From positions 183,026 through 247,025 of the forward strand of contig KE159563.1 in assembly GCA_000403215.2 (NCBI GenBank): a stretch of 64,000 nt of DNA, read 5' to 3'. The stretch is from Lachnospiraceae bacterium A4 (GTDB lineage Bacteria; Bacillota; Clostridia; Lachnospirales; Lachnospiraceae). Position numbers and translations under genes: made by a program. The notes beneath the pieces were generated by a model. It did not search any database. It worked only from the letters and a program-made list of their open reading frames with translations, and had not been told where the DNA came from. How positions within the stretch are numbered: the stretch's first letter is position 1; each line of letters opens with the position of its first letter. Below are positions 1 through 64,000 of this stretch, in pieces.

Positions 1-551
1 AAGCATCCTCTACCATCTGTATTACATGGGAGGAGCTGGAAACAGCCGCGTCCTTCCACTCCCTGGCAGCCTGAAGGCCGTCGTGGAGCCGGATGCTTAA
101 GGGGATACATGCCCAGCTGCGGACACTTCCAGCCAGAATGCCAAGTCCTCCAAACATATGCCCGTGGATGTACTCAGGCTTTGCGGAATTTTCAGATTCC
201 TGGAACAGTTTTTTGACTCCCGGCATCCGGCGTCCTTCTTTTGACTGCTTTACCCCATCGCCTACAAGAACATGGAAGCCGCCTTCCCTATAAAGAGGTG
301 CATGATCCATGACGGCTGAAAACCAGCGTCTGCGTATATCTTCCAGTGACCAGGAGGATGCCCTGAAAAAATGCAGCATGGAATCATAAGAACCTGGGCT
401 GAGGGCAAGGTCACGGATAACAGAAGTAAGTCCAAGTTTATCGGAACGCAGCATAAAGCCGACCGTAATGGTAACAAACCAGCGGAAAGCAGCTTTTCGG
501 GAGAAACAGGATTCAAAGTGGCATAAAACAATTTCAATAAAATTCATCATA
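1..551 (-). mobile_element. DDE-type transposase, partial (3' end beyond window)
   Basis: On the minus strand an open frame runs from an ATG at 551 to the left edge without a stop, about 183 codons. The N-terminal part contains FVTITVGFMLRSDKLGL and later LVGDGVKQSKEGRRMPGVKK, where the GDG aspartate looks like the first catalytic residue of a DDE/RNase H-fold transposase. I recognise the general pattern of clostridial transposases but cannot name the IS family with confidence. The C-terminal catalytic residues would lie beyond the window edge. A hairpin lies 40-130 bp upstream of the start. Confidence 0.7.
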
Positions 552-592
552 ATCGTATGGTCAACCACTGGAAAGTATGGTAAACTCACACA

Positions 593-678
593 TGAAATAA
601 CTCTTTCCGTGGTGTTTGTATCTTTCTTAAGTGTGGTAACTTAAAGATACCATAAATCCATATGGAAGAGTTATTTTT
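593..678. repeat. Long imperfect inverted repeat near transposase 5' end
   Basis: Arms AAATAACTCTTTCC and GGAAGAGTTATTT flank a second inner pair, GTATCTTT...AAAGATAC. The whole folds into a long interrupted hairpin ending in a T run on the plus strand. It may be the end of the transposon whose transposase starts at 551, or a bidirectional terminator. The rest of 680-1020 is AT-rich with a small hairpin GGCGAA/TTCGCC near 872 and no gene that I can support. Confidence 0.5.
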
Positions 679-1039
679 TTGATAGAACTTTTTACTCTCA
701 AGCTAAGTAAAACTGATTAAAATAGTCTTTGACTGTCTTCATAAATTTCATCATTCCTTTCGCTTCGCTCAAGGCACAAACAAGATATGAAAAAATATTG
801 TGTCCCTCTCCTTTTTATTTATAATCCTTATATAGAATAACAATATACTACAGAGCACGGAAAGAGGAGTGGCGAATTTATTTCGCCCCCATATAAATAT
901 ATGTGCCGTCATCCCTTCAAGCACAAACAAGTGGACTTTGAGCCCGGACTCTTATCATTGGTAATAAACCATGTTTATTCAGTTGTAGAATAGCAGTCAA
1001 TGTTGTTATTCCTTTTATTTAAGGTGGTGGTACTTATGA

Positions 1040-1225
1040 TGAAAATCACAGCCATGCGGCTCAAACCACCGGCTCCACCGGTGGTTTGAGTGAGCCCCTC
1101 TGGGGCATTTTTCGGTTCCGCCTATAGGCGGTGTCTAAGCAACCCCTTTTTCGGTGCTGCCTATAGGCAGTATCTTGTTAACCCTTGGTACTTGGCCGCC
1201 TCTTAAAAGAGGCTCCTTATCCTTC
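1040..1225. repeat. Cluster of five hairpins downstream of IS200 tnpA
   Basis: Perfect or near-perfect stems follow each other: CTCAAACCACCGG/CCGGTGGTTTGAG, GCCCC/GGGGC, CCGCCTATAGGCGG, CTGCCTATAGGCAG and GCCTCTT/AAGAGGC. Several are followed by TTTTTCGGT-like spacers. They lie just beyond the 3' end of the minus-strand tnpA gene. IS200/IS605 elements recognise subterminal hairpins as single-stranded DNA and carry protective terminators, so this is probably the element's end. The number of stems is higher than I would expect for a single end. Confidence 0.6.
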
Positions 1226-1243
1226 TATTCTGCTGCACTCTTC

Positions 1244-1627
1244 CTACTCTTCGATGTACTTTTTGATTGTCTCTTCGTTCACCTGTCCAATCGTTTCAGC
1301 ATAATATCCTCTTGCCCAAAAATGTCTGCCATACTTGTCTCTGTACTCCGGATGTCGGTCGAATATCATCAGAGCTCTCTTTCCTTTCAGTTTTGACATC
1401 ACTTCTGAAATACTCATTTTGGGCGGAATCGACACATACAGATGTACATGGTTTGGACATACTCCACCTTTTATCAATTCTACTCCCGTGATTTTGCATA
1501 CTGTGGACAATATCTCGCCAACCTCTTTTCCAATCTTCCCATACATCACTTTCCGACGATATTTCGGAATAAAAACAATATGATACGTGCAATTATACTT
1601 GGTATGTGCTAAAATCTGATTATCCAT
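1244..1627 (-). mobile_element. tnpA: IS200/IS605-family transposase TnpA (Y1 HUH)
   Basis: This 127-residue protein is a single-domain Y1 transposase. It acts on single-stranded DNA at hairpins through an HUH metal site and one tyrosine. The HUH signature is NHVHLYV near residue 60, and the tyrosine helix region is WARGYYAETIGQVNEETIKKYI near the C-terminus. Length fits a slightly short but complete IS200 TnpA. No tnpB accompanies it, so it is an IS200-type single-gene element. Upstream (1630-1800) there is a CTGGGGA/TCCCCAG inverted repeat and downstream a hairpin cluster, which are likely the element ends. Confidence 0.9.
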
Positions 1628-1835
1628 TATGGATACCTTCTGTTATTGTAGATTAGGTTGCCTAGACCCAAATCTATGATAATATGGAGGTTTTACTTTT
1701 GGTACTCTGGGGATCGCTACTGCTCACTCCGTTCTCCCCAGCTCTGCTGGGGACTTAATGGATGTGCAGTTAAGTACAGGGATTTATACTGTTTCATTAA
1801 GAAAGGTCATTTGACTAAAAAATACCAGATAACTA

Positions 1836-2342
1836 TTAGGACACATAATAAATACTGGAATCTATATCCTGCGTATGTTCTACCTGCCAAATAATATCTT
1901 TTTTCATTTCCTCTATACTACACACCTTTTTATGAAAAACAACATCATATCCTTCTACTATATAAATCTCTATTTGTTCCATATAAAATGTTTCAAACAT
2001 TTTATCTAAAAAATCAAATAAAATGTTTAGATTATCCCTACAGCACCTCCTATACAACTCTCCAGAACCATCTGCAAACATAATCTTACTTTCACACTTA
2101 TCAAATGGAAAGAGAAGATCACTACTATTATACATTTGATTTTTTGATGTAATAGCAAATCTTGTTTTTCCTTTTGCCTTCTGTTCAGTGAGCATTCGTT
2201 GAATATCTTTATAAAATGTTATTTCTTTATCAAACCAGATGTAAATATCATTCTCAATCCCATTTGCTTTAATCTGTTGCAACTGCTTTTCATTATGCAC
2301 TGCATTAAAAGCACCAAATAAAAAGTAACTCATCTTATCCAT
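1836..2342 (-). CDS. Putative immunity protein for the adjacent RHS toxin
   Basis: I do not recognise the family of this 168-residue protein. It is acidic, with many aromatic residues (FLDKMFETFYMEQIEIYIVEG region), no signal peptide and no membrane segment, so it is likely cytosolic. It starts 8 bp after the stop of the RHS gene, in the same orientation. That is the usual place for the immunity gene of a polymorphic toxin. The immunity role is inferred from position alone. Confidence 0.55.
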   Translation of the reverse strand: MDKMSYFLFGAFNAVHNEKQLQQIKANGIENDIYIWFDKEITFYKDIQRMLTEQKAKGKTRFAITSKNQMYNSSDLLFPFDKCESKIMFADGSGELYRRCCRDNLNILFDFLDKMFETFYMEQIEIYIVEGYDVVFHKKVCSIEEMKKDIIWQVEHTQDIDSSIYYVS

Positions 2343-2350
2343 TCTCCTTA

Positions 2351-5300
2351 TTATGTTGGCTGATTATTATATCCCGGAGTAAGTGGTCCATCATCTTCAC
2401 CAACTCTATATCCATTATTATAAATATAAATATGCTCGTGAGGCTGACAATACTGCTGAAGTTTTTTCACATAATGTGGGTGATCAAAATCCTGTCTATT
2501 GATTTGTTGTCCGTTTTGATTATAGAAAGCCCTACTCTTTACAGTACCATCTGGATTTAATTGCTCATATATAGAGTTTGGAGTAGCTGCATTTTTCCAA
2601 GGCATTGCATTTCCTGTGTATATAGGAGTTCCAGCGGGATTACTTCCACCTTGATTATTATTTGAACCTCCCTGATTAACATATCTACTCAGATTGGTAT
2701 ACCCATCTATAGTTAATAGTATATCGCTTTCCCAATCCTCTAATCTTTTATGTCGAGCTTTATTTCTGAGATACGCCGCCAGCTTCTTCTGTTCATTTCT
2801 TGTTGCCTTATTATTCTTCATTTTGTCAATAATAGCATCCGCCGCCGTCTTACAAATACTCCCACTCGGATCAACATAGCTTACTGGATTATTCCTACAA
2901 TAAGCATACAGATTCAGCCCGTCCACATTGTAGCTGTCTTCCTGTGTGAACCGCCCTATAACTGGATTATAGTATCGTGCTCGCAGATAGTATTGCTGGC
3001 TTATTGGGTCGTATTGCTGACTATTGAACTTAAAGCGATTTTGTACTTTCTCTTCACAGACAGTTAGATTCCCCCATGCATCATACTCATAATGATTGAG
3101 GATTTCCTCATTTTCGCTATCCACTACATGAGTGACACTACTCATCTCATCAGATGCATAGTGATAGTAGGTTCTTGCACTCTCTGCGTCAGAAGCTAGC
3201 AATACACTAGTGCGAATATATCGTATTCTATCCTCCTGGCTCTCCTCTGCTATCACTTCATCACCACGATAGATAAAGGTCACTAGCTTCCCATTCTCCT
3301 CCATTTCATGCCGCAGTCCTTCTGCATCATAGCGGTTAATCTGGATATTGCCGTTGAAGGTTTCCACTTTGGTATTACGGTTGAATACATCATACGCATA
3401 TCGTGCTTTGTCGTCTTTTAACAGGTTGCCTGCATTATCGTACTTGTATTGTGATGTCATGCCTCCTTTCGTATAGGCTGTCAGTCTATTGCGCTTGTCA
3501 TATTGGTATAACTCCTCTGTGCCATTATACAGCCGCTTTGTACGATTGCCTGCCTTGTCATAGAAAAGCTCCTCTGTTGCATTTGGATATTCTACCTTTG
3601 CAAGACGCCGCATGTTATCATAACTGTATTTTGTTGTACCACACTTTTGGTATTTTTCCAGTCTGTCACCATTGCCGTTATAGATGTATCGATTGTCTAC
3701 AATCGTATCTGTCCCCAGCAAAGTCTTTAGTCCTATTAGGTTCCTGTCTGCATCATAGGCATATTCTGTGTACAGACTGCCGTTTTTCAGGTATTTTATA
3801 GTGTTGTCGGCATTGTACTCGTACTCTGCTATCTTTTTGCCGTTGTCCCATACTTCACGGATATTGTCTGCCAGGTCATAGTGATACTCTGTCCTTTTAC
3901 CCGTCACATCTGTCTGATGTGTAAGATTACCGTTTAAGTCATACTGGAAGGACAACAGTCTTCTGCCGCTTGCTTTCTTTTCTGTAAGCCTGCCCATTGT
4001 ATCATAAGCATAACTGTAGTGCATTCCCTGTGATATGGCAGATTTTAGGAAACCTTCTAGGGTGTATTCATAACACTCTGAAAGTTCTGTTCCATCGGTT
4101 TTTCGTGCTCTGCGTTCTGTAAGATTTCCATATATGTTATAAACATATGTTGTCTTAGTTCCATTACGGTCGATTTTTCTGCACAGCCTGTCCTGCTCGT
4201 CATAATGGTAGTGCTCCTGTTCTCCTGTGGGGTCTGTCATCACTGTTAGCTGATTGATTCCGCTGTATTCATATGTGGTGGTATTTCCCGCTGCATCTAT
4301 TGCACATGTTATATTTCCTGCAAAATCATAACTGTAATACTCGCTGTTTCCATCTGACTGGCGGATTTCTACAATCCTGCCCCATTTGTCAAGAATGTAT
4401 TTTGTATGGTTTCCTTCTCCGTCTGTAATACCTGTAATATTTCCAAATACATCATAGAGATATCTCTGGCTGGCTTTTCCCTTTGTAGCAATTTTTGTCC
4501 GCCTGCCGCCCAAATCATACTCCATATCAATGCCATTGCCTGTCGCGTCCTGTGTATGGATAAGGTTCCCTTCTATATCATAAGTATTGCTCTCTTGTAT
4601 GATGCCGTCTGCCCTGATGACTGTGAGCACCCTGCCCTGTGCGTCATAGGTGTATTGTACGCCTTTTCCGTTCTCTCCTGCCCTGGCATATTCCTTTGGG
4701 CGAATCACCTTTATCAACTGCCCATCAGAATCATAGAACTGCCTTGTAACGCTTCCATCGCGCTCTGTGCGTTTTATCTCACGGTTCATAAGGTCATATG
4801 TAATCTGTGTACTGCGCCCCTGGTTGTCTATAATGCTTATCAGGTTCCCAGCTTTATCATACGAAAACTGTGTTGTATTGTCAATGCCGCATGTCTTATC
4901 CACATGACGTTCTAACACCAGACGGTCCGCTGCGTCGTACTCCCGCAGGATCTGTGCACCTGTAGGAAGAATGGTTTTTGTATTGTTGCCGTTTTTGTCA
5001 TACTCATATCTTACAGAGACGCTCTGCCTGCCACAGCCTTCTTTGTCTGCAGTGCGGTTTAGCTCTATCAGACGCCCTCCTGCATCATAAAGATAACGAA
5101 AGATTTGTTCCACAGTGCCGCTAATCCTGCGCTTCTCAAAAATGCGCCTGTTATTTGCGTCATAATGGTATTCTAACACTGCACCTGTACAGTCTGCCCG
5201 TGATATCCTGCGGTGGAATGCATCATTCTTATAGGTTTCCATCTTTTCTTCTGACATATTGAGTGTATGCTGATTGGGACGCACCATTCCTGTCAAATCA

Positions 5301-5545
5301 GACACATTGTCATACAGATAACGTGTGGTATGCCCTAATGGATCCGTCTCCATACCAAGCAGGTCATAGCAGGTGTAAGCATAAGTCGACTCTCCGTCTG
5401 CGTCCTCTATCGCGACACATCGCCCTGCACTGTCAAACCGGTGTAAATATTCGCTGCCTGATGCCGTCGTAAAAACAGTAGATTCCCAGAAGCCGCTGTC
5501 ATATGTATAAGTTTCCTGATGTCCATTCGCATCTGCAAAAGCATC
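2351..5545 (-). pseudogene. RHS/YD-repeat polymorphic toxin, 5'-truncated
   Basis: The protein contains more than thirty YD repeats (patterns such as YDxxGNLxxxxD and YEYDANGN). The conserved RHS core end PVIGRFTQEDSYNVDGLNLY...NNPVSYVDPSG sits near the C-terminus. Beyond it, about 150 residues form a variable tip with a GGSNNNQGGSN linker and a terminal part rich in H and D (RQDFDHPHYVKK, QPHEHIYIYN), which suggests a metal-dependent nuclease-like toxin, family not assigned. The natural N-terminus (signal or export region) is missing. Upstream of about 5545 the frame reads antisense through an IS110 fragment, so the apparent extension to 5923 is not real. Without an N-terminal part it is probably not exported and may serve as a reservoir of toxin tips. 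Confidence 0.75.
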
Positions 5546-6145
5546 CTGCCTGGCATGACAGAACTGAATTCTACCATTATCCTTGCAGCAGCAGGCGTTG
5601 ACGTGAATATTTTTGATGATACCAAACTCTTTTGTTCCTGGTGTGACCTTGCAAACAATGAATCTGCTGGCAAGAAAAAATCTGTCAGGAGCGAAAAAGC
5701 AGGTAATTACATCAAACCAGTGATGGTGCAATGCGCCCTTGTCACAATCAAAAGCAGGAAGCAGCCATACTTTGCTATCAAATATGGGCATATCAAAAAG
5801 CGGCGCGGACACAAGAAAACAATTATTGCCATTGCCAGAATGATGGTCTGTACTTATCATATGGTTTCTGAAAAACCTTTCATTCTGACAGATTATGAGA
5901 AATTGATAGACCCTCAAAATCATGTGGAACGGATTACACTAAATGAAAACAATACTTTTTCTTATCTTGAAACACTTGGTTATGACAATTCCTATTTGCA
6001 GATGAATTTCTTGAACTTTCCTTATTTTTCAAGGATTTTCCAGCCTCATACAGTGAATTGCTATGTATTTTCCCTTGTTTTTGTCCTTATGGGCTATTTA
6101 CAAGGGCAAATTTCAATGATACAGCAATCTAAAAACGCTAAATAG
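5546..6145 (+). pseudogene. IS110-family transposase remnant (C-terminal part)
   Basis: The plus frame reads LPGMTELNSTIILAAAGVD, then NNESAGKKKSVRSEKAGNYI and a C-terminal tail. This is the helix-hairpin-helix/serine-containing C-terminal domain of IS110/IS116/IS902 transposases. The N-terminal DEDD RuvC-like domain is absent because the fragment abuts the RHS gene at about 5545. The last ~50 codons after LETLGYD look degenerate. It is a different lineage from the intact IS110 at 7826-9112. Confidence 0.75.
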
Positions 6146-6167
6146 GTTGTTTTCCAGCTAGAATTTG

Positions 6168-6201
6168 CATATAATATAGGCGGAAGTGAGGTGCATATAA
6201 A
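6168..6201 (+). promoter_or_regulatory. Likely promoter and ribosome binding site of phd
   Basis: A TATAAT -10 hexamer lies at 6172-6177 within GCATATAATATAGG, and a GAGGTG-like site precedes the ATG at 6202. Phd/Doc-type operons are usually autoregulated by the antitoxin binding the promoter palindrome; I see no clear operator here. Confidence 0.4.
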
Positions 6202-6444
6202 ATGACAATAGATACAAACACAATGATTTCAATTACAGAGGCAAATCAAAATTTTTCAAAAGCAGCTAAAGTAGTTGACGAACATGGAACGGCGGTTATT
6301 CTGAAAAATAATGTACCCAGATATCTGGTCATTGATTTCAGCAGCGCGGAAAAAGAAAAAGTTGCCAATAATGAAGATGTATTTGCAATATCAGAACGGT
6401 TAATAAAACGGAATATGGAAGCATATAAGGTTCTTGCAAAATGA
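6202..6444 (+). CDS. phd: Phd/YefM-family antitoxin
   Basis: This 80-residue protein is a type II antitoxin. The N-terminal segment ISITEANQNFSKAAKVVDEHG followed by VILKNNVPRYLVID is the classical Phd/YefM DNA-binding fold, and the acidic/helical C-terminus would mask the toxin. It overlaps the following doc-like frame by ATGA (6441-6444), the standard translational coupling of such modules. Because the toxin is broken the antitoxin is now probably an orphan. Confidence 0.85.
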   Translation: MTIDTNTMISITEANQNFSKAAKVVDEHGTAVILKNNVPRYLVIDFSSAEKEKVANNEDVFAISERLIKRNMEAYKVLAK

Positions 6445-6611
6445 TTATTTTAAGCAAAGAGCAGGTGCTAAAACTTCATGCAAGTTTAATAAAAGCCACT
6501 TTGAAATGTTACGCAGTAAAAGCCTATTTTGAAAATAGCAGTATAAAATATCCATCTAGGCATAATTTACGCCCGAACCCCCTTATAAAACAGAACACTC
6601 AATACGTCTAA
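6441..6611 (+). pseudogene. doc: Doc/Fic-type toxin remnant
   Basis: The frame starts MIILSKEQVLKLHASLIKAT, the conserved N-terminus of Doc toxins, then diverges after about 20 residues and stops at 6611 with 56 codons. The HxFxxGNKR catalytic motif of Doc (which phosphorylates EF-Tu) is missing, so the toxin is inactive. The sequence after codon 20 has no similarity I recognise, which suggests a deletion joining unrelated DNA. Confidence 0.7.
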
Positions 6612-6661
6612 AGCGTACATTCCAATAACCAAATACCAATTTCTCCTTATCCACCATTATT

Positions 6662-6681
6662 ACATGGTGCTAGCACCATGT
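6662..6681. repeat. Perfect 20-bp palindrome, copy 1 of 3
   Basis: ACATGGTGCTAGCACCATGT is perfectly self-complementary. Copies with one mismatch each lie at 14488-14507 and 18436-18455. Each copy sits 50-125 bp beyond the stop of a minus-strand cargo gene. There is no T run, so it is not a typical terminator. It could be a recombination (att) core or a protein-binding site. Confidence 0.8.
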
Positions 6682-6730
6682 CTTTCACATCACTCAGAGA
6701 AAGACAAGCATCCCGAAAAATGTAACTTCG

Positions 6731-7297
6731 TCAGTATAAATCATGCTCCTTAATCATTATACATTTTGTATCCTCATCAAAAACAAACTCCACAATCCAC
6801 GGCATAACGTTTTTGATTTTTTCAAAATCGTTATACCCGAAAGAATGGTCATAATAATTAATAATCGTACTTAACGCAGTTCCATGACTTCCTACTACAA
6901 TATTCTTTCCTGCATATTTATTTAATACCTGTTGCAATGCCGACATATTTCTCGTTTGAACTTCTTGAAGGCATTCTCCATCTGACAATTTGTATGTAAA
7001 ATCATTCCATTGCATTTTTGTAAATGATGTAAAATCCTCAATCCAGCCACTTTCTACTTTTCTTTCCCTAAAATCATATATAACATTAATTTCTATACCA
7101 TAACTATCTGCAAAATCCTTAACTGTATCTATTGCCCTTTTATATGGACTTGATAAAACAACATCAATATGCTTATCTACCAGAAATTTAGTAACCAATT
7201 TTCTATCTTTCATTCCTTTTGAAGATAATTCCCGAAGAGCGTCATTATGATTGTTATAATTGGGCTCTGCATGACGAACGAAATATACTTTAGTCAC
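6731..7297 (-). CDS. Histidine phosphatase family protein
   Basis: The 188-residue protein starts at a GTG preceded by GGGAGG and begins MTKVYFVRHAEPNYNNHNDA. RHA carries the phospho-accepting histidine of the phosphoglycerate-mutase-like superfamily. SSPYKRAIDTVKDF supplies the second arginine, and VVGSHGTALSTII near residue 140 the second catalytic histidine. The substrate is unknown; members act on sugar phosphates, nucleotides or cofactors. It stands alone on the minus strand as cargo of the left mobile element. Confidence 0.85.
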   Translation of the reverse strand: MTKVYFVRHAEPNYNNHNDALRELSSKGMKDRKLVTKFLVDKHIDVVLSSPYKRAIDTVKDFADSYGIEINVIYDFRERKVESGWIEDFTSFTKMQWNDFTYKLSDGECLQEVQTRNMSALQQVLNKYAGKNIVVGSHGTALSTIINYYDHSFGYNDFEKIKNVMPWIVEFVFDEDTKCIMIKEHDLY

Positions 7298-7299
7298 AA

Positions 7300-7825
7300 T
7301 AATACCTCCCTATATTGTCAAGTGATTTTCCTTAAAAAATCAAGGAATTTATAGTTACATATCTCAGATGAATGAGCCAAGGAGATGGACATTTCTCTGT
7401 ATCTGGTACGAAAATAGAGGGTGAAGGGTACACGAAATAGAACGTCTTTGTTTTCGCTCTACATGGCCTTATGTATACCCATCCTTCTATGGCAGCGTAC
7501 CTCCCGTGTCTACCAGGATCACCCTGCATCTCTACTGGGGTCCTAACTTCCTTCGTCCCGCCTGTCCATAACCAGGGTGCCGGCTCAGCTCCTAACCAGG
7601 GTCATGCCCTATGGAAAATATTCCTGCCGGCTACCAGCTCATTCTTTGTATAAGTCTTACTGACCTGTATGTTTTCCACGGCCGGCACCTTGCGGTGGAC
7701 GTTTTTCCGACCGGTTTTCCATACCTTCCAGCTTTCCTGTCACCGCTGGATTCAGCTCCCGGCAGCGTCTGACGGAGGCTCAGTCCAACTGTGACAGGGC
7801 ATTGCCTGTTTTTTCCCGTTGTTTG
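7300..7825. other. Structured noncoding 3' flank of the IS110 element
   Basis: No gene is supported in these ~525 bp between the phosphatase gene and the IS110 transposase stop. The stretch contains short repeats (TAACCAGGGT twice near 7570-7600) and several GC-rich possible stems. IS110-family elements carry a bridge (seeker) RNA in a noncoding end, upstream of tnp in the IS110 group and downstream in the IS1111 group. This is one of two candidate places for it. Confidence 0.4.
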
Positions 7826-9112
7826 TTATGCTGCCTGTACCTGTGGTCTCTTGATGTCTCCCAGCAGCTTCTTTGGGTCATACTCTACACCTTTTGTGAG
7901 GATTGCATAAAATATCCTTAGTATCTTGCAGGCTACCGCCACTACCGACTGCATCTTTTTCAGCGGGTTCTCCTTCCTTGTCCGGTAGTATTCATGTATC
8001 TCCCGGAACTCTGCATTCTTCCCCACCAGCGATATTGCTGCCTCATACAGTACATATCTCAGGCGTTTCCGCCCACGGTAGCTGATCCGGCTTTCCCCAT
8101 TATGTTTTCCGGAATCATTCGCCACGATGGCATATCCTGCCAGCTTCTGCAGCTGTTTGGGATTGTCAAACCGTCCTATGTCCCCAACTTCCGCTATAAA
8201 GCCGCTGACCGTCACCATTCCGATCCCCTTGATAGCCAGCAGGTTGTCTATATATGGGATCTCTTTCAGTTTTTCTTCTATATTTCGGAGCAGTCCCTCC
8301 TGCCTTGCTGTATATACATCCATGTCATCCAGCAGGTTCTTCAGTTCCATCCTTGCGGCTTCCGGTGCTTCCTTGCTTCCAACGCTATGCTCCGCGGCCG
8401 TTACAAGGGTCTTTGCCCTCTTCATTCCAGCACCTCTCAGCTTTGCGTCCCTCCATATCCGGTTCACACCTTCCACTCCCAGTTTTCTGATGTCCTCCGG
8501 CAGCGGTGCCTCCTTCAGCACCATCCTCCCGCTCACCGCCTTCAAATCCCCGTAAACGTCTTTATATTCAGGAAAGTAGATGGCGAACCATCTGGCCAGG
8601 CGGTTCTTGATCCTCGTGAGCTCCTCCTGCGTCTGGAAGCGCAGGTTCGATAAGCTCCTGATCTCTGCATAGATGCCGACTGGCATGTAAGGGTATGAGA
8701 ATCTTCCCTCGTTGACAAGCGCAGCGATCGTCTTGGGATCCTTTCGGTCATTCTTGTTGGGGTTGTTGTCATCCAGTTCTTTCGATTTCTTCACATGGTG
8801 GGGATTTACATGTACCGGCTTCATTCCGTTATCCTGCAGGAATTTCCCCAGGGCGAACCAATAGTGGCCTGTCGGCTCCATGCCGGGGATTACAGCAGTT
8901 TTGCCATGTTTCTCCGCCATGTCCTCCATCCATGCTTTGAATGTCTGGAATCCGGCCTCTGTGTTGCTGAACTCCAGCGGTTTCTTTGTATACTCATAGT
9001 TGCGCCAGTCAAATGCCCGGGCATAATGAGTCTCACTTCCGACATCAATACCAACGATCAAAGTTTTTTCAGTTATGGATGCAATTTTTGCGTTCTGTGT
9101 GTTATAATTCAT
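7826..9112 (-). mobile_element. IS110-family transposase (DEDD, intact)
   Basis: I start the protein at the ATG at 9112 (MNYNTQNAKIAS), preceded by GAGAGG, not at the longer in-frame extension to 9202. The 428 residues hold the RuvC-like DEDD domain (GIDVGSETHYAR, PGMEPTGHYWFA, NDRKDPKTIAAL) and the C-terminal Transposase_20 domain (LLAIKGIGMVTVSGFIAEVG, then SGKHNGESRISYRGRKRLR with the nucleophilic serine region). Family members insert by RNA-guided recombination without terminal inverted repeats. The element appears intact. Confidence 0.92.
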
Positions 9113-9116
9113 CTTG

Positions 9117-9188
9117 GATACCTCTCTGTTAAATAAGATTTTTACTAACCATCCAAAAGTCAGTAATCTTATTTTACTCTGAGGTATC
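9117..9188. repeat. Cruciform upstream of IS110 transposase
   Basis: Nested arms GATACCTC (9117-9124)/GAGGTATC (9181-9188) and AAATAAGATT (9131-9140)/AATCTTATTT (9165-9174) make a 72-bp long hairpin directly before the transposase start. It overlaps the ribosome binding site and may be part of a bridge RNA or a translational regulator of the transposase. Confidence 0.65.
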
Positions 9189-9289
9189 TTTTTATCAACC
9201 ACCCTTCTTGGAATTCCCTATATTTGAATTATACAGGAAGCTCCTAGTCAAATCTAATTACAGGTATATCCAGATTCTTTGTATAAATC

Positions 9290-9775
9290 TCAATAGAACT
9301 CCAACAGTTTTTCATTTATTTCATCTATGTTTTCTTCTCGTGCTTTTAGTTCAGAATATAATCCAATCTCACCAATTTCATCCTTATCCTGCCTTTTTTC
9401 TTCCATCATTTGAATTGCATCTCTTGAAAGGGTAATTCCATATAATCCACCGTATTCTTCATGCCAATCTTTAACCCAATAACCAGGCGGCATATTATAA
9501 TGCACGATTCCCAAATACTCAAATTTTACATTGCTGATTCCAAGTTCTTCTTCACATTCGCGGGCAATACATTCTCTAAGACTTTCCCCCGCTTCTATCA
9601 GTCCGCCAAATGTTTCCCAGTCACTTCTCCATTTATGCCACCCCAGCAAATAATCATTTTCTATTTTCACAACAACTAAGACATGATTCAAATTGGAAAA
9701 TTTTCCTATAGCTTCATTTTCATCAATATTTATTTTTTCTATAATTTCCGCACCATTCTTAGCTTTAAAAATCAT
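9290..9775 (-). CDS. NUDIX hydrolase
   Basis: This 161-residue protein has a complete Nudix box, starting GGLIEAGESLRE and ending ARECEEELGI, which matches GX5EX7REUXEEXGU and binds the metal for pyrophosphate hydrolysis. The context WHKWRSDWETFGG just before the box resembles nucleotide or IPP-isomerase-like substrates, but the substrate cannot be told. It is a lone cargo gene between IS110 and the decayed mobilization genes. Confidence 0.85.
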   Translation of the reverse strand: MIFKAKNGAEIIEKINIDENEAIGKFSNLNHVLVVVKIENDYLLGWHKWRSDWETFGGLIEAGESLRECIARECEEELGISNVKFEYLGIVHYNMPPGYWVKDWHEEYGGLYGITLSRDAIQMMEEKRQDKDEIGEIGLYSELKAREENIDEINEKLLEFY

Positions 9776-9883
9776 CCGCTCACTCTCCTCTACAACTTCT
9801 TGTCTACTAATTCTATTTTACCACTTTCATTCTTCTTTTACCACAAAAATATAGGGCATAGCAACCGCCACACCCCATAATTC

Positions 9884-10198
9884 TTATCGTTCTAGCGACT
9901 TCTCTATTTTCTCTTTCTGCCCTTTCAAATCATTCTGCTTTTCGTACAGACTGTTACGCTCCTTGCACAATTCTTTCATGCGTTCCAACTGCGCCCGCAC
10001 TCCCTCCCGGCAACCTGGCTCTATCTTTTTATATTCTCCGGTCAGATTGCGGATTGTATTGTTGTTTTCCTTTATCTGCTCCGACAGGCATACCCAATCT
10101 ATCAGATTTTGCACTTCCTTGTCCGTTTCGTAAAGGTCTGTTTCTGCCACGATTTTAGAACACAGCCGTATCATAACTTTCTTTTCCATATCCGTCAT
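9884..10198 (-). CDS. Mobilization-associated small coiled-coil protein (left copy)
   Basis: The 104 residues are mostly helical and charged (EGVRAQLERMKELCKERNSL region predicts a coiled coil). A nearly identical protein lies at 19890-20210, each directly after a MobV-type relaxase gene. Sequence similarity between the two elements begins just left of this gene, at ATAGGGCATAGCAACCGCCA. The function is unknown; a relaxase accessory role is inferred from position. Confidence 0.65.
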   Translation of the reverse strand: MTDMEKKVMIRLCSKIVAETDLYETDKEVQNLIDWVCLSEQIKENNNTIRNLTGEYKKIEPGCREGVRAQLERMKELCKERNSLYEKQNDLKGQKEKIEKSLER

Positions 10199-10217
10199 AT
10201 CCTATCAATCCCCTTTC

Positions 10218-11076
10218 CTATCGGATCATTTCAAAGGCACGTTTCTGGCGTTTCTTTGCCCTTTCTGCCTGTTCTAACGCCTTTGACCGTTCCACTATCA
10301 ACTGTACCTGTTCCCTGCCTAAATGACGCTCCAAACGCCCCAAATCAAACGCTTTTTCTTGCAATCGGTCTATGATGTTGCTCTGTTCCATAACCTTATC
10401 TGTCAAGCGGCTAATCTGTATTTGTTGCCCGTCCACTTTGGCAATCAGCTTCCTGCTTTGCTCCATAAGCTATACGCATTTGATAGTCAGATTTTTTACT
10501 ACCTCTTTTAATCTTTCCACAAGCGGAAGTGCCTCTTTATCCCGATAATTCTTTGCGCTCATCAACGCCCCCGGCTCTGCCAACTGCCATTTCATATCTT
10601 CATCATAAACGTGGATATTTCTCTCCATGACTTCCTTTGACTGCGCCATTTTGTTAAGTTCCTGCTGTAACTTTTTCTGCTGTTTCTCCAACTTTTCATT
10701 TTCGGATAACAGCTTTTCTTTATCCTCCGCCAATGTTTCCGTCTGCTCTTTCAGCAGATGATTTGTTGCGGTAAGTTCCGACACTTCCCGCCGGATCGCT
10801 TCGCCCTCTTTCCGTATCTGCTCCGTTTCCTGTCCTGCCGCTATCTGCTGATGAAGAATGTCAGATAATTCTTCTTTACTGCCGTTCCTGCTTTTCAAAA
10901 TCCAAAACAGATAAGTGCTTTTCATGCGTTCCTTTTTTCTCCCACTCAATACCATGCTGTAACATAATCTCCGCAAGCCGTTCTTTCTCTGCCGCTGCCC
11001 ACTGGTTACGTTCCGTTTCGCTCCTTGTGCCGCCCTTGAAGCCGAGTTCTGCCTGTGCCTTTTTTAATGATACCCT
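10218..11076 (-). pseudogene. mob: MobV relaxase, decayed (left element)
   Basis: Compared with the intact relaxase at 20226-21596, this copy has lost its N-terminal ~170 codons including the HUH motif. It begins at RVSLKKAQAEL (about 11076), fused to the cut AAA ATPase gene. It also has a frameshift after LSVLDFEKQER, and an in-frame stop after NLTIKCV where the intact copy has CVQLTEQSKK. Three independent lesions show it is dead, so this element cannot mobilise itself unless helped in trans. Confidence 0.85.
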
Positions 11077-11380
11077 CGACAGGGTAATCCCATAAGGGAA
11101 TCCCCCTGCTGATATGGTAGGCAATCTGCGCCATGAGAAAACTCTTGCTGAGTTTCGGCGCACCTGCGAAAAGGTAAGTGCCAGTGTAAAGCAAGCTGTC
11201 AATCAGCGGCGGCTTACTCGGATATACCGTGTCGTAAAGTTCTGCCATAGATACCGTTTCAAAGACTTTGCTATTATTTTTCGGCGGGTAATTGGATATA
11301 CTGTTATTGTTTACATTAGGTGGCTGCCCCTGTTGTATCTGCACCAACAGATACAACAGGGGCAGTCACTTCTTTTTTAT
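11077..11380 (-). pseudogene. AAA ATPase (RepA-like) 5' fragment, left element
   Basis: The fragment includes SMAELYDTVYPSKPPLIDSL and the Walker A-like AGAPKLSKSFLMAQIAYH of RepA-type AAA_25 ATPases, then stops making sense at WDYPVE where it is fused to relaxase sequence. Its likely start, ATG at about 11380 (MANKKEVTAPVV), is out of frame with the body: a stop follows 23 codons later. So there is an N-terminal frameshift besides the 3' deletion. It differs in sequence from the ATPase of the right element. Confidence 0.7.
11325..11364. repeat. 17-bp perfect inverted repeat at start of the cut ATPase gene
   Basis: TGCCCCTGTTGTATCTG, a 6-nt loop CACCAA, and CAGATACAACAGGGGCA form a perfect stem. 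It lies within the first 25 codons of the ATPase frame (encoding APVVSVGADTTGA) next to the frameshift. A stem this strong would hide the early coding region in mRNA. Confidence 0.8.
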
Positions 11381-11712
11381 TCGCCATTTTTTCCCTCTCC
11401 TTTCAGACCGCCGAGGATAACAGTAATTAATTCGATAGTATCTAATAATTCGTTGTCAACGCTGCCGCCTGCTTCAATCCTCTGTAATTCTGCAAGGACA
11501 GCGGCAAGCTCATTGCGGAGTGCCTTATACACCCTTGGATTGCCCTGCACAACCACATCTTGGCACAAAAGCCGCCTTGTGATATAGTCCTGCTTGGTAA
11601 GCCCCGAAAGCCGCACGACTTTATCAATCTGTTCATTTTCTTTGGGTGACACCCGAAATGCAACGGTCTTTTTCCTCCAACGGTTGCAGTTGTCTAAATT
11701 CTTAGCCGACAT
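11377..11712 (-). CDS. mobC: MobC-like relaxosome protein (left element)
   Basis: The 111-residue protein has KKTVAFRVSPKENEQIDKVV followed by SGLTKQDYITRRLL. This is the ribbon-helix-helix type N-terminus and short helical pattern of the MobC/relaxosome accessory family, which binds oriT DNA and helps the relaxase. It precedes the integrase-facing side of the element with a 1-bp gap to int. The right element has a diverged equivalent at 23029-23394. Confidence 0.65.
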   Translation of the reverse strand: MSAKNLDNCNRWRKKTVAFRVSPKENEQIDKVVRLSGLTKQDYITRRLLCQDVVVQGNPRVYKALRNELAAVLAELQRIEAGGSVDNELLDTIELITVILGGLKGEGKNGE

Positions 11713-11713
11713 A

Positions 11714-12793
11714 TCAAAAACCCCCTTTCCCTAAATCGTCTAATCTGTCTGCCATCTCCGTCTGCTTTGACGGAAACAAATGTGCATAACGGTAAGTGAT
11801 TTCAATGCTCTCATGCCCTACACGGTCAGCAATCGCCACCGCCGAAAACCCCATGTCAATCAATAAACTGATATGACTATGGCGTAAATCGTGAATCCTA
11901 ATACGCTTTACCCCTGCGGCTTTTGCGCCCCTGTCCATCTCATGGTGCAGATAACTCTTTGTCACCGTGAAAATGCGGTCTTTCTTTTTTAACCCATAAA
12001 GCATACTGATATACTCCTGCATTTCCTCACATAGGAACTTCGGCATTTTGATTGTGCGGTTGCTCTTTTTCGTTTTCGGCGTGGTAATCACATCCTCGCC
12101 ATGCAGACGCTGATAGGATTTGTTAATCGTGACTGTTTCTTTATCAAAATCAAAATCTGCGGCGGTCAATGCTAATAATTCCCCCTCGCGGATTCCGCAC
12201 CAGTAAAGCATTTCAAAGGCATAAAAGGAAACTGGCTTGTCCATCATTTCATCCGCAAACTTCTTGTATTCCTCTTTTGTCCAGAACAGCATTTCCTTGT
12301 GTTCCTCGCTCCCCATGTTTCCTGCCTTTGCCGCAGGATTGGAGCGGAGGTCGTAATAGCGTACCGCATGGTTGAATATCGCTGAAAGCTGATTATGGAC
12401 TGTTTTCAAATAAGTCTGCGAATAGGGATTCCTCTTTTCATCACGGTAGGCAAGCAGCTCATTCTGCCATGCAATGATTTCCTTTGTGGTAATCTCGCTA
12501 ATCTTCATCTTCCCAAAATACGGAAGAATTTTTGTACGGATGATATGCTCCTTTGTGAGCCAAGTGTTCTCTTTCAGACGGTTCTTTATATCATTCGTAT
12601 AAATTTCTGCAAAAGATTCAAAATCCATGTCAAGGTCAGCGGAATCCTGTAACTGGAACTTACGCTCCCACTCCTGCGCTTCCCGCTTTGTTGCAAAGCC
12701 ACGCTTGCATTTCTGCTTACGCTCCCCTTTCCAGTTCACATACCTTGCCATCACATACCAAGTGCCGTTGCCGTCATTTTTGAATACTGGCAT
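11714..12793 (-). CDS. int: Tyrosine integrase (left element)
   Basis: The 359-residue protein has an N-terminal AP2-like arm-binding domain (GTWYVMARYVNWKGERKQKC), a SAM-like core-binding domain (about residues 55-160) and a catalytic domain. The catalytic residues are R in CGIREGELLAL, HxxR in HDLRHSHISLL, H in GHESIEITYRY and Y in YAHLFP. It is of the Tn916/phage type found on mobilizable elements, and would integrate and excise the element together with the Xis-like protein next to it (1 bp apart). It is about half identical by eye to the right-element integrase, so the target may differ. Confidence 0.93.
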   Translation of the reverse strand: MPVFKNDGNGTWYVMARYVNWKGERKQKCKRGFATKREAQEWERKFQLQDSADLDMDFESFAEIYTNDIKNRLKENTWLTKEHIIRTKILPYFGKMKISEITTKEIIAWQNELLAYRDEKRNPYSQTYLKTVHNQLSAIFNHAVRYYDLRSNPAAKAGNMGSEEHKEMLFWTKEEYKKFADEMMDKPVSFYAFEMLYWCGIREGELLALTAADFDFDKETVTINKSYQRLHGEDVITTPKTKKSNRTIKMPKFLCEEMQEYISMLYGLKKKDRIFTVTKSYLHHEMDRGAKAAGVKRIRIHDLRHSHISLLIDMGFSAVAIADRVGHESIEITYRYAHLFPSKQTEMADRLDDLGKGGF

Positions 12794-12982
12794 TTAACTT
12801 TCCCCCTTTCCTGCCCCGTAGAGCCTTTCCTGAAAATACTGGCGGTTTACACGCCCTGCAATCGTGATAAACCCCTTTTCTTTCAGCTCATCATTCAGTT
12901 TTTTAATGAGCTTGTAGGCATAAGGCTTTGATACAGAAAGCTCCTGCGCCACCTCATCCACACGGATAAATTTGTTTTCCAT
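12794..12982 (-). CDS. xis: Excisionase-like helix-turn-helix protein (left element)
   Basis: This 62-residue protein begins MENKFIRVDEVAQELSVSKP, a MerR/excisionase-type winged helix (DUF3173/Xis-like). A protein of the same type lies beside the right-element integrase. Such proteins bend att DNA and push the reaction towards excision. Confidence 0.8.
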   Translation of the reverse strand: MENKFIRVDEVAQELSVSKPYAYKLIKKLNDELKEKGFITIAGRVNRQYFQERLYGAGKGES

Positions 12983-13068
12983 GCAATCTCTCCTTTCTTT
13001 TTTATAAGCTTTTTTGCTAGTGTCAATAGGTTTGCAAGAAAATATTAAACTTTTTTGTTTCGTTTCTC

Positions 13069-13098
13069 TTGACTTCCATTAAACATATATGCTATACT
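13069..13098 (+). promoter_or_regulatory. Promoter of left-element XRE regulator
   Basis: TTGACT (13069-13074), an 18-bp spacer and TATACT (13093-13098) precede the regulator ATG at 13132 with an AAGGAG site. The xis-int genes diverge from the same intergenic region. Confidence 0.7.
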
Positions 13099-13131
13099 CC
13101 TTGTAAACATAGGAATAAGGAGTGAAACATT

Positions 13132-13659
13132 ATGGCGATTGGCGAAAGAATACATTTTTTCCGCATCATGCGGGGAATGACACAGAAATATCTTGGTATG
13201 CTTGTCGGATTTCCCGAACGGAGTGCTGATGTACGCTTAGCACAGTACGAAACAGGCTCTCGCAAGCCAAAAGCAGACCTAACGGCTGCACTGGCACAGG
13301 CTCTTGATGTTGCACCACAGGCTCTTGATATCCCCGACATCGACAGCTACATCGGGCTTATGCACACCTTATTTGCCCTTGAAGATATTTACGGTCTTAC
13401 CGTCAGTGAATCAGACGAGGATATCTGCTTAAAAGTCAACAAGGACAAGGGCAGGGATGCCGCCGAGCTGCTGAAAATGTTCCACGCTTGGAAGGAGCAG
13501 GCAGATAAGCTCTCTGCTGAGGAAATCAGCAAGGAGGAATACGACCAGTGGCGGTACAATTACCCGAAATTTGACACTACGCAGCATTGGGCAAAAGTTC
13601 CCTCTAAGGAATTGAGCGATGCCTTAGTCGAACAGTTCAAAGACAAATTTAAAATTTAA
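13132..13659 (+). CDS. XRE-family regulator (left element)
   Basis: The 175-residue protein has an N-terminal Cro/CI helix-turn-helix (IGERIHFFRIMRGMTQKYLG, then VRLAQYETGSRKPKAD) and a ~100-residue C-terminal part of unknown fold. It diverges from xis-int and probably controls excision genes. A strong consensus-like promoter lies just upstream. Confidence 0.85.
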   Translation: MAIGERIHFFRIMRGMTQKYLGMLVGFPERSADVRLAQYETGSRKPKADLTAALAQALDVAPQALDIPDIDSYIGLMHTLFALEDIYGLTVSESDEDICLKVNKDKGRDAAELLKMFHAWKEQADKLSAEEISKEEYDQWRYNYPKFDTTQHWAKVPSKELSDALVEQFKDKFKI

Positions 13660-13705
13660 ATTGATAACAAACTATTATATTCAACAATTCAAAGGAGGAA
13701 TAATT

Positions 13706-13966
13706 ATGTGGGTAAGAAATAAGTATACTGGTCCTGATGGGGGACTCTATACGGGGCCTGGCGGTGGACTTTATACAGGTCCTGGTGGCGGAGCATACAC
13801 GGGGCCTGGCGGTGGCTTATATATGGGACTAGGTGGTGGACTCTATACTGGACCAGATGATAATCCCTATATGAGTAATTGGCCTCCTAGAGAGTACCTA
13901 TTAGAAGCACTAAAAAAGGCAAGTCAAACAAATATCATTCAATTTTTGCTCTCACATGGCTTTTAG
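13706..13966 (+). CDS. Small protein with GLYTGPGGG nonapeptide repeats
   Basis: The start at 13706 (MWVRNKYTGP) follows AAAGGAGG, which is better than the in-frame ATG at 13661. The 86 residues contain five to six tandem copies of a nine-residue unit, consensus GLYTGPGGG, then DDNPYMSNWPPREYLLEALK and a short C-terminal helix. Small proteins with the same GPGGG repeats and YxSNxPP tail occur widely in horizontally acquired regions, but no function is known to me. The repeats have no signal peptide. Confidence 0.75.
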   Translation: MWVRNKYTGPDGGLYTGPGGGLYTGPGGGAYTGPGGGLYMGLGGGLYTGPDDNPYMSNWPPREYLLEALKKASQTNIIQFLLSHGF

Positions 13967-14102
13967 AACAGCAAAATCACCAGATTAAATATTGATTTAT
14001 TGTGCCTTACAATAAGTCAATACGCATTTATAGCCAAAAAGTGCACTTAAAATGTTCACTGCGCCATATCCTAAAGTTTTTTCAACAATCTACTTAAAAC
14101 AA

Positions 14103-14148
14103 AAAACGCCCTTAGCCATGAGTTACTACCCACAGCTAAGGGCGTTTT
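14103..14148. terminator. Bidirectional terminator
   Basis: AAAACGCCCTTAGC and GCTAAGGGCGTTTT form a perfect 14-bp stem with an 18-nt loop, with A/T runs on both sides. The surrounding gap 13967-14630 has no gene I can support. It carries this terminator, the TAGAGCCA repeats and the second palindrome. Confidence 0.85.
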
Positions 14149-14432
14149 AATATGGATTTATTTCAGCCATCCAAACCTCTTGCAAATCATTCTGCCACCT
14201 GTAAACCATTAGACAACAAGAATAATCGCACTCAAATGACTGTTATCAATTTGTTATCAAAAGACCTCTCGAAAGCCCGCAAGCCCGCATAAGCACTGGG
14301 TTTCTTCAACTTTCCACCTTATTCGAACTCCTCGGCGGATAGCTTGAACTGACTGTTTTTCCCTCATTTTTCAAGCATTTATTATCCATATTATTCAAAA
14401 ATTGCTCTTGTATTTTTGCCAGTCAAAATTTT

Positions 14433-14451
14433 TAGAGCCAAAATAGAGCCA
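14433..14451. repeat. TAGAGCCA direct repeats, left element right end
   Basis: Two copies of TAGAGCCA, starting 11 bp apart (14433 and 14444). The same pair with identical 11-bp spacing lies at 27074-27092 at the equivalent end of the right element. Position beside the presumed att site suggests arm-type integrase binding sites. Confidence 0.7.
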
Positions 14452-14487
14452 GACAGAATCCACGCATTTCTCTTGCCTGCTTTATTA

Positions 14488-14507
14488 ACATAGTGCTAGC
14501 ACCATGT
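14488..14507. repeat. 20-bp palindrome, copy 2 of 3
   Basis: ACATAGTGCTAGCACCATGT, one mismatch from the copy at 6662. It lies 37 bp right of the TAGAGCCA pair, where the att core of the left element would be expected. Confidence 0.75.
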
Positions 14508-14630
14508 GATTTTTACACCCATTGTGACAAATCCACAAAAGGCTTACCTTGATAGATTTCCGTAAATTTAAGAACATCTTCTAAGCAGTCTTAAGGAACA
14601 TTTTTTACAACTGGTCACTCTCTCAACTAT

Positions 14631-15419
14631 CTAATGTATATATGGTGTAACAAAATCAATAAACTTTTGTATATTCACTGCTAATGTCGGTATTCCATTT
14701 GCAATTGTAATCATAGGTGCTAATAATTTAATGCCATTACTTATAATTTTCCCTTTAGGTTCTGGTTTCATTATCTCTTCTTTTATCATTTCCATAGAAT
14801 CCTCTATTGTCTCTGCATCATCTTCTCCTATTTCTGAAAGACTACTTTTAATCGAATTTATGATTTTTTCTAATTCGTTCGTTGATACCCCATTATTCTG
14901 TTCTGCAGTTATCATTGCGTTATCCCTTGCATAATTTACTTGACCACCACTTACATTCCAAACAACATTTTCATCTAATCCCATATCTATACCAACTCCT
15001 GTCAAATAATCATTAATATTATTTATCAAAACTAATAACACTCTATCATTAAATTGCTTAACATTATCTTGCCATTTTCTTTCTCCATAAATGCTATGAA
15101 AAGCATAAACAGGTTCTTTGATATTTCCTTCTATATGTTTCAATATCGAATAAATTTGATAACTTTCCTCCTCTGCCGAAGGTCCAAAGTCAAACATATA
15201 TCCTTCTTCATGTACAACTAAATCCCAATCAGATGCAGCATCATATGTATTGCCGCTTCCTTGATTAATATAATCTAAAATAATTAAATTATTTTCTATA
15301 TAAGCAATAAACTTTTTTAATACTATATTGTACTCATCATAATTTACCCGCATTATTCTGCTGGAAATCGAATTAAAATTATGCATAATTTTTTTAAGTT
15401 CTTTTTTATTCAAATCCAT
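14631..15419 (-). CDS. Unknown protein downstream of reverse transcriptase
   Basis: The 262-residue protein is not recognised. It has an acidic, mostly soluble N-terminal part with SGNTYDAASDWDLVVHEEGY and a ~40-residue acidic helical stretch (EIGEDDAETIEDSMEMIKEE). A hydrophobic C-terminus (IKLLAPMITIANGIPTLAVN) could insert in a membrane or pack as a helical hairpin. Its start overlaps the zinc-ribbon gene stop by 14 bp, so the two are translationally coupled. Position after the reverse transcriptase suggests the same operon. Whether it contributes to defence is unknown. Confidence 0.6.
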   Translation of the reverse strand: MDLNKKELKKIMHNFNSISSRIMRVNYDEYNIVLKKFIAYIENNLIILDYINQGSGNTYDAASDWDLVVHEEGYMFDFGPSAEEESYQIYSILKHIEGNIKEPVYAFHSIYGERKWQDNVKQFNDRVLLVLINNINDYLTGVGIDMGLDENVVWNVSGGQVNYARDNAMITAEQNNGVSTNELEKIINSIKSSLSEIGEDDAETIEDSMEMIKEEIMKPEPKGKIISNGIKLLAPMITIANGIPTLAVNIQKFIDFVTPYIH

Positions 15420-15864
15420 AATCCATCACTCCACAATACGGGCAATAACTGCCACTCATTTTAAGTATCGGTTTCAACTTTACTTCTTTCTTACAACAAG
15501 GATATATTTTTTTCTCAAATGCCTCTATTGTAAGCATAACTGGCAGTTCAGGCTTTCTATTAGGCTTCTTTGACACTTTGAAGCTAATACTGCCTTTTAT
15601 TTTCTTTTCAAATTTTTTCAATTCTTTCATAATTAAATCATTTGCATAGTTTTCTGCCATAGCCAACCCCAACTCAATTACATCATTAGTAACATAGCTA
15701 TCACTTACCAACCCACAGGCAGGACAATACACTACAAACACACTATCGTCCTGATAATCACTCGGATTTAATTTAAATAATTCTCCACATAAAGGACATT
15801 CTAGCAGCACGAACCCCTCTTCATCCGTTGGTACACTAATTTGAAACACCATTTCTTCACTCAT
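15406..15864 (-). CDS. Zinc-ribbon protein, two CxxC pairs
   Basis: I place the start at 15864 (MSEEMVFQIS), which has AAGAGG upstream, rather than 15888. Of 152 residues, the N-terminal half holds CPLCGELFKL and CPACGLVSDS, and the C-terminal end has CC and CPYCG. So two treble-clef or zinc-ribbon sites flank a helical lysine-rich middle. The family is unknown to me. It follows the reverse transcriptase gene by about 90 bp and overlaps the next gene by 14 bp. A nucleic-acid-binding role is inferred only from the zinc ribbons. Confidence 0.65.
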   Translation of the reverse strand: MSEEMVFQISVPTDEEGFVLLECPLCGELFKLNPSDYQDDSVFVVYCPACGLVSDSYVTNDVIELGLAMAENYANDLIMKELKKFEKKIKGSISFKVSKKPNRKPELPVMLTIEAFEKKIYPCCKKEVKLKPILKMSGSYCPYCGVMDYGFE

Positions 15865-15951
15865 ACAAATCCTCTTTTCGTTCCACATTATATTAGGGTG
15901 AAATTATCCTATAACTATTGCAAATCTCTCATTCTTCATACTTTGTACGAT

Positions 15952-17250
15952 TTAACGCTTCAACTTGCTGTTGATCTTATACCAGTGTTTTTTTACTTGA
16001 TTTCTAATTTCACTTACAAGCACCTCACTCTGGCTAAATATCTCGTCCGCCTTATATGCATATGTAAGAAAATTCCCATGATCTTTGGAAAACTTACTTG
16101 CACCTAAATGTGTGTATGAATGATAAATCGCTTTTTTTCCTGCGTTAAACGACCTTTCATCAGTATTCTCGTTTACTTTTTTAATTTTTCTATATGCTCT
16201 ACAATAAAACTTAAATAAACTCTTATCTCTTATACGAACAGTTTTTCCATCAAATGTAAAACCAAGATAATTAATAAGATTACTTTGCCCCTTTATCTTT
16301 TCTATGCTTCCATTATTGTAAAAAAAATGCTCTGTTTTATCTTCATTTAACTCTAAATTAGGAATATTATCTCTAATTCTATATATAATTTCTGCTATAT
16401 CTTCACTTCTTCCACTTTTTACATCATTATGCGTCATAGGAACAATAATTATTATATCATCACAATATCGCCTATACATTCCTTTCTGAGAAGTAATTAA
16501 GTCATTTATCTTCTTATCAAAATCTATCATATAAACATTAGCATACACCGCACTTATAGACGAACCTTGTGGAATCTGATAGTCCTTCTGATTCTTATGC
16601 AAACACTTTTTCTTGAACATATGAAAGTCATTTGTTTCAAAATACTTATCAAAATTCCTCATATCTCTTCTAAACATACCCTTATCAGACTCTATATCAT
16701 CAGCTTCAACATATGTAAATTTTGTAATATTCTTATAAATAGCATAATCAGCCACATCTAATGACTTTTTACCAATTACGCTTTTAATTTTTTCTTTCAA
16801 ATACCTGTGGTCAAGATTATCAAAGAATTTGCTAAAATCACCTACAAAAATATAAGCAGATTCACATTTGATAATATATTCAAACACTTCTTTCGCAAAA
16901 TCAATATTACATTTTCCTGGTGTACAATTTCTGTAAGCTGTTGAAACACGACTGATCCCACTTGATTTCATATAATTATTGTATCTGTTGTTAAGGCGAT
17001 TTCCATAATACTCATAAATAAACCTATCAATATGTGCAGCATAAAATATATCTCGATTTTTTTCTTTAATAAACTTATTTCCTTCTGAATCATTCGTATA
17101 TTTGCTACAATCCATTTGAAAGTGAATAAATGGATAAAATCCGTGTCTACTAACCCAATTTATATTCTCAACTCTTTGCTGATAATTAGTGTGATATTTC
17201 TTTATGTCTAAATGTGTATAAAATTTATCCTTATATATTTGATTGCTCAT
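15952..17250 (-). CDS. Defence-associated reverse transcriptase, DRT2-like
   Basis: The 432-residue protein is a complete reverse transcriptase domain with little else. Motif A is FVGDFSKFFDNLDHRYLK (two aspartates), motif B IPQGSSISAVYANVYM, motif C YRRYCDDIIII; a YLGFTFDG segment follows in the palm/thumb region. No maturase, endonuclease or retron-specific domain is visible, so it is not a group II intron. It starts at ATG 17250 behind AGGAG. The ~500-bp leader upstream has no normal gene but carries a 135-nt template-like unit with a split promoter and an endless reading frame. This matches DRT2 (UG2) systems, where the enzyme copies a cis-encoded noncoding RNA by rolling-circle reverse transcription. 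The family assignment rests mostly on the leader; the reverse transcriptase call is secure. Confidence 0.9.
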   Translation of the reverse strand: MSNQIYKDKFYTHLDIKKYHTNYQQRVENINWVSRHGFYPFIHFQMDCSKYTNDSEGNKFIKEKNRDIFYAAHIDRFIYEYYGNRLNNRYNNYMKSSGISRVSTAYRNCTPGKCNIDFAKEVFEYIIKCESAYIFVGDFSKFFDNLDHRYLKEKIKSVIGKKSLDVADYAIYKNITKFTYVEADDIESDKGMFRRDMRNFDKYFETNDFHMFKKKCLHKNQKDYQIPQGSSISAVYANVYMIDFDKKINDLITSQKGMYRRYCDDIIIIVPMTHNDVKSGRSEDIAEIIYRIRDNIPNLELNEDKTEHFFYNNGSIEKIKGQSNLINYLGFTFDGKTVRIRDKSLFKFYCRAYRKIKKVNENTDERSFNAGKKAIYHSYTHLGASKFSKDHGNFLTYAYKADEIFSQSEVLVSEIRNQVKKHWYKINSKLKR

Positions 17251-17255
17251 TTTTC

Positions 17256-17560
17256 TCCTAAAAGCTTACTGAGTAACGACCGGTAGATATCTAATATCAA
17301 TAAGCATTAAAATCAATTGGATCTTGTTTTCACAAGAAACTCTACCATCCTCCAAATACGATGTGTTGTATAATATTATTAACAGCTACTTTAGTTCACT
17401 GGTAATAGGAGGTCATACAATGGACAATATAATTCTTAATACTATCAACTGTATACTATTAATTCTGGTCAAGAACGTTCTTGACATAGAATACGTAATA
17501 CCCTTATAGCTATTTCTATAAGGCAAAAATAAATCTATGGACAAATCATTAAAGAATTTC
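17256..17560 (-). ncRNA. Candidate DRT2-type template noncoding RNA
   Basis: This is the leader of the reverse transcriptase, transcribed on the minus strand. A TATAAA box at about 17568 could start an RNA of about 300 nt, near the size known for DRT2 RNAs; a second possible promoter (TTGACT...TATAAA, 15-bp spacer) lies near 17755-17730. Structures seen are CCTTATAG/CTATAAGG with a 6-nt loop (17502-17523), directly beyond the 5' template boundary; the 18-bp palindrome GTCAAGAACGTTCTTGAC (17468-17485); and TCTTGT/ACAAGA with a 4-nt loop (17322-17337) on the 3' side. Exact ends are not known. Confidence 0.65.
17361..17495 (+). other. neo: Predicted neo repeat unit with junction-formed promoter
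   Basis: The unit is bounded by the direct repeat AATACG (17355-17360 and 17490-17495), 135 nt apart, that is 45 codons. On the cDNA-sense plus strand it contains TATAAT (17369-17374), AGGAGG (17407-17412), ATG (17420) and TTGACA (17481-17486). If copies are joined at AATACG, TTGACA is followed by exactly 17 bp and then TATAAT, giving a consensus sigma-70 promoter at every junction. The frame from the ATG has no stop in the unit or across the junction. The product would be a repeat of 45 residues beginning MDNIILNTIN and ending VIGGHT, hydrophobic and helix-prone. In the genome itself the frame ends at a TAG at 17507. DRT2 Neo proteins are toxic or growth-arresting repeat proteins made after phage infection; the function here is inferred. 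Confidence 0.8.
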
Positions 17561-17776
17561 CTTCCATTTTATAGCTTCTTCCGCCAAAGTAATCCTTTTA
17601 TCCACTTTTCATGATCTTGAGAATATCACACTTCACTATTGCTCCATTACATGAAATCTTATTCATCTCTTTTCTCCATCCATTGACACTCGCTGATAGA
17701 ACGCCAATCTTTTTTAGAATGACATAACTTTATATCCGACATAAACCCTAGTCAATTGTTCCAAACAATATAGTGA

Positions 17777-18192
17777 TTACCTCCCCCTATGCTTCTCTTT
17801 CCTTTTCTGCTGTTTCAGTTCAAACTGCCGTTGTTTCTCTGCTTCTCGCTGCTCCCGACTCACAATCTTACGTTCAGTTTTCAACTGCTCCTGCTGTAAT
17901 TTCAGAACCTGTTGCGATTTTGTTCCTATCCCGATATTCTGTACCTGTTTCCGCACTTCACGTTGTACCCGTTTAGAATTGCAACCAGCTTCTTTTACAT
18001 CAGTTGCCACAGTCGGACTAAATCGTAACCGATAGTAATTTTTCAGAACAAACTCATAAACCTCATAGTCTTTTGGTTCTGCCCCAAATGTAACCTTACA
18101 CACAGATAGCTTTCCATCTGATACACGTTCAAACACTCCCCCCAAAAGGGTTCTTCAAAAAATACTGTCAACTTTCCTAATACTTTGTCCAT
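17777..18192 (-). pseudogene. yjdF: YjdF (DUF2992) family protein, frameshifted in a G tract
   Basis: The natural start is ATG 18192 behind AAGGAGG (MDKVLGKLTVFFEEPFWGG...), but a run of six G (18138-18143 as C on plus) throws it out of frame. One more G restores an uninterrupted ~138-residue YjdF: VFERVSDGKLSVCKVTFGAE, then YYRLRFSP and a charged tail ending EKHRGR. YjdF function is unknown; its genes are controlled by the azaaromatic-binding yjdF riboswitch, which is present upstream. The single-base change could be decay, phase variation or an assembly error. Confidence 0.85.
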
Positions 18193-18199
18193 GACAATT

Positions 18200-18340
18200 C
18201 CTCCTTAAAATAATTGTAATGAACAAAGAACGGACGACCCTAAGGAGGGAGGGCTACTTACACCAAATCGGTGCGACCGGACTACCTACCGGTTCTGCAA
18301 GATTCTCTTGCATTGTGTTTTTATCTTTGCCCCTTTATAT
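18200..18340 (-). ncRNA. yjdF (azaaromatic) riboswitch
   Basis: The leader between about 18340 and the yjdF start has GAACCGGTAGGTAGTCCGGT and a CCCTCCCTCC-type segment close to the ribosome binding site. This is the yjdF RNA pattern that binds azaaromatic compounds and controls translation of yjdF. Assigned from memory of the motif plus the downstream gene; a covariance search was not possible. Confidence 0.75.
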
Positions 18341-18435
18341 TACCACATAATCGCTGATTCTTCCATAAAAATGTGGCAATTCGCTTGATATTGTAAACTG
18401 CCACATTACTGCCTTTCCCTTAACTGCATTAACTT

Positions 18436-18455
18436 ACATGGTGCTAGCTCCATGT
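18436..18455. repeat. 20-bp palindrome, copy 3 of 3
   Basis: ACATGGTGCTAGCTCCATGT, one mismatch from the perfect copy at 6662. It lies between the yjdF riboswitch and the GNAT gene stop, so copies 2 and 3 bracket the reverse transcriptase-yjdF cargo. Confidence 0.75.
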
Positions 18456-18515
18456 GTATATAGTCAATAAGGAGGAACAATTTTTCGCTACCACCACTAC
18501 ACTATATACGTGAAG

Positions 18516-19028
18516 TTATATTTCCCTTCTCAGTAAAGAATACATCTTCATGTCGATAACTTTACCGTTTTTTACGGAATTGTTCCTCAATGTACCCTCA
18601 TATAGGAATCCCACCTTTTCAAGCACTCTACAAGATGCTGCATTGTATGCAAATGGCTCTGCGTAAATACGGATAATATCACTCTTTTCAAAAACATATT
18701 CGCAAATTTGTGTTACTGCTTCGGTCATTATACCTTTACCCCAGTATTTCTCGGCAACATAATATCCCAACTCGGCAGTCTGTCTATGAATATTTTTCTG
18801 TCGAAAAACACCAATACTCCCCACCACCTTGTCATCTACTGTAATAGCAAACGCAAAAGTTTCATTTTCATCTGCGGAAATCATGGAAGAAATATAATCT
18901 AATCCGTCCTGCTCTGTATAGGGATAGGGCAATCCGTCCCGAAGATTATCTTGTATCTTTCTATTGGAGAGGGCTGTTGCCAAATCTTTTGCATCTGATA
19001 ATTTCCATTTTCTTATTTTGCAGACCAT
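18516..19028 (-). CDS. GNAT acetyltransferase (RimJ/RimL type)
   Basis: The start is MVCKIRKWKLSDAKDL at 19028; the upstream in-frame extension overlaps the next gene and looks spurious. The 170 residues show the GNAT fold, with GYYVAEKYWGKGIMTEAVTQ as the acetyl-CoA binding loop and NAASCRVLEKVGFLYEGTLR as the C-terminal motif typical of RimJ/RimL-like N-acetyltransferases. The substrate could be a protein N-terminus or a small molecule such as an antibiotic. Confidence 0.85.
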   Translation of the reverse strand: MVCKIRKWKLSDAKDLATALSNRKIQDNLRDGLPYPYTEQDGLDYISSMISADENETFAFAITVDDKVVGSIGVFRQKNIHRQTAELGYYVAEKYWGKGIMTEAVTQICEYVFEKSDIIRIYAEPFAYNAASCRVLEKVGFLYEGTLRNNSVKNGKVIDMKMYSLLRREI

Positions 19029-19035
19029 TTTCCTT

Positions 19036-19491
19036 TTATTCCTCCCTGTCGCTTGAAGTTGTTCTGTTTCTTTGTACCAGCAATTTAACCCCCAAGCAAA
19101 AAACAAAACTGCCAAGCACTATAAAAAACAACCATATATAATTCCAATACATCGAATTCACATCAAACATCCACATCAAAAGTTTGTTCCAAAATTTTAA
19201 TCCAGTCGCAATCGCAAATAAATCGAACAGCACATAAATGCCACCAAATAAATATATCCATCTCCACCAATAGTTGTTATATCGGTTTCGCACAAATGTA
19301 ATCATTCCTAAAATGCAGAGTATAGCAAGTATTCCCATTAATATAAAATAGAATAACCCCCTACTTTCCAATACACCAATCCAAAAGTTGGCATAAGAAT
19401 TTCTATCTATCAGTCCCCATATTCTATGTATATGAAATAAGCCAAAAAACATAAAAAAATACGGCTCCCACCCTAATATTTTCTTTTTCAC
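19036..19491 (-). CDS. Four-helix membrane protein of unknown function
   Basis: The 151 residues have four predicted membrane segments (around residues 10-25, 48-66, 76-96 and 118-139) rich in W, Y and F, with a basic C-terminus. No family is recognised. It sits 7 bp from the GNAT gene and touches the TfoX-like gene, so the three form a likely operon. Confidence 0.65.
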   Translation of the reverse strand: MKKKILGWEPYFFMFFGLFHIHRIWGLIDRNSYANFWIGVLESRGLFYFILMGILAILCILGMITFVRNRYNNYWWRWIYLFGGIYVLFDLFAIATGLKFWNKLLMWMFDVNSMYWNYIWLFFIVLGSFVFCLGVKLLVQRNRTTSSDREE

Positions 19492-19766
19492 TATATTATG
19501 TTCTCCCCTAAGCCAGAAACCATATTCTTAAAATAGGCTTTTAACTCTGCTTTGCAAGTATCTTCAAGCTGTTTCATTTCAATCCCACGAATAGCAGCTT
19601 CCAAATGATAAAGAATAACAACACAAGTGCCCGGATATTTCTCTTTCAGCCGGAAAACCGCTTGCTTACTCCCTATCTTCATCAGTTCTTCTGCTGAGTG
19701 AATACCAACTGAATGGAGTTTCTTTTCCATTGTTTTACCTAATCCCAAAGTCGTAACTTCCGCCAT
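19491..19766 (-). CDS. TfoX/Sxy C-terminal domain-like protein
   Basis: The 91-residue protein matches the helix-hairpin-helix TfoX_C domain: LGLGKTMEKKLHSVGIHSAEELMKIGS then VVILYHLEAAIRGIEMKQL. In proteobacteria the domain is part of the competence regulator Sxy; stand-alone forms in Firmicutes have no proven role. First gene of the three-gene cargo operon. Confidence 0.75.
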   Translation of the reverse strand: MAEVTTLGLGKTMEKKLHSVGIHSAEELMKIGSKQAVFRLKEKYPGTCVVILYHLEAAIRGIEMKQLEDTCKAELKAYFKNMVSGLGENII

Positions 19767-19889
19767 ATTTTCTCCTTTTTGTTCATCTCTGCTAATTGAT
19801 AAATACCAACTATAGATTTGATTATATCACTTTCACGCTCCATTTGCCACAAAAATATAGGGCATAGCAACCGCCACGCCCCACATTTC

Positions 19890-20210
19890 CTATCGTTCTA
19901 GCGACTTCTCAATCCTCCATTTCTGCCCTTTCAACTCATTCTGCTTTTCATACAGATTATTGCGCTCTTTGCAGAGTTCTTTCATTCGCTCCAACTGCGC
20001 CTGCACTCCCTCCCGGCAATCCGGCTCTATCTTTTTATATTCCCCGGTCAGATTGCGGATTGTATTGTTGTTTTCCTTTATCTGCTCCGAAAGGCATACC
20101 CAGTCTATCAGATTTTGCACTTCCTTATCCGTTTCGTAAAGGTCTGTTTCTGCCACGATTTTAGCACACAGCCGTATCATAACTTTCTTTTCCATATCCG
20201 TCATATCCAA
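19890..20210 (-). CDS. Mobilization-associated small coiled-coil protein (right copy)
   Basis: The 106 residues are nearly identical to the protein at 9884-10198 and follow the relaxase gene by 15 bp. The charged helical middle (REGVQAQLERMKELCKERN) predicts a coiled coil. Likely a relaxase partner; function unproven. Confidence 0.65.
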   Translation of the reverse strand: MDMTDMEKKVMIRLCAKIVAETDLYETDKEVQNLIDWVCLSEQIKENNNTIRNLTGEYKKIEPDCREGVQAQLERMKELCKERNNLYEKQNELKGQKWRIEKSLER

Positions 20211-20225
20211 TCAATCCTCACTTTC

Positions 20226-21596
20226 CTATCGGCTCATTTCAAAGGCACATTTCGGACGTTTATTTACCCTTTCTGCCTGTTCCAATGCCTTTGACCGTTC
20301 CACTATCGACTGCACCTGTTCCCTGCCGAAATGACGCTCCAAACGCCCCAAATCAGACACTTTTTCCTGTAATCGGTCTATGGTGTCGCTCTGCTCCATG
20401 ACCTTATCCGTCAAGCGGCTAATCTGTATTTGTTGCCCGTCCACTTTGGCAGAAAATTTCTTGCTTTGCTCCGTAAGCTGTACGCACTTGATAGTCAGAT
20501 TTTTAACGACTTCTTTCAATTTCTCCACAAGCGGTAAAGCCTTTTTATCCCGATATGCTTTTGCGCTCATCAATGCCCCCGGCTCTGCCAACTGCCATTT
20601 CATATCTTCATCATAGGCGTGTATATTGCGCTCCATGACTTCCTTTGACTGCGCCATTTTGTTAATGTCCTGCTGTAACTTTTTCTGCTGTTTCTCCAAC
20701 TTTTCATTTTCGGATAACAGCTTTTCTTTATCCTCTGCCAATGTTTCCGTCTGCTCTTTCAAAAGAAGATTTGTAGCGGAAAGTTCTGATACTTCCTCCC
20801 GGATCGCTTCGCCCTCTTTCCGTATCTGTTCCGTTTCCTGTCCTGCCGTTATCTGCTGATGAAGAATATTGGATAATTTCTTTTTGCCGCCGGAAATCGT
20901 CTGCTCCAGTTCAGCAACTTCTTTTGCACGTTCTTTTTTCTCAAAATCTAAAACAGATAAATGCTTCTCATGCGTTCCTTTCTTCTCCCACTCAATATCA
21001 TGCTTTAGCATAATCTCCGCAAGCCGTTCTTTCTCTGCCGCTACCCACTGGTTACGCTCCGTTTCGCTCCTTGCGTCACCCTTAAATCCAAGTTCTGCAA
21101 GTGCCTTTTTTAATGACACCCTTGTTTCAAGCCCTCTCTTGCTTCCAGTCGTATAGGGTATAAAATCTATATGCAGATGCGGCGTGGCTTCGTCCATGTG
21201 AAGATGCGCCGAAAATACCCTTAATGTAGGATTGCGCCGCTGAAAGTCCTGCATATATTCGTCAAGTATTTTTGCCGCAACCTGTCCGTCCTCTGTCCTT
21301 GCCCCCATATCGTCCTTGTTGCCTATCTGCAAAATAATCTCATGGAATGGCTTCTCCTGTTTGCCGGAGCAGATTTTCTCATAATAATCATCAATTATGC
21401 GGTTACTTCTGGTCTGCTTCTCATTGTACCGGGCAAGTGCTTCATCAAATAATTCGTGGTATACGTCTTTGATATTTTTGTTGCAGTATTCCACATTCAG
21501 ACAACTCCGCTCCGGGTCAGTGTTCTTTGCATGGAATTTTCTGCTGTTGTGGTTGACAGAGCCTTTCCCTGTCATAACGCTGATAGTCCGCTTCAA
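20226..21596 (-). CDS. mob: MobV-family relaxase (Pre/Mob)
   Basis: The 456-residue protein begins with the N-terminal Mob_Pre domain (KRTISVMTGKGSVNHNSRKF) and carries the metal-binding HUH-like motif VFSAHLHMDEATPHLHIDF near residue 130. From residue 230 on it is a long coiled coil (KEQTETLAEDKEKLLSENEK). It would nick oriT and lead transfer through a helper's type IV secretion system. It is intact, unlike the copy at 10218-11076. The oriT candidate lies just upstream. Confidence 0.92.
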   Translation of the reverse strand: MKRTISVMTGKGSVNHNSRKFHAKNTDPERSCLNVEYCNKNIKDVYHELFDEALARYNEKQTRSNRIIDDYYEKICSGKQEKPFHEIILQIGNKDDMGARTEDGQVAAKILDEYMQDFQRRNPTLRVFSAHLHMDEATPHLHIDFIPYTTGSKRGLETRVSLKKALAELGFKGDARSETERNQWVAAEKERLAEIMLKHDIEWEKKGTHEKHLSVLDFEKKERAKEVAELEQTISGGKKKLSNILHQQITAGQETEQIRKEGEAIREEVSELSATNLLLKEQTETLAEDKEKLLSENEKLEKQQKKLQQDINKMAQSKEVMERNIHAYDEDMKWQLAEPGALMSAKAYRDKKALPLVEKLKEVVKNLTIKCVQLTEQSKKFSAKVDGQQIQISRLTDKVMEQSDTIDRLQEKVSDLGRLERHFGREQVQSIVERSKALEQAERVNKRPKCAFEMSR

Positions 21597-21627
21597 TCAA
21601 TTTCCCTTTCTCCCTGTCGGGTAATGA

Positions 21628-21673
21628 GCGCCGGACACGGCGCATAGCCTTTGTTACTTTCTGCGAAAGTAAC
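21628..21673. other. oriT: Candidate origin of transfer (oriT)
   Basis: Directly upstream of the relaxase are GTTACTTTC-TGC-GAAAGTAAC (21653-21673), a 9-bp perfect hairpin, followed leftwards by AAAGGCTATGC on the minus strand, and GCGCCG-GACA-CGGCGC. MobV oriTs have a hairpin a few bases from the nick and lie upstream of mob, which fits. The nick position is not resolved. Confidence 0.55.
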
Positions 21674-21812
21674 GCAAAAACACTTTTGTCAGCTACGCCA
21701 ACAAAAATGCAACCCGCAAGCGGGTTTTGCGCCCTGCCGGGGGCTTTTCCGTCCTACCGGACGGGGCGGCTTTTCGCCGCCTTGATACCGCCGCTTTCCG
21801 GCTTTTTTCCAA

Positions 21813-21911
21813 CAGCGCAACATTGCAATGTCTATAATTTTTGCAACCTTGCAATCTTCAAGAACGCAATTCCAAGACTGCAAAATTCTAATACCCTGCA
21901 TTGTTGCGCTG
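21813..21911. repeat. Inverted and iteron-like repeats between mob and repA-like gene
   Basis: CAGCGCAACATTGCA (21813-21827) and TGCATTGTTGCGCTG (21897-21911) are inverted with one mismatch. Within them, GCAACATTGCAAT and GCAACCTTGCAAT are near-direct repeats 25 bp apart. They lie just downstream of the RepA-like ATPase gene and could be a replication origin for the excised circle or a relaxosome site. Confidence 0.5.
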
Positions 21912-21927
21912 TTGCCTTGCCCGTCCG

Positions 21928-22905
21928 TCACTGTCTGATTTTATCCAATTCCCAATACCATGTGTTGTTTATCCGTTTTGCCCGGACACCTAACTCTTTC
22001 TTCGCATTTTCCAGTGTCCGCTTCGATATGCCCTGTTCGTCTGCAAGACCGAAAGTCTCATTGCTCTGCATGGCGTTGTTTGCTTCTGCCAGTTCCCGAA
22101 GTAACCGCTTTGCCTGTTCCATTTTATTTGCTTTGGGAGCTATGCCGCCTAACACTTCATCAGCGGTAATCTCATAATCTCCAAGCCATTGAAAACCGTC
22201 CTCCGACAGTGCAAATGCTTTTGGGTGTCCGAACGCAGCAAGGTTGTTTTTAATCTGCACCACAGCCCTTGTATTTTCTTCCCCCTCTACTCTGCCGACC
22301 AACAAAACACTTCTAGCGACTGCAAAGAAATCAATCGAACCCATTCCCCGGTATGCCGCCTTATTTCCCGCCGCTTTATTCATGTGACCGACAAGGACAA
22401 TCGCACACTGATATTTCTCTGCCAATGCCGCCAACTTCTTTGTCATGTCCCTTGCTTCATTCGCACGGTTCATATCCATACCGCCGCCCAAATAGGCTTG
22501 TATTGGGTCTAAAATCAGCAGCTTTGCACCTGTCTTTATAACGGCTTCTTCCAGCCGTATATCTATCATAGAAAGGGATTTTATCCTTTCGTCAATGACA
22601 GAGATTTTCTCACAGTCTGCCCCTGCCTGTTCTAAACGGGGCTTTACCGTATCGGCAAGACCGTCCTCCGTACTCTGATAGATTACATTCAAAGGCTCTG
22701 TAAAATTCATTCCATTGTCTAAATTTTCTCCCTTAGACAGTTTCGCCGCTATATTCAGAATAAATGTTGTCTTTCCGTCCCCCGGATCGCCTTGAACAAT
22801 AGTCAGTTTTCCATAAGGGATAAACGGAAACCACAGCCAAGAAACTTCCTGAGACTGTATCTCCGATAACTTAATCAACTGCAATTCTGTTTTTGTTTCT
22901 TCCAT
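21928..22905 (-). CDS. repA: RepA-like AAA ATPase/helicase
   Basis: I prefer the start at 22905 (MEETKTELQL) behind GGAGGG. The ~325-residue protein is an AAA_25/RecA-fold hexameric helicase-like ATPase: Walker A VQGDPGDGKTTFILN, Walker B AKLLILDPIQAYLGG, then VLVGHMNKAAGNKAAYRGMG. The C-terminal winged helix is QGISKRTLENAKKELGV. RepA proteins of this type unwind plasmid or element DNA at replication. On an integrative element it may replicate the circular form during transfer. Confidence 0.85.
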   Translation of the reverse strand: MEETKTELQLIKLSEIQSQEVSWLWFPFIPYGKLTIVQGDPGDGKTTFILNIAAKLSKGENLDNGMNFTEPLNVIYQSTEDGLADTVKPRLEQAGADCEKISVIDERIKSLSMIDIRLEEAVIKTGAKLLILDPIQAYLGGGMDMNRANEARDMTKKLAALAEKYQCAIVLVGHMNKAAGNKAAYRGMGSIDFFAVARSVLLVGRVEGEENTRAVVQIKNNLAAFGHPKAFALSEDGFQWLGDYEITADEVLGGIAPKANKMEQAKRLLRELAEANNAMQSNETFGLADEQGISKRTLENAKKELGVRAKRINNTWYWELDKIRQ

Positions 22906-23028
22906 AATGCCCTCCATTTCTGAAAAATCGTTGTCATTGGAAGAAACCTCTGCTATACTTGTATTGTGGATACTGATAACAGAGGTTTTCCAGTTATCAC
23001 AGCCCTAACAGTTGCCGCTGTCGGAGCT

Positions 23029-23394
23029 TTATTCTTCTCCGTTGGTGTTGCCCTGCCACAGATATTTTGCTCCGTCCAATACCCACAGGATAGCTTTCAG
23101 CATATCAAGACAGTCATTCCGCATATCTTTTAATCCCTCCGGCGTTAAATCAACATCTGCCTTTTCAAACTGTTCTGTTACTTCCCGGATATTGGTCTGC
23201 ATTATCTTTAGTTCCTCTACCAACTGGTAAACAAGTTCTTTTTTACCAACCACGCACACCCGGTTATAAATGCAGGAGCGGACAAAATAATCTTTCTTAG
23301 AAAGTCCGCTTGCTAAAATCTTTGCTTCGATTTCTTCCCTCTCTCTGGTGGAAATACGAAAACTGATTGTCGGGTATTTATGCACTCCGCTCAT
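23029..23394 (-). CDS. mobC: MobC-like relaxosome protein (right element)
   Basis: The 121 residues begin MSGVHKYPTISFRISTRERE, followed by LASGLSKKDYFVRSCIYNRV, an RHH-type DNA-binding start shared with the left-element protein. The rest is helical. It overlaps int by 4 bp (ATGA type). Expected to bind oriT with the relaxase. Confidence 0.65.
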   Translation of the reverse strand: MSGVHKYPTISFRISTREREEIEAKILASGLSKKDYFVRSCIYNRVCVVGKKELVYQLVEELKIMQTNIREVTEQFEKADVDLTPEGLKDMRNDCLDMLKAILWVLDGAKYLWQGNTNGEE

Positions 23395-24455
23395 TCTTCT
23401 TCCTCCCTGCTGTTCTCCATCTCCAATTTATCTGCAAGTTCCCCCTGCTTATTGGGATATAAATGCGAATAAGTATTCAATGTTGTTTCGATTTTCTCAT
23501 GCCCCAACCGTTCCGCAATCGCTAATGGTGTAAAACCCATTTCCACAAGTAACGAAGCGTGACTATGACGAATATCGTGCAAACGTATTCTTTTTACCCC
23601 GGAAGCCTTGATACCTCTGATAATTTCATGCTCCATATAAGATTTTGTAAAACGGAACATTCTTTCGTCTGCCATAATTCCGTATAAATGCGAAATGTAC
23701 TCCTTTAATTCTTCCGTCAAAAACGGCGGTATCGTTATGATACGCTTGCTTTTTGGTGTTTTAGGCGGTGTGATAATGTCACTGCCCTCTATCCGCTGAT
23801 AAGATTTATTTACGGAAATGGTACGCTTCTCTAAATCAATGTCATTATAGGTTATAGCAAGCAATTCCCCAATCCTCATTCCCGTCCAGTAAAGGAGCAG
23901 GAACGCCATTTTGGTTTCCGGCTTGTTCTCCACAGTCACAAGAAACTGTTTAAACTCCTGCTTCGTCCAAAACTCCTTTTCCCCGGCGTGGCTCTTTCCG
24001 ATACTCCCGGCTTTCCGGCAAGGATTATCTTTCAAATCATAGTACCGAACCGCATAATTGAAGATTGCCGACAACTGATTATTGACTGTTTTCAGATACG
24101 TTTCCGAATATCCTTTTTTCATCAGTGCATTTTGCCAAGCCCGAATGTCGGAAGCCTTAATCTCATTCATGTTCTTTTTCTTGAAATATGGAATAATTTT
24201 CAAATCAATAATGAATTTCTTTGTACGCATGGTATTTTCACGCAGACGGTGTTCCATATCCTCATAATAAATTTGTACGAAGTTCTCAAAATTGATGTCT
24301 AAATTTCTCTGCTGCTGTTGCAGAAAGTCACGCTCCCATTGTTCCGCTTCCGCTTTTGTCTTAAATCCCCTCTTGTTCTTCTTGTGGCTTACACCCTGCC
24401 AGTCCTTATAATAGAACTGGCAACGCCACATCTTTCCGTCCCTTGTCGCTGACAT
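23391..24455 (-). CDS. int: Tyrosine integrase (right element)
   Basis: The 354 residues share the layout of the left-element integrase: N-terminal arm-binding domain (WRCQFYYKDWQGVSHKKNKR), core-binding domain and catalytic domain with R in TGMRIGELLAI, HxxR in HDIRHSHASLL, H in GHEKIETTLNTYSH and Y in the same segment. The element's attachment end abuts guaA, so guaA's 3' end is the likely target. Confidence 0.93.
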   Translation of the reverse strand: MSATRDGKMWRCQFYYKDWQGVSHKKNKRGFKTKAEAEQWERDFLQQQQRNLDINFENFVQIYYEDMEHRLRENTMRTKKFIIDLKIIPYFKKKNMNEIKASDIRAWQNALMKKGYSETYLKTVNNQLSAIFNYAVRYYDLKDNPCRKAGSIGKSHAGEKEFWTKQEFKQFLVTVENKPETKMAFLLLYWTGMRIGELLAITYNDIDLEKRTISVNKSYQRIEGSDIITPPKTPKSKRIITIPPFLTEELKEYISHLYGIMADERMFRFTKSYMEHEIIRGIKASGVKRIRLHDIRHSHASLLVEMGFTPLAIAERLGHEKIETTLNTYSHLYPNKQGELADKLEMENSREEEE

Positions 24456-24470
24456 AAAATCTCTCCTTTC

Positions 24471-24665
24471 CTACATGGCTACGGTCAGACCGTAGAATTT
24501 TTCTTCAAAGTATTTTGTCGGGACTTTACCGCATATTGTCCGATAGCCCTTTGCTTTCAGTTCCTCATTCAGCCCCCGGATAATCTTGTAGGCATAGCCC
24601 GTTGATACACCAAGCATTTCAGCCGCTTCCTCTGCCGTTACATACATTTTCTTTCCATTCTCCAT
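24471..24665 (-). CDS. xis: Excisionase-like helix-turn-helix protein (right element)
   Basis: The 64 residues include KMYVTAEEAAEMLGVSTGYA, a winged-helix excisionase-type domain, and end KVPTKYFEEKFYGL like the left copy. It is 15 bp from int and divergent from the XRE gene. Confidence 0.8.
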   Translation of the reverse strand: MENGKKMYVTAEEAAEMLGVSTGYAYKIIRGLNEELKAKGYRTICGKVPTKYFEEKFYGLTVAM

Positions 24666-24696
24666 ATAATCCTGTCCTTTCTCTTTTTATTTTAGG

Positions 24697-24783
24697 TACA
24701 CATATGTGATCTTTATGTTTTTATTATACGGTACACTTTTGTGAACGTCAAGTATTTATTTTAATTTTTTATACACAAATGTG
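24697..24783. promoter_or_regulatory. Three-copy operator between xis and XRE regulator
   Basis: TACACATATGTG (24697-24708), TACACTTTTGTG (24732-24743) and TACACAAATGTG (24772-24783) are dyads of the form ACAC-N3-GTG. They are spaced 35 and 40 bp apart and span the whole divergent promoter region. They are probably sites of the XRE repressor encoded at 24845. Confidence 0.75.
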
Positions 24784-24844
24784 TCCTGATGTGATAGAAT
24801 TGAACTAAGCACTTACGAAAATCACATAAATTGGAGGTATTGGC

Positions 24845-25393
24845 ATGACTACCGGGGAAAAGATTAAACACTTTCGGAATTTGCGTGGCATATCACAGGA
24901 AACGCTCGGTCAGCTTTCCGGCATCAATTCCGCCACAATTAAAAAGTACGAGTATGGCATCCGCAATCCAAAGCCCGACCAACTGATGAAAATTGCAAAT
25001 GCTTTGGGTATCAGTATCAATGTTTTCATGGATTTTGATATAGAAACAGTGTCAGATGTATTGTCTTTGATTTTGAAAATGGACGAACAATTAGATATGA
25101 ACTTTGAAGCAGAGAGATACGAGGACGGAAGTTTCAATCCCGCTACAATCAAAATATCCTTCAAGAACTCTCTGCTCAATCATAAGCTGGGCGTATACAT
25201 GAAAGCAAGGGAATTGCAGGAGAACCTTTTGAATGATACGGAACGCTTCTCATCGGAGGAAGAACACCAACGGGCGATTGAAGCACTCTCAAAGGATTTA
25301 GACGCTGTTAAGCAGAGTATTCTTGATGACAGTAAGATTGTCAAAAAAGGTGTTCGGGGAATATCCGTTAAAATATATCCCGAAAATGAGTGA
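24845..25393 (+). CDS. XRE-family regulator (right element)
   Basis: The 182-residue protein has an N-terminal Cro/CI helix-turn-helix (TTGEKIKHFRNLRGISQETL, then ATIKKYEYGIRNPKPDQ) and a C-terminal region with no clear domain. It diverges from xis-int and likely binds the three TACAC...GTG operators upstream. Confidence 0.85.
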   Translation: MTTGEKIKHFRNLRGISQETLGQLSGINSATIKKYEYGIRNPKPDQLMKIANALGISINVFMDFDIETVSDVLSLILKMDEQLDMNFEAERYEDGSFNPATIKISFKNSLLNHKLGVYMKARELQENLLNDTERFSSEEEHQRAIEALSKDLDAVKQSILDDSKIVKKGVRGISVKIYPENE

Positions 25394-25415
25394 TAAAAAT
25401 TTTGAGCAAAAAGTA

Positions 25416-25446
25416 TTGACTTCCACGTAACGTGATACTGTATTCT
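25416..25446 (+). promoter_or_regulatory. MerR-type promoter with 19-bp spacer
   Basis: TTGACT (25416-25421), a 19-bp spacer containing CACGTAACGTG, and TATTCT (25441-25446) precede the MerR gene. The overlong spacer with a central dyad is typical of MerR-controlled promoters, suggesting autoregulation. Confidence 0.7.
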
Positions 25447-25522
25447 TTTCTCATAGGAGCAGAATAGAAATAAGCCGGCAATCTCTGTCTTGCTTCTTCA
25501 CAAATTTAAGGAGCTGATAAGA

Positions 25523-26401
25523 ATGCGAACCATAAGCCAAGTTGCAGAATTAACAGGCATAAGCACCCGAACACTACAATATTATGACGAAATTGGATTG
25601 TTAAAGCCAAGCGAATTGACCGAATCCGGCTATCGCCTATATGATGATGAAGCCTTGCAAAAGCTACAACAAATCCTATTTTTTAAGGAATTGGGATTTA
25701 AGCTGAAAGAGATTAAAGAAATTCTGCAAAAACCCGACTTTGACAAAATTAAGGCTTTCAAAAGGCAAAAAGAGTTGCTTTTGCTGAAGCGCAATCGGAC
25801 AGACAAACTTATACAGCTTCTTAGCCGCTTAGAGAAAGGAGAGCAATGTATGAGTTTTAAGGAATTTGACCTGTCTGATTACATCACCGCATTAGAGGAT
25901 TTTAAAAATAACAGCACTGATGATGTTATCAAGCACTGGGGAAGTATTGAAAATTTTGAAATGTTTATTCAAAAAATTAAAGATGATGAAGCAGAGGTAG
26001 CTAAACTTGCCATTCAACAATTCGGCAGTATTGAAAAATACACCGAAGCCATGAAACATAATTTAGAGCATTTCTCTAAACTTATGGAAACACAATTAAC
26101 GGAAGAAGTAAAAGAAATCGGAAAACAGTCTGATATACTGTATGGCAGATTAGCCGCCAATTTGTCAGAAGATGTTTCTTCCCCTAACATACAATCCATT
26201 GTAGATGAACTGTTGCAGCTTATACAGAAAAACAGCTCTAACGTATCCCTTGATAAGCCCTATATCAATGTTCTTATCGACACATATTCAAGCGATTATA
26301 TCAAAAACATGACTGATAACAAATATGGAGAGGGGGCTTCTGATTATATCGTAAAAGCGTTCCATTACTACTCGGAGAATAACGCTTCCGAAAACAATTA
26401 G
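25523..26401 (+). CDS. MerR-family regulator
   Basis: The start at 25523 (MRTISQVAEL) follows AAGGAGCTGA; the in-frame ATG 33 bp earlier lacks a site. The 292 residues have a MerR winged helix (STRTLQYYDEIGLLKPSELT), a coiled coil and a ~180-residue C-terminal domain resembling the TipAS-like effector domain. Such regulators sense small hydrophobic or peptide compounds. It is cargo of the right element, followed by an unknown gene that may be its target. Confidence 0.82.
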   Translation: MRTISQVAELTGISTRTLQYYDEIGLLKPSELTESGYRLYDDEALQKLQQILFFKELGFKLKEIKEILQKPDFDKIKAFKRQKELLLLKRNRTDKLIQLLSRLEKGEQCMSFKEFDLSDYITALEDFKNNSTDDVIKHWGSIENFEMFIQKIKDDEAEVAKLAIQQFGSIEKYTEAMKHNLEHFSKLMETQLTEEVKEIGKQSDILYGRLAANLSEDVSSPNIQSIVDELLQLIQKNSSNVSLDKPYINVLIDTYSSDYIKNMTDNKYGEGASDYIVKAFHYYSENNASENN

Positions 26402-26555
26402 AGGCAACAGGCTCTCTCTAAAAAATATATCCCGACAACTAATCATTCTCGCTATGCCGAAAAATAACTTGCCACACTTTAGAGAGCCTTAGTGACATTT
26501 GAATTTTCTTGTGGTATAGTGGACTTCCACTTTTAAGAAAAGGAGTTGATGATAT

Positions 26556-27023
26556 ATGCCACAGATGAATAAAGGCGGTAAATTTATTTTCGGAAAATCG
26601 CTGATACGAGATGACTTGACAATCCATCTCCCAACACAGGCTCTTACAGAGTACAACGCCACAGCAGAGAGAAAAGTCTATCTTTTTACTGGAAGCAAGG
26701 TCACTGGCGGCTTTTGTGTGACAAGAAAAGGATTGTTAGAACCATCAAAGTTAGGACACATTCTTACTGATAATCCGGCTTTACTGAATTATCAGACCGC
26801 AGAGGGCGAATTTGTCAAATACAAAGGGCGGTCATACTGTTGGGTAAATATTTCAGAGAATGGTGTAATTCAGCTTAATCAGCAGATATTAGATTTTCTT
26901 AATCTGAAGATTGGAATGGAACTATTGTCTATCCGAAGCAGTGATATAGCTTTTACAATGGGTGCAACCGGTCCCCTGTTGGAAAGAGCCGACAACTATG
27001 AGGGCGAAATTCCTCTGTATTAA
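26556..27023 (+). CDS. Unknown protein at the end of the right element
   Basis: The 155-residue protein is preceded by AAAAGGAGTTG. It looks globular and cytosolic, with a C-terminal part (QLNQQILDFLNLKIGMELLS) that resembles a swapped-hairpin AbrB-like strand pattern, but I do not recognise the family. It is the last gene before the element's att region. Confidence 0.6.
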   Translation: MPQMNKGGKFIFGKSLIRDDLTIHLPTQALTEYNATAERKVYLFTGSKVTGGFCVTRKGLLEPSKLGHILTDNPALLNYQTAEGEFVKYKGRSYCWVNISENGVIQLNQQILDFLNLKIGMELLSIRSSDIAFTMGATGPLLERADNYEGEIPLY

Positions 27024-27073
27024 AAAAGCAGGTATCATGATACCCGCCCAAAATCCCGTATTCATCAAATAAT

Positions 27074-27092
27074 TAGAGCCATTTTAGAGCCA
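27074..27092. repeat. TAGAGCCA direct repeats, right element right end
   Basis: Two copies of TAGAGCCA start at 27074 and 27085, the same 11-bp phase as in the left element. They lie 60 bp from the guaA stop codon and are candidate integrase arm sites marking the element boundary. Confidence 0.7.
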
Positions 27093-27104
27093 ACAGGCAT
27101 AAAG

Positions 27105-27143
27105 CAATCCCGGAAATGCCCATTTTATCAGCATTTCCGGGAT
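27105..27143. terminator. Terminator of guaA
   Basis: AATCCCGGAAATGC and GCATTTCCGGGATT form a perfect 14-bp stem with an 11-nt loop, 9 bp beyond the guaA stop. It is the likely intrinsic terminator of guaA on the minus strand. Confidence 0.8.
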
Positions 27144-27151
27144 TTTATCCG

Positions 27152-28726
27152 TTACTCGAACTCAATCGTCCCCGGCGGCTTACTAGTCAAATCATAAAAC
27201 ACCCGATTCACCCCCCGCACCTCATTAATAATCCGGCTCATAACCACTTGCAGCACCTCAAACGGAACCTCCGCACTCTCCGCCGTCATAAAGTCAACCG
27301 TATTCACCGCACGCAGCGCAACCGCATAATCATACGTCCGCTCATCTCCCATGACACCGACACTCCGCATATTCGTAAGCGCCGCAAAATACTGTCCAAT
27401 GCTCCTGTCCAATCCCGCCTTTGCAATCTCTTCGCGGTAAATCGCATCTGCGTCCTGCACAATCCGCACCTTCTCTGCTGTAACTTCCCCAATAATCCGA
27501 ATCCCAAGCCCCGGTCCCGGGAACGGCTGCCGAAATACCAATCTATCAGGAATCCCTAGTTCCAGTCCTGCCTTTCGAACCTCATCCTTAAACAAATCCC
27601 GAAGCGGCTCAATAATCTCCTTAAAATCCACATAATCCGGCAGTCCGCCGACATTATGGTGCGACTTGATTACAGCCGACTCCCCGCCAAGACCGCTCTC
27701 CACCACATCCGGATAAATTGTTCCCTGTGCCAGGAAATCCACGGTGCCAATTTTCTTCGCCTCCTCCTCAAACACACGGATAAACTCCTCACCAATAATT
27801 TTCCTCTTCGTCTCAGGCTCTGTCACACCGGCAAGCTTCGCATAATACCGCTCCTGCGCGTTGACACGGATAAAGTTCAAGTCAAAGTCCCCATTTGGAC
27901 CAAAGACAGCCTCGACCTCGTCCCCTTCATTTTTACGAAGCAATCCATGGTCCACAAAGACACACGTAAGCTGCTTTCCGATTGCGCGCGACAGCAGACC
28001 TGCCGCAACTGACGAATCCACACCGCCAGACAATGCAAGCAGCACTTTGCCGCTGCCAACCTTTTCGCGAATCTGCTTTACAGACTCCTCCACAAACGAA
28101 TCCATACGCCATGTGCCCGCACAGCCACAGATGCCCCGCACAAAGTTATCAATCATTTTTGTTCCCTCAACCGTATGCAGCACCTCGGGGTGGAACTGGA
28201 TTACATAAAGCTTCTTCTCTGCACACTCCGCTGCTGCCACCGGACAGTCTGCCGTGTGCGCACAAACTGAAAAACCGGGAGCGGCCTGAGAAATATAGTC
28301 ATTATGGCTCATCCAGCAAATCGTTGACGCCGACACACCGGCAAACAAAGGAGAATCCGAAGCTACTGAAACCTGAATCTTTCCGTACTCACGCACCGGC
28401 GCTTTTTCCACCTTACCGCCAAGTATATGCATCATGAGCTGCGCGCCGTAACAAAGCCCCAATACCGGAATCCCCAGCTCAAAAAGTTCCTTTGTGTAAG
28501 TGGGCGCATTATCTTCATAACAGCTATTGGGCCCGCCAGTCAGAATAATCCCCTTGGGTGCCATCGCCTTAATCTGTTCGATGTCCGTCCTGTACGAATA
28601 AATCTCACAGTACACATTGCATTCCCTGACACGCCGTGCCACAAGCTGATTGTATTGACCGCCAAAGTCAATCACCACCACCTTTTCATCGGAAAGCCCC
28701 TTCCCTGCGGAATGTCCTTTTTCCAT
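27152..28726 (-). CDS. guaA: GMP synthase (glutamine-hydrolysing)
   Basis: GuaA converts XMP, glutamine and ATP to GMP. The 524 residues hold the class I amidotransferase domain ([19 protein letters not shown]; nucleophile in [19 protein letters not shown]), the ATP pyrophosphatase domain ([17 protein letters not shown]) and the GMP synthase dimerisation domain ending KPPGTIEFE. Length is normal. Start at 28726 has GAGGAGG upstream. Its 3' end is a known hotspot for integrative elements, and the right element ends beside it; the last codons are intact. Confidence 0.97.
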
Positions 28727-29033
28727 CTTTTTTCCTCCTCGTTCCTATGCATGATTTTATCTATACAGCCACAAATATATGCTCTATCGTAACATGAAAA
28801 AATAGAATTATCAACCATTTTTCACCACAAAAACAGCATATGCAAAAATGAAAGAAGCACTTGTATTGTATACAAAACAGCGATACAATAAGGTTATGAA
28901 ACACAGCGATTCCATAAAAGCTTTTTCCTTTCACGAAAACCAGCTCCTTTTGGTGAATCGTTCAAACATGTATGATTTGGGCATGCAGCTTTAAAAGCCG
29001 CCCCGATCATTCCAACCGTAAAGGAGGTTTCCT

Positions 29034-31067
29034 ATGAACCATCAAAACACAAAAACACCCGCCACACGAAAACGGATTGCAGATGAAATCATGACCCAGA
29101 TTGGCAAGAGCGTCATTCTCGTCTTTCTGGTAGTCGCAGCCGTTGCAATCTTCATGGTCGCATGGACGATCATGTCCTCCAAGAAAAACGAGCTTACATT
29201 GGAGTCCAAGGCAGCGTCAAACCAGTTGACAGCTTTTATCGACCAGTACACAAGAGGTGTGGAACAACTGGCTGTCAACCCCGATATCAAACACATTATG
29301 AATGAGGTAAAACCCGGTGATGACATTCTTCAAGCAGATAAAATGGACGCCGTCATGGATTACCTCGTCAACATTGCAAATACAGACACAGAAAATGTCA
29401 TGGCAGTCTGGATCTCCGATCTCGATGCAAGCAAACTGGCACAATCTGACGGCTATGTCAGCGGCGAAGGCTGGGATATCACAGGGCGCGGCTGGTACGG
29501 CTGCATCACCGAAAAAAGAACCGTCCTGACCGAGCCCTACATAGATTCCTCGACTGGTAAAATGATTCTGAGCGCTGCGGCGCCAGTCTATGATGATACC
29601 ACAGGCGCTATACTTGGCGCAGTCGGCATGGACATTTCACTCGACCATATGACAGGCATTATGCGCGGATACAAAATCGGGCGAAACGGATATATCCTGC
29701 TCTTGTCCGAAAATGGCACATTTCTCTACCACCCGCAGGATGATTATGTCCAGAAAAATATCAAGGACGTAAAACTGTCCAGCAATGTTGTAGATGCAGT
29801 TCTGTCCAAAAACAGCGAATTCCTGAAATACAAGGCAGACGGTGTGACAAAATACGGCTCGCTGGAGCTTGTCGGCGACACTGGCTATCTCGTGCTGAGC
29901 AGCCTGCCCTTTTCAGAGTACTATGCCATTCTGATTGCCATGATTATCGCTCTGGTTATCCTTTTTGCAGCCGGCATTCTGCTCATCGCAGTCAGCATCC
30001 GCAAGAGCGCCGCAAAACTGACAAAGCCAATCTTGGCACTCAACAAAACTGCCCAGCAGCTTGCGGACGGAGATTTGGACGTCCGGCTTGACATTACCTC
30101 CGAGGACGAAATCGGAGAACTTGGCGAGTCCATCGGAAAAACAGTCAGCCGTTTAAAAGAGTATATCGTCTATATTGACGAAACCGCTGAAGTGCTTGCA
30201 CAAATCGCTGGCGGAAAACTGCGCATCACCCTGAAAAATGATTATGTCGGCGAATTTCAGAAAATAAAGACCGCGCTGCTCAACATTTCGTCCTCCATGA
30301 ACGACGTGATGGAGGGCATCAATACCAGCTCTGGCCGTGTGTCCGTGGGCGCCTCCGAGCTTGCCACCGCCTCTCAAATGCTGGCGGAAAGTGCAGAGTT
30401 GCAGGCAGCATCTGTGGAAGAGCTTGCGGCAACTACAAACACCGTTGCAGACCATGTGGAGGCGAGCCACCGCGACGCTGAGGTTTCCGCAAAGGAAACT
30501 GCCAAGGTTACTGCCATGATTGAACAGAATCAGGAAAAGATGACAATGATGATGGCGGCAATGGAAGAAATCCGCAAAACCTCCCAGCAGGTTGTCGGCA
30601 TTATCCAGACAATCGAGGAGATTGCAGACCAGACAAACCTGCTGTCGCTCAATGCCTCCATCGAGGCGGCGCGCGCCGGGGAAGCAGGAAAAGGCTTCGC
30701 CGTCGTGGCAGATGAGATTGGCAAGCTTGCGATGGAAAGCGCAAAAGCTGCAAGCTCAACCAGAAACCTGATTGAAATTTCAATGGAGGAAATCACCAAA
30801 GGCAGCAGCATTGCCACAGATGCCATGAATGCATTAAAGGACTCCGTAAAAGCGGTTGACCATGTAAATGAACTGATAAAAAATACCGCACGAAATGCCG
30901 CTGTACAGGCAGAAAGCATGGAGCAGCTCCGCGTTGGCATCGACGAGATTGCCCGTGGAATACAGGACAATTCTGCCGCATCGCAGGAGACCTCCGCAAC
31001 CTCCGATGAGCTTGCCTCACAGGCTGACCTTCTGAATAAAATGGTTCAAAAATTTGAGCTTGCCTAA
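29034..31067 (+). CDS. Methyl-accepting chemotaxis protein with dCache domain
   Basis: The 677-residue receptor has a membrane segment at about 24-46, an extracellular double-Cache sensor ([20 protein letters not shown], typical for amino acid or carboxylate ligands), a second membrane segment at 297-321 and a HAMP domain. The signalling domain has the hairpin tip [20 protein letters not shown] near residue 535. AAGGAGG precedes the ATG. It would signal to CheA at the cell pole. A terminator (31093-31118) follows. Confidence 0.93.
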
Positions 31068-31092
31068 AAATATTCATCATTCAAAATGAGAG

Positions 31093-31118
31093 CCGCCCTG
31101 TTTATGAGGGCGGTTTTC
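31093..31118 (+). terminator. Terminator after chemoreceptor gene
   Basis: CCGCCCT (31093-31099) and AGGGCGG (31107-31113) followed by TTTT. It overlaps the 3' end of the FMN-binding pseudogene on the other strand. Confidence 0.75.
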
Positions 31119-31511
31119 TCGCGGCATCGCCTGCTGCCGCCTGTTTGAGCACCGCGGCAACCAGCTTTTCAAAATTCTGCCCTGAGCTTGTCACGCCGCT
31201 GATGGCATCAACCTCTGTCTCTGCCTGACCGTCTATTAACTGCTGTACATACACGCGCGCGTGTACTCATTGGGATACCTACCGCATGACGGCATCCTAT
31301 GTTTCATATAAGCATTGTCCCACGCTTTGATAAATCCACTCTCATTTCTGGTATTATATTCTGCCGACACAATCTTGTTGTTCTTGATCTGTATAATCAG
31401 ATACTCCTCCCAGCCGTGGGAAAACTCCGCCATCCCGGCAGTGCAAACCCCATCTTTGATCCGCTTTGTACTGCCGCAGTCACAAGCACTGAAGAGACCC
31501 CGAAATTTCAT
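31102..31511 (-). pseudogene. FMN-binding domain protein, frameshifted
   Basis: Frame one reads DGVCTAGMAEFSHGWEEYLI and IVSAEYNTRNESGFIKAWDN, then YPNEYTRA. A second frame continues VQQLIDGQAETEVDAISGVT and SSGQNFEKLVAAVLKQ. Together they match the extracytoplasmic FMN-binding domain (the SGVTSSG threonine is where FMN attaches). The break lies in a CG run (ACGCGCGCGTGT near 31255) with two extra bases. The N-terminus lacks a proper lipoprotein signal (only FSACDCGS remains). So it is a pseudogene or a repeat-tract-switched gene. Confidence 0.75.
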
Positions 31512-31594
31512 ACAGATTTCTCGCTTTGTCCATATCCACCATATTTTAGTCCGCTATAAAATATGAGATATACAAAATATTTAATATAAAAGCC

Positions 31595-31643
31595 TTGACA
31601 CAAGTACGATTTCGGACTAGAATATCAAGTATGAAATCAGACT
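31595..31643 (+). promoter_or_regulatory. marR promoter and direct-repeat operator
   Basis: TTGACA (31595-31600), a 17-bp spacer and TAGAAT (31618-31623). Overlapping them are two direct repeats, AAGTACGATTTCGGACT (31602-31618) and AAGTATGAAATCAGACT (31627-31643), 25 bp apart. This suggests autorepression by the MarR protein, which is encoded with an efflux pump. Confidence 0.7.
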
Positions 31644-31685
31644 TACTTTTATACGCCCAAGCTTCATTCGAAAGGAGGCTCCCCC

Positions 31686-32144
31686 ATGACCCTGAGACCC
31701 CTGCCTAAACAAAATGAAATCAACCGCCTAAACAAAGCCCTTACGGAGTTCTATCATGACCTCTGTGTCCAAGCCGGCATGTCAGACAGCGTATTTGACA
31801 TCTTTTATGCCATCGCTGCGCTTGGCGACGGCTGCTGCCAGCGTGATATCTGCGATTACGCGTTTACCAGCAAACAGACGATACACTCTGCCATACACAA
31901 GCTGGAAAAAGAAGGATTTTTGCGTTTCCAGTCTGGAAAAGGACGCGAACAGCTTATTTTTCTGACACCTGTGGGCGAGCAGTTTATGAAGGAGAAAATC
32001 GTGCCTGTGATTGCTATGGAAAATGACGTGATCTCCCAGATGCCGCCGGATGAGACAGACCAGCTCCTGCGGCTCACAGCCAGATATCTTGACTGCCTGC
32101 GCAGCCAGCCAAGTCCGTTCACCGCTGTCCAGAAGAAAAAATGA
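31686..32144 (+). CDS. MarR-family repressor
   Basis: The 152-residue protein has the winged-helix pattern CQRDICDYAFTSKQTIHSAI followed by KLEKEGFLRFQSGKGREQLI. It is expected to repress itself and the MATE pump 40 bp downstream until an aromatic compound or drug binds. AAGGAGG precedes the start. Confidence 0.88.
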   Translation: MTLRPLPKQNEINRLNKALTEFYHDLCVQAGMSDSVFDIFYAIAALGDGCCQRDICDYAFTSKQTIHSAIHKLEKEGFLRFQSGKGREQLIFLTPVGEQFMKEKIVPVIAMENDVISQMPPDETDQLLRLTARYLDCLRSQPSPFTAVQKKK

Positions 32145-32184
32145 TTTTAAGAATTATTTCATTATTATAGAAAGGATTATCACA

Positions 32185-33516
32185 ATGAAAATACAGCTAT
32201 CAGACCATTTCACCACTCCGCGGCTGCTGCGGTTCGTTTTCCCCTCCATCGTCATGATGATCTTTACCTCCATCTACGGTGTAGTCGATGGTCTGTTCGT
32301 ATCGAACTATGTCGGAAAAACACCCTTTGCCGCCGTCAATCTGATTATGCCCTTTTTGATGATTATGGGCGCTGTCGGATTTATGTTCGGCACAGGCGGC
32401 AGCGCTGTTGTGTCACAATCACTTGGCGAGGGGAAGCCAGAGCGGGCAAACCAGTATTTCTCCATGATGGTCTATGTCGTCATTGGCAGCGGTATCGTAC
32501 TGACACTTGCCGGGTTGTTATTTTTGCGCCCGATTGCGGCCGCTTTTGGCGCCACGGGCGAGATGCTTGACAACTGCGTAGTGTACGGGCGCATTATTCT
32601 GTCTACCCTCACCGCATTTATGCTGCAAAATGTGTTCCAGAGCTTTCTGGTCACGGCAGAACGCCCCCAGCTTGGCCTTGCCGTGACCGTTGCCGCCGGC
32701 GTTGCCAATATGGTACTCGACTTTGTATTTATCGCAGTTTTTCACTGGGGCATTGCCGGCGCGGCGGCTGCTACTGCGGCAAGCCAGCTTCTTGGCGGGC
32801 TCATACCGCTCATTTATTTTTTAAGGCCAAACACAAGCAGACTACGGCTTGTAAAAACCAGACTTGACGCACATATTTTAGCAAAGACCTGCATCAACGG
32901 GTCCTCCGAGCTGATGACAAATATTTCCATGTCACTTGTAAATATCCTGTACAATTTCCAGTTGATGCGCTATATCGGCGAGGACGGCGTCGCTGCCTAC
33001 GGCATCATTATGTATGTGAGCTTTATCTTTGCGGCAATTTTTATCGGCTACTCCATCGGCAGTGCGCCCGTCATCGGCTATCACTACGGCGCCGGAAACT
33101 ATACAGAATTAAAAGGGCTGTTTCGCAAAAGCCTCTGCCTGATCACGCTGTGGAATGTCGTTCTGACAATTCTGGCTGTCCTGACGGCACAGCCGCTCGC
33201 ACAGATTTTTGTCGGCTACGATGCTGATTTGACGGCGCTGACCCGTCGGGCGCTGACGCTCTACTCCCTGTCGTTTTTGTTTATGGGACACAACATCTTT
33301 GGCTCTGCGTTCTTCACAGCGCTTGGAAACGGTGTGGTCTCCGCTGCGATCTCTTTCCTGCGGACGCTTTTGTTCCAAGTCGCGGCAGTGCTGCTTCTCC
33401 CGCTGCTGCTGGGACTTGACGGCATCTGGCTTGCCATCGTGGCAGCGGAAGTGCTCGCACTGGTTATCACGGTTTACTTTCTGGTCAAAAAGGGAACGTA
33501 CTATCATTATATTTAG
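32185..33516 (+). CDS. MATE-family efflux transporter
   Basis: The start is ATG 32185 (MKIQLSDHFTTPRLLRFVFP), not the upstream in-frame ATG inside marR. The 443 residues carry twelve membrane segments and the MATE repeats (GTGGSAVVSQSLGEGKPERA; IGSAPVIGYHYGAGNYTELK). It would export cationic drugs by Na+ or H+ antiport. The stop overlaps the convergent AAA gene stop by 4 bp. Confidence 0.92.
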   Translation: MKIQLSDHFTTPRLLRFVFPSIVMMIFTSIYGVVDGLFVSNYVGKTPFAAVNLIMPFLMIMGAVGFMFGTGGSAVVSQSLGEGKPERANQYFSMMVYVVIGSGIVLTLAGLLFLRPIAAAFGATGEMLDNCVVYGRIILSTLTAFMLQNVFQSFLVTAERPQLGLAVTVAAGVANMVLDFVFIAVFHWGIAGAAAATAASQLLGGLIPLIYFLRPNTSRLRLVKTRLDAHILAKTCINGSSELMTNISMSLVNILYNFQLMRYIGEDGVAAYGIIMYVSFIFAAIFIGYSIGSAPVIGYHYGAGNYTELKGLFRKSLCLITLWNVVLTILAVLTAQPLAQIFVGYDADLTALTRRALTLYSLSFLFMGHNIFGSAFFTALGNGVVSAAISFLRTLLFQVAAVLLLPLLLGLDGIWLAIVAAEVLALVITVYFLVKKGTYYHYI

Positions 33517-35231
33517 GCTCCCGGCATGGACACTGATTCGCCAATCAAGCACCGCTGTCCCTGAAATCCAAAACCGTACTTCCTGATATTTCCCGGTGCA
33601 AACCCTCTGGCAATAAGGGCTGTCTCATAGCGTTTTTCTTCAATCTGAGCCAGCGCATTTGCCACGGTATCCTCTAGTGTTCTCTCGTCGTCGTCTGTGT
33701 CAAGCACCTTAAATTCAAATATAAACGCCTTCTCATTTTTGTCAAACGGTTCTATCATCACATCATATCTGCCATATCCGCTCTCGCGGTTGGAGGTCAC
33801 TTGATACCGGTCTGAGAGATTCACAATCATGCCGAGCACAAAACCATGGTAAAAACGTTCCGGGTGTGTCTCCTCCGACGGCTTATTTCCCGTGTCAAAA
33901 TAACTGAAGGTGTGCAGCGCTACTTTATTCATAAAGGTGTTCATTCTGCGTACATTATCGTGTAAAAGAGCATTGATAAACTCGTTGTAGTATACTGGTA
34001 CATCATCTTTTCCAAACCAGTCCTTCACCATATTCCGAAGCATAAACCATACTTCCCTGTTTGTGAGCGCCAGTGTATATTTTGCATACTCTGTCCTGTC
34101 CTCCCCAAAGGGCTCCCTGCCAACAATTTTCAGATAGCCCGACGCCAACAGCAGACTCCAGACCGCATTTGTGCTGCCATTTAGCTGCTGGAATACTATC
34201 TGCTCGTCCATCGGCGTGACAAAACTTTTTCCGTCAAGCAGCTCCTCTACAATCTTTTTGACCTCTGCATTTCCTGTCTGTATCAGCGAGCTCACCAGTT
34301 CATTAGAGCTTGTATTTGCCCAGTAGGCAGCATACGCCCCCTTTTTGCCAATAAAACAAATAATCGACCACGGATTATAAATGTCTGTGCAAGTGCCAAA
34401 TGTGAAACCATCGTACCACTTTCTGACTCCCTCCTTGTGCGCCCCAAGCCCTGCGGCATCAAGCGCCCCAAAGACTTCCTCCTCTGTAAAGCCAAAGCTG
34501 GCAGCATACTTGTCAGAGGTCGTCGTGACCACTTCAAGATGATTCAGCCCCGAAAAAATAGACTCCTTTGAAATCCGTGTAATTCCTGTAATCAGCCCGC
34601 GTTCCATGCTGTCATTTGTTTTGAAGGTGTTGACAAAAAAACTTCTGAGAAATGCAGCCGCCTCCTCCCAATATCCGTAAATCCAAGCCTCCTGCATCGG
34701 CGTGTCGTACTCGTCAAGAAGAATGATCACCTTTTTGTGATAATATTTTTCCAGATACATACTGAGCATACTAATGGCGGTCACGGCTGTCTCATCGGTC
34801 ATCTCTTTCTTTACAGACGCATAATATTCCCTGTCATCATCTTGAAATAAACTGGATTTCATAATATATTCGAATTTTTTGAAGGTACAGGCAATCATGC
34901 TTTTCATCGCGGTTTTCATCTCCTGCGCCTTGACTCCTGCAAAATTTAGAAAAATCACTGGATAGGTTCCCTGTAATCCTCTTAATGTCTCGTCCTCCCA
35001 GACCTTGCGCCCCTCAAACAAATCACTTCTGCCCTCATACTGTACGGAAAAAAAGCACTCAACAGTACTCATATTGAGCGTTTTCCCAAACCGCCGCGGG
35101 CGTGTGACCAGCGTAACCTTGTCTGCATAATCCCACCACTCTTTGATAAAGTCTGTCTTGTCTATATAAAAGATATGATTGCACATCAGGTCTTCATAAT
35201 TCTGATATCCCAGCCCGTGCTTTACTTCCAT
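33513..35231 (-). CDS. AAA ATPase with C-terminal PD-(D/E)XK nuclease-like domain (copy 1)
   Basis: The start at 35231 (MEVKHGLGYQNYED) is placed behind GGAGGG. The protein of about 570 residues has a P-loop variant VTRPRRFGKTLNMS, Walker B VIILLDEYDTPMQEA, sensor region GLITGITRISKESIFSGLNH, and at the C-terminus a PDDEXK_9-type core (GRYDVMIEPFDK...AFIFEFKV). This is the large AAA-ATPase_like/DUF1703 family, common in gut anaerobes and of unproven function. A second member lies at 57141-58850. Confidence 0.85.
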   Translation of the reverse strand: MEVKHGLGYQNYEDLMCNHIFYIDKTDFIKEWWDYADKVTLVTRPRRFGKTLNMSTVECFFSVQYEGRSDLFEGRKVWEDETLRGLQGTYPVIFLNFAGVKAQEMKTAMKSMIACTFKKFEYIMKSSLFQDDDREYYASVKKEMTDETAVTAISMLSMYLEKYYHKKVIILLDEYDTPMQEAWIYGYWEEAAAFLRSFFVNTFKTNDSMERGLITGITRISKESIFSGLNHLEVVTTTSDKYAASFGFTEEEVFGALDAAGLGAHKEGVRKWYDGFTFGTCTDIYNPWSIICFIGKKGAYAAYWANTSSNELVSSLIQTGNAEVKKIVEELLDGKSFVTPMDEQIVFQQLNGSTNAVWSLLLASGYLKIVGREPFGEDRTEYAKYTLALTNREVWFMLRNMVKDWFGKDDVPVYYNEFINALLHDNVRRMNTFMNKVALHTFSYFDTGNKPSEETHPERFYHGFVLGMIVNLSDRYQVTSNRESGYGRYDVMIEPFDKNEKAFIFEFKVLDTDDDERTLEDTVANALAQIEEKRYETALIARGFAPGNIRKYGFGFQGQRCLIGESVSMPGA

Positions 35232-35333
35232 ACATAATCCCTCCAATTATCCATCTAGGCTTCTTATGATAACTTTAACATTTTTTACACAGTCCATCAA
35301 GCACAACTCTAGATTTCGTCCAACATTAAAAAA

Positions 35334-35354
35334 GGCTGCCCATGATGAGCAGCC
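35334..35354 (-). terminator. Terminator of CZB chemoreceptor gene
   Basis: GGCTGC/GCAGCC stem with a T6 run on the minus strand, just after the receptor gene's stop. Confidence 0.8.
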
Positions 35355-35365
35355 ATAAAGATCCA

Positions 35366-36820
35366 TTAATTCTGTGTCCCTGTCTCCCGTTCAAATACAC
35401 GGATACCGTCTTTGGACAGCGATTCAATAATACGAATTATTGACTGAAAATCAGCGTTCAAATCCTTTGAACACGCCTCCGCCTTCTTATATATTTGTTG
35501 CAGATCAGCACCATCTCCTGCCTTGATCGCCCGAATCATTTCTTTTCCATAAGCATGAAAGTTTTTATGTTTTGCTTCAAGGCCGTTCCAGATCTCTGTA
35601 ATCTGCGGATTGACTGGTTTGAACGCATAATAAAAATGCCCAAGCCCGCACTTGGTGCAGTCAGTCTGCAAAACCTTTAATGTCCCGGTCTGCGCCATCT
35701 CCGCGAGTGTGTTCAGCCAGTTATGGTGTGCGTCAACTGCACTGTTCAGGCAGTTTAAGAGCACCCTATTATCCAGCATATAGAATGCATCCTGTACCAT
35801 AGCACCCATAATTTGAGTTGATTCCTCCAAATGCTTTTCAATCAACTTTGATGGCGCTGCAAGCTCTCCGATCGAGCTGCTCGAAATCGCCAGCGAATCC
35901 ATATTGCCCCGCAGATCTTGACACTCCTCGTTGATGTGCTGCATCTGATTGTCCAGCTCATGCATAGAACTGCTGATTTCCTCACTGACAGCTGCCAGAG
36001 AGGAGACAGAATCTGCGATGTGATCCATGCCTTTGCGATTCTGTCCAGTAATCTTCCACACCTTCTGGATATTGTCATTGATATGCTCTAGCTCAGCGAC
36101 CGTGGTATCCACACTGTTCGAGCTCTTGCGGGAAGCCTCCTGAATTTCAGAAACAAAAGTCCCCATACGCCCTGTCAGTGATTTTGCCTCCTCGGCAAGA
36201 CTGCGGATTTCCTCCGCAACAACCGAAAATCCCCTGCCGGCATCCCCTGCGCGCGCTGCCTCGATGGATGCATTCAGCGCCAAAAGGTTTGTCTGCGCAG
36301 AGATAGAGTTAATCGCAGCGATGGCCTCTGTCATGTTCCGCACTGTATCAATCAGTCCGCCAATATCTGTCTTCATCCCCTGCGCGGTAGATATCGCAGT
36401 AGAGGACATTCCCGATATGGAGGTCAGCTCACCTTCGCAGCTGCGAATATCCTCCATGATTCTGCTGGATTCATCGGAAACTTCAATGATGGTGGTGGTC
36501 AGATTTTCATGTGCCTTTGAGACATCAGATGCAATTCCCGCCGTGGAGCCTGCCGACTTGCTAATCCCGTCCACTGCGGCGCCCATCGAATCGTTAATCT
36601 GCTCTATCTTTGCAGCGCTAGACTCAAGTGTCAAATCCATAGCACTCATGCGGATGACAGCATCCATCGTCTTTGTCGCAGCCAGCTCAAAATCCCTGCG
36701 CCCCTTCATCAGCCGCCGATGGATGTCGTTCAACTCCTGATTCTGCGGCACATACTCCATTTCCACAAGGCGGGAAACAGCGTTGAGCGCTGTATCGAAA
36801 GTTCTTTTTCTGATTTTCAT
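35366..36820 (-). CDS. Soluble methyl-accepting chemoreceptor with zinc-binding CZB domain
   Basis: The 484 residues have no membrane segment. A helical N-terminal part is followed by the signalling domain (hairpin tip [20 protein letters not shown] near residue 180) and a C-terminal CZB domain: [11 protein letters not shown], then [15 protein letters not shown] and [11 protein letters not shown], supplying the 3His/1Cys zinc site. CZB receptors sense zinc and hypochlorous acid or redox state. Its neighbours rubrerythrin and perR fit an oxidative stress role. Confidence 0.9.
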
Positions 36821-36937
36821 AATATATGATCCTTTCCATATAAATATCTAATAAAATTCCTTAAATTTTTTCCGACCACAATGTACATAAGCACGTCCTT
36901 GCCATCAGGTATACGAAAAGGTATTGTGCTGTAACTA

Positions 36938-37480
36938 TTAGTAATTCTCTGCGCTGATCTCAAAATAGCTCTGCGGATGATTACATACAGGGCAGGCTTC
37001 TGGCGCCTTTGTCCCGACAATAATATGTCCGCAGTTGCGGCACTCCCATACGCGGACCTCGCTCTTTTCGAATACGGATGCCGTTTCTATATTTTTGAGA
37101 AGTGCGCGGTAGCGCTCCTCATGATGCTTCTCGATTGCTCCGACCATGCGGAATTTTGCAGCCAGCTCAGCGAAGCCCTCCGCCTCAGCCGTCTTGGCAA
37201 ATTCTTCATACATATCCGTCCACTCGTAGTTTTCGCCCTCCGCCGCTGCACTGAGATTCTCTGCGGTATTTCCGATTCCGTTTAATTCCTTTAACCACAG
37301 TTTCGCATGTTCCTTCTCATTGTCCGCCGTTTTGAGAAACAGCGATGAAATCTGCTCCATGCCTTCCTTCTTGGCTACAGATGCAAAGTAGGTATATTTG
37401 TTTCTTGCCTGTGATTCTCCAGCAAATGCCGCCTCAAGGTTTTTTTCCGTCTGCGTTCCCGCATATTTGTTCGTTTTCAT
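36938..37480 (-). CDS. rbr: Rubrerythrin
   Basis: The 180 residues form a four-helix diiron peroxidase ([48 protein letters not shown]) with a C-terminal rubredoxin domain ([12 protein letters not shown]...[12 protein letters not shown], two CxxC pairs). It reduces hydrogen peroxide in the cytosol of anaerobes. It lies 15 bp downstream of perR and is likely co-transcribed and controlled by it. Confidence 0.95.
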
Positions 37481-37495
37481 AGTTCCTCCTTCTAT

Positions 37496-37888
37496 TTACT
37501 TGTATTTGAAACTTTCTATTTTCATACAGTCCTCTTTCATACATTCCTCACACAGATACCCAATCTTTAAATCATAGGAAAACATCTCAACGCTCACCTG
37601 CTTTTGCAGTACTTCTGTCAAATCGTCCAACTGAATATCTGACAATTTCCCACAGCGTCTGCACACAAGATGCTCATGACGCTTCATCGTATCATAGCGG
37701 TCAGGATATCCCTCAACAGAAATTTTTCTGATGAATCCTTCCTTATATAAATAGGATAAATTATTGTATACAGTAGCCATAGCAGCTCCCCTATTTGTCT
37801 CCTTTAAACGCAGATAAATCTGCTCGGCTGATAAATGTTCTTGGGAATTGTTCACAATCTCTAATATTTGTTCGGCGTTTTTTGTCAT
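37496..37888 (-). CDS. perR: Fur-family peroxide regulator PerR
   Basis: The start at 37888 (MTKNAEQILE) has AGGAGG 6 bp upstream; longer in-frame starts run into the neighbouring gene. The 130 residues include the winged helix (AAMATVYNNLSYLYKEGFIR), the metal sensing segment MKRHEHLVCRRCGKLSDI, and the structural zinc cysteines CRRC and CEEC. A near-perfect PerR box upstream and rubrerythrin downstream support PerR over Fur or Zur. Confidence 0.88.
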   Translation of the reverse strand: MTKNAEQILEIVNNSQEHLSAEQIYLRLKETNRGAAMATVYNNLSYLYKEGFIRKISVEGYPDRYDTMKRHEHLVCRRCGKLSDIQLDDLTEVLQKQVSVEMFSYDLKIGYLCEECMKEDCMKIESFKYK

Positions 37889-37923
37889 AAGGCCTCCTCC
37901 GAAGGAATCATAAAGAAATAAAA

Positions 37924-37938
37924 ATAGAATAATTCTAA
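37924..37938. promoter_or_regulatory. PerR box
   Basis: ATAGAATAATTCTAA matches the PerR consensus TTAnAATnATTnTAA at 11 of 12 defined positions. It lies 36 bp upstream of perR, consistent with autoregulation of the perR-rbr operon. Confidence 0.75.
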
Positions 37939-38027
37939 TTCTCATTATATCAATGTGGAAATTTTTGTCAACATCAATTGTGTACGAAAAAGGAGCCGCC
38001 CAAGCAGCCCCTTCTTCCTTCTTTATT

Positions 38028-38768
38028 TTACGCATTTTTGCAATACACTTTAATTGCCCGGCTGGCAAACGCCGCGGTGCCTTCTCCGCCTGCCTTGTCA
38101 ATATTGCGCTGCATGCGCTCATCGCTCACATACATCTGGCCAAGCCCTTGCAGAATATCGTTTGTGCAGTCATAATAATTGTCCGTGATAAACTGCTGAA
38201 TTGCAGCAATTTTTTCCTGCACCGCCTGCTCTTCGGGCGCACAGGACTTGAGTTTTCCAAGCGCCGCAAACAACAGCATCAAACGGCTGCCAATTTCCTC
38301 CTGCTCCTTGTCCGTCCTGCCCTTTGCTTTCTGCTGGTACGCTGCATACGCCGCAGTTGCGCCCCAGCGCTCGCTGACCTCCTTTGCATACTGTGCAAGC
38401 TCACTTTGATCAAATGCCTTAAAATCTGTTTCTTTCATTGTCTCCACTCCCTTTTCCTGAATTTCGCGCGCAAATGAAATAAGCTTGTGTATATGCCTGA
38501 GTTGAAGCTCTAACAGTTGTATCTGCTGCGCGAGCGCTTCCTTTTGATCAAAATCCGGGTTGTCCAGAATCTTTTTAATCTGCTTTAGGGGAAATTGCAG
38601 TTCCCGAAACAGCATAATATTTTGCAGCCGCACAAGCTCCGCATCATCGTACAGCCGATAGCCCGCCTCTGTCACTTTTGCAGGCTTTAGCAGCCCGATT
38701 GCGTCATAGTGGTGCAGTGAGCGCACACTCACGCCTGTACGCTTGCTTACTTCATTTACTGTCAACAT
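38028..38768 (-). CDS. MerR-family regulator with TipAS domain
   Basis: The 246 residues have a MerR winged helix (RTGVSVRSLHHYDAIGLLKP), a dimerisation coiled coil, and a C-terminal TipAS antibiotic-recognition domain (ERWGATAAYAAYQQKAKGRT; NYYDCTNDILQGLGQMYVSD). TipA-type proteins bind thiopeptides and other drugs and activate their own promoter. Its promoter has the expected 19-bp spacer. Confidence 0.92.
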   Translation of the reverse strand: MLTVNEVSKRTGVSVRSLHHYDAIGLLKPAKVTEAGYRLYDDAELVRLQNIMLFRELQFPLKQIKKILDNPDFDQKEALAQQIQLLELQLRHIHKLISFAREIQEKGVETMKETDFKAFDQSELAQYAKEVSERWGATAAYAAYQQKAKGRTDKEQEEIGSRLMLLFAALGKLKSCAPEEQAVQEKIAAIQQFITDNYYDCTNDILQGLGQMYVSDERMQRNIDKAGGEGTAAFASRAIKVYCKNA

Positions 38769-38835
38769 GGTTTTACATACACCTTTCCTGCATCAAACTT
38801 CATGCATCTTTTTTCATCTTCCCGGGAATGTCTAT

Positions 38836-38866
38836 ATCATAAACTATGACACTGTGTCAGAGTCAA
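38836..38866 (-). promoter_or_regulatory. MerR-type promoter with 19-bp spacer
   Basis: On the minus strand TTGACT (38866-38861), a 19-bp spacer holding the dyad CTGACACAGTGTCA, and TATGAT (38841-38836). Confidence 0.75.
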
Positions 38867-39003
38867 GTGTTTTCTCTATATTTTTTTCCTAATTTTGTTT
38901 TCCCTGAATCATCACCTGTATATCTTTACCTTTCCAGACAGAGCGCGTATAATATGCTTATACGATATTTGAATGCAGATATTTGTAAGGGAGGCAGTGC
39001 CAT

Positions 39004-40581
39004 ATGAAACGAAAGCATAAAATCTATCTGGGCATGACCATTTTCCTGCTCACAATCTATATCGGGCTGCTTGCCATTCTCTGCGTGTCAGAATACAGTG
39101 ACAGCACCGCGACAATCCGTTCCTTCAAAGATGCCTTCTGGTACTCGCTGGTCACACTGACCACTGTTGGCTATGGCGACCTGACACCAGTGACGCCGCT
39201 TGGACAAGCCGTCGGCGTCGTATTTCTATTGATGTCCGCCGGCATTATGATGACCCTGTTTGGCGCCGCCGTATCCTTTGTCACGAGCGAAGGGCTTCCG
39301 CTCTTCCTGCTCGGTTTCCAGCGCCACAAAAGCTGGTATTATTTTGCGGACTGCGGTGTGGAGTCCAGTACGCTTGCCGCCAACATCCACCGCGAGGAGC
39401 CGGACACGGTGATTATCTTTGGCGAAAAAAGAGATGAACAAACGGAGTTTCCTGACTATCCATGCCTGTTTATTAACGCTTCCCCCGCAAGAATCGTAGC
39501 GCACAAGAAAAACATTGGACCAGCGTGCAAAATTTTTCTGATGAAGGAAAACGACATTGGCGCCAACACGCGCGCTGTCGATTTACATACGCTGCCTGTC
39601 GAGGTGTACGCCCGAACGACAAACGGGCAGGATTATCTCTCGGGCAATATCTACTTTTTTCACAGTTACGACTGCTGCGCCAGACAATACTGGCATTCCA
39701 AACCGCTGTGCAGCGCGGAAACTACTATTGTAATCATCGGCTTTGGCAACTATGGGCACTGTATTCTTGAGCGCGCGATTCTGACAAACATTATCGCGAT
39801 TGACCAGCATGTCGCCTATCATATTTTTGGCGGCGCGGCAGAGTTTCTCGCCGTGCACAGCCATCTGCACGAGGCATTTTCTTTGGGAAACGTCTCCGAA
39901 ACGACGGACTCTTTAATATTTCATGAAGAACTGTGGGAATCAAACCATGCGCTCATGAGTCAGGCAGACCGCATCATTATCTGCCCTGACAATGAGCCGG
40001 AAGGCTGGAATATTTACTGGCGGCTGAACAGTTATTATCAGGTGCGTGGAAAAATCCACCTGCACAGCAACCGCAGAACGCCCGGCGTGACGTATTTCGG
40101 GACAAACGAGGAAATCTACACGCCAAACCAGATTATGCGGACTGCACTGAACAAGGCAGCCATCACAATCAACGAAATTTTCTGCAAGGCTGTCTCCTAT
40201 CCTACTAAAACATGGGAGGAACTTGACGCCTTTCACCGCGAATCCAAAATAGCGGCTGCCGACCACATTTTAATGAAAATACGGGTGCTCTTAAAAGACG
40301 AGACCATCACAGAATTAACACCTGAGATTACCCAAAAGGCATATCTGGAATACTGTAGAACCAAACAATCCAAAGAAGTGCACGATATGTACCGCCAGCT
40401 AGACCACACCCGTTGGCTGCGCTTTTATACGTATTACAACTGGCGCTATGGTCCGGCGCGAAATGATATTGCTAGACAGCATCCTATGCTGTGTCCCTAC
40501 GAAAACCTAACACCCGAACAAAAGCGCGAGCGCGATGCAGCCTGGGAGCTTCTGGGAAGTATTGCCCAAGAGCTGAAATAA
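39004..40581 (+). CDS. Two-TM potassium channel with RCK-like and RyR domains
   Basis: The 525 residues begin with two membrane helices around the K+ selectivity filter LTTVGYGDLTPVTPLG (residues about 50-65). A cytosolic part follows with two Rossmann/TrkA-N-like segments (DTVIIFGEK; TTIVIIGFGNYGHCILER). The C-terminus (residues about 460-520) has WRYGPARNDIARQHPMLCPY and LTPEQKRERDAAWELL, the RyR repeat domain. The fusion suggests a ligand-gated K+ channel; the ligand is unknown. Preceded by GGGAGG. Confidence 0.85.
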   Translation: MKRKHKIYLGMTIFLLTIYIGLLAILCVSEYSDSTATIRSFKDAFWYSLVTLTTVGYGDLTPVTPLGQAVGVVFLLMSAGIMMTLFGAAVSFVTSEGLPLFLLGFQRHKSWYYFADCGVESSTLAANIHREEPDTVIIFGEKRDEQTEFPDYPCLFINASPARIVAHKKNIGPACKIFLMKENDIGANTRAVDLHTLPVEVYARTTNGQDYLSGNIYFFHSYDCCARQYWHSKPLCSAETTIVIIGFGNYGHCILERAILTNIIAIDQHVAYHIFGGAAEFLAVHSHLHEAFSLGNVSETTDSLIFHEELWESNHALMSQADRIIICPDNEPEGWNIYWRLNSYYQVRGKIHLHSNRRTPGVTYFGTNEEIYTPNQIMRTALNKAAITINEIFCKAVSYPTKTWEELDAFHRESKIAAADHILMKIRVLLKDETITELTPEITQKAYLEYCRTKQSKEVHDMYRQLDHTRWLRFYTYYNWRYGPARNDIARQHPMLCPYENLTPEQKRERDAAWELLGSIAQELK

Positions 40582-40590
40582 GAAAGAGAC

Positions 40591-40613
40591 GGGCGGAGTG
40601 CTTTATTCCGCCC
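40591..40613. terminator. Terminator between convergent channel and blaR-like genes
   Basis: GGGCGGA (40591-40597) and TCCGCCC (40607-40613). It overlaps the blaR-like stop codon and may end both transcripts. Confidence 0.65.
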
Positions 40614-42729
40614 AAACCTCCTCCATGCTTGTTCCCGCGTGAAACTGGCCGTTGCGGCCTCTGTCCCCTTCCTGTATCAAGATTCCGTCAAGACAGCCCT
40701 TCTCATCAAATGTGAAATGATAACGGTTATCCTCCGCAACAATGGTGTAATTTTCATCATATCTTTTGGGATTGCGCACAAACTCATCGCCTGTGACCGG
40801 CGTCCCGCACTCCCCTAAAAGATTCCGCCCCCATGTGTAGAGACTTCCCTCCGCGCTGATGGCGGCTCCTGTCATGCTGCCTGTCGTCACATAGATGCAG
40901 TTTTCCAGAATTTTCCTCGGACGGGTATAGAGCATCTTTGCCGGATTTGTGTCATCCTCTACGCTTTTCTCATAGTCCCTGCTATCATATGCTCTTGTGT
41001 GGTATGTGCCGCAGTACTGTCCCCACCACCACACATTCTGGTCGCGGTCAAGCGCAACAATACATTCCCTGCCCGCGCGGACATACGCCACATTCTCCAA
41101 TAGCAGTGCGGGCGCTGCGCCCGCCTGCTCTGTGCCAAGCAGTCCCAGCATATTTTGGCCAATGCCATACAGACAGCCGTCCTCTGTGAGATACACACAG
41201 AAATATCCGTTCTCCGAGCAGTCCACTGTCACCACATGCTCTGCAATTTTAACTGGTGTTTGGTAAAAATCTTCTGCGTTTGTATCTTCTATTCCCAACT
41301 GTCCGTATTCATTTCTGCCAGCTCCCCACAAAACCTTGTTCTCATCAATGTAATAGCGGTTATCGACAACCACCTTATTGGTGATATAGTAATCTGCCAA
41401 TTCAAACGCGCCTTTCCAGTGAAGGATATCCATGTCCTCCACACGAAATACAGGCATTGCCGCGTTTTTTTCCTGCTGTACGGACTGCGCGCCTTCCAAG
41501 GCTGCACGAATCTGCTGATTGGCGTATACGCCTGCTTCCAGCACGTTCCGCAGTGTATCACTTTCATTTTTTATTTGACCTGCAAACACCCACATGCTGC
41601 TTCCTGCCAGACCTGCTGCCGCCAATGTGCCCAAGACAAGATACCCCCATCTGTTTTTTATGGTATACATATTCTCAAGCCTTCGCCTTGCAGCTCTTTT
41701 TCCTGTAAAAATAGAAGTCCCGTACACAATATCACGCACGCGGTTTTTCGCCATATTCTTTAATACAGTCATTCCATATGTCTTTTGCTCCTCCGCAGAC
41801 AGACGGCGCATCACAAGGGTGTCGCAGACACACTCTACATCCTGATACGCCAGTTTTTTCATCAGCCACATCACTGGATTAAACCAATACAGATCACACA
41901 CAAACATCAACAGAAGTTTGTACCACAAGTCCCCACTTTTCTTGTGCTGCATCTCATGGCAAAAAATCATGGTCAGCTCCGCCTCCGTGTACGGACTGTC
42001 TGGCATCAGCAGTATCGTGTGTCTGTATCCCAAAAGCATCGGTGAGCTGATATTACCGCAAATGAAAATCTGCGGCACTGTTTTGACGCAATACGCATCG
42101 CAGACTGCTGCCAGTTTCGCACAGAGCTGTTCATCAGTACAGTGGCGGAAATACCTTCTAAACCATTCCCTGATATTTAAAAATCCAATCACATGATACT
42201 CTGTCAGCACAACAGCACCTGCAATCCAGAGTGCAAGAAGCAGCCATTTATGATGATATAGACTGACAAGCAGATTTCTTGTGTTTGCGCTTGCATCACG
42301 CCTGACATTTTCCGTCCAGTCTGATCTATCTGCATCTGCGTTGTTCTTGGCTTTCTCGTCCCATTCTGGTTCCTTTATATCTGTATCTTGCTTGGTATTT
42401 TCAACAGATTCCAGTGATTCTACAAGTGCATCGTTCTTGGCTTTCCCGATCGCTTCTTGTGTTTTTACAAGGGCATCATCCTGCGGTACATCTGCCGCAG
42501 ACTCCAGTGACAGCTCGATCTGCCAAAAGGATGATGGTTTCTTCTCATAAATCCCACTCATGAGAAATCGAAGGGGAATCAATAGCCGCACTGCCAGAAT
42601 AAGCCAGAGCATTTTGCGCCATCTGTAACCAATTTTCATTCCAGCTATAGAAGGCACTGCCCACGCAATCAGTACAATCAGATCTACCACGAGCAGCGTC
42701 CCCAGCAGATAAATCAATTGTGTTTCCAT
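40603..42729 (-). CDS. BlaR1/MecR1-like M56 metallopeptidase with RCC1-like sensor repeats
   Basis: The start at 42729 (METQLIYLLG) is 4 bp from the BlaI stop; the longer frame overlaps blaI. Of 708 residues, the N-terminal part has BlaR-type membrane helices and the M56 zinc site (FCHEMQHKKSGDLWY). A TM near residue 365 follows. Instead of a penicillin-binding sensor, the extracellular C-terminus carries RCC1-type repeats (LWGAGRNEYGQLGIE, LYGIGQNMLGLLG, LYTWGRNLLGECG). An unusual acidic region with SLES/NDAL repeats lies between helices 2 and 3. It probably senses an unknown surface signal and cleaves the BlaI-like repressor. Confidence 0.85.
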   Translation of the reverse strand: METQLIYLLGTLLVVDLIVLIAWAVPSIAGMKIGYRWRKMLWLILAVRLLIPLRFLMSGIYEKKPSSFWQIELSLESAADVPQDDALVKTQEAIGKAKNDALVESLESVENTKQDTDIKEPEWDEKAKNNADADRSDWTENVRRDASANTRNLLVSLYHHKWLLLALWIAGAVVLTEYHVIGFLNIREWFRRYFRHCTDEQLCAKLAAVCDAYCVKTVPQIFICGNISSPMLLGYRHTILLMPDSPYTEAELTMIFCHEMQHKKSGDLWYKLLLMFVCDLYWFNPVMWLMKKLAYQDVECVCDTLVMRRLSAEEQKTYGMTVLKNMAKNRVRDIVYGTSIFTGKRAARRRLENMYTIKNRWGYLVLGTLAAAGLAGSSMWVFAGQIKNESDTLRNVLEAGVYANQQIRAALEGAQSVQQEKNAAMPVFRVEDMDILHWKGAFELADYYITNKVVVDNRYYIDENKVLWGAGRNEYGQLGIEDTNAEDFYQTPVKIAEHVVTVDCSENGYFCVYLTEDGCLYGIGQNMLGLLGTEQAGAAPALLLENVAYVRAGRECIVALDRDQNVWWWGQYCGTYHTRAYDSRDYEKSVEDDTNPAKMLYTRPRKILENCIYVTTGSMTGAAISAEGSLYTWGRNLLGECGTPVTGDEFVRNPKRYDENYTIVAEDNRYHFTFDEKGCLDGILIQEGDRGRNGQFHAGTSMEEVWAE

Positions 42730-42733
42730 ACAA

Positions 42734-43117
42734 TCATCTCCCTTTTTGCGCTGTCGTCTGCTCATCAATAAACGCCTGCAGCTCCGCAATCTCCTCATGA
42801 TTGAGCCCTTTGTCATCATATAGCGCTGTGACAAAATTTTTGAGAGAGCTGCCAAACATCTTATCCAGCACACGCTGCCCCTCCTCTTTTAGATAGGCAG
42901 CCTTCTCCACTTGTGCATAGTAATAGTTGATGTTGCCCTGCTTTTCCTTGCGCAGAAAGCCCCTCCTTTCTAAACGCGCAAGCAGTGACAGAATGGTACT
43001 TGGCACGACATCCCTGCCATTTTCCATTTTTGTCTCAATGTCCATTCTGGAAACCGGCTGCTCTGAATCCCAGATCACCATCATCAGTTCTAGCTCTGCA
43101 TCTGGTATTTTCCTCAT
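42734..43117 (-). CDS. BlaI/MecI-family repressor
   Basis: The 127 residues show the winged helix (QPVSRMDIETKMENGRDVVP, then STILSLLARLERRGFLRKEK) and a dimerisation tail. BlaI repressors are destroyed when the partner BlaR-type protease is activated. It is the first gene of the two-gene operon, 4 bp before the protease. Two dyads upstream are probable operators. Confidence 0.92.
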   Translation of the reverse strand: MRKIPDAELELMMVIWDSEQPVSRMDIETKMENGRDVVPSTILSLLARLERRGFLRKEKQGNINYYYAQVEKAAYLKEEGQRVLDKMFGSSLKNFVTALYDDKGLNHEEIAELQAFIDEQTTAQKGR

Positions 43118-43240
43118 AATACTTTCTCCTCTCTTTTATTTTCACTACTTTTCATGTTACATTGGGCAGTTCAAATAAGCATCTTTTCTCGAAATTTCCT
43201 CATACACAGTATGCTGCTTAAAAAGCCGTGTGTTTTTACG

Positions 43241-43362
43241 TTTAGACAAATGTCTAAATTCAGTGCGCGATGGAGTAAAGAATATGTATGTGTGCACCGC
43301 TTTTGAGGCTTAATTTTTCTGAACAAGACTGTGCGTAAACGCAATTAGACATTTGTCTAATT
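43241..43362. promoter_or_regulatory. Pair of BlaI-type operator dyads
   Basis: TTTAGACAAATGTCTAAA (43241-43258) and AATTAGACATTTGTCTAATT (43343-43362) share the core TTAGACA-N2-TGTCTAA. Arms are perfect and centres 101 bp apart, upstream of the BlaI gene. BlaI-family repressors bind TACA/TGTA-type dyads, so these are likely its operators, with a family-specific GACA core. The remaining gap 43363-43757 is AT-rich with no gene. Confidence 0.75.
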
Positions 43363-43757
43363 AAAAACATAACACAATACAAACATTCTGTCAATGCCCA
43401 GACAGAACACGCCACGACAAACACATGAATGAACATTTTGTTATCAAAACTAATTAAGTATGCAGAATAACTTTTCAAAATTGAATATTTATACAAGATA
43501 ACTTGAAATACTAATAAAAAATTGTCCAGATTTTAAGTTCTAGTAACACTATGTTCATAGTTTATTCATTCATGCCTTTGTCGTGATTGCAATCGTAAAC
43601 AATGTTGTCATCATTGCAGCATCCTTTCCAGAAACAAAAACACAATACCAATCAGGAAAAAACTAACCAGATAAAAGAAGTCTTACTTCTTTTCCACCAT
43701 ATTTGGCTCTAAAAACACATATTTTATTTTAATTTGATCAGATCTTTAGATCAAAAG

Positions 43758-44462
43758 TCATTTAATTATCCTTCCCAATTCAATTTGAATCATGCGGTCA
43801 CACCAACTTGCAACCATATGATCATGTGTTACAATAATCAGAGTTTTCTTAAATTGATCTTTTATATTCATCAACAACTCCATAACAATCCTAGCTGATG
43901 AGTCATCGAGATTCCCTGTTGGTTCATCAGCCAGAATCACCTCTGGATCGTTCATCAGTGCCCTGCATATGGCTGCGCGCTGCTGCTGTCCGCCGGATAA
44001 TTCATAAGGATAACAAGATAATTTATCCTTTATATTTAAGATCTCCGCCATTTTATTTACTTTTTTAAGAGCCATGTCCACATTTTGATGATCTAACATT
44101 AACGGCAGAATGATATTGTCCTCTATGGACAAATTATCCAACAATTTATAATCCTGAAAAATAAATCCTACCTGCGTCCGCCTGTACTCTTCCAGTTTAC
44201 GGTTCGCGTATTGATACAAATTATCCCCTTTATAATATACACGTCCTGTAGATGGTGGAACGATTCCTCCCAAAATATTAAGCAGCGTTGTTTTCCCGCT
44301 GCCCGATTCTCCCATTATGCAAATACATTCCTGCGTTCTGACAGTGAATTCAATATCGCTTAATGCGCAAAATTCCCTGCGTTTCAATGCGTTTCTATCC
44401 TCCGTAAAATATATTTTACTCAAACCGTGAACTTTATATATATCCAATTCAGTTCCCTCCAT
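43758..44462 (-). CDS. ABC transporter ATP-binding protein (MacB/BceA type)
   Basis: The 234 residues contain Walker [21 protein letters not shown]-loop [11 protein letters not shown], signature [20 protein letters not shown], and Walker [14 protein letters not shown]. It pairs with the FtsX-type permease upstream (14-bp overlap). Such pairs export or detoxify peptides such as bacteriocins; no sensor kinase lies nearby. Confidence 0.92.
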
Positions 44463-46260
44463 TATAATACCTGTTTATAACACAAATAATTATTCTGTAT
44501 CCTATATACTGAATCACTCCAAAGCAAAACTGTAATGCCATATATTGAAACCAAATAGCCCACTCTATATTTCCTTGCGTCTGATAGAAATAATCAGCCA
44601 TAAAGAAAATAATACCAGTGACAATTGCAAATACTTCTGGAAAAAATATTATATTTTTTATTTTTTCCATCTGAATTTTTCGAAGCTCGTTCTTTTGGAT
44701 TCCAAGTCGAATTAAAATTTCATATTGATAATTCTCGTTCGTATCATCCAATAGCTGACGAATCAAGACAAGGAACTGTATTTCAAAAATAAACACCATC
44801 CCAGTGATCAAAAGAATTGTCATCAGTATATTGTCGTAAACAATATCTTTTTCTACCTGTTCTGACTTATACCATATTTTATTCTCAGTATTATTTTCCA
44901 ATCCTGCAACAGAACACAAATCGTTCGTTGCATAAATCGTTTTTATTTCATTATTTTCTGCCAGAGACAAGAAGTCTTCATCGTTCAATATCACAATTGT
45001 ACTTAACTCAGATAACTCTGGAAAAATATTTTCTCCAAACAGTATTTTCCAATCCGCATCCAATATTCTATATTGTTGTTTTTCCCCACCATTCTCAACG
45101 GTTAAAAACGCTATATTTTCTAACGGCGGAAATGTCTCTGCCGCTTCTTCTCTATAATATAGTATTTCACCCCGATCAATTTTCATATCCGATGGGGTAA
45201 TTTTATGAAAATCTGCACTTGAAATTGCGATTGCAGTCCCACCCGGGTTTATCTTGACTGGCACACACAAATAGTAATTGTCTATATTTTTATGAATGTG
45301 GCTGCCATAAGCAACAATCTCATAGGGATATTTTTCGTGATAATTATTTGAACCGACAGAAACAATCAATCCTCCAATGATAAAAGTCAATAAAAAATTC
45401 AAACTATATATGACAAACACTATTTTTGCATTGACTTTATACTGATAAAAGAAATTGTTCCACTTCATGAGTTGACAATAATAAATACGTTTAAATTTTT
45501 TAATCATTCTTTTGATTATATGCCCATCTACATGAATAAGTATCAGTACACCAATGCTATTCGCAAAGACTGCAATAATCATTCTGCTAACATTATAATT
45601 TATTAACAAGAGAAAAGAGATGACAACAAGTCCAATCCCCGCCAATGGATTCACTGCATAAACCGCAGGACTCCTATGCAGTTTTGCATCACTCTGTACA
45701 TATTTTTCAAAAAAGGCAATTATGTCACAGGATCTATATTTATACATTATAATACATACAGATAATAGCATAACTGCGAAGTATAAAAACATTGTAAAAA
45801 AGAACATGATACACATATTAAAAAAATATTCTTGAATACTGCATACAACAACATTTCTAAAAATATAACTTGTCAGTGCCACTCCCAATACCTGACTTAC
45901 CAAGGTAATCTTTAATACAAGAAACACTGTACTCATACAATATTCGTGCAAAAGCAGTTTCCAGAAATCCTTTTTGGCAATCCCGAGCATTAACAACAAT
46001 CGGTAAACGTCTGCACGCGCTTTCATAAAAGAAAACAGTGAAATTAAAAATGTTATCAGCATATTTACGATCAAAAATATAACCAATAAAAATAAAAGCA
46101 CTATTAAGATTTGTTGTCCTTCTGAATCCTTCCATAGATATTTCATATTGAACCACACATTTTCAATAAGACATAACGGAACAATAGAAATTAGATTTAT
46201 TCCCCCAAATATTTTATAGTTTTTGCTCAAATCATTTTTCATTTTGACATTCTTATTCAT
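44449..46260 (-). CDS. ABC transporter permease, FtsX-like
   Basis: The start at 46260 (MNKNVKMKND) has GGGAGA upstream. The ~603 residues have a first membrane group (about residues 20-240), a central extracellular domain (residues ~330-500) and a C-terminal group, as in FtsX/MacB-like or BceB-like peptide transporters. Two small BceB features (long single ECD, about eight to ten TMs) fit but are not decisive. Codon use is very AT-rich compared with flanking chromosomal genes, suggesting transfer. Confidence 0.8.
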   Translation of the reverse strand: MNKNVKMKNDLSKNYKIFGGINLISIVPLCLIENVWFNMKYLWKDSEGQQILIVLLFLLVIFLIVNMLITFLISLFSFMKARADVYRLLLMLGIAKKDFWKLLLHEYCMSTVFLVLKITLVSQVLGVALTSYIFRNVVVCSIQEYFFNMCIMFFFTMFLYFAVMLLSVCIIMYKYRSCDIIAFFEKYVQSDAKLHRSPAVYAVNPLAGIGLVVISFLLLINYNVSRMIIAVFANSIGVLILIHVDGHIIKRMIKKFKRIYYCQLMKWNNFFYQYKVNAKIVFVIYSLNFLLTFIIGGLIVSVGSNNYHEKYPYEIVAYGSHIHKNIDNYYLCVPVKINPGGTAIAISSADFHKITPSDMKIDRGEILYYREEAAETFPPLENIAFLTVENGGEKQQYRILDADWKILFGENIFPELSELSTIVILNDEDFLSLAENNEIKTIYATNDLCSVAGLENNTENKIWYKSEQVEKDIVYDNILMTILLITGMVFIFEIQFLVLIRQLLDDTNENYQYEILIRLGIQKNELRKIQMEKIKNIIFFPEVFAIVTGIIFFMADYFYQTQGNIEWAIWFQYMALQFCFGVIQYIGYRIIICVINRYYNGGN

Positions 46261-46458
46261 TTTTTCTCCCATTTGTTTCAACACGAAAACGGAATAAATT
46301 ACGAATATTTGATACATATAAAGATAGTTTTGTCATACTAAGTTTCCATAATCATAGCTCAAAACAGTATGATATTACAATATTTTATAGCAAACGACAT
46401 AAATATTTTCTATTTACTTTCCAAATATTCCTTAGTAAAATAATACTGAGGTGATAGT

Positions 46459-46968
46459 ATGAATATTAGAAAGTTTAAATCGAACAAAAACGCATTGATA
46501 GCAGAGGGTAATCGGATTGTTTCATCCTCAGATGATGCCAGATTCATAAGAAAAGTGACTATTGTTAATCTCCTGCTCCGTGGTATGAGCGCTAAATTGC
46601 TCGCCGATGCCTCTGGCGAAACCGACCGGACTCTTTCTAACTGGGTCAGATCCGTTGATGAGTATGGGTTTGAGTCTCTCCGTCCACGTAAACAGCCTGG
46701 GCGTCCGCAATCCCTCACTAAACCTCAAAAAGAAAATATTAAAGTCGCCGTAGCTTCTGACCCCAATGCTTTTGGATATACTGTCTGGGATGGGCCATCC
46801 TTATCGAACTATATTGCTTCGCAGTATGATATCTCCCTGTGTGTAAGGCAATGCCAGCGGTTACTGCATGAACTTGGATTCTCTTTGATACGCCCACAGA
46901 CGTTTCCTTCTAAAGGCAATGAAGAGAACCCATTGCGTGATGAATTTAAAAAAACATCTCAGAGCTAG
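46459..46968 (+). CDS. IS630 transposase, first frame (DNA-binding)
   Basis: 169 codons with a helix-turn-helix (LLLRGMSAKLLADASGETDRT) and a winged-helix DUF4817-type segment (ISLCVRQCQRLLHELGFSLI). It ends just after a run of seven A (TTTAAAAAAAC near 46946-46956). A -1 slip there joins the second frame to make ELENDPDAIICYQDEVHFMA. Confidence 0.85.
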   Translation: MNIRKFKSNKNALIAEGNRIVSSSDDARFIRKVTIVNLLLRGMSAKLLADASGETDRTLSNWVRSVDEYGFESLRPRKQPGRPQSLTKPQKENIKVAVASDPNAFGYTVWDGPSLSNYIASQYDISLCVRQCQRLLHELGFSLIRPQTFPSKGNEENPLRDEFKKTSQS

Positions 46969-47516
46969 AAAACGACCCGGACGCAATCATATGCTACCAG
47001 GACGAGGTTCACTTCATGGCAGAATCCACAGTTACCCGCGCATGGTATCCGAAAGGCAGCTGTCCTAAGGTCAAGTCATATCCCGGGCATAAATCCGTTG
47101 CTTATAGCGGTTTTGTGATTCCAGAAACGGGCGAACTCTTCGTCACGAAGCCGGACTGGTTCAACTATGAGACCACGATAACATGTATACGTGAATTCCT
47201 CACATCACATCCTGTAGAGGATGGCAAACACCTTTACATCGTGATGGACAATGCTCCCTGGCACAAAAAAGCAAAACGTCTTATCAATGAAGACGAGCAG
47301 TATGCAGACATTAAAAAAACCGCAACCATAATTTCCCTTCCGCCATATTCACCTGATTTTAATCCAATTGAACAGGTATGGAGGGTTACCCGTCGTGAGA
47401 AAACACATAACCGATTCTGGGAGACTCTTGAAAAGTTAGTTGGAGTTCTTGATGATTGGTTTTCGACTTTTCAGAAGCCAAATGCCAAGCTTGCTGCTCT
47501 ATGCTCTTTTTCCTAG
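46969..47516 (+). CDS. IS630 transposase, second frame (DDE catalytic)
   Basis: This frame carries the DDE triad: D in CYQDEVHF, D in YIVMDNAPWHKK and E in DFNPIEQVWRVT. It has no good start of its own (the first ATG, 47016, lies after the first aspartate), so expression needs the -1 frameshift at the A7 tract or this is a frameshift mutation. Confidence 0.85.
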
Positions 47517-47718
47517 AGTCAAACAGAAAGAATTAACGTCGTTTACTATAAATCTCTATCACATCATATTTTGACAGCTTTCTAACATTAAAATTTATTG
47601 TAAAAATATTTTCTCTCCACTCCTTTATCTTTCCATTCTTCTTTCAGTCATCACATAGTTAAACATTTTTGATTATCTTTATAATACCACTTTGATTCAA
47701 ATCGTATAAATAGTATTA

Positions 47719-47755
47719 TATTAGAATATATTAGTTTTTTTAATATATTCTAATA
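47719..47755. repeat. 15-bp perfect inverted repeat
   Basis: TATTAGAATATATTA, loop GTTTTTT, TAATATATTCTAATA. It lies in an AT-rich 285-bp stretch (47554-47838) between the IS630 and the cut surface protein gene. Nothing else is recognisable there. It may be a terminator or the end of a small element. Confidence 0.7.
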
Positions 47756-47837
47756 AGACAATACACAACATTACAAAATTTGTCAATTATTATTTTATTT
47801 TGTTTTTCTTTTAAGCAATTTAAAGTATAAAGTGTAG

Positions 47838-50800
47838 ATTAAATAATTTCGAGGGGTCTGGTATTACGAATGTTACGCTTTCCGGCAACATTACTTCTGT
47901 TGGCGATTCTGTTTTTCAGAACTGCAAGAAACTGACTTCTGTTACATGGAATGAAGGCATTACTTCCATCGGGCATTGGGTCTTTCGCGATTGTACCGCT
48001 TTAAGTTCCATACGTGTCGGTGAACAGGAAAAAGCGAATACGGTTTATATTCCAAATTCTCTTCAATCCAACACCGGCTATTATCAAGGATACAATTACT
48101 TTACTGGCTGTTCTTCTCTTACAAACCTTGTTTTCCTTGACGGCAGAACCGCTATTCCTGCAAATATTGCTTATAATGCCACGTTTATCACCTCTGTTGA
48201 AATACCAGATACAGTAGAAACAATTGGGGCATCTGCTTTTTACAATACCAGCATAAAAAATATTACACTTCCCAGCAGTGTCACTTCAATTGAGAATAAT
48301 GTTTTTTCCAACTGTAAAAATCTGAGTACAGTCACATGGAACAAAGGCATCACCACCCTTGGCAATAACGTTTTCTCCGGCTGTGCTGCCATTACGTCCT
48401 TCTCCCTTGGCGATGAAGAACCCGTGCGGGGTCAGCTCCATATCCCTGCAACGCTGACCCATATGCCAGTAAAATTTTTCAACGACGCCGCCGCAATCCG
48501 CACCGTTAAATTTGCCCAAGGTACGGAAACGGTTATGGCAGGGCTTCTGGAAGATCTGAGCCGGATTAACGTGGTCAATATTCCTGACACGGTTGTCAGA
48601 ATCGGCTCGCGTTCCATCAAGGGTGCTTCCATTACGGAACTTGCACTGCCTGAAAAACTCACTGTCATTGAGGACAGCGCCTTTGAAAACTGTACCAAAC
48701 TAACCTCCGTTACATGGCACGATCACACACTGGAGAAAATCGGCAATGCCGCCTTTAAAGGCTGTACCGCTGTAAAAGGACTTACGCTGGCACAGGAAAA
48801 CGTAGCGGAATCTTCCACAGAAGCCGCACAGATAATAGAACTTCCCGACAGTGTTACCGTTATTGGCGAAGAAGCATTTTCTGGATTAAAGCTTCCGCAG
48901 AAGCTGATCTGGAGCAGATGCCTCTCCGATTTAGGTGCCAATGTGTTTTCCGGCTGTACAGGGATTTCTGTGGTGCGTTTTGCCGACAGCGAAGAAACTA
49001 TGCATCTTTTAGAGATACCCGCAAGTCTTGAACAGTGCGGCGCGTCACCGCTTGCAGATGCAAATATCACCTCCGCCGTATGGGAGGAGGGCAGCGATAC
49101 GATTCTCTCTAACATCGTACAGGGACTTGGCATTACAAGCGTAGAAATTCCCAAAACAGTCCTGACAATACAAGACAATGCATTTAAAAACTGTACAAAG
49201 CTTGTCACAATTGATATTCCAAAGAGTGTTACTTCGATCGGCGCAGCAGCGTTTCAGAACTGTTCTGCCCTTGAAGATGCGATCATTCCAAAGTTTGTCA
49301 GAAAGATCGGCGGCTCGGAAAATATTTTTGACGGCGCAGTACGCCTCACAATCCGCGGTGTTGTCGGCTCGTATATCAACACGTATGCAGATACTTATGC
49401 CATACCATTTGAACGACTGATTTCAACTTGCACGCTTGCACAGGACAGCTTCGATATTCCAAAGGGTGAAGCTGTCATACTCTCTGTCACTGACCTCTGG
49501 TCCGGCGAAGAGCCTGTTTTTACCAGCGATGACAGTACCGTCGCTGTCACTGCCGAGAACGGCATTGTGACCGGCACTGGCGTGGGCGCAACTACATTAA
49601 AGGTCAATATTGACAACTCCTACTTTGCCACTGCCACAATCCAAGTATGTTCTCCGATGAAAGAACTTGCGCTGGATTTTCATGAAATGGAACTGCATAT
49701 CAATGATACGGAGGCAGTCGTTGTCAGCTATCTGCCGGAAGATACCACAGACCAGAAAACAGCGCATTACAGCATTGCAGATACAAATGTCGCATCTGTT
49801 GATGATAACGGTAATGTCACAGCCCTCGCTCTTGGAGAGACCACACTTACGATTACAGTGGAGGCAACCACATGGACTGCGGAGACAGGCTACGGCAAAA
49901 CTGAAATCACTACAAACTGCAAGATACAGGTAATCCCTGATGATCAACTAAAGAAGCATCAAAAGAAACGGCCAAACCCAATTTCCGTAATTACAAATGT
50001 CTGCCCGACCACCGGGGAGATTGATGAGGAACTTTTGGAGGGCTGGAGTTTTGTTACCTCCAATGAACAGATTCTTCTTGAAAACGGCGGCGTCAATACG
50101 TTTGCAATAGAATATATCGAAAACGGTTATGAAACGCTTACCGTCACCGCTACGGAAATTACAGACCTCTCGTTTATAAACCGCATTTACAGAATACCGC
50201 TTGCAGGGTCAAAACCTGTGATATTTACCACCACACCTGTATTTGCAGGCGCGGAACTTCCGGCAGGACTTTACCGCATTGAGTATACTTCCAGTGACGA
50301 AGCAGTTGCCCGTATCAATGCCGCAACCGGAGAAATTACACCGCAAGGCATCGGCACCTGCTCAATGACAGCAGCTTTGTCCATATTAGATAACCGTAAA
50401 TCCGTTGTCTATGATGAGCTGTTTACCGTTTCTGTGCCGGTTACAGTCAGCGCCTCCACAGAGAACACAAAGCCGCGGATTGAGGGCAGTTATATTTTAA
50501 ATCTGGTTCAGGGAAAAACAAGGCTGGATATTGACGCCGTATACGGAACAGACATCGAAGCCGTATCCCTTACCGGAGACGACGCAGAGAATTTCCGTAT
50601 TTCCAAAGAAAACGGCGGCTTCTATATCCGTCCCAACGGCACAGTCCGCAAGAAAAATTACAAGAAGCTGGCGCTTTCCGTGAAGTTAAACGAAAGCAGC
50701 GAAGCACACGAAAAAGCAATTACAGTAAAAGTTATCAGCGAAATGCCGAAAATCACGATAAAGCAAAACAGTACCATTAACTTATTTGACAAAACCTCTT

Positions 50801-51966
50801 TTGCTTCCTTTAAAGTAAGCGGCAAATACATGGATATCGCAGATATCTGCATAAACAGCGACTCCGCAGACGCTTCCTTCTTTGCAATTACATACGACAG
50901 GGAAAGCCGCACAGGTACCATACAGCAGACAGGGAAACTTGACGGCCTTTCAAACTTAAAATCGCTGACAAAAGCCCAGAAAACGCTGACGCTTAACGCC
51001 GTTTTTGACGAATATCCAGACGCTGCAAATCAGAAAATTACGCTGAATGTAAAAACAGCCTACAAAGCGCCCAGCCTTTCTATACGGGAAGGCAAAACAC
51101 GCATTTACAGCCTGCAAAGCCTGAATACACTAATGACTGTTTATGACAAAACCACAAAGGAAAACTTAACAGATTACACGGTCAACACAGGTACTATGAG
51201 CGGCTCCTTTACCGCAGGCTATGACATTGAAACCGGCAAACTGCTTATTGGCATGAAAGAAGGCACCACGCCAGCAAACGGAAATTACAAAATGACTGCT
51301 TCGGCTCTATTTGAGAACGATATGCCGTCCCTAAAGAAAAACTTTACCATTTCCGTACACAACAAAACGCCGCAGATTAAGCTTTCAGCAAAGGGAAGCA
51401 TTGATATATTAAATCCACACAGCGCTGTTTACTACACGCCGAAGCTTACCAATGTCAGCGGAACAATTACCGGCGTTTCCCTCTCCGGCTCTAATGCGGA
51501 GGCATTCCGCGCCGATTTGCTTGCAGATAACCGCATACGGCTTACCTTAGCGCACACGCAAAACAGTAACGCCAAAATTACTGCCAATACGAAGTACAGC
51601 CTTCAATTCTGCTTTACACTCGACAACAGCTTGCTACTGATGGCCTATCCAACAACTGTCAGTATCAAGCCGATTCAATCCAAAGCAAAAATCACCGCAA
51701 GCAGTACCAAGCTGACAATGGATTACTTTGAAAAGGAACTTGATTTTCTCCTAACCCAGCCAGAGACAGCAGAAATTGAGCGCGTTGTGCTTGCCGATAC
51801 GCAGAACTTCAACTACAGCTATGACGCGAAGGCATTAACTTTGAAGGATAACCACAATTTAACTGCCGGAAAAACATACACGCTGCAATTTAACATATTC
51901 TGCAAAACCGAGGCAAAAACTACAAACCCGGTTACCGTTAAAATAAAAGTTACCATACCAAAATAA
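47838..51966 (+). pseudogene. BspA-like LRR_5/Ig-like surface protein, 5'-truncated
   Basis: An open frame runs from about 47838 without any start codon or signal peptide. It begins directly in BspA-type LRR_5 repeats (SGITNVTLSGNITSVGDSVF, IPDTVETIGASAFYNTSIKN, many NVFSGC/AFKNCT units). After about residue 520 come Ig-like BIG2 domains (PVFTSDDSTVAVTAENGIVT; YSIADTNVASVDDNGNVTAL) and several ~100-residue beta-rich repeats with KITIKQNSTINLF-like starts. No LPXTG anchor is seen. BspA proteins are adhesins on the surface. The 5' end appears lost, perhaps through the IS630 insertion or rearrangement. GTG 48424 could start an internal product without a signal. Confidence 0.8.
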
Positions 51967-51987
51967 TATTCTAAAATAAAACATCAA

Positions 51988-52035
51988 AATCCCCCTTTCC
52001 TATTTTTTCAACTTGAAAATAGAAAAGGGGGACTT
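51988..52035. terminator. Bidirectional terminator
   Basis: TCCCCCTTT...TATTTT and AAAATA...AAAGGGGGA pair into a strong stem between the convergent surface protein and DUF3021 genes. Confidence 0.8.
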
Positions 52036-52061
52036 CTGATTTCTAAAATTCTAATATCTGA

Positions 52062-52505
52062 TCACTGCCCGTCCCGCTGATACGCTGCGAGCCGCTCATT
52101 CATGAGCGCCGCCTGCTGTTTCTCATGCTTCCACGCAGCCACCGAGACAATCACATAGACCACTGCGATCGAGAGGACCATCGCTAACACCATCGGCAGA
52201 TTGTCCACATAAAACCACTCAAACAAAAAACCGCACACCAGCACAATCGCATTTGTCAGAACATAGCGCAGAATATGAAATATCAGCATTCCCCTCCTGC
52301 CCGCCTCCCGTTCCAGAAAAAAAACATTGACCACGCTGCACAGAAAGGACACAGACAAAATCTGCCACAAAATCTCTACGCCGAGTACCGCCTGCGGCCA
52401 GAATATTGTAATATACAGTGCTGTCACAAAGAGCACACACGTCGTCACACACCCAAAGATAAAAAGCATATCCCTCAATTTCTTCAATGAAATGCACCTC
52501 CTCAT
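52062..52505 (-). CDS. DUF3021 membrane protein
   Basis: The 147 residues have four membrane helices and the usual DUF3021 layout, ending in a charged tail. DUF3021 proteins are encoded after LytTR regulators and are thought to control them at the membrane. It overlaps the lytTR 3' fragment by 4 bp, confirming that the pair was one operon before the insertion. Confidence 0.85.
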   Translation of the reverse strand: MRRCISLKKLRDMLFIFGCVTTCVLFVTALYITIFWPQAVLGVEILWQILSVSFLCSVVNVFFLEREAGRRGMLIFHILRYVLTNAIVLVCGFLFEWFYVDNLPMVLAMVLSIAVVYVIVSVAAWKHEKQQAALMNERLAAYQRDGQ

Positions 52506-52837
52506 AACCCTAATTTTTCCTTTAAGGCAGATACATATTGCCTTGAGATCATCACCCGCTCGCCGTTTCTCATGAATGCCTCAAACCGCCCGTTAAAAGC
52601 AGGACTCAGGCTCTTTACTTTGGCGAGATTGACAATGCAGGACTTGGAGGCGCGAAAGAAATCTGTTCCCTGAAAAATCTGTTCCAGCTCATAGAGCTTG
52701 CGCTTCGTCTCATAGACCTCCTTCTCCAAATACAGAAAAACCTTGTTGTCCACCGCCTCAAAATAATAAATCTCCTCCGGCGCCACCTGAAAATAATTGC
52801 CGTCATGCAGCACGGTAATCTTCTCCTCCCCCCAGGC
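52502..52837 (-). pseudogene. LytTR regulator, 3' part
   Basis: From TAWGEEKITVLHDGNYFQV onwards this is a LytTR DNA-binding domain (EEIYYFEAVDNKVFLYLEKE; FFRASKSCIVNLAKVKSLSP; RVMISRQYVSALKEKL). The N-terminal ~39 codons lie at 54917-55032. Joining the parts as LKLIYAIKAGE plus TAWGEEKITV restores a normal ~150-residue LytTR protein. The apparent N-terminus of this frame upstream of 52837 is insertion sequence. Confidence 0.88.
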
Positions 52838-52928
52838 TGTCCGAAAACCCACAATTTTTGGCCATTTTGGGCACAAAAAATGCCAGGTTTTTCGGACATT
52901 ATTTGTCCGTTTATAGTTACCTGACCTC

Positions 52929-54813
52929 GAAAACTGAATAAAATACGCTTTTTTGTTGTTATTTTTCCCATTATGCTGCAACAAGTGCCATCAGTTCTTC
53001 AAATGAGAACATGTTACACGCCCTGGACAGGTTATATCCCATGGCCATGAGCGCAAATTCCCCACCTACTTTCTGTTTACCCTTTAACAGAAAGCAGGCT
53101 GCTCCCATTGCTCGTTTTATTGTTCCAAACGGATGCTCTGAAATACACATCCGCTGGTTCATTTTTTCCCTGTCCGGCCTGAGTTTAAACCTGACTACCT
53201 TTTTCTTTTCAAAATGGTACTTTGCCTTCTTCTGGTTCTTTTTTCCTGGTTTCTCTGTTTCTTCTTCTGAGTTTTCCGCTTCTTCCGGTTTCCACCACTT
53301 TGCTTTCTTTTCCAGGCTGTCTTTGCCAAAATCCGTTTCCTTCCAGTTCGTGTTTCCCTTCCCGTTCACACACTTATCACGGTATGGGCATCCCTTGCAC
53401 GCCTGCCTGTTGGCATATCTTGTCGCCCCATTTTTTTTGATGCTTTTTCTCCTGAGGATTTCCCCTCCGGGACAGTAAACCAGATCCCTTTCCGGATCCC
53501 TGACAAAATACCCTTCCCCTGCACGGTTTTTCATTTCCTCTTCTGTTCCATAGGGGCTCTCCACTTTTTGTTCCGGCCCGTCCGAAACTTTTCTCCTTAC
53601 CTCTGCTACCTCCATACCTTCTATTACATCCGCATATGCTTCCGGCACCACTCCCGCATGAAGACATCTCTTCAGTTCTTCTGCATTCGTGCCTGCTGTA
53701 TTTAACTCCCCTGCTTCCTCATACTCGATCTCCAGTTCATATGTGTCCTGTCCGTCTGGCAGAATGACATTAGGAATAATTCCTTTCTCAAGACATGACA
53801 CCATATCTTCGGCCTGTTCGTATCCCTTATCTGCCACAGCTTCAATAATCCTGTCCCCGGCTTCCTGTTTAATGGACTCCGCTGTCGGAGCAATTAATCC
53901 ATGGTCTGTTGCCTGGTTTGTCGCCAGGTAATCCATGATCAGGTGCGTCTCTGAATCCACTGCTGTCTGGACATTGTACGACACGTCCATTCCATTTTTA
54001 TTTTTCATCAGCCGCGCATCTGCATCTGTCAGTGAAATCTGCGTGTGGTTTTCTTTCTCCATCAGTTCCCTGTATGAACGGTATTTCTCCAGTCTTTCCT
54101 CTGCCTCCTTCAGTTTTGCTTCCAGTTCTTCCCTGGTCAGCGTTCCACTGGCAGCCTCCTCCTCTTTATCCGCTTCCTCTATCAGCCGCAGGTATTCCTG
54201 TGTGTGGTCTTCCAGCCACTTTATCCTGTCATCCAGTTTCATAATGGTAAAATTGCTGTCTTTTCCATTCCAGGCTTTAAACTTACTCCCATCTATAGAC
54301 ACGTATCCTGTTTCCAGATCTACGGTTACCCTTTTTAGAAATTCCTTAAATACTTCCTTTAAATTGTCTGCATTGTCTTTCCTGAAATCAGATATCGTGC
54401 GGAAGTCAGGACGGAGTCCGCCAAGCATCCACATAACTTCAATGTTTGTGACGCATGCCGCCTCAAGTTTTCTGGATGACCGGATGTTATTGCGGTATCC
54501 GTATAGATATAGTTTCAGCATACTCTGCGGATCATAACATGGCCTTCCTTCAAAACTTGGTTCTGTTTTTTCGAATCCCATCTCTTTTAAGTCTATGTGA
54601 TCCACAAAACAATCGATTACTCTTGCAATACTATCCCATTCCACCATGGAATCAAGTGTATTTATTACCGCCTGGTTTCTATTGATAGGTTTTACTATAT
54701 ATGGCATGGAAAACACCCCGCTAAACTGGAACTTTTAAGATACTCCCATTATACCAGATATTGGTGGAAAAGTCCCACATATTTGTTTATTTAGCGTACT
54801 TTATTCAGTTTTC
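52929..54813 (-). mobile_element. IS1182-family insertion sequence
   Basis: Terminal inverted repeats: GAAAACTGAATAAA-A-TACGCT (52929-52949) and the inverse with one mismatch (54793-54813). The single transposase gene fills the interior. Confidence 0.85.
52971..54716 (-). CDS. IS1182-family transposase
   Basis: The 581 residues start with the DUF772 domain (GRPCYDPQSMLKLYLYGYRN; GGLRPDFRTISDFRKDN) and have DDE residues in YVSIDGSKFKA, VADKGYEQ and the C-terminal E region (CISEHPFGTIKRAMG). A Cys-rich segment (CKGCPYRDKC) and a KHS-rich insertion are typical of the family. Complete. Confidence 0.92.
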   Translation of the reverse strand: MFSMPYIVKPINRNQAVINTLDSMVEWDSIARVIDCFVDHIDLKEMGFEKTEPSFEGRPCYDPQSMLKLYLYGYRNNIRSSRKLEAACVTNIEVMWMLGGLRPDFRTISDFRKDNADNLKEVFKEFLKRVTVDLETGYVSIDGSKFKAWNGKDSNFTIMKLDDRIKWLEDHTQEYLRLIEEADKEEEAASGTLTREELEAKLKEAEERLEKYRSYRELMEKENHTQISLTDADARLMKNKNGMDVSYNVQTAVDSETHLIMDYLATNQATDHGLIAPTAESIKQEAGDRIIEAVADKGYEQAEDMVSCLEKGIIPNVILPDGQDTYELEIEYEEAGELNTAGTNAEELKRCLHAGVVPEAYADVIEGMEVAEVRRKVSDGPEQKVESPYGTEEEMKNRAGEGYFVRDPERDLVYCPGGEILRRKSIKKNGATRYANRQACKGCPYRDKCVNGKGNTNWKETDFGKDSLEKKAKWWKPEEAENSEEETEKPGKKNQKKAKYHFEKKKVVRFKLRPDREKMNQRMCISEHPFGTIKRAMGAACFLLKGKQKVGGEFALMAMGYNLSRACNMFSFEELMALVAA

Positions 54814-54916
54814 AAGGTGCATTTATAAAAATCGCTCTGTAAGCGTTTTTTAGCTCTGTTTGGGCGATAATCCTACGTTTAAAATCCTGTTATCGCCTCT
54901 CAGGGGTTTTCGGACA

Positions 54917-55032
54917 GTCTCCCCCGCTTTGATCGCATAGATCAATTTCAGAAGCCGCTTGTCCAGATGACGGCAGCGGATCATAATTTCATCTTCCTCT
55001 CCGTCCTCCGGCTCTATAATCGTTATTCTCAT
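54917..55032 (-). pseudogene. LytTR regulator, 5' part
   Basis: ATG 55032 behind GGAGG starts MRITIIEPEDGEEDEIMIRC and continues to LLKLIYAIKAGE before entering inserted DNA. This is the normal N-terminus of short LytTR regulators that pair with DUF3021. Confidence 0.85.
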
Positions 55033-55323
55033 TTTTTCCTCCATGCCTCCTCACGAACCCTGTCTGAAAAATCCGCCCTTCAAGCGTCCCAGCGGTCACG
55101 CAGCCTGCGGCGTTTTGTCACCAGCGCCGATACCATTATCGCTATTATAGCACATATGATCAATTCTTTTCAACAAGCCCCCTTCCCCTTCCATGCGTAA
55201 AAAACAGCCTCTTTTGCGAAAAACCGACACTTGTTGCGCCCTAAAGTGCAAGCGTATAATAACATTAGGAACCAGCTTGCAACTACATATTACCCGTTTT
55301 CAATGCTTGGAGGATATCACAAC

Positions 55324-57030
55324 ATGAAATTAAAAGGAAAAATTCTAGCGCTGTCACTTGTACCAGTCCTCGTGCTGGGCATCACCATGTTCCTAGTCGC
55401 TGCTGACCGGATTGCAAACGGCATCTACGATGCAGCCTGCAACGGTATGCAGGCGACGACATTCGCCGTGCGCGACATCTTTGAAGAAGGAAAAAATGGC
55501 GCCTACCATATAGATGAACAAGGAATGCTCTGGAAAGGTGACACCCTCAACATCTCACAGGCGACAAACATCGTGGACCATATCAAGGAAAGTTCTGGCA
55601 TTGATGTCACAATCTTCTGGGGCGATACCAGAATCCTTACCTCAATCGTCGATGAACGCGGCAACCGCCAGATCAACACCAAAGCTTCCGCGGAGGTGGC
55701 AGAACGCGTCCTCCAGAACGGTGAGACTTATCATGACAGAAACATCGAAATTCTCGGTCAGCGCTACATTGTCTCCTACACACCGCTCTATCAGGAAAAT
55801 TCCAGTGAAATCATAGGCATGATTTTTCTTGGCACGCCACAGCAGACAGTTTCCGTCATTATCAACAAAATTCGGGGACAATTTCTGCTTATCATTCTTT
55901 GTATGCTCGTTTTGGTGACGGTCACTGCCTATATTCTCATCAGCCGGATTGTGACTGCCCTCAAAAAGAACATGGAACTCCTCGACAGTATTGCCAGCGG
56001 AAACCTTCAGATCAAAGTCCAGCCAAAACTCATAAAGCGCAGAGACGAGATCGGTGATCTGGCAAGAAATATCTTAAAGCTAACCGATGCACTGTGCAGC
56101 ATCGTGTTCAATATCCGCGTCAAAAGCGAAGCGCTCAGCGAAGATACAAACGAGATTGAACGAATATCTGACAATGTCTATCAGGTTATGAAGGAGGTCA
56201 ACAATGCCACGCAGGAGATGGGCACTAGCTGCACCACACAGGCAGAGGACGCCAATCAAGCAAGCACAAACGTAGCTTGCATGGGGGATATGATCATTGA
56301 AAACACTACCCAGATCACACAACTGTATGAGATCTCCGGAACCATGAAAACCGGCGCTACCGCAGCATTAGAGCAGGTTGCAGAGCTCAATAAGGTCATG
56401 CACAGTGTGAGGGAATCCATCTCCTTCCTGTCCGAACAGACCAGCCTGACCAATGAATCAGTTGCAAAAATCAGCTCAACAACAGAGCTGATCACCGCAA
56501 TCGCCTCACAGACAAACCTGCTTTCCTTAAATGCGAGCATCGAGGCAGCCCGCGCGGGGGAACACGGCAGAGGCTTTTCCGTCGTCGCATCCGAGATCCA
56601 GCAGCTCTCTGAGCAGTCCAACCGCGCCGCGGGGGAGATTCAGAATATGATCTCGAATCTAAACACCAACGCCACGCACACACTCGACCGCGTGAAAGCC
56701 GTACAGCATATTATCGAAAAACAAGAAGAAAACATCCAGAAAACCAGTGAGATCTTCCACGAGGTCTGCAATCACATCGATCAGTCCGCCTCCGGCATGG
56801 ACGCGATGATGGCAAATTCAGAAAAGCTCGAAGATATCCGAACCGAGACTGTGACCGTTGTACAAGACTCTGCCTCACTCTCCGAAGAAAATTCTGCAAG
56901 CATTCAGGAGATGATGGCATCCATCGAAAATATTTATCACGAGCTTGGCGACATTTCAGACAAGACCAAAACATTGAACATACTCTCAAAAGAAATGACA
57001 GCAAGTGTTGATGTTTTTCATATCTCTTAA
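55324..57030 (+). CDS. Methyl-accepting chemotaxis protein with single Cache domain
   Basis: The start at 55324 (MKLKGKILALSLVPVLVLGI) follows GGAGGATATC; the upstream in-frame ATG adds 31 improbable residues. The 568 residues have TM1 at 7-27, an extracellular sCache domain (IDVTIFWGDTRILTS; YIVSYTPLYQENSSEIIGMI), TM2 at about 188-210, HAMP and the signalling domain ([20 protein letters not shown]). Third chemoreceptor in the window. Confidence 0.92.
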   Translation: MKLKGKILALSLVPVLVLGITMFLVAADRIANGIYDAACNGMQATTFAVRDIFEEGKNGAYHIDEQGMLWKGDTLNISQATNIVDHIKESSGIDVTIFWGDTRILTSIVDERGNRQINTKASAEVAERVLQNGETYHDRNIEILGQRYIVSYTPLYQENSSEIIGMIFLGTPQQTVSVIINKIRGQFLLIILCMLVLVTVTAYILISRIVTALKKNMELLDSIASGNLQIKVQPKLIKRRDEIGDLARNILKLTDALCSIVFNIRVKSEALSEDTNEIERISDNVYQVMKEVNNATQEMGTSCTTQAEDANQASTNVACMGDMIIENTTQITQLYEISGTMKTGATAALEQVAELNKVMHSVRESISFLSEQTSLTNESVAKISSTTELITAIASQTNLLSLNASIEAARAGEHGRGFSVVASEIQQLSEQSNRAAGEIQNMISNLNTNATHTLDRVKAVQHIIEKQEENIQKTSEIFHEVCNHIDQSASGMDAMMANSEKLEDIRTETVTVVQDSASLSEENSASIQEMMASIENIYHELGDISDKTKTLNILSKEMTASVDVFHIS

Positions 57031-57140
57031 TCAGGCAGGGAATACTTCCCAAAGGCGCTGGATTCCCCCATCCGCGCACAAAAATGAGCAGGTCTATGAC
57101 ATGTTTTACATAATGTGCAAAGGGGTATGCCTTAAACTGG

Positions 57141-58850
57141 CTACCCCCCATTACCAATCAGACACTCCTTACCTTTAAAAGCAAACCCATACTTTCTGAT
57201 GTTCTCTGGTGCAAATCCATCCGCAATAAGCTTTGCCTCATAGAATTTTTCTTCAATCTGATTCAGAGCATTTTCGACTGTTTTTGCAAGGTCTTTTTCT
57301 TTCAAAGGCTTGTGCACTTTAAACTCTATGATATAGGCACAGTCCTTTTCCCTGTCTTTTGGAATAAGCATGATATCATAACGCCCAAATCCGCTTTCTC
57401 TGTTCGAAGTAATCTGAAACCTTCCATCAAGTTCCACCATCAACCCTAATACAAACCCATGATAAAACCTCTCTGGCGCATCATCATCTGACACATTTTT
57501 CGCAATATCAAAACTTGAAAAACTATGCAATGCAATCTTATTCATAAATTCATTCATCGCGTCCACATCATTGATAAGTAATGCCTTAATAAAATTATTA
57601 TATGCCGTCTCTGTACTTCCTCCAAACCAACCTTTCACCATATCTTCAAACATACTTGACACTTCCATATTTGTGAGTGACAGCGTATATACTTTCTTTT
57701 TGCGCTCCCCAACACGCTCAAGCTTTACGACCTTTAAGTACCCCGTTGCAAGCAGTAAGCTCCAGACTGCGCCTGTACTTCCGTCCAACTGATTAAACAC
57801 AATCTGTTCATTTAACTCTGTAGTCAGTGTCCTGCCTGCAAGCAAGTCCTCCATTGCACTTTTGACCGCGACATTTCCCTGTCGTATCAGGGAATTTACA
57901 AGCCCGTTTCCGCTTGTGTCTGCCCAATAAGTGTCATATTCACCGCCATTATCAATAAATGACACAATTGACCAAGGATTGTAAATGTCTGAATATGAAC
58001 CAAAGGTAAAACCGTCATACCATGCCTTTACACCCTGTTTTTCCTCACCAAACCCTGTATCATCAAGTGCCTTAAACACTTCTTCCTCTGTAAACCCAAA
58101 CGATGTGGCATATTGGCTGGAAGTTGTGGTTATGACTTTCAGATTATTCAGGTCTGAAAAGATGCTCTCCTTTGAAATTCTTGTGATGCCTGTAATCAGA
58201 CCACGGCAAAGGTAAGGATTTGTCTTAAATGTGCTGTTAAAAAACCCCCTGAAAAACTCAACCGCCTCATTCCAGTACCCCGACAGCCATGCCTCCTGCA
58301 TTGGCGTATCATATTCATCGAGGATAATAATAACGTCTTTGCCATAATAACGCTGCATAAAATTCGCCATTGAGTGAATTGAGCCTGCTATTACAGCCCC
58401 CCTCATTTGCGGACATATACTTTCATAATAATCTCTCTCATTTTTACTTAATAAATTTCCCTCAAGCAGATAACTATTCTGTTCATACAATTCAGCAATA
58501 ACCTTAGAGATTTTATACTCCATGTCCTCATATTTTGTCGCCTTAATATTGGCAAAACTAAGAAAAATCACAGGAAATGAGCCTTGTAACTGCCTGTACT
58601 TTTCCTCACTCCAAATGGAAAGCCCCTCAAATAAATCTCCTCTGTCTTGATACCGACAGGAGAAAAAGCACTCAAGCATACTCATATTCAAAGTCTTGCC
58701 AAATCTGCGCGGACGTGTAATCAGCATAACATCTGTACCACTATCCCACCACTCCCTAATAAAATCTGTCTTATCAATATAAAAGGCTTTCTGCTCCCTT
58801 ATTCTGTCAAACCGCTGTACCCCTACATTTACCAAAATCTTACCTTCCAT
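57141..58850 (-). CDS. AAA ATPase with C-terminal PD-(D/E)XK nuclease-like domain (copy 2)
   Basis: The 569 residues parallel copy 1 at 33513: ITRPRRFGKTLNMSMLECFF, IIILDEYDTPMQEAWLSGYW, GLITGITRISKESIFSDLNN and C-terminal GRYDIMLIPKDREKDCAYIIEFKV. The two are clearly paralogous but diverged. No partner gene is conserved between the two sites, which argues for independent action. Function unknown. Confidence 0.87.
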   Translation of the reverse strand: MEGKILVNVGVQRFDRIREQKAFYIDKTDFIREWWDSGTDVMLITRPRRFGKTLNMSMLECFFSCRYQDRGDLFEGLSIWSEEKYRQLQGSFPVIFLSFANIKATKYEDMEYKISKVIAELYEQNSYLLEGNLLSKNERDYYESICPQMRGAVIAGSIHSMANFMQRYYGKDVIIILDEYDTPMQEAWLSGYWNEAVEFFRGFFNSTFKTNPYLCRGLITGITRISKESIFSDLNNLKVITTTSSQYATSFGFTEEEVFKALDDTGFGEEKQGVKAWYDGFTFGSYSDIYNPWSIVSFIDNGGEYDTYWADTSGNGLVNSLIRQGNVAVKSAMEDLLAGRTLTTELNEQIVFNQLDGSTGAVWSLLLATGYLKVVKLERVGERKKKVYTLSLTNMEVSSMFEDMVKGWFGGSTETAYNNFIKALLINDVDAMNEFMNKIALHSFSSFDIAKNVSDDDAPERFYHGFVLGLMVELDGRFQITSNRESGFGRYDIMLIPKDREKDCAYIIEFKVHKPLKEKDLAKTVENALNQIEEKFYEAKLIADGFAPENIRKYGFAFKGKECLIGNGG

Positions 58851-59095
58851 AATTACACCCCCCAGTAAGCAAACTTAACCTACTAACAGTATACACGACA
58901 TACCTCTTTTTCACAACACAAACATACTATCAATATAAACACATGTTCCTCATAAGAAGCAAGAACTGTCTGAATATTTCTACACCGTTTTTGTCGAGCC
59001 TGCTCTGTATCCACAAAATGATATGGTTCATATTCACCACACGCAGACAGATGGTTGATCATTACCAGTTGGATATAAAATGTGTACAAACATAC

Positions 59096-59133
59096 AAAAA
59101 AGCTTACATTAACCATTGAAAGCTAATGTAAGC
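59096..59133 (-). terminator. Terminator of the rpmE-prfA gene group
   Basis: GCTTACATTA/TAATGTAAGC perfect 10-bp stem followed by T6 on the minus strand, 8 bp after the prfA stop. The rest of 58851-59095 shows no supported gene. Confidence 0.85.
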
Positions 59134-59140
59134 CATTCTA

Positions 59141-60217
59141 TCAATTCTGGTTCATTCTCGCCAGTTTCGCCGCCTGATCAGCGGCAATACACGCGTCAAT
59201 AATCTCCTGAATATCCCCGTTCATCACTTTATCCAACTTATAAATCGTCAAATTAATGCGGTGATCTGTCACGCGCCCCTGCGGGAAATTGTACGTCCGA
59301 ATCTTTTCAGAGCGGTCGCCTGTGCCAATCTGGCTCCTGCGCATCTCCGCCTCCGCGTCGTGGCGCTGCTGCTGCTCGATATCATACAGCTTCGCCTTCA
59401 ACAAGGCAAACGCCTTCGCCTTGTTCTGCAGCTGCGACTTCTCTGTCTGGCTGTATACCACGATTCCTGTCGGATAGTGTGTCAAACGCACCGCCGAGTC
59501 TGTCGTGTTGACACACTGTCCGCCATTTCCTGACGCACGCATCACGTCAATGCGGATATCCTTGTCCTCGATCACGATGTCAATATCGTCGTCAACCTCC
59601 GGCATCACTGCCACGCTGATTGTGGAGGTATGAATCCGCCCGCCGGATTCCGTCTCCGGCACACGCTGCACGCGGTGTACGCCCGACTCATATTTCATGA
59701 CAGAATATGCGCCCTGCCCCGATATCATAAAGGTGACGCTCTTCATACCGCCGATGCCAATCTCCTCACACTCCACCAGCTCCACCTTCCAGCGTCTGCC
59801 CTCCGCAAAGTGCACATACATACGGTAAATTTCCGCCGCAAAGAGTGCCGCCTCATCGCCGCCCGCGCCTGCACGGATTTCCACAATGACATTCTTGTCA
59901 TCATTTGGGTCTTTGGGCAAGAGCAGTATCTTCATCTGCGTCTCAAGTTCCTCAATACGCTTCTTGGCATCACTCAGCTCCTCCTTGAGCATCTCCTTCA
60001 TTTCCTCGTCATTCTCCGAATCGAGCAGTGACAATGAATCCTCTACGGTCTCATTACATTTCTTATATTCCTTGTATGCCTCCACAAGCGGCGTCAAATC
60101 ACTCTGTTCCTTCATCAGCGCACGAAAGCGCTTCTGATCCTCTGTGACCGTCGGCTCATTAAGCTCGTTTAAAATTTCCTCAAAACGATGGAGTAAATCT
60201 TCCAGTTTATCAAACAT
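59141..60217 (-). CDS. prfA: Peptide chain release factor 1
   Basis: RF1 recognises UAA and UAG and releases the peptide. The 358 residues carry the catalytic GGQ in [24 protein letters not shown] domain [15 protein letters not shown], and the C-terminal RGSYNFPQGR-like segment ([16 protein letters not shown]). The glutamine of GGQ is the substrate of PrmC, encoded just upstream. Length is normal. Confidence 0.97.
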
Positions 60218-60237
60218 ATAAATCCTCCTGTCTTATT

Positions 60238-61125
60238 TTATCTTATATAATGATTCGTTTCGACTGAACCACTCTTTATTCCATAGACGACCCTGTCCAG
60301 CCCTGCATAGTCCTGCAAGACCTTCACTTCGGCAAAGCCAGCCTCCTGCATGAGCTCAACCACTGCCTCGCCCTGCCCACAGCCGATTTCAAACAACAGC
60401 ACTGCCCCTCTGCGCAGATGTGCGGGCGCCTGTGCAGCAATCCTTCTGTAGAACTGCAAACCATCCTCCCCGCCGTCAAGCGCGCCAAATGGCTCATGTT
60501 CGCGCACCTCAGGCATCAGTGTGTCAATCACCGCAGTCTCAATGTAGGGCGGGTTGGACACAATCATGTCAAAAAGCCTGTCCGATGTACGCTCTGACAC
60601 AAAATCCGCCAGCGGCTCAAACAGATCTCCCGCCAAGAATACTGCATCAATATTAAGTCTCTGTGCATTTTCCTGCGCCTTCTCTAGCGCCTCCGCTGAG
60701 ATGTCAATGCCGATACCCTCACACTCGTTACTGTATTTCAGCAGACTCAGCAGGATACAGCCAGAGCCAGTGCAGAGATCTAATATGCGCATTCCGTCGC
60801 CCAGATGACGCATCGCCTCCTCCACAAGAAGCTCTGTGTCCTGTCGCGGAATCAGCACATGTTTATTCACCTGAAAGGAAAGCCCCATAAACTCCTGTTC
60901 ACCTGTGATATGCTGCAAGGGAAGTCTCGATGCTCTTTTTTCAATGACCTGCTTGTAAAACAGTTCTTCCATACTACTCCGCTCGCGGTCAGCATACAAG
61001 ATTAATTCATTCCTGTCAGAGTGGCAGACATACTCAAGCAGCAGTCGTGCGTCCAGTGCAGCCTCCGCTATTCCTGCCTCTGCCAGCCTGCATTTTCCGT
61101 ACTCATAGCACTCTCTGTACGTCAT
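60238..61125 (-). CDS. prmC: Release factor glutamine methyltransferase PrmC
   Basis: The 295 residues have the HemK N-terminal helical domain and a SAM-binding domain (MRILDLCTGSGCILLSLLKY) with the catalytic NPPY (MIVSNPPYIE). It methylates the GGQ glutamine of RF1/RF2. It overlaps yqhQ by ATGA and is followed by prfA, the classic arrangement. Confidence 0.95.
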   Translation of the reverse strand: MTYRECYEYGKCRLAEAGIAEAALDARLLLEYVCHSDRNELILYADRERSSMEELFYKQVIEKRASRLPLQHITGEQEFMGLSFQVNKHVLIPRQDTELLVEEAMRHLGDGMRILDLCTGSGCILLSLLKYSNECEGIGIDISAEALEKAQENAQRLNIDAVFLAGDLFEPLADFVSERTSDRLFDMIVSNPPYIETAVIDTLMPEVREHEPFGALDGGEDGLQFYRRIAAQAPAHLRRGAVLLFEIGCGQGEAVVELMQEAGFAEVKVLQDYAGLDRVVYGIKSGSVETNHYIR

Positions 61126-62090
61126 AACTCCTCTTCCTCAAAAGCCTCGTTTGTATAGCCAAACGTTTCAATCAGATACGCTTTCCAGTCAAACACTGCC
61201 TCCACAGAAGCGATGGCAACCTTGACCATCTCCTCGTCCGGCTCCTTGGTCGTGAGGCGCTGCATCCACATGCCCGGCGCTGATAATATGCGGATTAAAA
61301 TGTTATCGCACCTTCCCGCAAGTCTGATCAGCTCATAGGAAATCCCCGCAATCACAGGGACTAGCAAAAGTCTCAACACCAGCTTCAGCGCCATGTTGTC
61401 CACCCGGATAAAAAAGAACACAATCACGCTGACAAGCACGACGAACAGCAAAAAACTGGTGCCGCAGCGCTTGTGCTGTCTGGAGCTGCGCATGACATCT
61501 TTGACATTGAGCGGCCGCCCGCGCTCGATGCAGTTGATACATTTATGTTCCGCACCATGATACATATACAGACGGCGGATATCCTTCATCAGTGAGATCG
61601 CAACAATGTATCCCACAAAGATTAAAATGCGGAATACGCCTTCAAGTATCGCGACAAGGCTGGCATTTCTGATATATTTTCCCAACAGATCAGACAGCCA
61701 GAAGGGCAGCAGCATGAAAAGTGCGACTGCAATGATGACCGAAAGCACCACTGTTATGCCCATCATAATATCCTCCGACTTACTCCCCGATGCCTTTTTC
61801 GCGGTATCCTGTGCGGCGGCTTCCTCGTCCTCATAAAAGGACGCTGAGTGCATTGTCACCCTCATACCGAGTATCAGGGAATCAATAAAGGCAAAAACGC
61901 CCCGTATTAATGGAAGTTTTACAAATGCCTTGTCTGCGCAGACTCCTTTATATTCCTCAACCTGTATGTCTATTTCTCCATCCGGCTTGCGCACTGCCAC
62001 CGCGTATTTTGATTGATTTTTCATCATCACGCCTTCTAAGACAGCCTGTCCGCCTATGCCGGAATACTGTGTTTGTCTCTTCTTTGCCAT
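61122..62090 (-). CDS. yqhQ: DUF1385 membrane protein YqhQ
   Basis: The 322 residues start with the conserved GIGGQAVLEGVMMKNQSKYA and contain five or so membrane helices and EHKCINCIERG, hallmarks of DUF1385. Function is unproven. In clostridia it sits between rpmE and prmC, as here. Confidence 0.92.
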   Translation of the reverse strand: MAKKRQTQYSGIGGQAVLEGVMMKNQSKYAVAVRKPDGEIDIQVEEYKGVCADKAFVKLPLIRGVFAFIDSLILGMRVTMHSASFYEDEEAAAQDTAKKASGSKSEDIMMGITVVLSVIIAVALFMLLPFWLSDLLGKYIRNASLVAILEGVFRILIFVGYIVAISLMKDIRRLYMYHGAEHKCINCIERGRPLNVKDVMRSSRQHKRCGTSFLLFVVLVSVIVFFFIRVDNMALKLVLRLLLVPVIAGISYELIRLAGRCDNILIRILSAPGMWMQRLTTKEPDEEMVKVAIASVEAVFDWKAYLIETFGYTNEAFEEEEL

Positions 62091-62133
62091 AGCATTCCCC
62101 TTTAAAATAATATATACAAGTGTGCATAATAAG

Positions 62134-62164
62134 AAAGGTTGAGATAGTCTTTACCTCAACCTTT
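62134..62164 (-). terminator. Terminator after rpmE
   Basis: AAAGGTTGAG/CTCAACCTTT perfect 10-bp stem between rpmE and yqhQ; the U-rich tail on the minus strand is short, so read-through is likely. Confidence 0.65.
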
Positions 62165-62173
62165 TTGTGCTAC

Positions 62174-62389
62174 TTATTTGCTTTCTACGCCGTACTTCCT
62201 ATTGAACTTATCAATACGTCCACGAGCTGCCGCAGTCTTCTGCTGTCCTGTGTAGAATGAATGGCATTTTGAACAAACTTCCACGTGGATTTCAGGCTTT
62301 GTAGACCCTGTCACAAATGTGTTGCCGCAGTTGCAGGTAACAGTTGCCTGATGGTAATTTGGATGGATTCCTTCTCTCATTGTTTTCAC
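62174..62389 (-). CDS. rpmE: 50S ribosomal protein L31
   Basis: The 71 residues begin [20 protein letters not shown] after a short lead and include [12 protein letters not shown]. The paired cysteines (CNCG and CSKC) mark the zinc-binding L31 form. Normal length. The start may be the second methionine. Confidence 0.97.
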
Positions 62390-62429
62390 CTCTCTATAGT
62401 TAATTCAATTTTCATTTTAACTTATCTTT

Positions 62430-62470
62430 ATAAACAGCTTTTTTAGTATAGCACAACTTTTTAAGATGCG
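62430..62470 (-). promoter_or_regulatory. Probable rpmE promoter
   Basis: On the minus strand TTGCGC, a 17-bp spacer and TATACT within the AT-rich 290-bp gap upstream of rpmE. Nothing else recognisable lies between 62400 and 62680. Confidence 0.55.
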
Positions 62471-62683
62471 CAAGTATTTTCTATATAAATTTCAGGGTTG
62501 TTTCACGAAGGCTTCCAAACGACATCATTTATTATGAACTTGCTGTCAGTCTGTTCGGAATCTGGACATCCTGCCGCCTTCACAGCTTTTTTTCTTTTCA
62601 GTTGTCCACATCTGAAAAAATGCGCAAAACATCCCCTCTATCTTATTTACACTTTTTTTCAAATCCTATATACTTATTTTATA

Positions 62684-64000
62684 TCAATAAAAACTCTCAA
62701 TTCCGCTGAAGACATATTTCTTTCTCAAAAGAAGGTCATCGCTGAAATCATCCATGGCTTCTGTCATGATCTCCGCACAGTCACCATACAGTATGGCTAT
62801 CCGCAGGATGTTATAGGCAAACTTCCTGATCAGCGCCAGATTGTGCTTTGATTTCTTTGCCGGTGACCTGTCTTCACGGAATGCATCATCCAGTACATGG
62901 TGCAGACGGTTCTCAACCGCCCAGTGTTCCCTTTTTATCCTCCCCATTTCTTCTGCTGTCAGTTCCATGTCCGAGATCATCCCTGTTTCCTGGATATCTT
63001 TCCCTGTCTCTTCATCCTGGACCGGTTTCGGCCTCCGCCTTGAACCTTTTTCCAGAAAAGTTTTTATATCCGGCGTAATGTCGTTTCCCTGCCCGTCCCT
63101 TTCTACTGGTATCCGTATCTGCCTGGCTAATCCCACTGTTTTTACAAAGGGCCATTCTTTCTGCGTCTTTGTCAGGAGGCTGCATTCCCGGCATACGCTG
63201 TACCACCGGTATTCCTGTCTGTCACGGTTCCTCTCCTTCCGGCTGATTTCTTCATATTTCTCCTGCATCCCGGGATATCTTGGTCTGTAGTTCTCGTCCT
63301 CCTTCGTTCTTTTATGGTCTTCTGACATTTCCCCGAAATATTTTACGATCTCCTCATAAGACTGCGGTTGGTTCTTTTTGACCATCAGTACAAAATGCCC
63401 CTCCTGGGACAGGATCTGTTCCATGATCTGCGTCTGGGTTCCCACCGCGTCTGCCGTGACGACGCTTCCCTTGATATCCAACAGTTTCAACAACTCCGGT
63501 ATCGCTTTGATCTCACAGTCCTTATTCTTTATGGGCATCTGCGCTGCCACCAGCCCCGTTGCCGCATCCACCGCATTCAGAATCATCGGTGCCCGGAAAT
63601 TCTTCACTTTCTCCATTCCAGCCCGCAGTGCCTTCCCGTCAACCGCAAGGTGGATCCCTTTCGTATCCATGATTTCCCCGATCCATTCCATGAATTCCAG
63701 CGCAAACAGTTCCTCATCGATCCCTGACAGGAGACGGCATGCTGTGGATGGGGAGGCGATGCCATTCTTTAATGGAAGATATTCCCTCAATTCTTCCAAA
63801 TGCTTTTTACACCATTTCAGGCTCCGGCGTATGGTCGTCCTCCCCGCCAGGAAACCGGCCACCAGGCATACCAGCACTTCCGCATGGTCATGTTTTGTTT
63901 CCCTGCCACACCTGGGGTCCGGCACCGCCCTCATATATTCCACAAGCGGCTTTGTCCGGAATCCGTTTTCAGCACATGGAAAGGTCCACTCCCGTTTTTC
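62684..64000 (-). mobile_element. ISAs1-family transposase, 5' end at or beyond window edge
   Basis: The frame includes LVEYMRAVPDPRCGRETKH, GIHLAVDGKALRAGMEKVKN (first aspartate), VVTADAVGTQTQIMEQIL and KREHWAVENRLHHVLDDAF, the DDE motifs of ISAs1 (H-repeat) transposases. An ATG lies at 63943, but the frame stays open to 64000 with plausible residues (FPCAENGFRTKPLVE), so the true start may be outside. C-terminus intact at 62684. Confidence 0.9.

Follow-up and report, generated by a model that had tools for sequence, protein, structure and literature searches.

The window analysed here, a stretch of 64,000 nucleotides from Lachnospiraceae bacterium A4, carries on its minus strand a gene for a DRT2 reverse transcriptase (RT) of 432 amino acids with a YCDD active site (15952-17250), identified as an open reading frame, by PADLOC profile and by phmmer. 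Directly upstream of it, on the same strand, lies a structured non-coding RNA (ncRNA) with a 5′ handle and a 3′ scaffold, as in DRT2 systems; the predicted DRT2 ncRNA spans 17262-17530. The plus strand of the same segment bears a short direct repeat, two promoter halves, a ribosome-binding site and a start codon, the signals of a putative neo gene. The sequence-only reading of this DNA, which proposed a DRT2-type system with a split promoter and an endless neo frame, was silent on the opposite orientation of neo and the RT.

The class of the RT is clear from its profile scores. PADLOC profile PDLC03757 (Drt2) gave 450 bits, against 66 bits for the next class, RT_UG17, and 52 bits for Drt9. The score with the NCBIfam Drt2 equivalog NF041746 was 349 bits (E 4e-104), under its cut-off of 390 bits, which marks the RT as a divergent member of DRT2. 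The best solved relatives are likewise DRT2 structures, such as 9c0i (phmmer E 2.4e-48), to which residues 11-408 were aligned with YCDD opposite YCDD, so that the YxDD motif is intact. Profile and solved relatives thus agree with the class that had been proposed. The gene is rare: 8 of 397 sampled genomes of the family, the window's own counted, contain a match with an E value of 1e-20 or lower. In a quick maximum-likelihood tree of 88 RTs the window RT grouped with those of loci L009, L089, L010, L011 and L012 (SH-aLRT 96-100); the deep forks were weakly supported. L077 and L080, proteobacterial loci with a TGT junction and a 120-nt unit, fell elsewhere in the tree and served as stand-ins for Klebsiella pneumoniae DRT2 (KpnDRT2), which the tree does not contain. 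The L077 RT gene had no match among E. coli genomes, and single queries of Viral_contigs with the window and L072 RTs found no relative. The same collection searched with alignment A1 gave four loci (L107-L110), whose leaders were inspected and kept outside all counts.

The neighbourhood of the RT has the appearance of mobile DNA. Directly downstream, on the minus strand, are two genes (14631-15419 and 15406-15888) that match the PADLOC candidate defence system PDC-M14 (M14B 284 bits, M14A 180 bits). On the other side an azaaromatic (yjdF) riboswitch (18214-18334, 66 bits) stands ahead of a DUF2992 gene (17777-18334, minus strand). Window positions 14099-18455 share 98% identity with a contig from a different genome (L116), against approximately 86-87% for the adjoining blocks, a pattern that would result if related mobile elements had swapped a cassette comprising DRT2, PDC-M14 and the yjdF region. 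In L116, nearly one and the same stretch matches both 9841-10884 and 19817-20963 of the window. Two tyrosine integrases, a MobV-like relaxase and an AAA ATPase are encoded in 11714-12793, 20226-22917 and 23391-24455, and these regions are probably neighbouring integrative mobilisable elements.

The plus-strand signals were read at their coordinates and compared with relatives. The direct repeat AATACG occurs at 17355-17360 and again at 17490-17495, an offset of exactly 135 nt; the first copy would mark the start of the cDNA unit and the second its end, the template jump site. Between them lies the predicted 135-nt template region of the ncRNA (17361-17495, minus strand), of the same length in L009-L012 and L089. 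When 17495 is joined to 17361, TTGACA (17481-17486) comes to stand 17 bp before TATAAT (17369-17374), the -35 and -10 elements of a consensus promoter that is absent from the genome order. The joined copy continues with a Shine-Dalgarno (SD) sequence AGGAGG (17407-17412), which is kept in L010-L013 and L089, then 7 nt and the neo start codon ATG (17420-17422); many relatives have an SD-like motif and an in-frame start as well. Of the three plus-strand frames of the unit, that of this ATG alone is open, the junction included, giving a Neo repeat unit of 45 codons (17360-17494, aligned with relatives) with no stop inside it or across the junction. Its translation is DVLYNIINSYFSSLVIGGHTMDNIILNTINCILLILVKNVLDIEY. 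All of these elements had been described in the sequence-only reading, and repeat, promoter, ribosome-binding site and frame were each confirmed at the positions it gave.

That reading had also judged a coincidence of these elements very unlikely. A scan was made for perfect TTGACA and TATAAT hexamers 50-190 nt apart and joinable at a spacing of 16-18 bp, with any junction homology. On both strands of the 64-kb window it returned nine records, and homology of at least 6 nt was found in this locus alone. When the 500-nt leader was shuffled 20,000 times with its dinucleotides preserved, a joinable perfect pair was present in 527 shuffles and was accompanied by 6-nt homology in 8; none combined these with a length that is a multiple of three and an open frame. 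The judgement therefore holds, and the layout recurs in relatives.

Relatives were collected by a genome scan with alignment A1, the best 80 of 170 being named as loci. The five nearest homologues in the RT tree share 99% (L009), 84.5% (L089), 73% (L010), 71% (L011) and 68% (L012) identity with the window RT, and all five have a stop-free unit of 135 nt. The junction repeat differs among them: it is AATACG in L009, as in the window, AATAC in L010 and L011, ATAC in L089 and no more than TAC in L012. The conservation that had been looked for in homologues is thus found for a unit that is stop-free and a multiple of three, and for junction microhomology, but not for AATACG as such. Open units were also present in L013 (132 nt), L016 (129 nt) and L090 (132 nt). 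L014, of the same clade, is closed under the strict rule set out below and has a 150-nt open unit at a spacer of 18; L017 and L015, also of this clade, have short leaders of 250 and 20 nt. In L011 the RT has one in-frame stop, at codon 94, yet the 135-nt neo unit is open; this is either a recent pseudogene or a sequencing error. Two loci with a DRT2 RT and a predicted neo lie on phage-labelled records: L089/L117 (MT837010.1), a human gut scaffold whose RT is the one 84.5% identical to that of the window, and L090 (CP103976.1), Clostridioides phage HGP05.

Comparison of the leaders also supported the RNA. The minus strand from 17535 to 17251 folds with z = -3.49 relative to shuffles, and the consensus structure of nine leaders, computed with nested pairs only, contains 58 pairs, 26 of them with changes on both sides. 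The 5′ handle is a hairpin (17502-17523, minus strand; arms CCTTATAG/CTATAAGG) whose helix 1 is paired in 98.6% of cells and has three pairs with changes on both sides. The 3′ scaffold (17262-17354, minus strand) comprises helices 5-9, of which helix 7 is paired in 100% of cells and has five such pairs. In shuffled controls the mean number of pairs with changes on both sides was 8.5, and 0 of 500 3′-letter shuffles attained the observed covariation values; when pair partners were slid, paired cells fell from 92.7% to 37-46%. As the consensus was predicted from the same related sequences, both of these covariation controls lean toward it.

The ends of the ncRNA were placed from the fold, the covariation and the point where DNA similarity stops, the 5′ end falling near 17530 and the 3′ end near the ribosome-binding site of the RT; both are predictions. 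The window can be aligned as DNA with L010, L011, L012 and L117 from 15958-16036 up to 17524-17532; the similarity stops there, just beyond the 5′ handle. L011 has one extra, separate match at 27161-28559. Since the similarity covers the ncRNA and the RT jointly and stops at their edges, the two appear to be inherited as one unit. No convincing chromosomal promoter for the ncRNA itself was found, the promoter scan giving 4 sites where 3.2 were expected.

To follow the layout beyond the nearest homologues, a rule blind to the reading frame was applied to the leaders of DRT2 RTs, the only leaders that the scan covered. Each hexamer was allowed at most one mismatch, the joined spacer was set at 17 and junction homology of at least 3 nt was required; the best candidate was that with the highest homology minus twice the mismatches. 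The set held 81 leaders, 63 of them non-redundant: the window, L004 and 79 of the 80 genome loci, L015 having been dropped because of its 20-nt leader. L001 (which is the window itself) and the partly masked L007 were left out, as were L002, L003, L005, L006 and L008, whose contigs are as long as those of the named loci L009, L012, L036, L083 and L078, respectively.

A unit was called in 57 of the 63 non-redundant leaders, which derive from the best 80 of the 170 relatives; its length was a multiple of three in 51 of these 57, and in 46 it was stop-free as well. This extends to distant relatives the test proposed for homologues in the sequence-only reading. Fifty shuffles of each leader (3,150 sequences) gave 1,420 calls, 496 of them multiples of three and 57 open, and the reverse complements of the 63 leaders gave 39, 17 and 1, respectively. 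The misfits consist of six leaders without a call (L017, L025, L067, L071, L072 and L075), six called units that are not a multiple of three and five that are but have no open frame. Six loci from plasmids and phages (L089-L094) were added later, taken from 29 plasmid and 3 phage records that matched; the set then comprised 87 leaders, 68 non-redundant, with 61 calls, 53 multiples of three and 47 open units. The phage-labelled L089 and L090 fit the rule. The plasmid loci L091-L094 (from Enterococcus faecium, Lactiplantibacillus plantarum, Calothrix and Psychrobacter, respectively) had no open neo unit under it, L091 giving no call and L092-L094 closed units. The rule is thus valid for many distant branches and not for every DRT2-like RT.

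The spacer itself was examined in those leaders, 39 of the 87 (near-duplicates included), where only one perfect hexamer pair exists. A spacer of 17 gave homology of at least 3 nt at the junction in 31 of the 39, more than any of the 18 other spacers between 8 and 26, which gave it in 0-19 of the 39; room for chance homology grows with the length of the spacer. At 17, the unit was a multiple of three in 35 of the 39 and open in 32. For L077 (Pandoraea) and L080 (Paraburkholderia) the rule recovered the TGT junction and the 120-nt unit reported for Klebsiella, and these loci thus serve as a positive control. It also finds open frames in L074 and L088, which are missed when the unit start is fixed. 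When 23 problem leaders were re-examined with looser settings (a spacer of 16-18 and at least 2 nt of homology), 17 of them yielded some open unit of a multiple of three. This search was not blind and is plainly unspecific: its hits include one in L071, a locus that has no ncRNA, and units outside the template in L070 and L072.

The 47 open units from the 68 non-redundant leaders are 120 to 207 nt long; the 207-nt call, in L004, is probably wrong, as a second candidate of 144 nt fits too. In 34 of the 47 an SD-like motif precedes a start codon that lies no more than 75 nt from the -10 element, whatever the frame; in 28 of the 47 there is such a start in the open frame. The mean GRAVY of the open frames is 0.74, against -0.30 in the other frames of those units, and that of the window unit is 0.90.

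Within the Neo frame, changes at codon positions 1, 2 and 3 number 4, 5 and 4 between the window and L010, 4, 5 and 6 for L011, and 9, 13 and 9 for L012; against L012, 4 Neo codons differ synonymously and 19 non-synonymously. There is no third-position excess in any of these three comparisons, and selection on the amino-acid sequence of Neo is therefore not visible. It seems likely from these alignments that the openness and physical character of Neo are kept and that its sequence drifts. Such drift agrees with passages of PMC12039810, which describe a hydrophobic bias in Neo and account for most of its conserved residues by motifs at the DNA level. It suggests that the toxicity of Neo may not depend on sequence. 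An AlphaFold2 model of one Neo unit is a single long helix, too weak to interpret (pLDDT 74.5, pTM 0.43).

One sublineage apparently lacks neo. In a Lachnospiraceae DRT2 clade (L067, L070 and L072), as in L112 and L113 of the same family, the RT frame is open; the RTs of L067 and L072, the two that were scored, gave 416 and 418 bits with Drt2. Inspection of this sublineage shows a conserved 5′ handle and 3′ scaffold. The two are separated by 63-66 nt in L067, L070 and L072, and the leader stretch of L111 is that of L070; in the sister loci L078, L085 and L056 the separation is 150-183 nt by a rougher measure with a slightly earlier anchor. In the template stretch of L067, L070 and L072 no promoter halves were seen, and stops occur in all three frames. 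Units delimited by an ATA repeat, chosen by eye, are 47-64 nt long in L067, L070, L072, L112 and L113, with 0 of 5 a multiple of three. These five loci may represent DRT2 systems in which the production of Neo has been lost, which raises the question of what role DRT2 has when its template cannot code. L071 and L095 seem on inspection to be without the ncRNA altogether.

The layout of the locus, the class of its RT, its conservation and the fold of its RNA form the basis of our interpretation: the locus is very probably a DRT2 anti-phage system that makes neo from joined copies of its template. The sequence-only reading had arrived at such a system, and it gains support from the RT class and from the stop-free units, multiples of three, in homologues. 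For cDNA synthesis, transcription, toxicity and defence at this locus we infer the following course. The RT would bind the ncRNA, whose gene directly precedes its own on the same strand and whose covarying fold is described above. It would copy the 135-nt template and, at its end, jump back through pairing of the junction repeat (AATACG, AATAC or TAC), giving head-to-tail cDNA. This would become double-stranded on phage infection, as in the Klebsiella system, and the TTGACA-17-TATAAT sequence present at each junction would then act as a promoter. Transcription antisense to the ncRNA would yield a stop-less mRNA with AGGAGG-ATG in every repeat. Its translation would give a hydrophobic Neo of 45-residue units, and, by analogy with Klebsiella, the resulting growth arrest would block the phage.

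Three other explanations were considered. The first is that in this clade the concatemeric cDNA is itself the effector, in place of the Neo protein, and that the open frame is a relic. The missing codon-position signature of protein selection would suit this, as would the related sublineage in which the templates are short and filled with stops and the RT is still open. However, the multiple-of-three length, the open frame, the junction promoter and the SD-start would be expected to degenerate without use, and all of them are retained across deep divergence; we consider a cDNA effector improbable.

It is highly improbable that neo is an ordinary small gene in the style of a type I toxin-antitoxin system, independent of the RT, in which AGGAGG-ATG at 17420 would direct synthesis of a 29-residue hydrophobic peptide (17420-17509). 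The frame from this ATG does reach a TAG in the genome after 29 mostly hydrophobic codons, and it sits opposite a structured RNA. A conventional gene, however, needs neither 20 stop-free codons 5′ of its ATG, nor a repeat distance that is a multiple of three, nor -35 and -10 halves in reversed order; these features recur in most of the called DRT2 leaders (only leaders of DRT2 RTs having been scanned), and the similarity to four relatives spans the ncRNA and the RT together, ending at their edges. Finally, a chance meeting of promoter halves, repeat and open frame beside an RT has a negligible probability: TATAAT-like sites are common in a leader this AT-rich (31% G+C), but none of the 20,000 shuffles reproduced the combination, and it recurs in independent relatives.

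The assembly of genes by reverse transcription was discovered only recently, through work on Klebsiella. According to passages of two papers from 2024, PMC12039810 and PMC11100668, which set out the DRT2 mechanism, neo lies antisense to the ncRNA in Klebsiella DRT2. In passages of the former, all 42 orthologues closest to KpnDRT2 have stop-free units that are multiples of three between short repeats, with lengths of 111, 117, 120 or 129 nt. The 2024 preprint calls annotation 'more challenging' in divergent DRT2 clades and regards an alternative mechanism as possible. The main texts of PMC12039810 and PMC11100668 contain no word starting with Clostridi-, Bacill-, Lachnospir- or Firmicutes. Among the papers listed by literature searches and screened by title and start of abstract, with PMC12596737 covered by passages, none dealt with Neo in Bacillota.

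The occurrence of the same layout in many distant relatives bears on this open question in the field. On balance we favour the view that most divergent DRT2 clades, Bacillota included, use one rule, a 17-bp junction promoter, microhomology of any sequence and a stop-free unit that is a multiple of three, with no alternative mechanism. The letters of the junction, the length of the unit and the sequence of Neo would drift freely, Neo would act by its hydrophobic, repetitive character, and neo would be ancestral to DRT2 and lost in at least one sublineage. The four plasmid loci that do not fit the rule make this view slightly less probable. The frame-blind rule offers a means of predicting Neo in divergent DRT2 clades.

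Among related systems, DRT10 is a defence RT with an ncRNA that produces tandem-repeat DNA, and the opening of the abstract of PMC12632851 mentions no neo-type coding unit for it. The window locus differs from KpnDRT2 in its junction, which is AATACG, AATAC or TAC in this group and ACA (TGT in the cDNA sense) in KpnDRT2; the Kpn-type repeats ACA-1 and ACA-2 are absent from the ends of the window template. Its unit is 135 nt, against 120 nt in KpnDRT2, and the open units called here span 120-207 nt, against 111-129 nt in the 42 orthologues. Its RT stands on a separate, mostly Bacillota branch, with L077 and L080 representing KpnDRT2. The locus is thus a well-supported further DRT2 system on a divergent Bacillota branch, with a junction repeat of its own and a putative Neo unit of 45 codons. 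In other respects the two systems are alike: the RTs are homologous, the ncRNA lies upstream on the same strand with neo antisense to it, TTGACA and TATAAT are 17 bp apart only when the unit ends are joined, a ribosome-binding site and start codon are present, and the unit is stop-free, a multiple of three and predicted to encode a hydrophobic Neo. The Klebsiella-type design can thus be read from the raw sequence on a distant Gram-positive branch.
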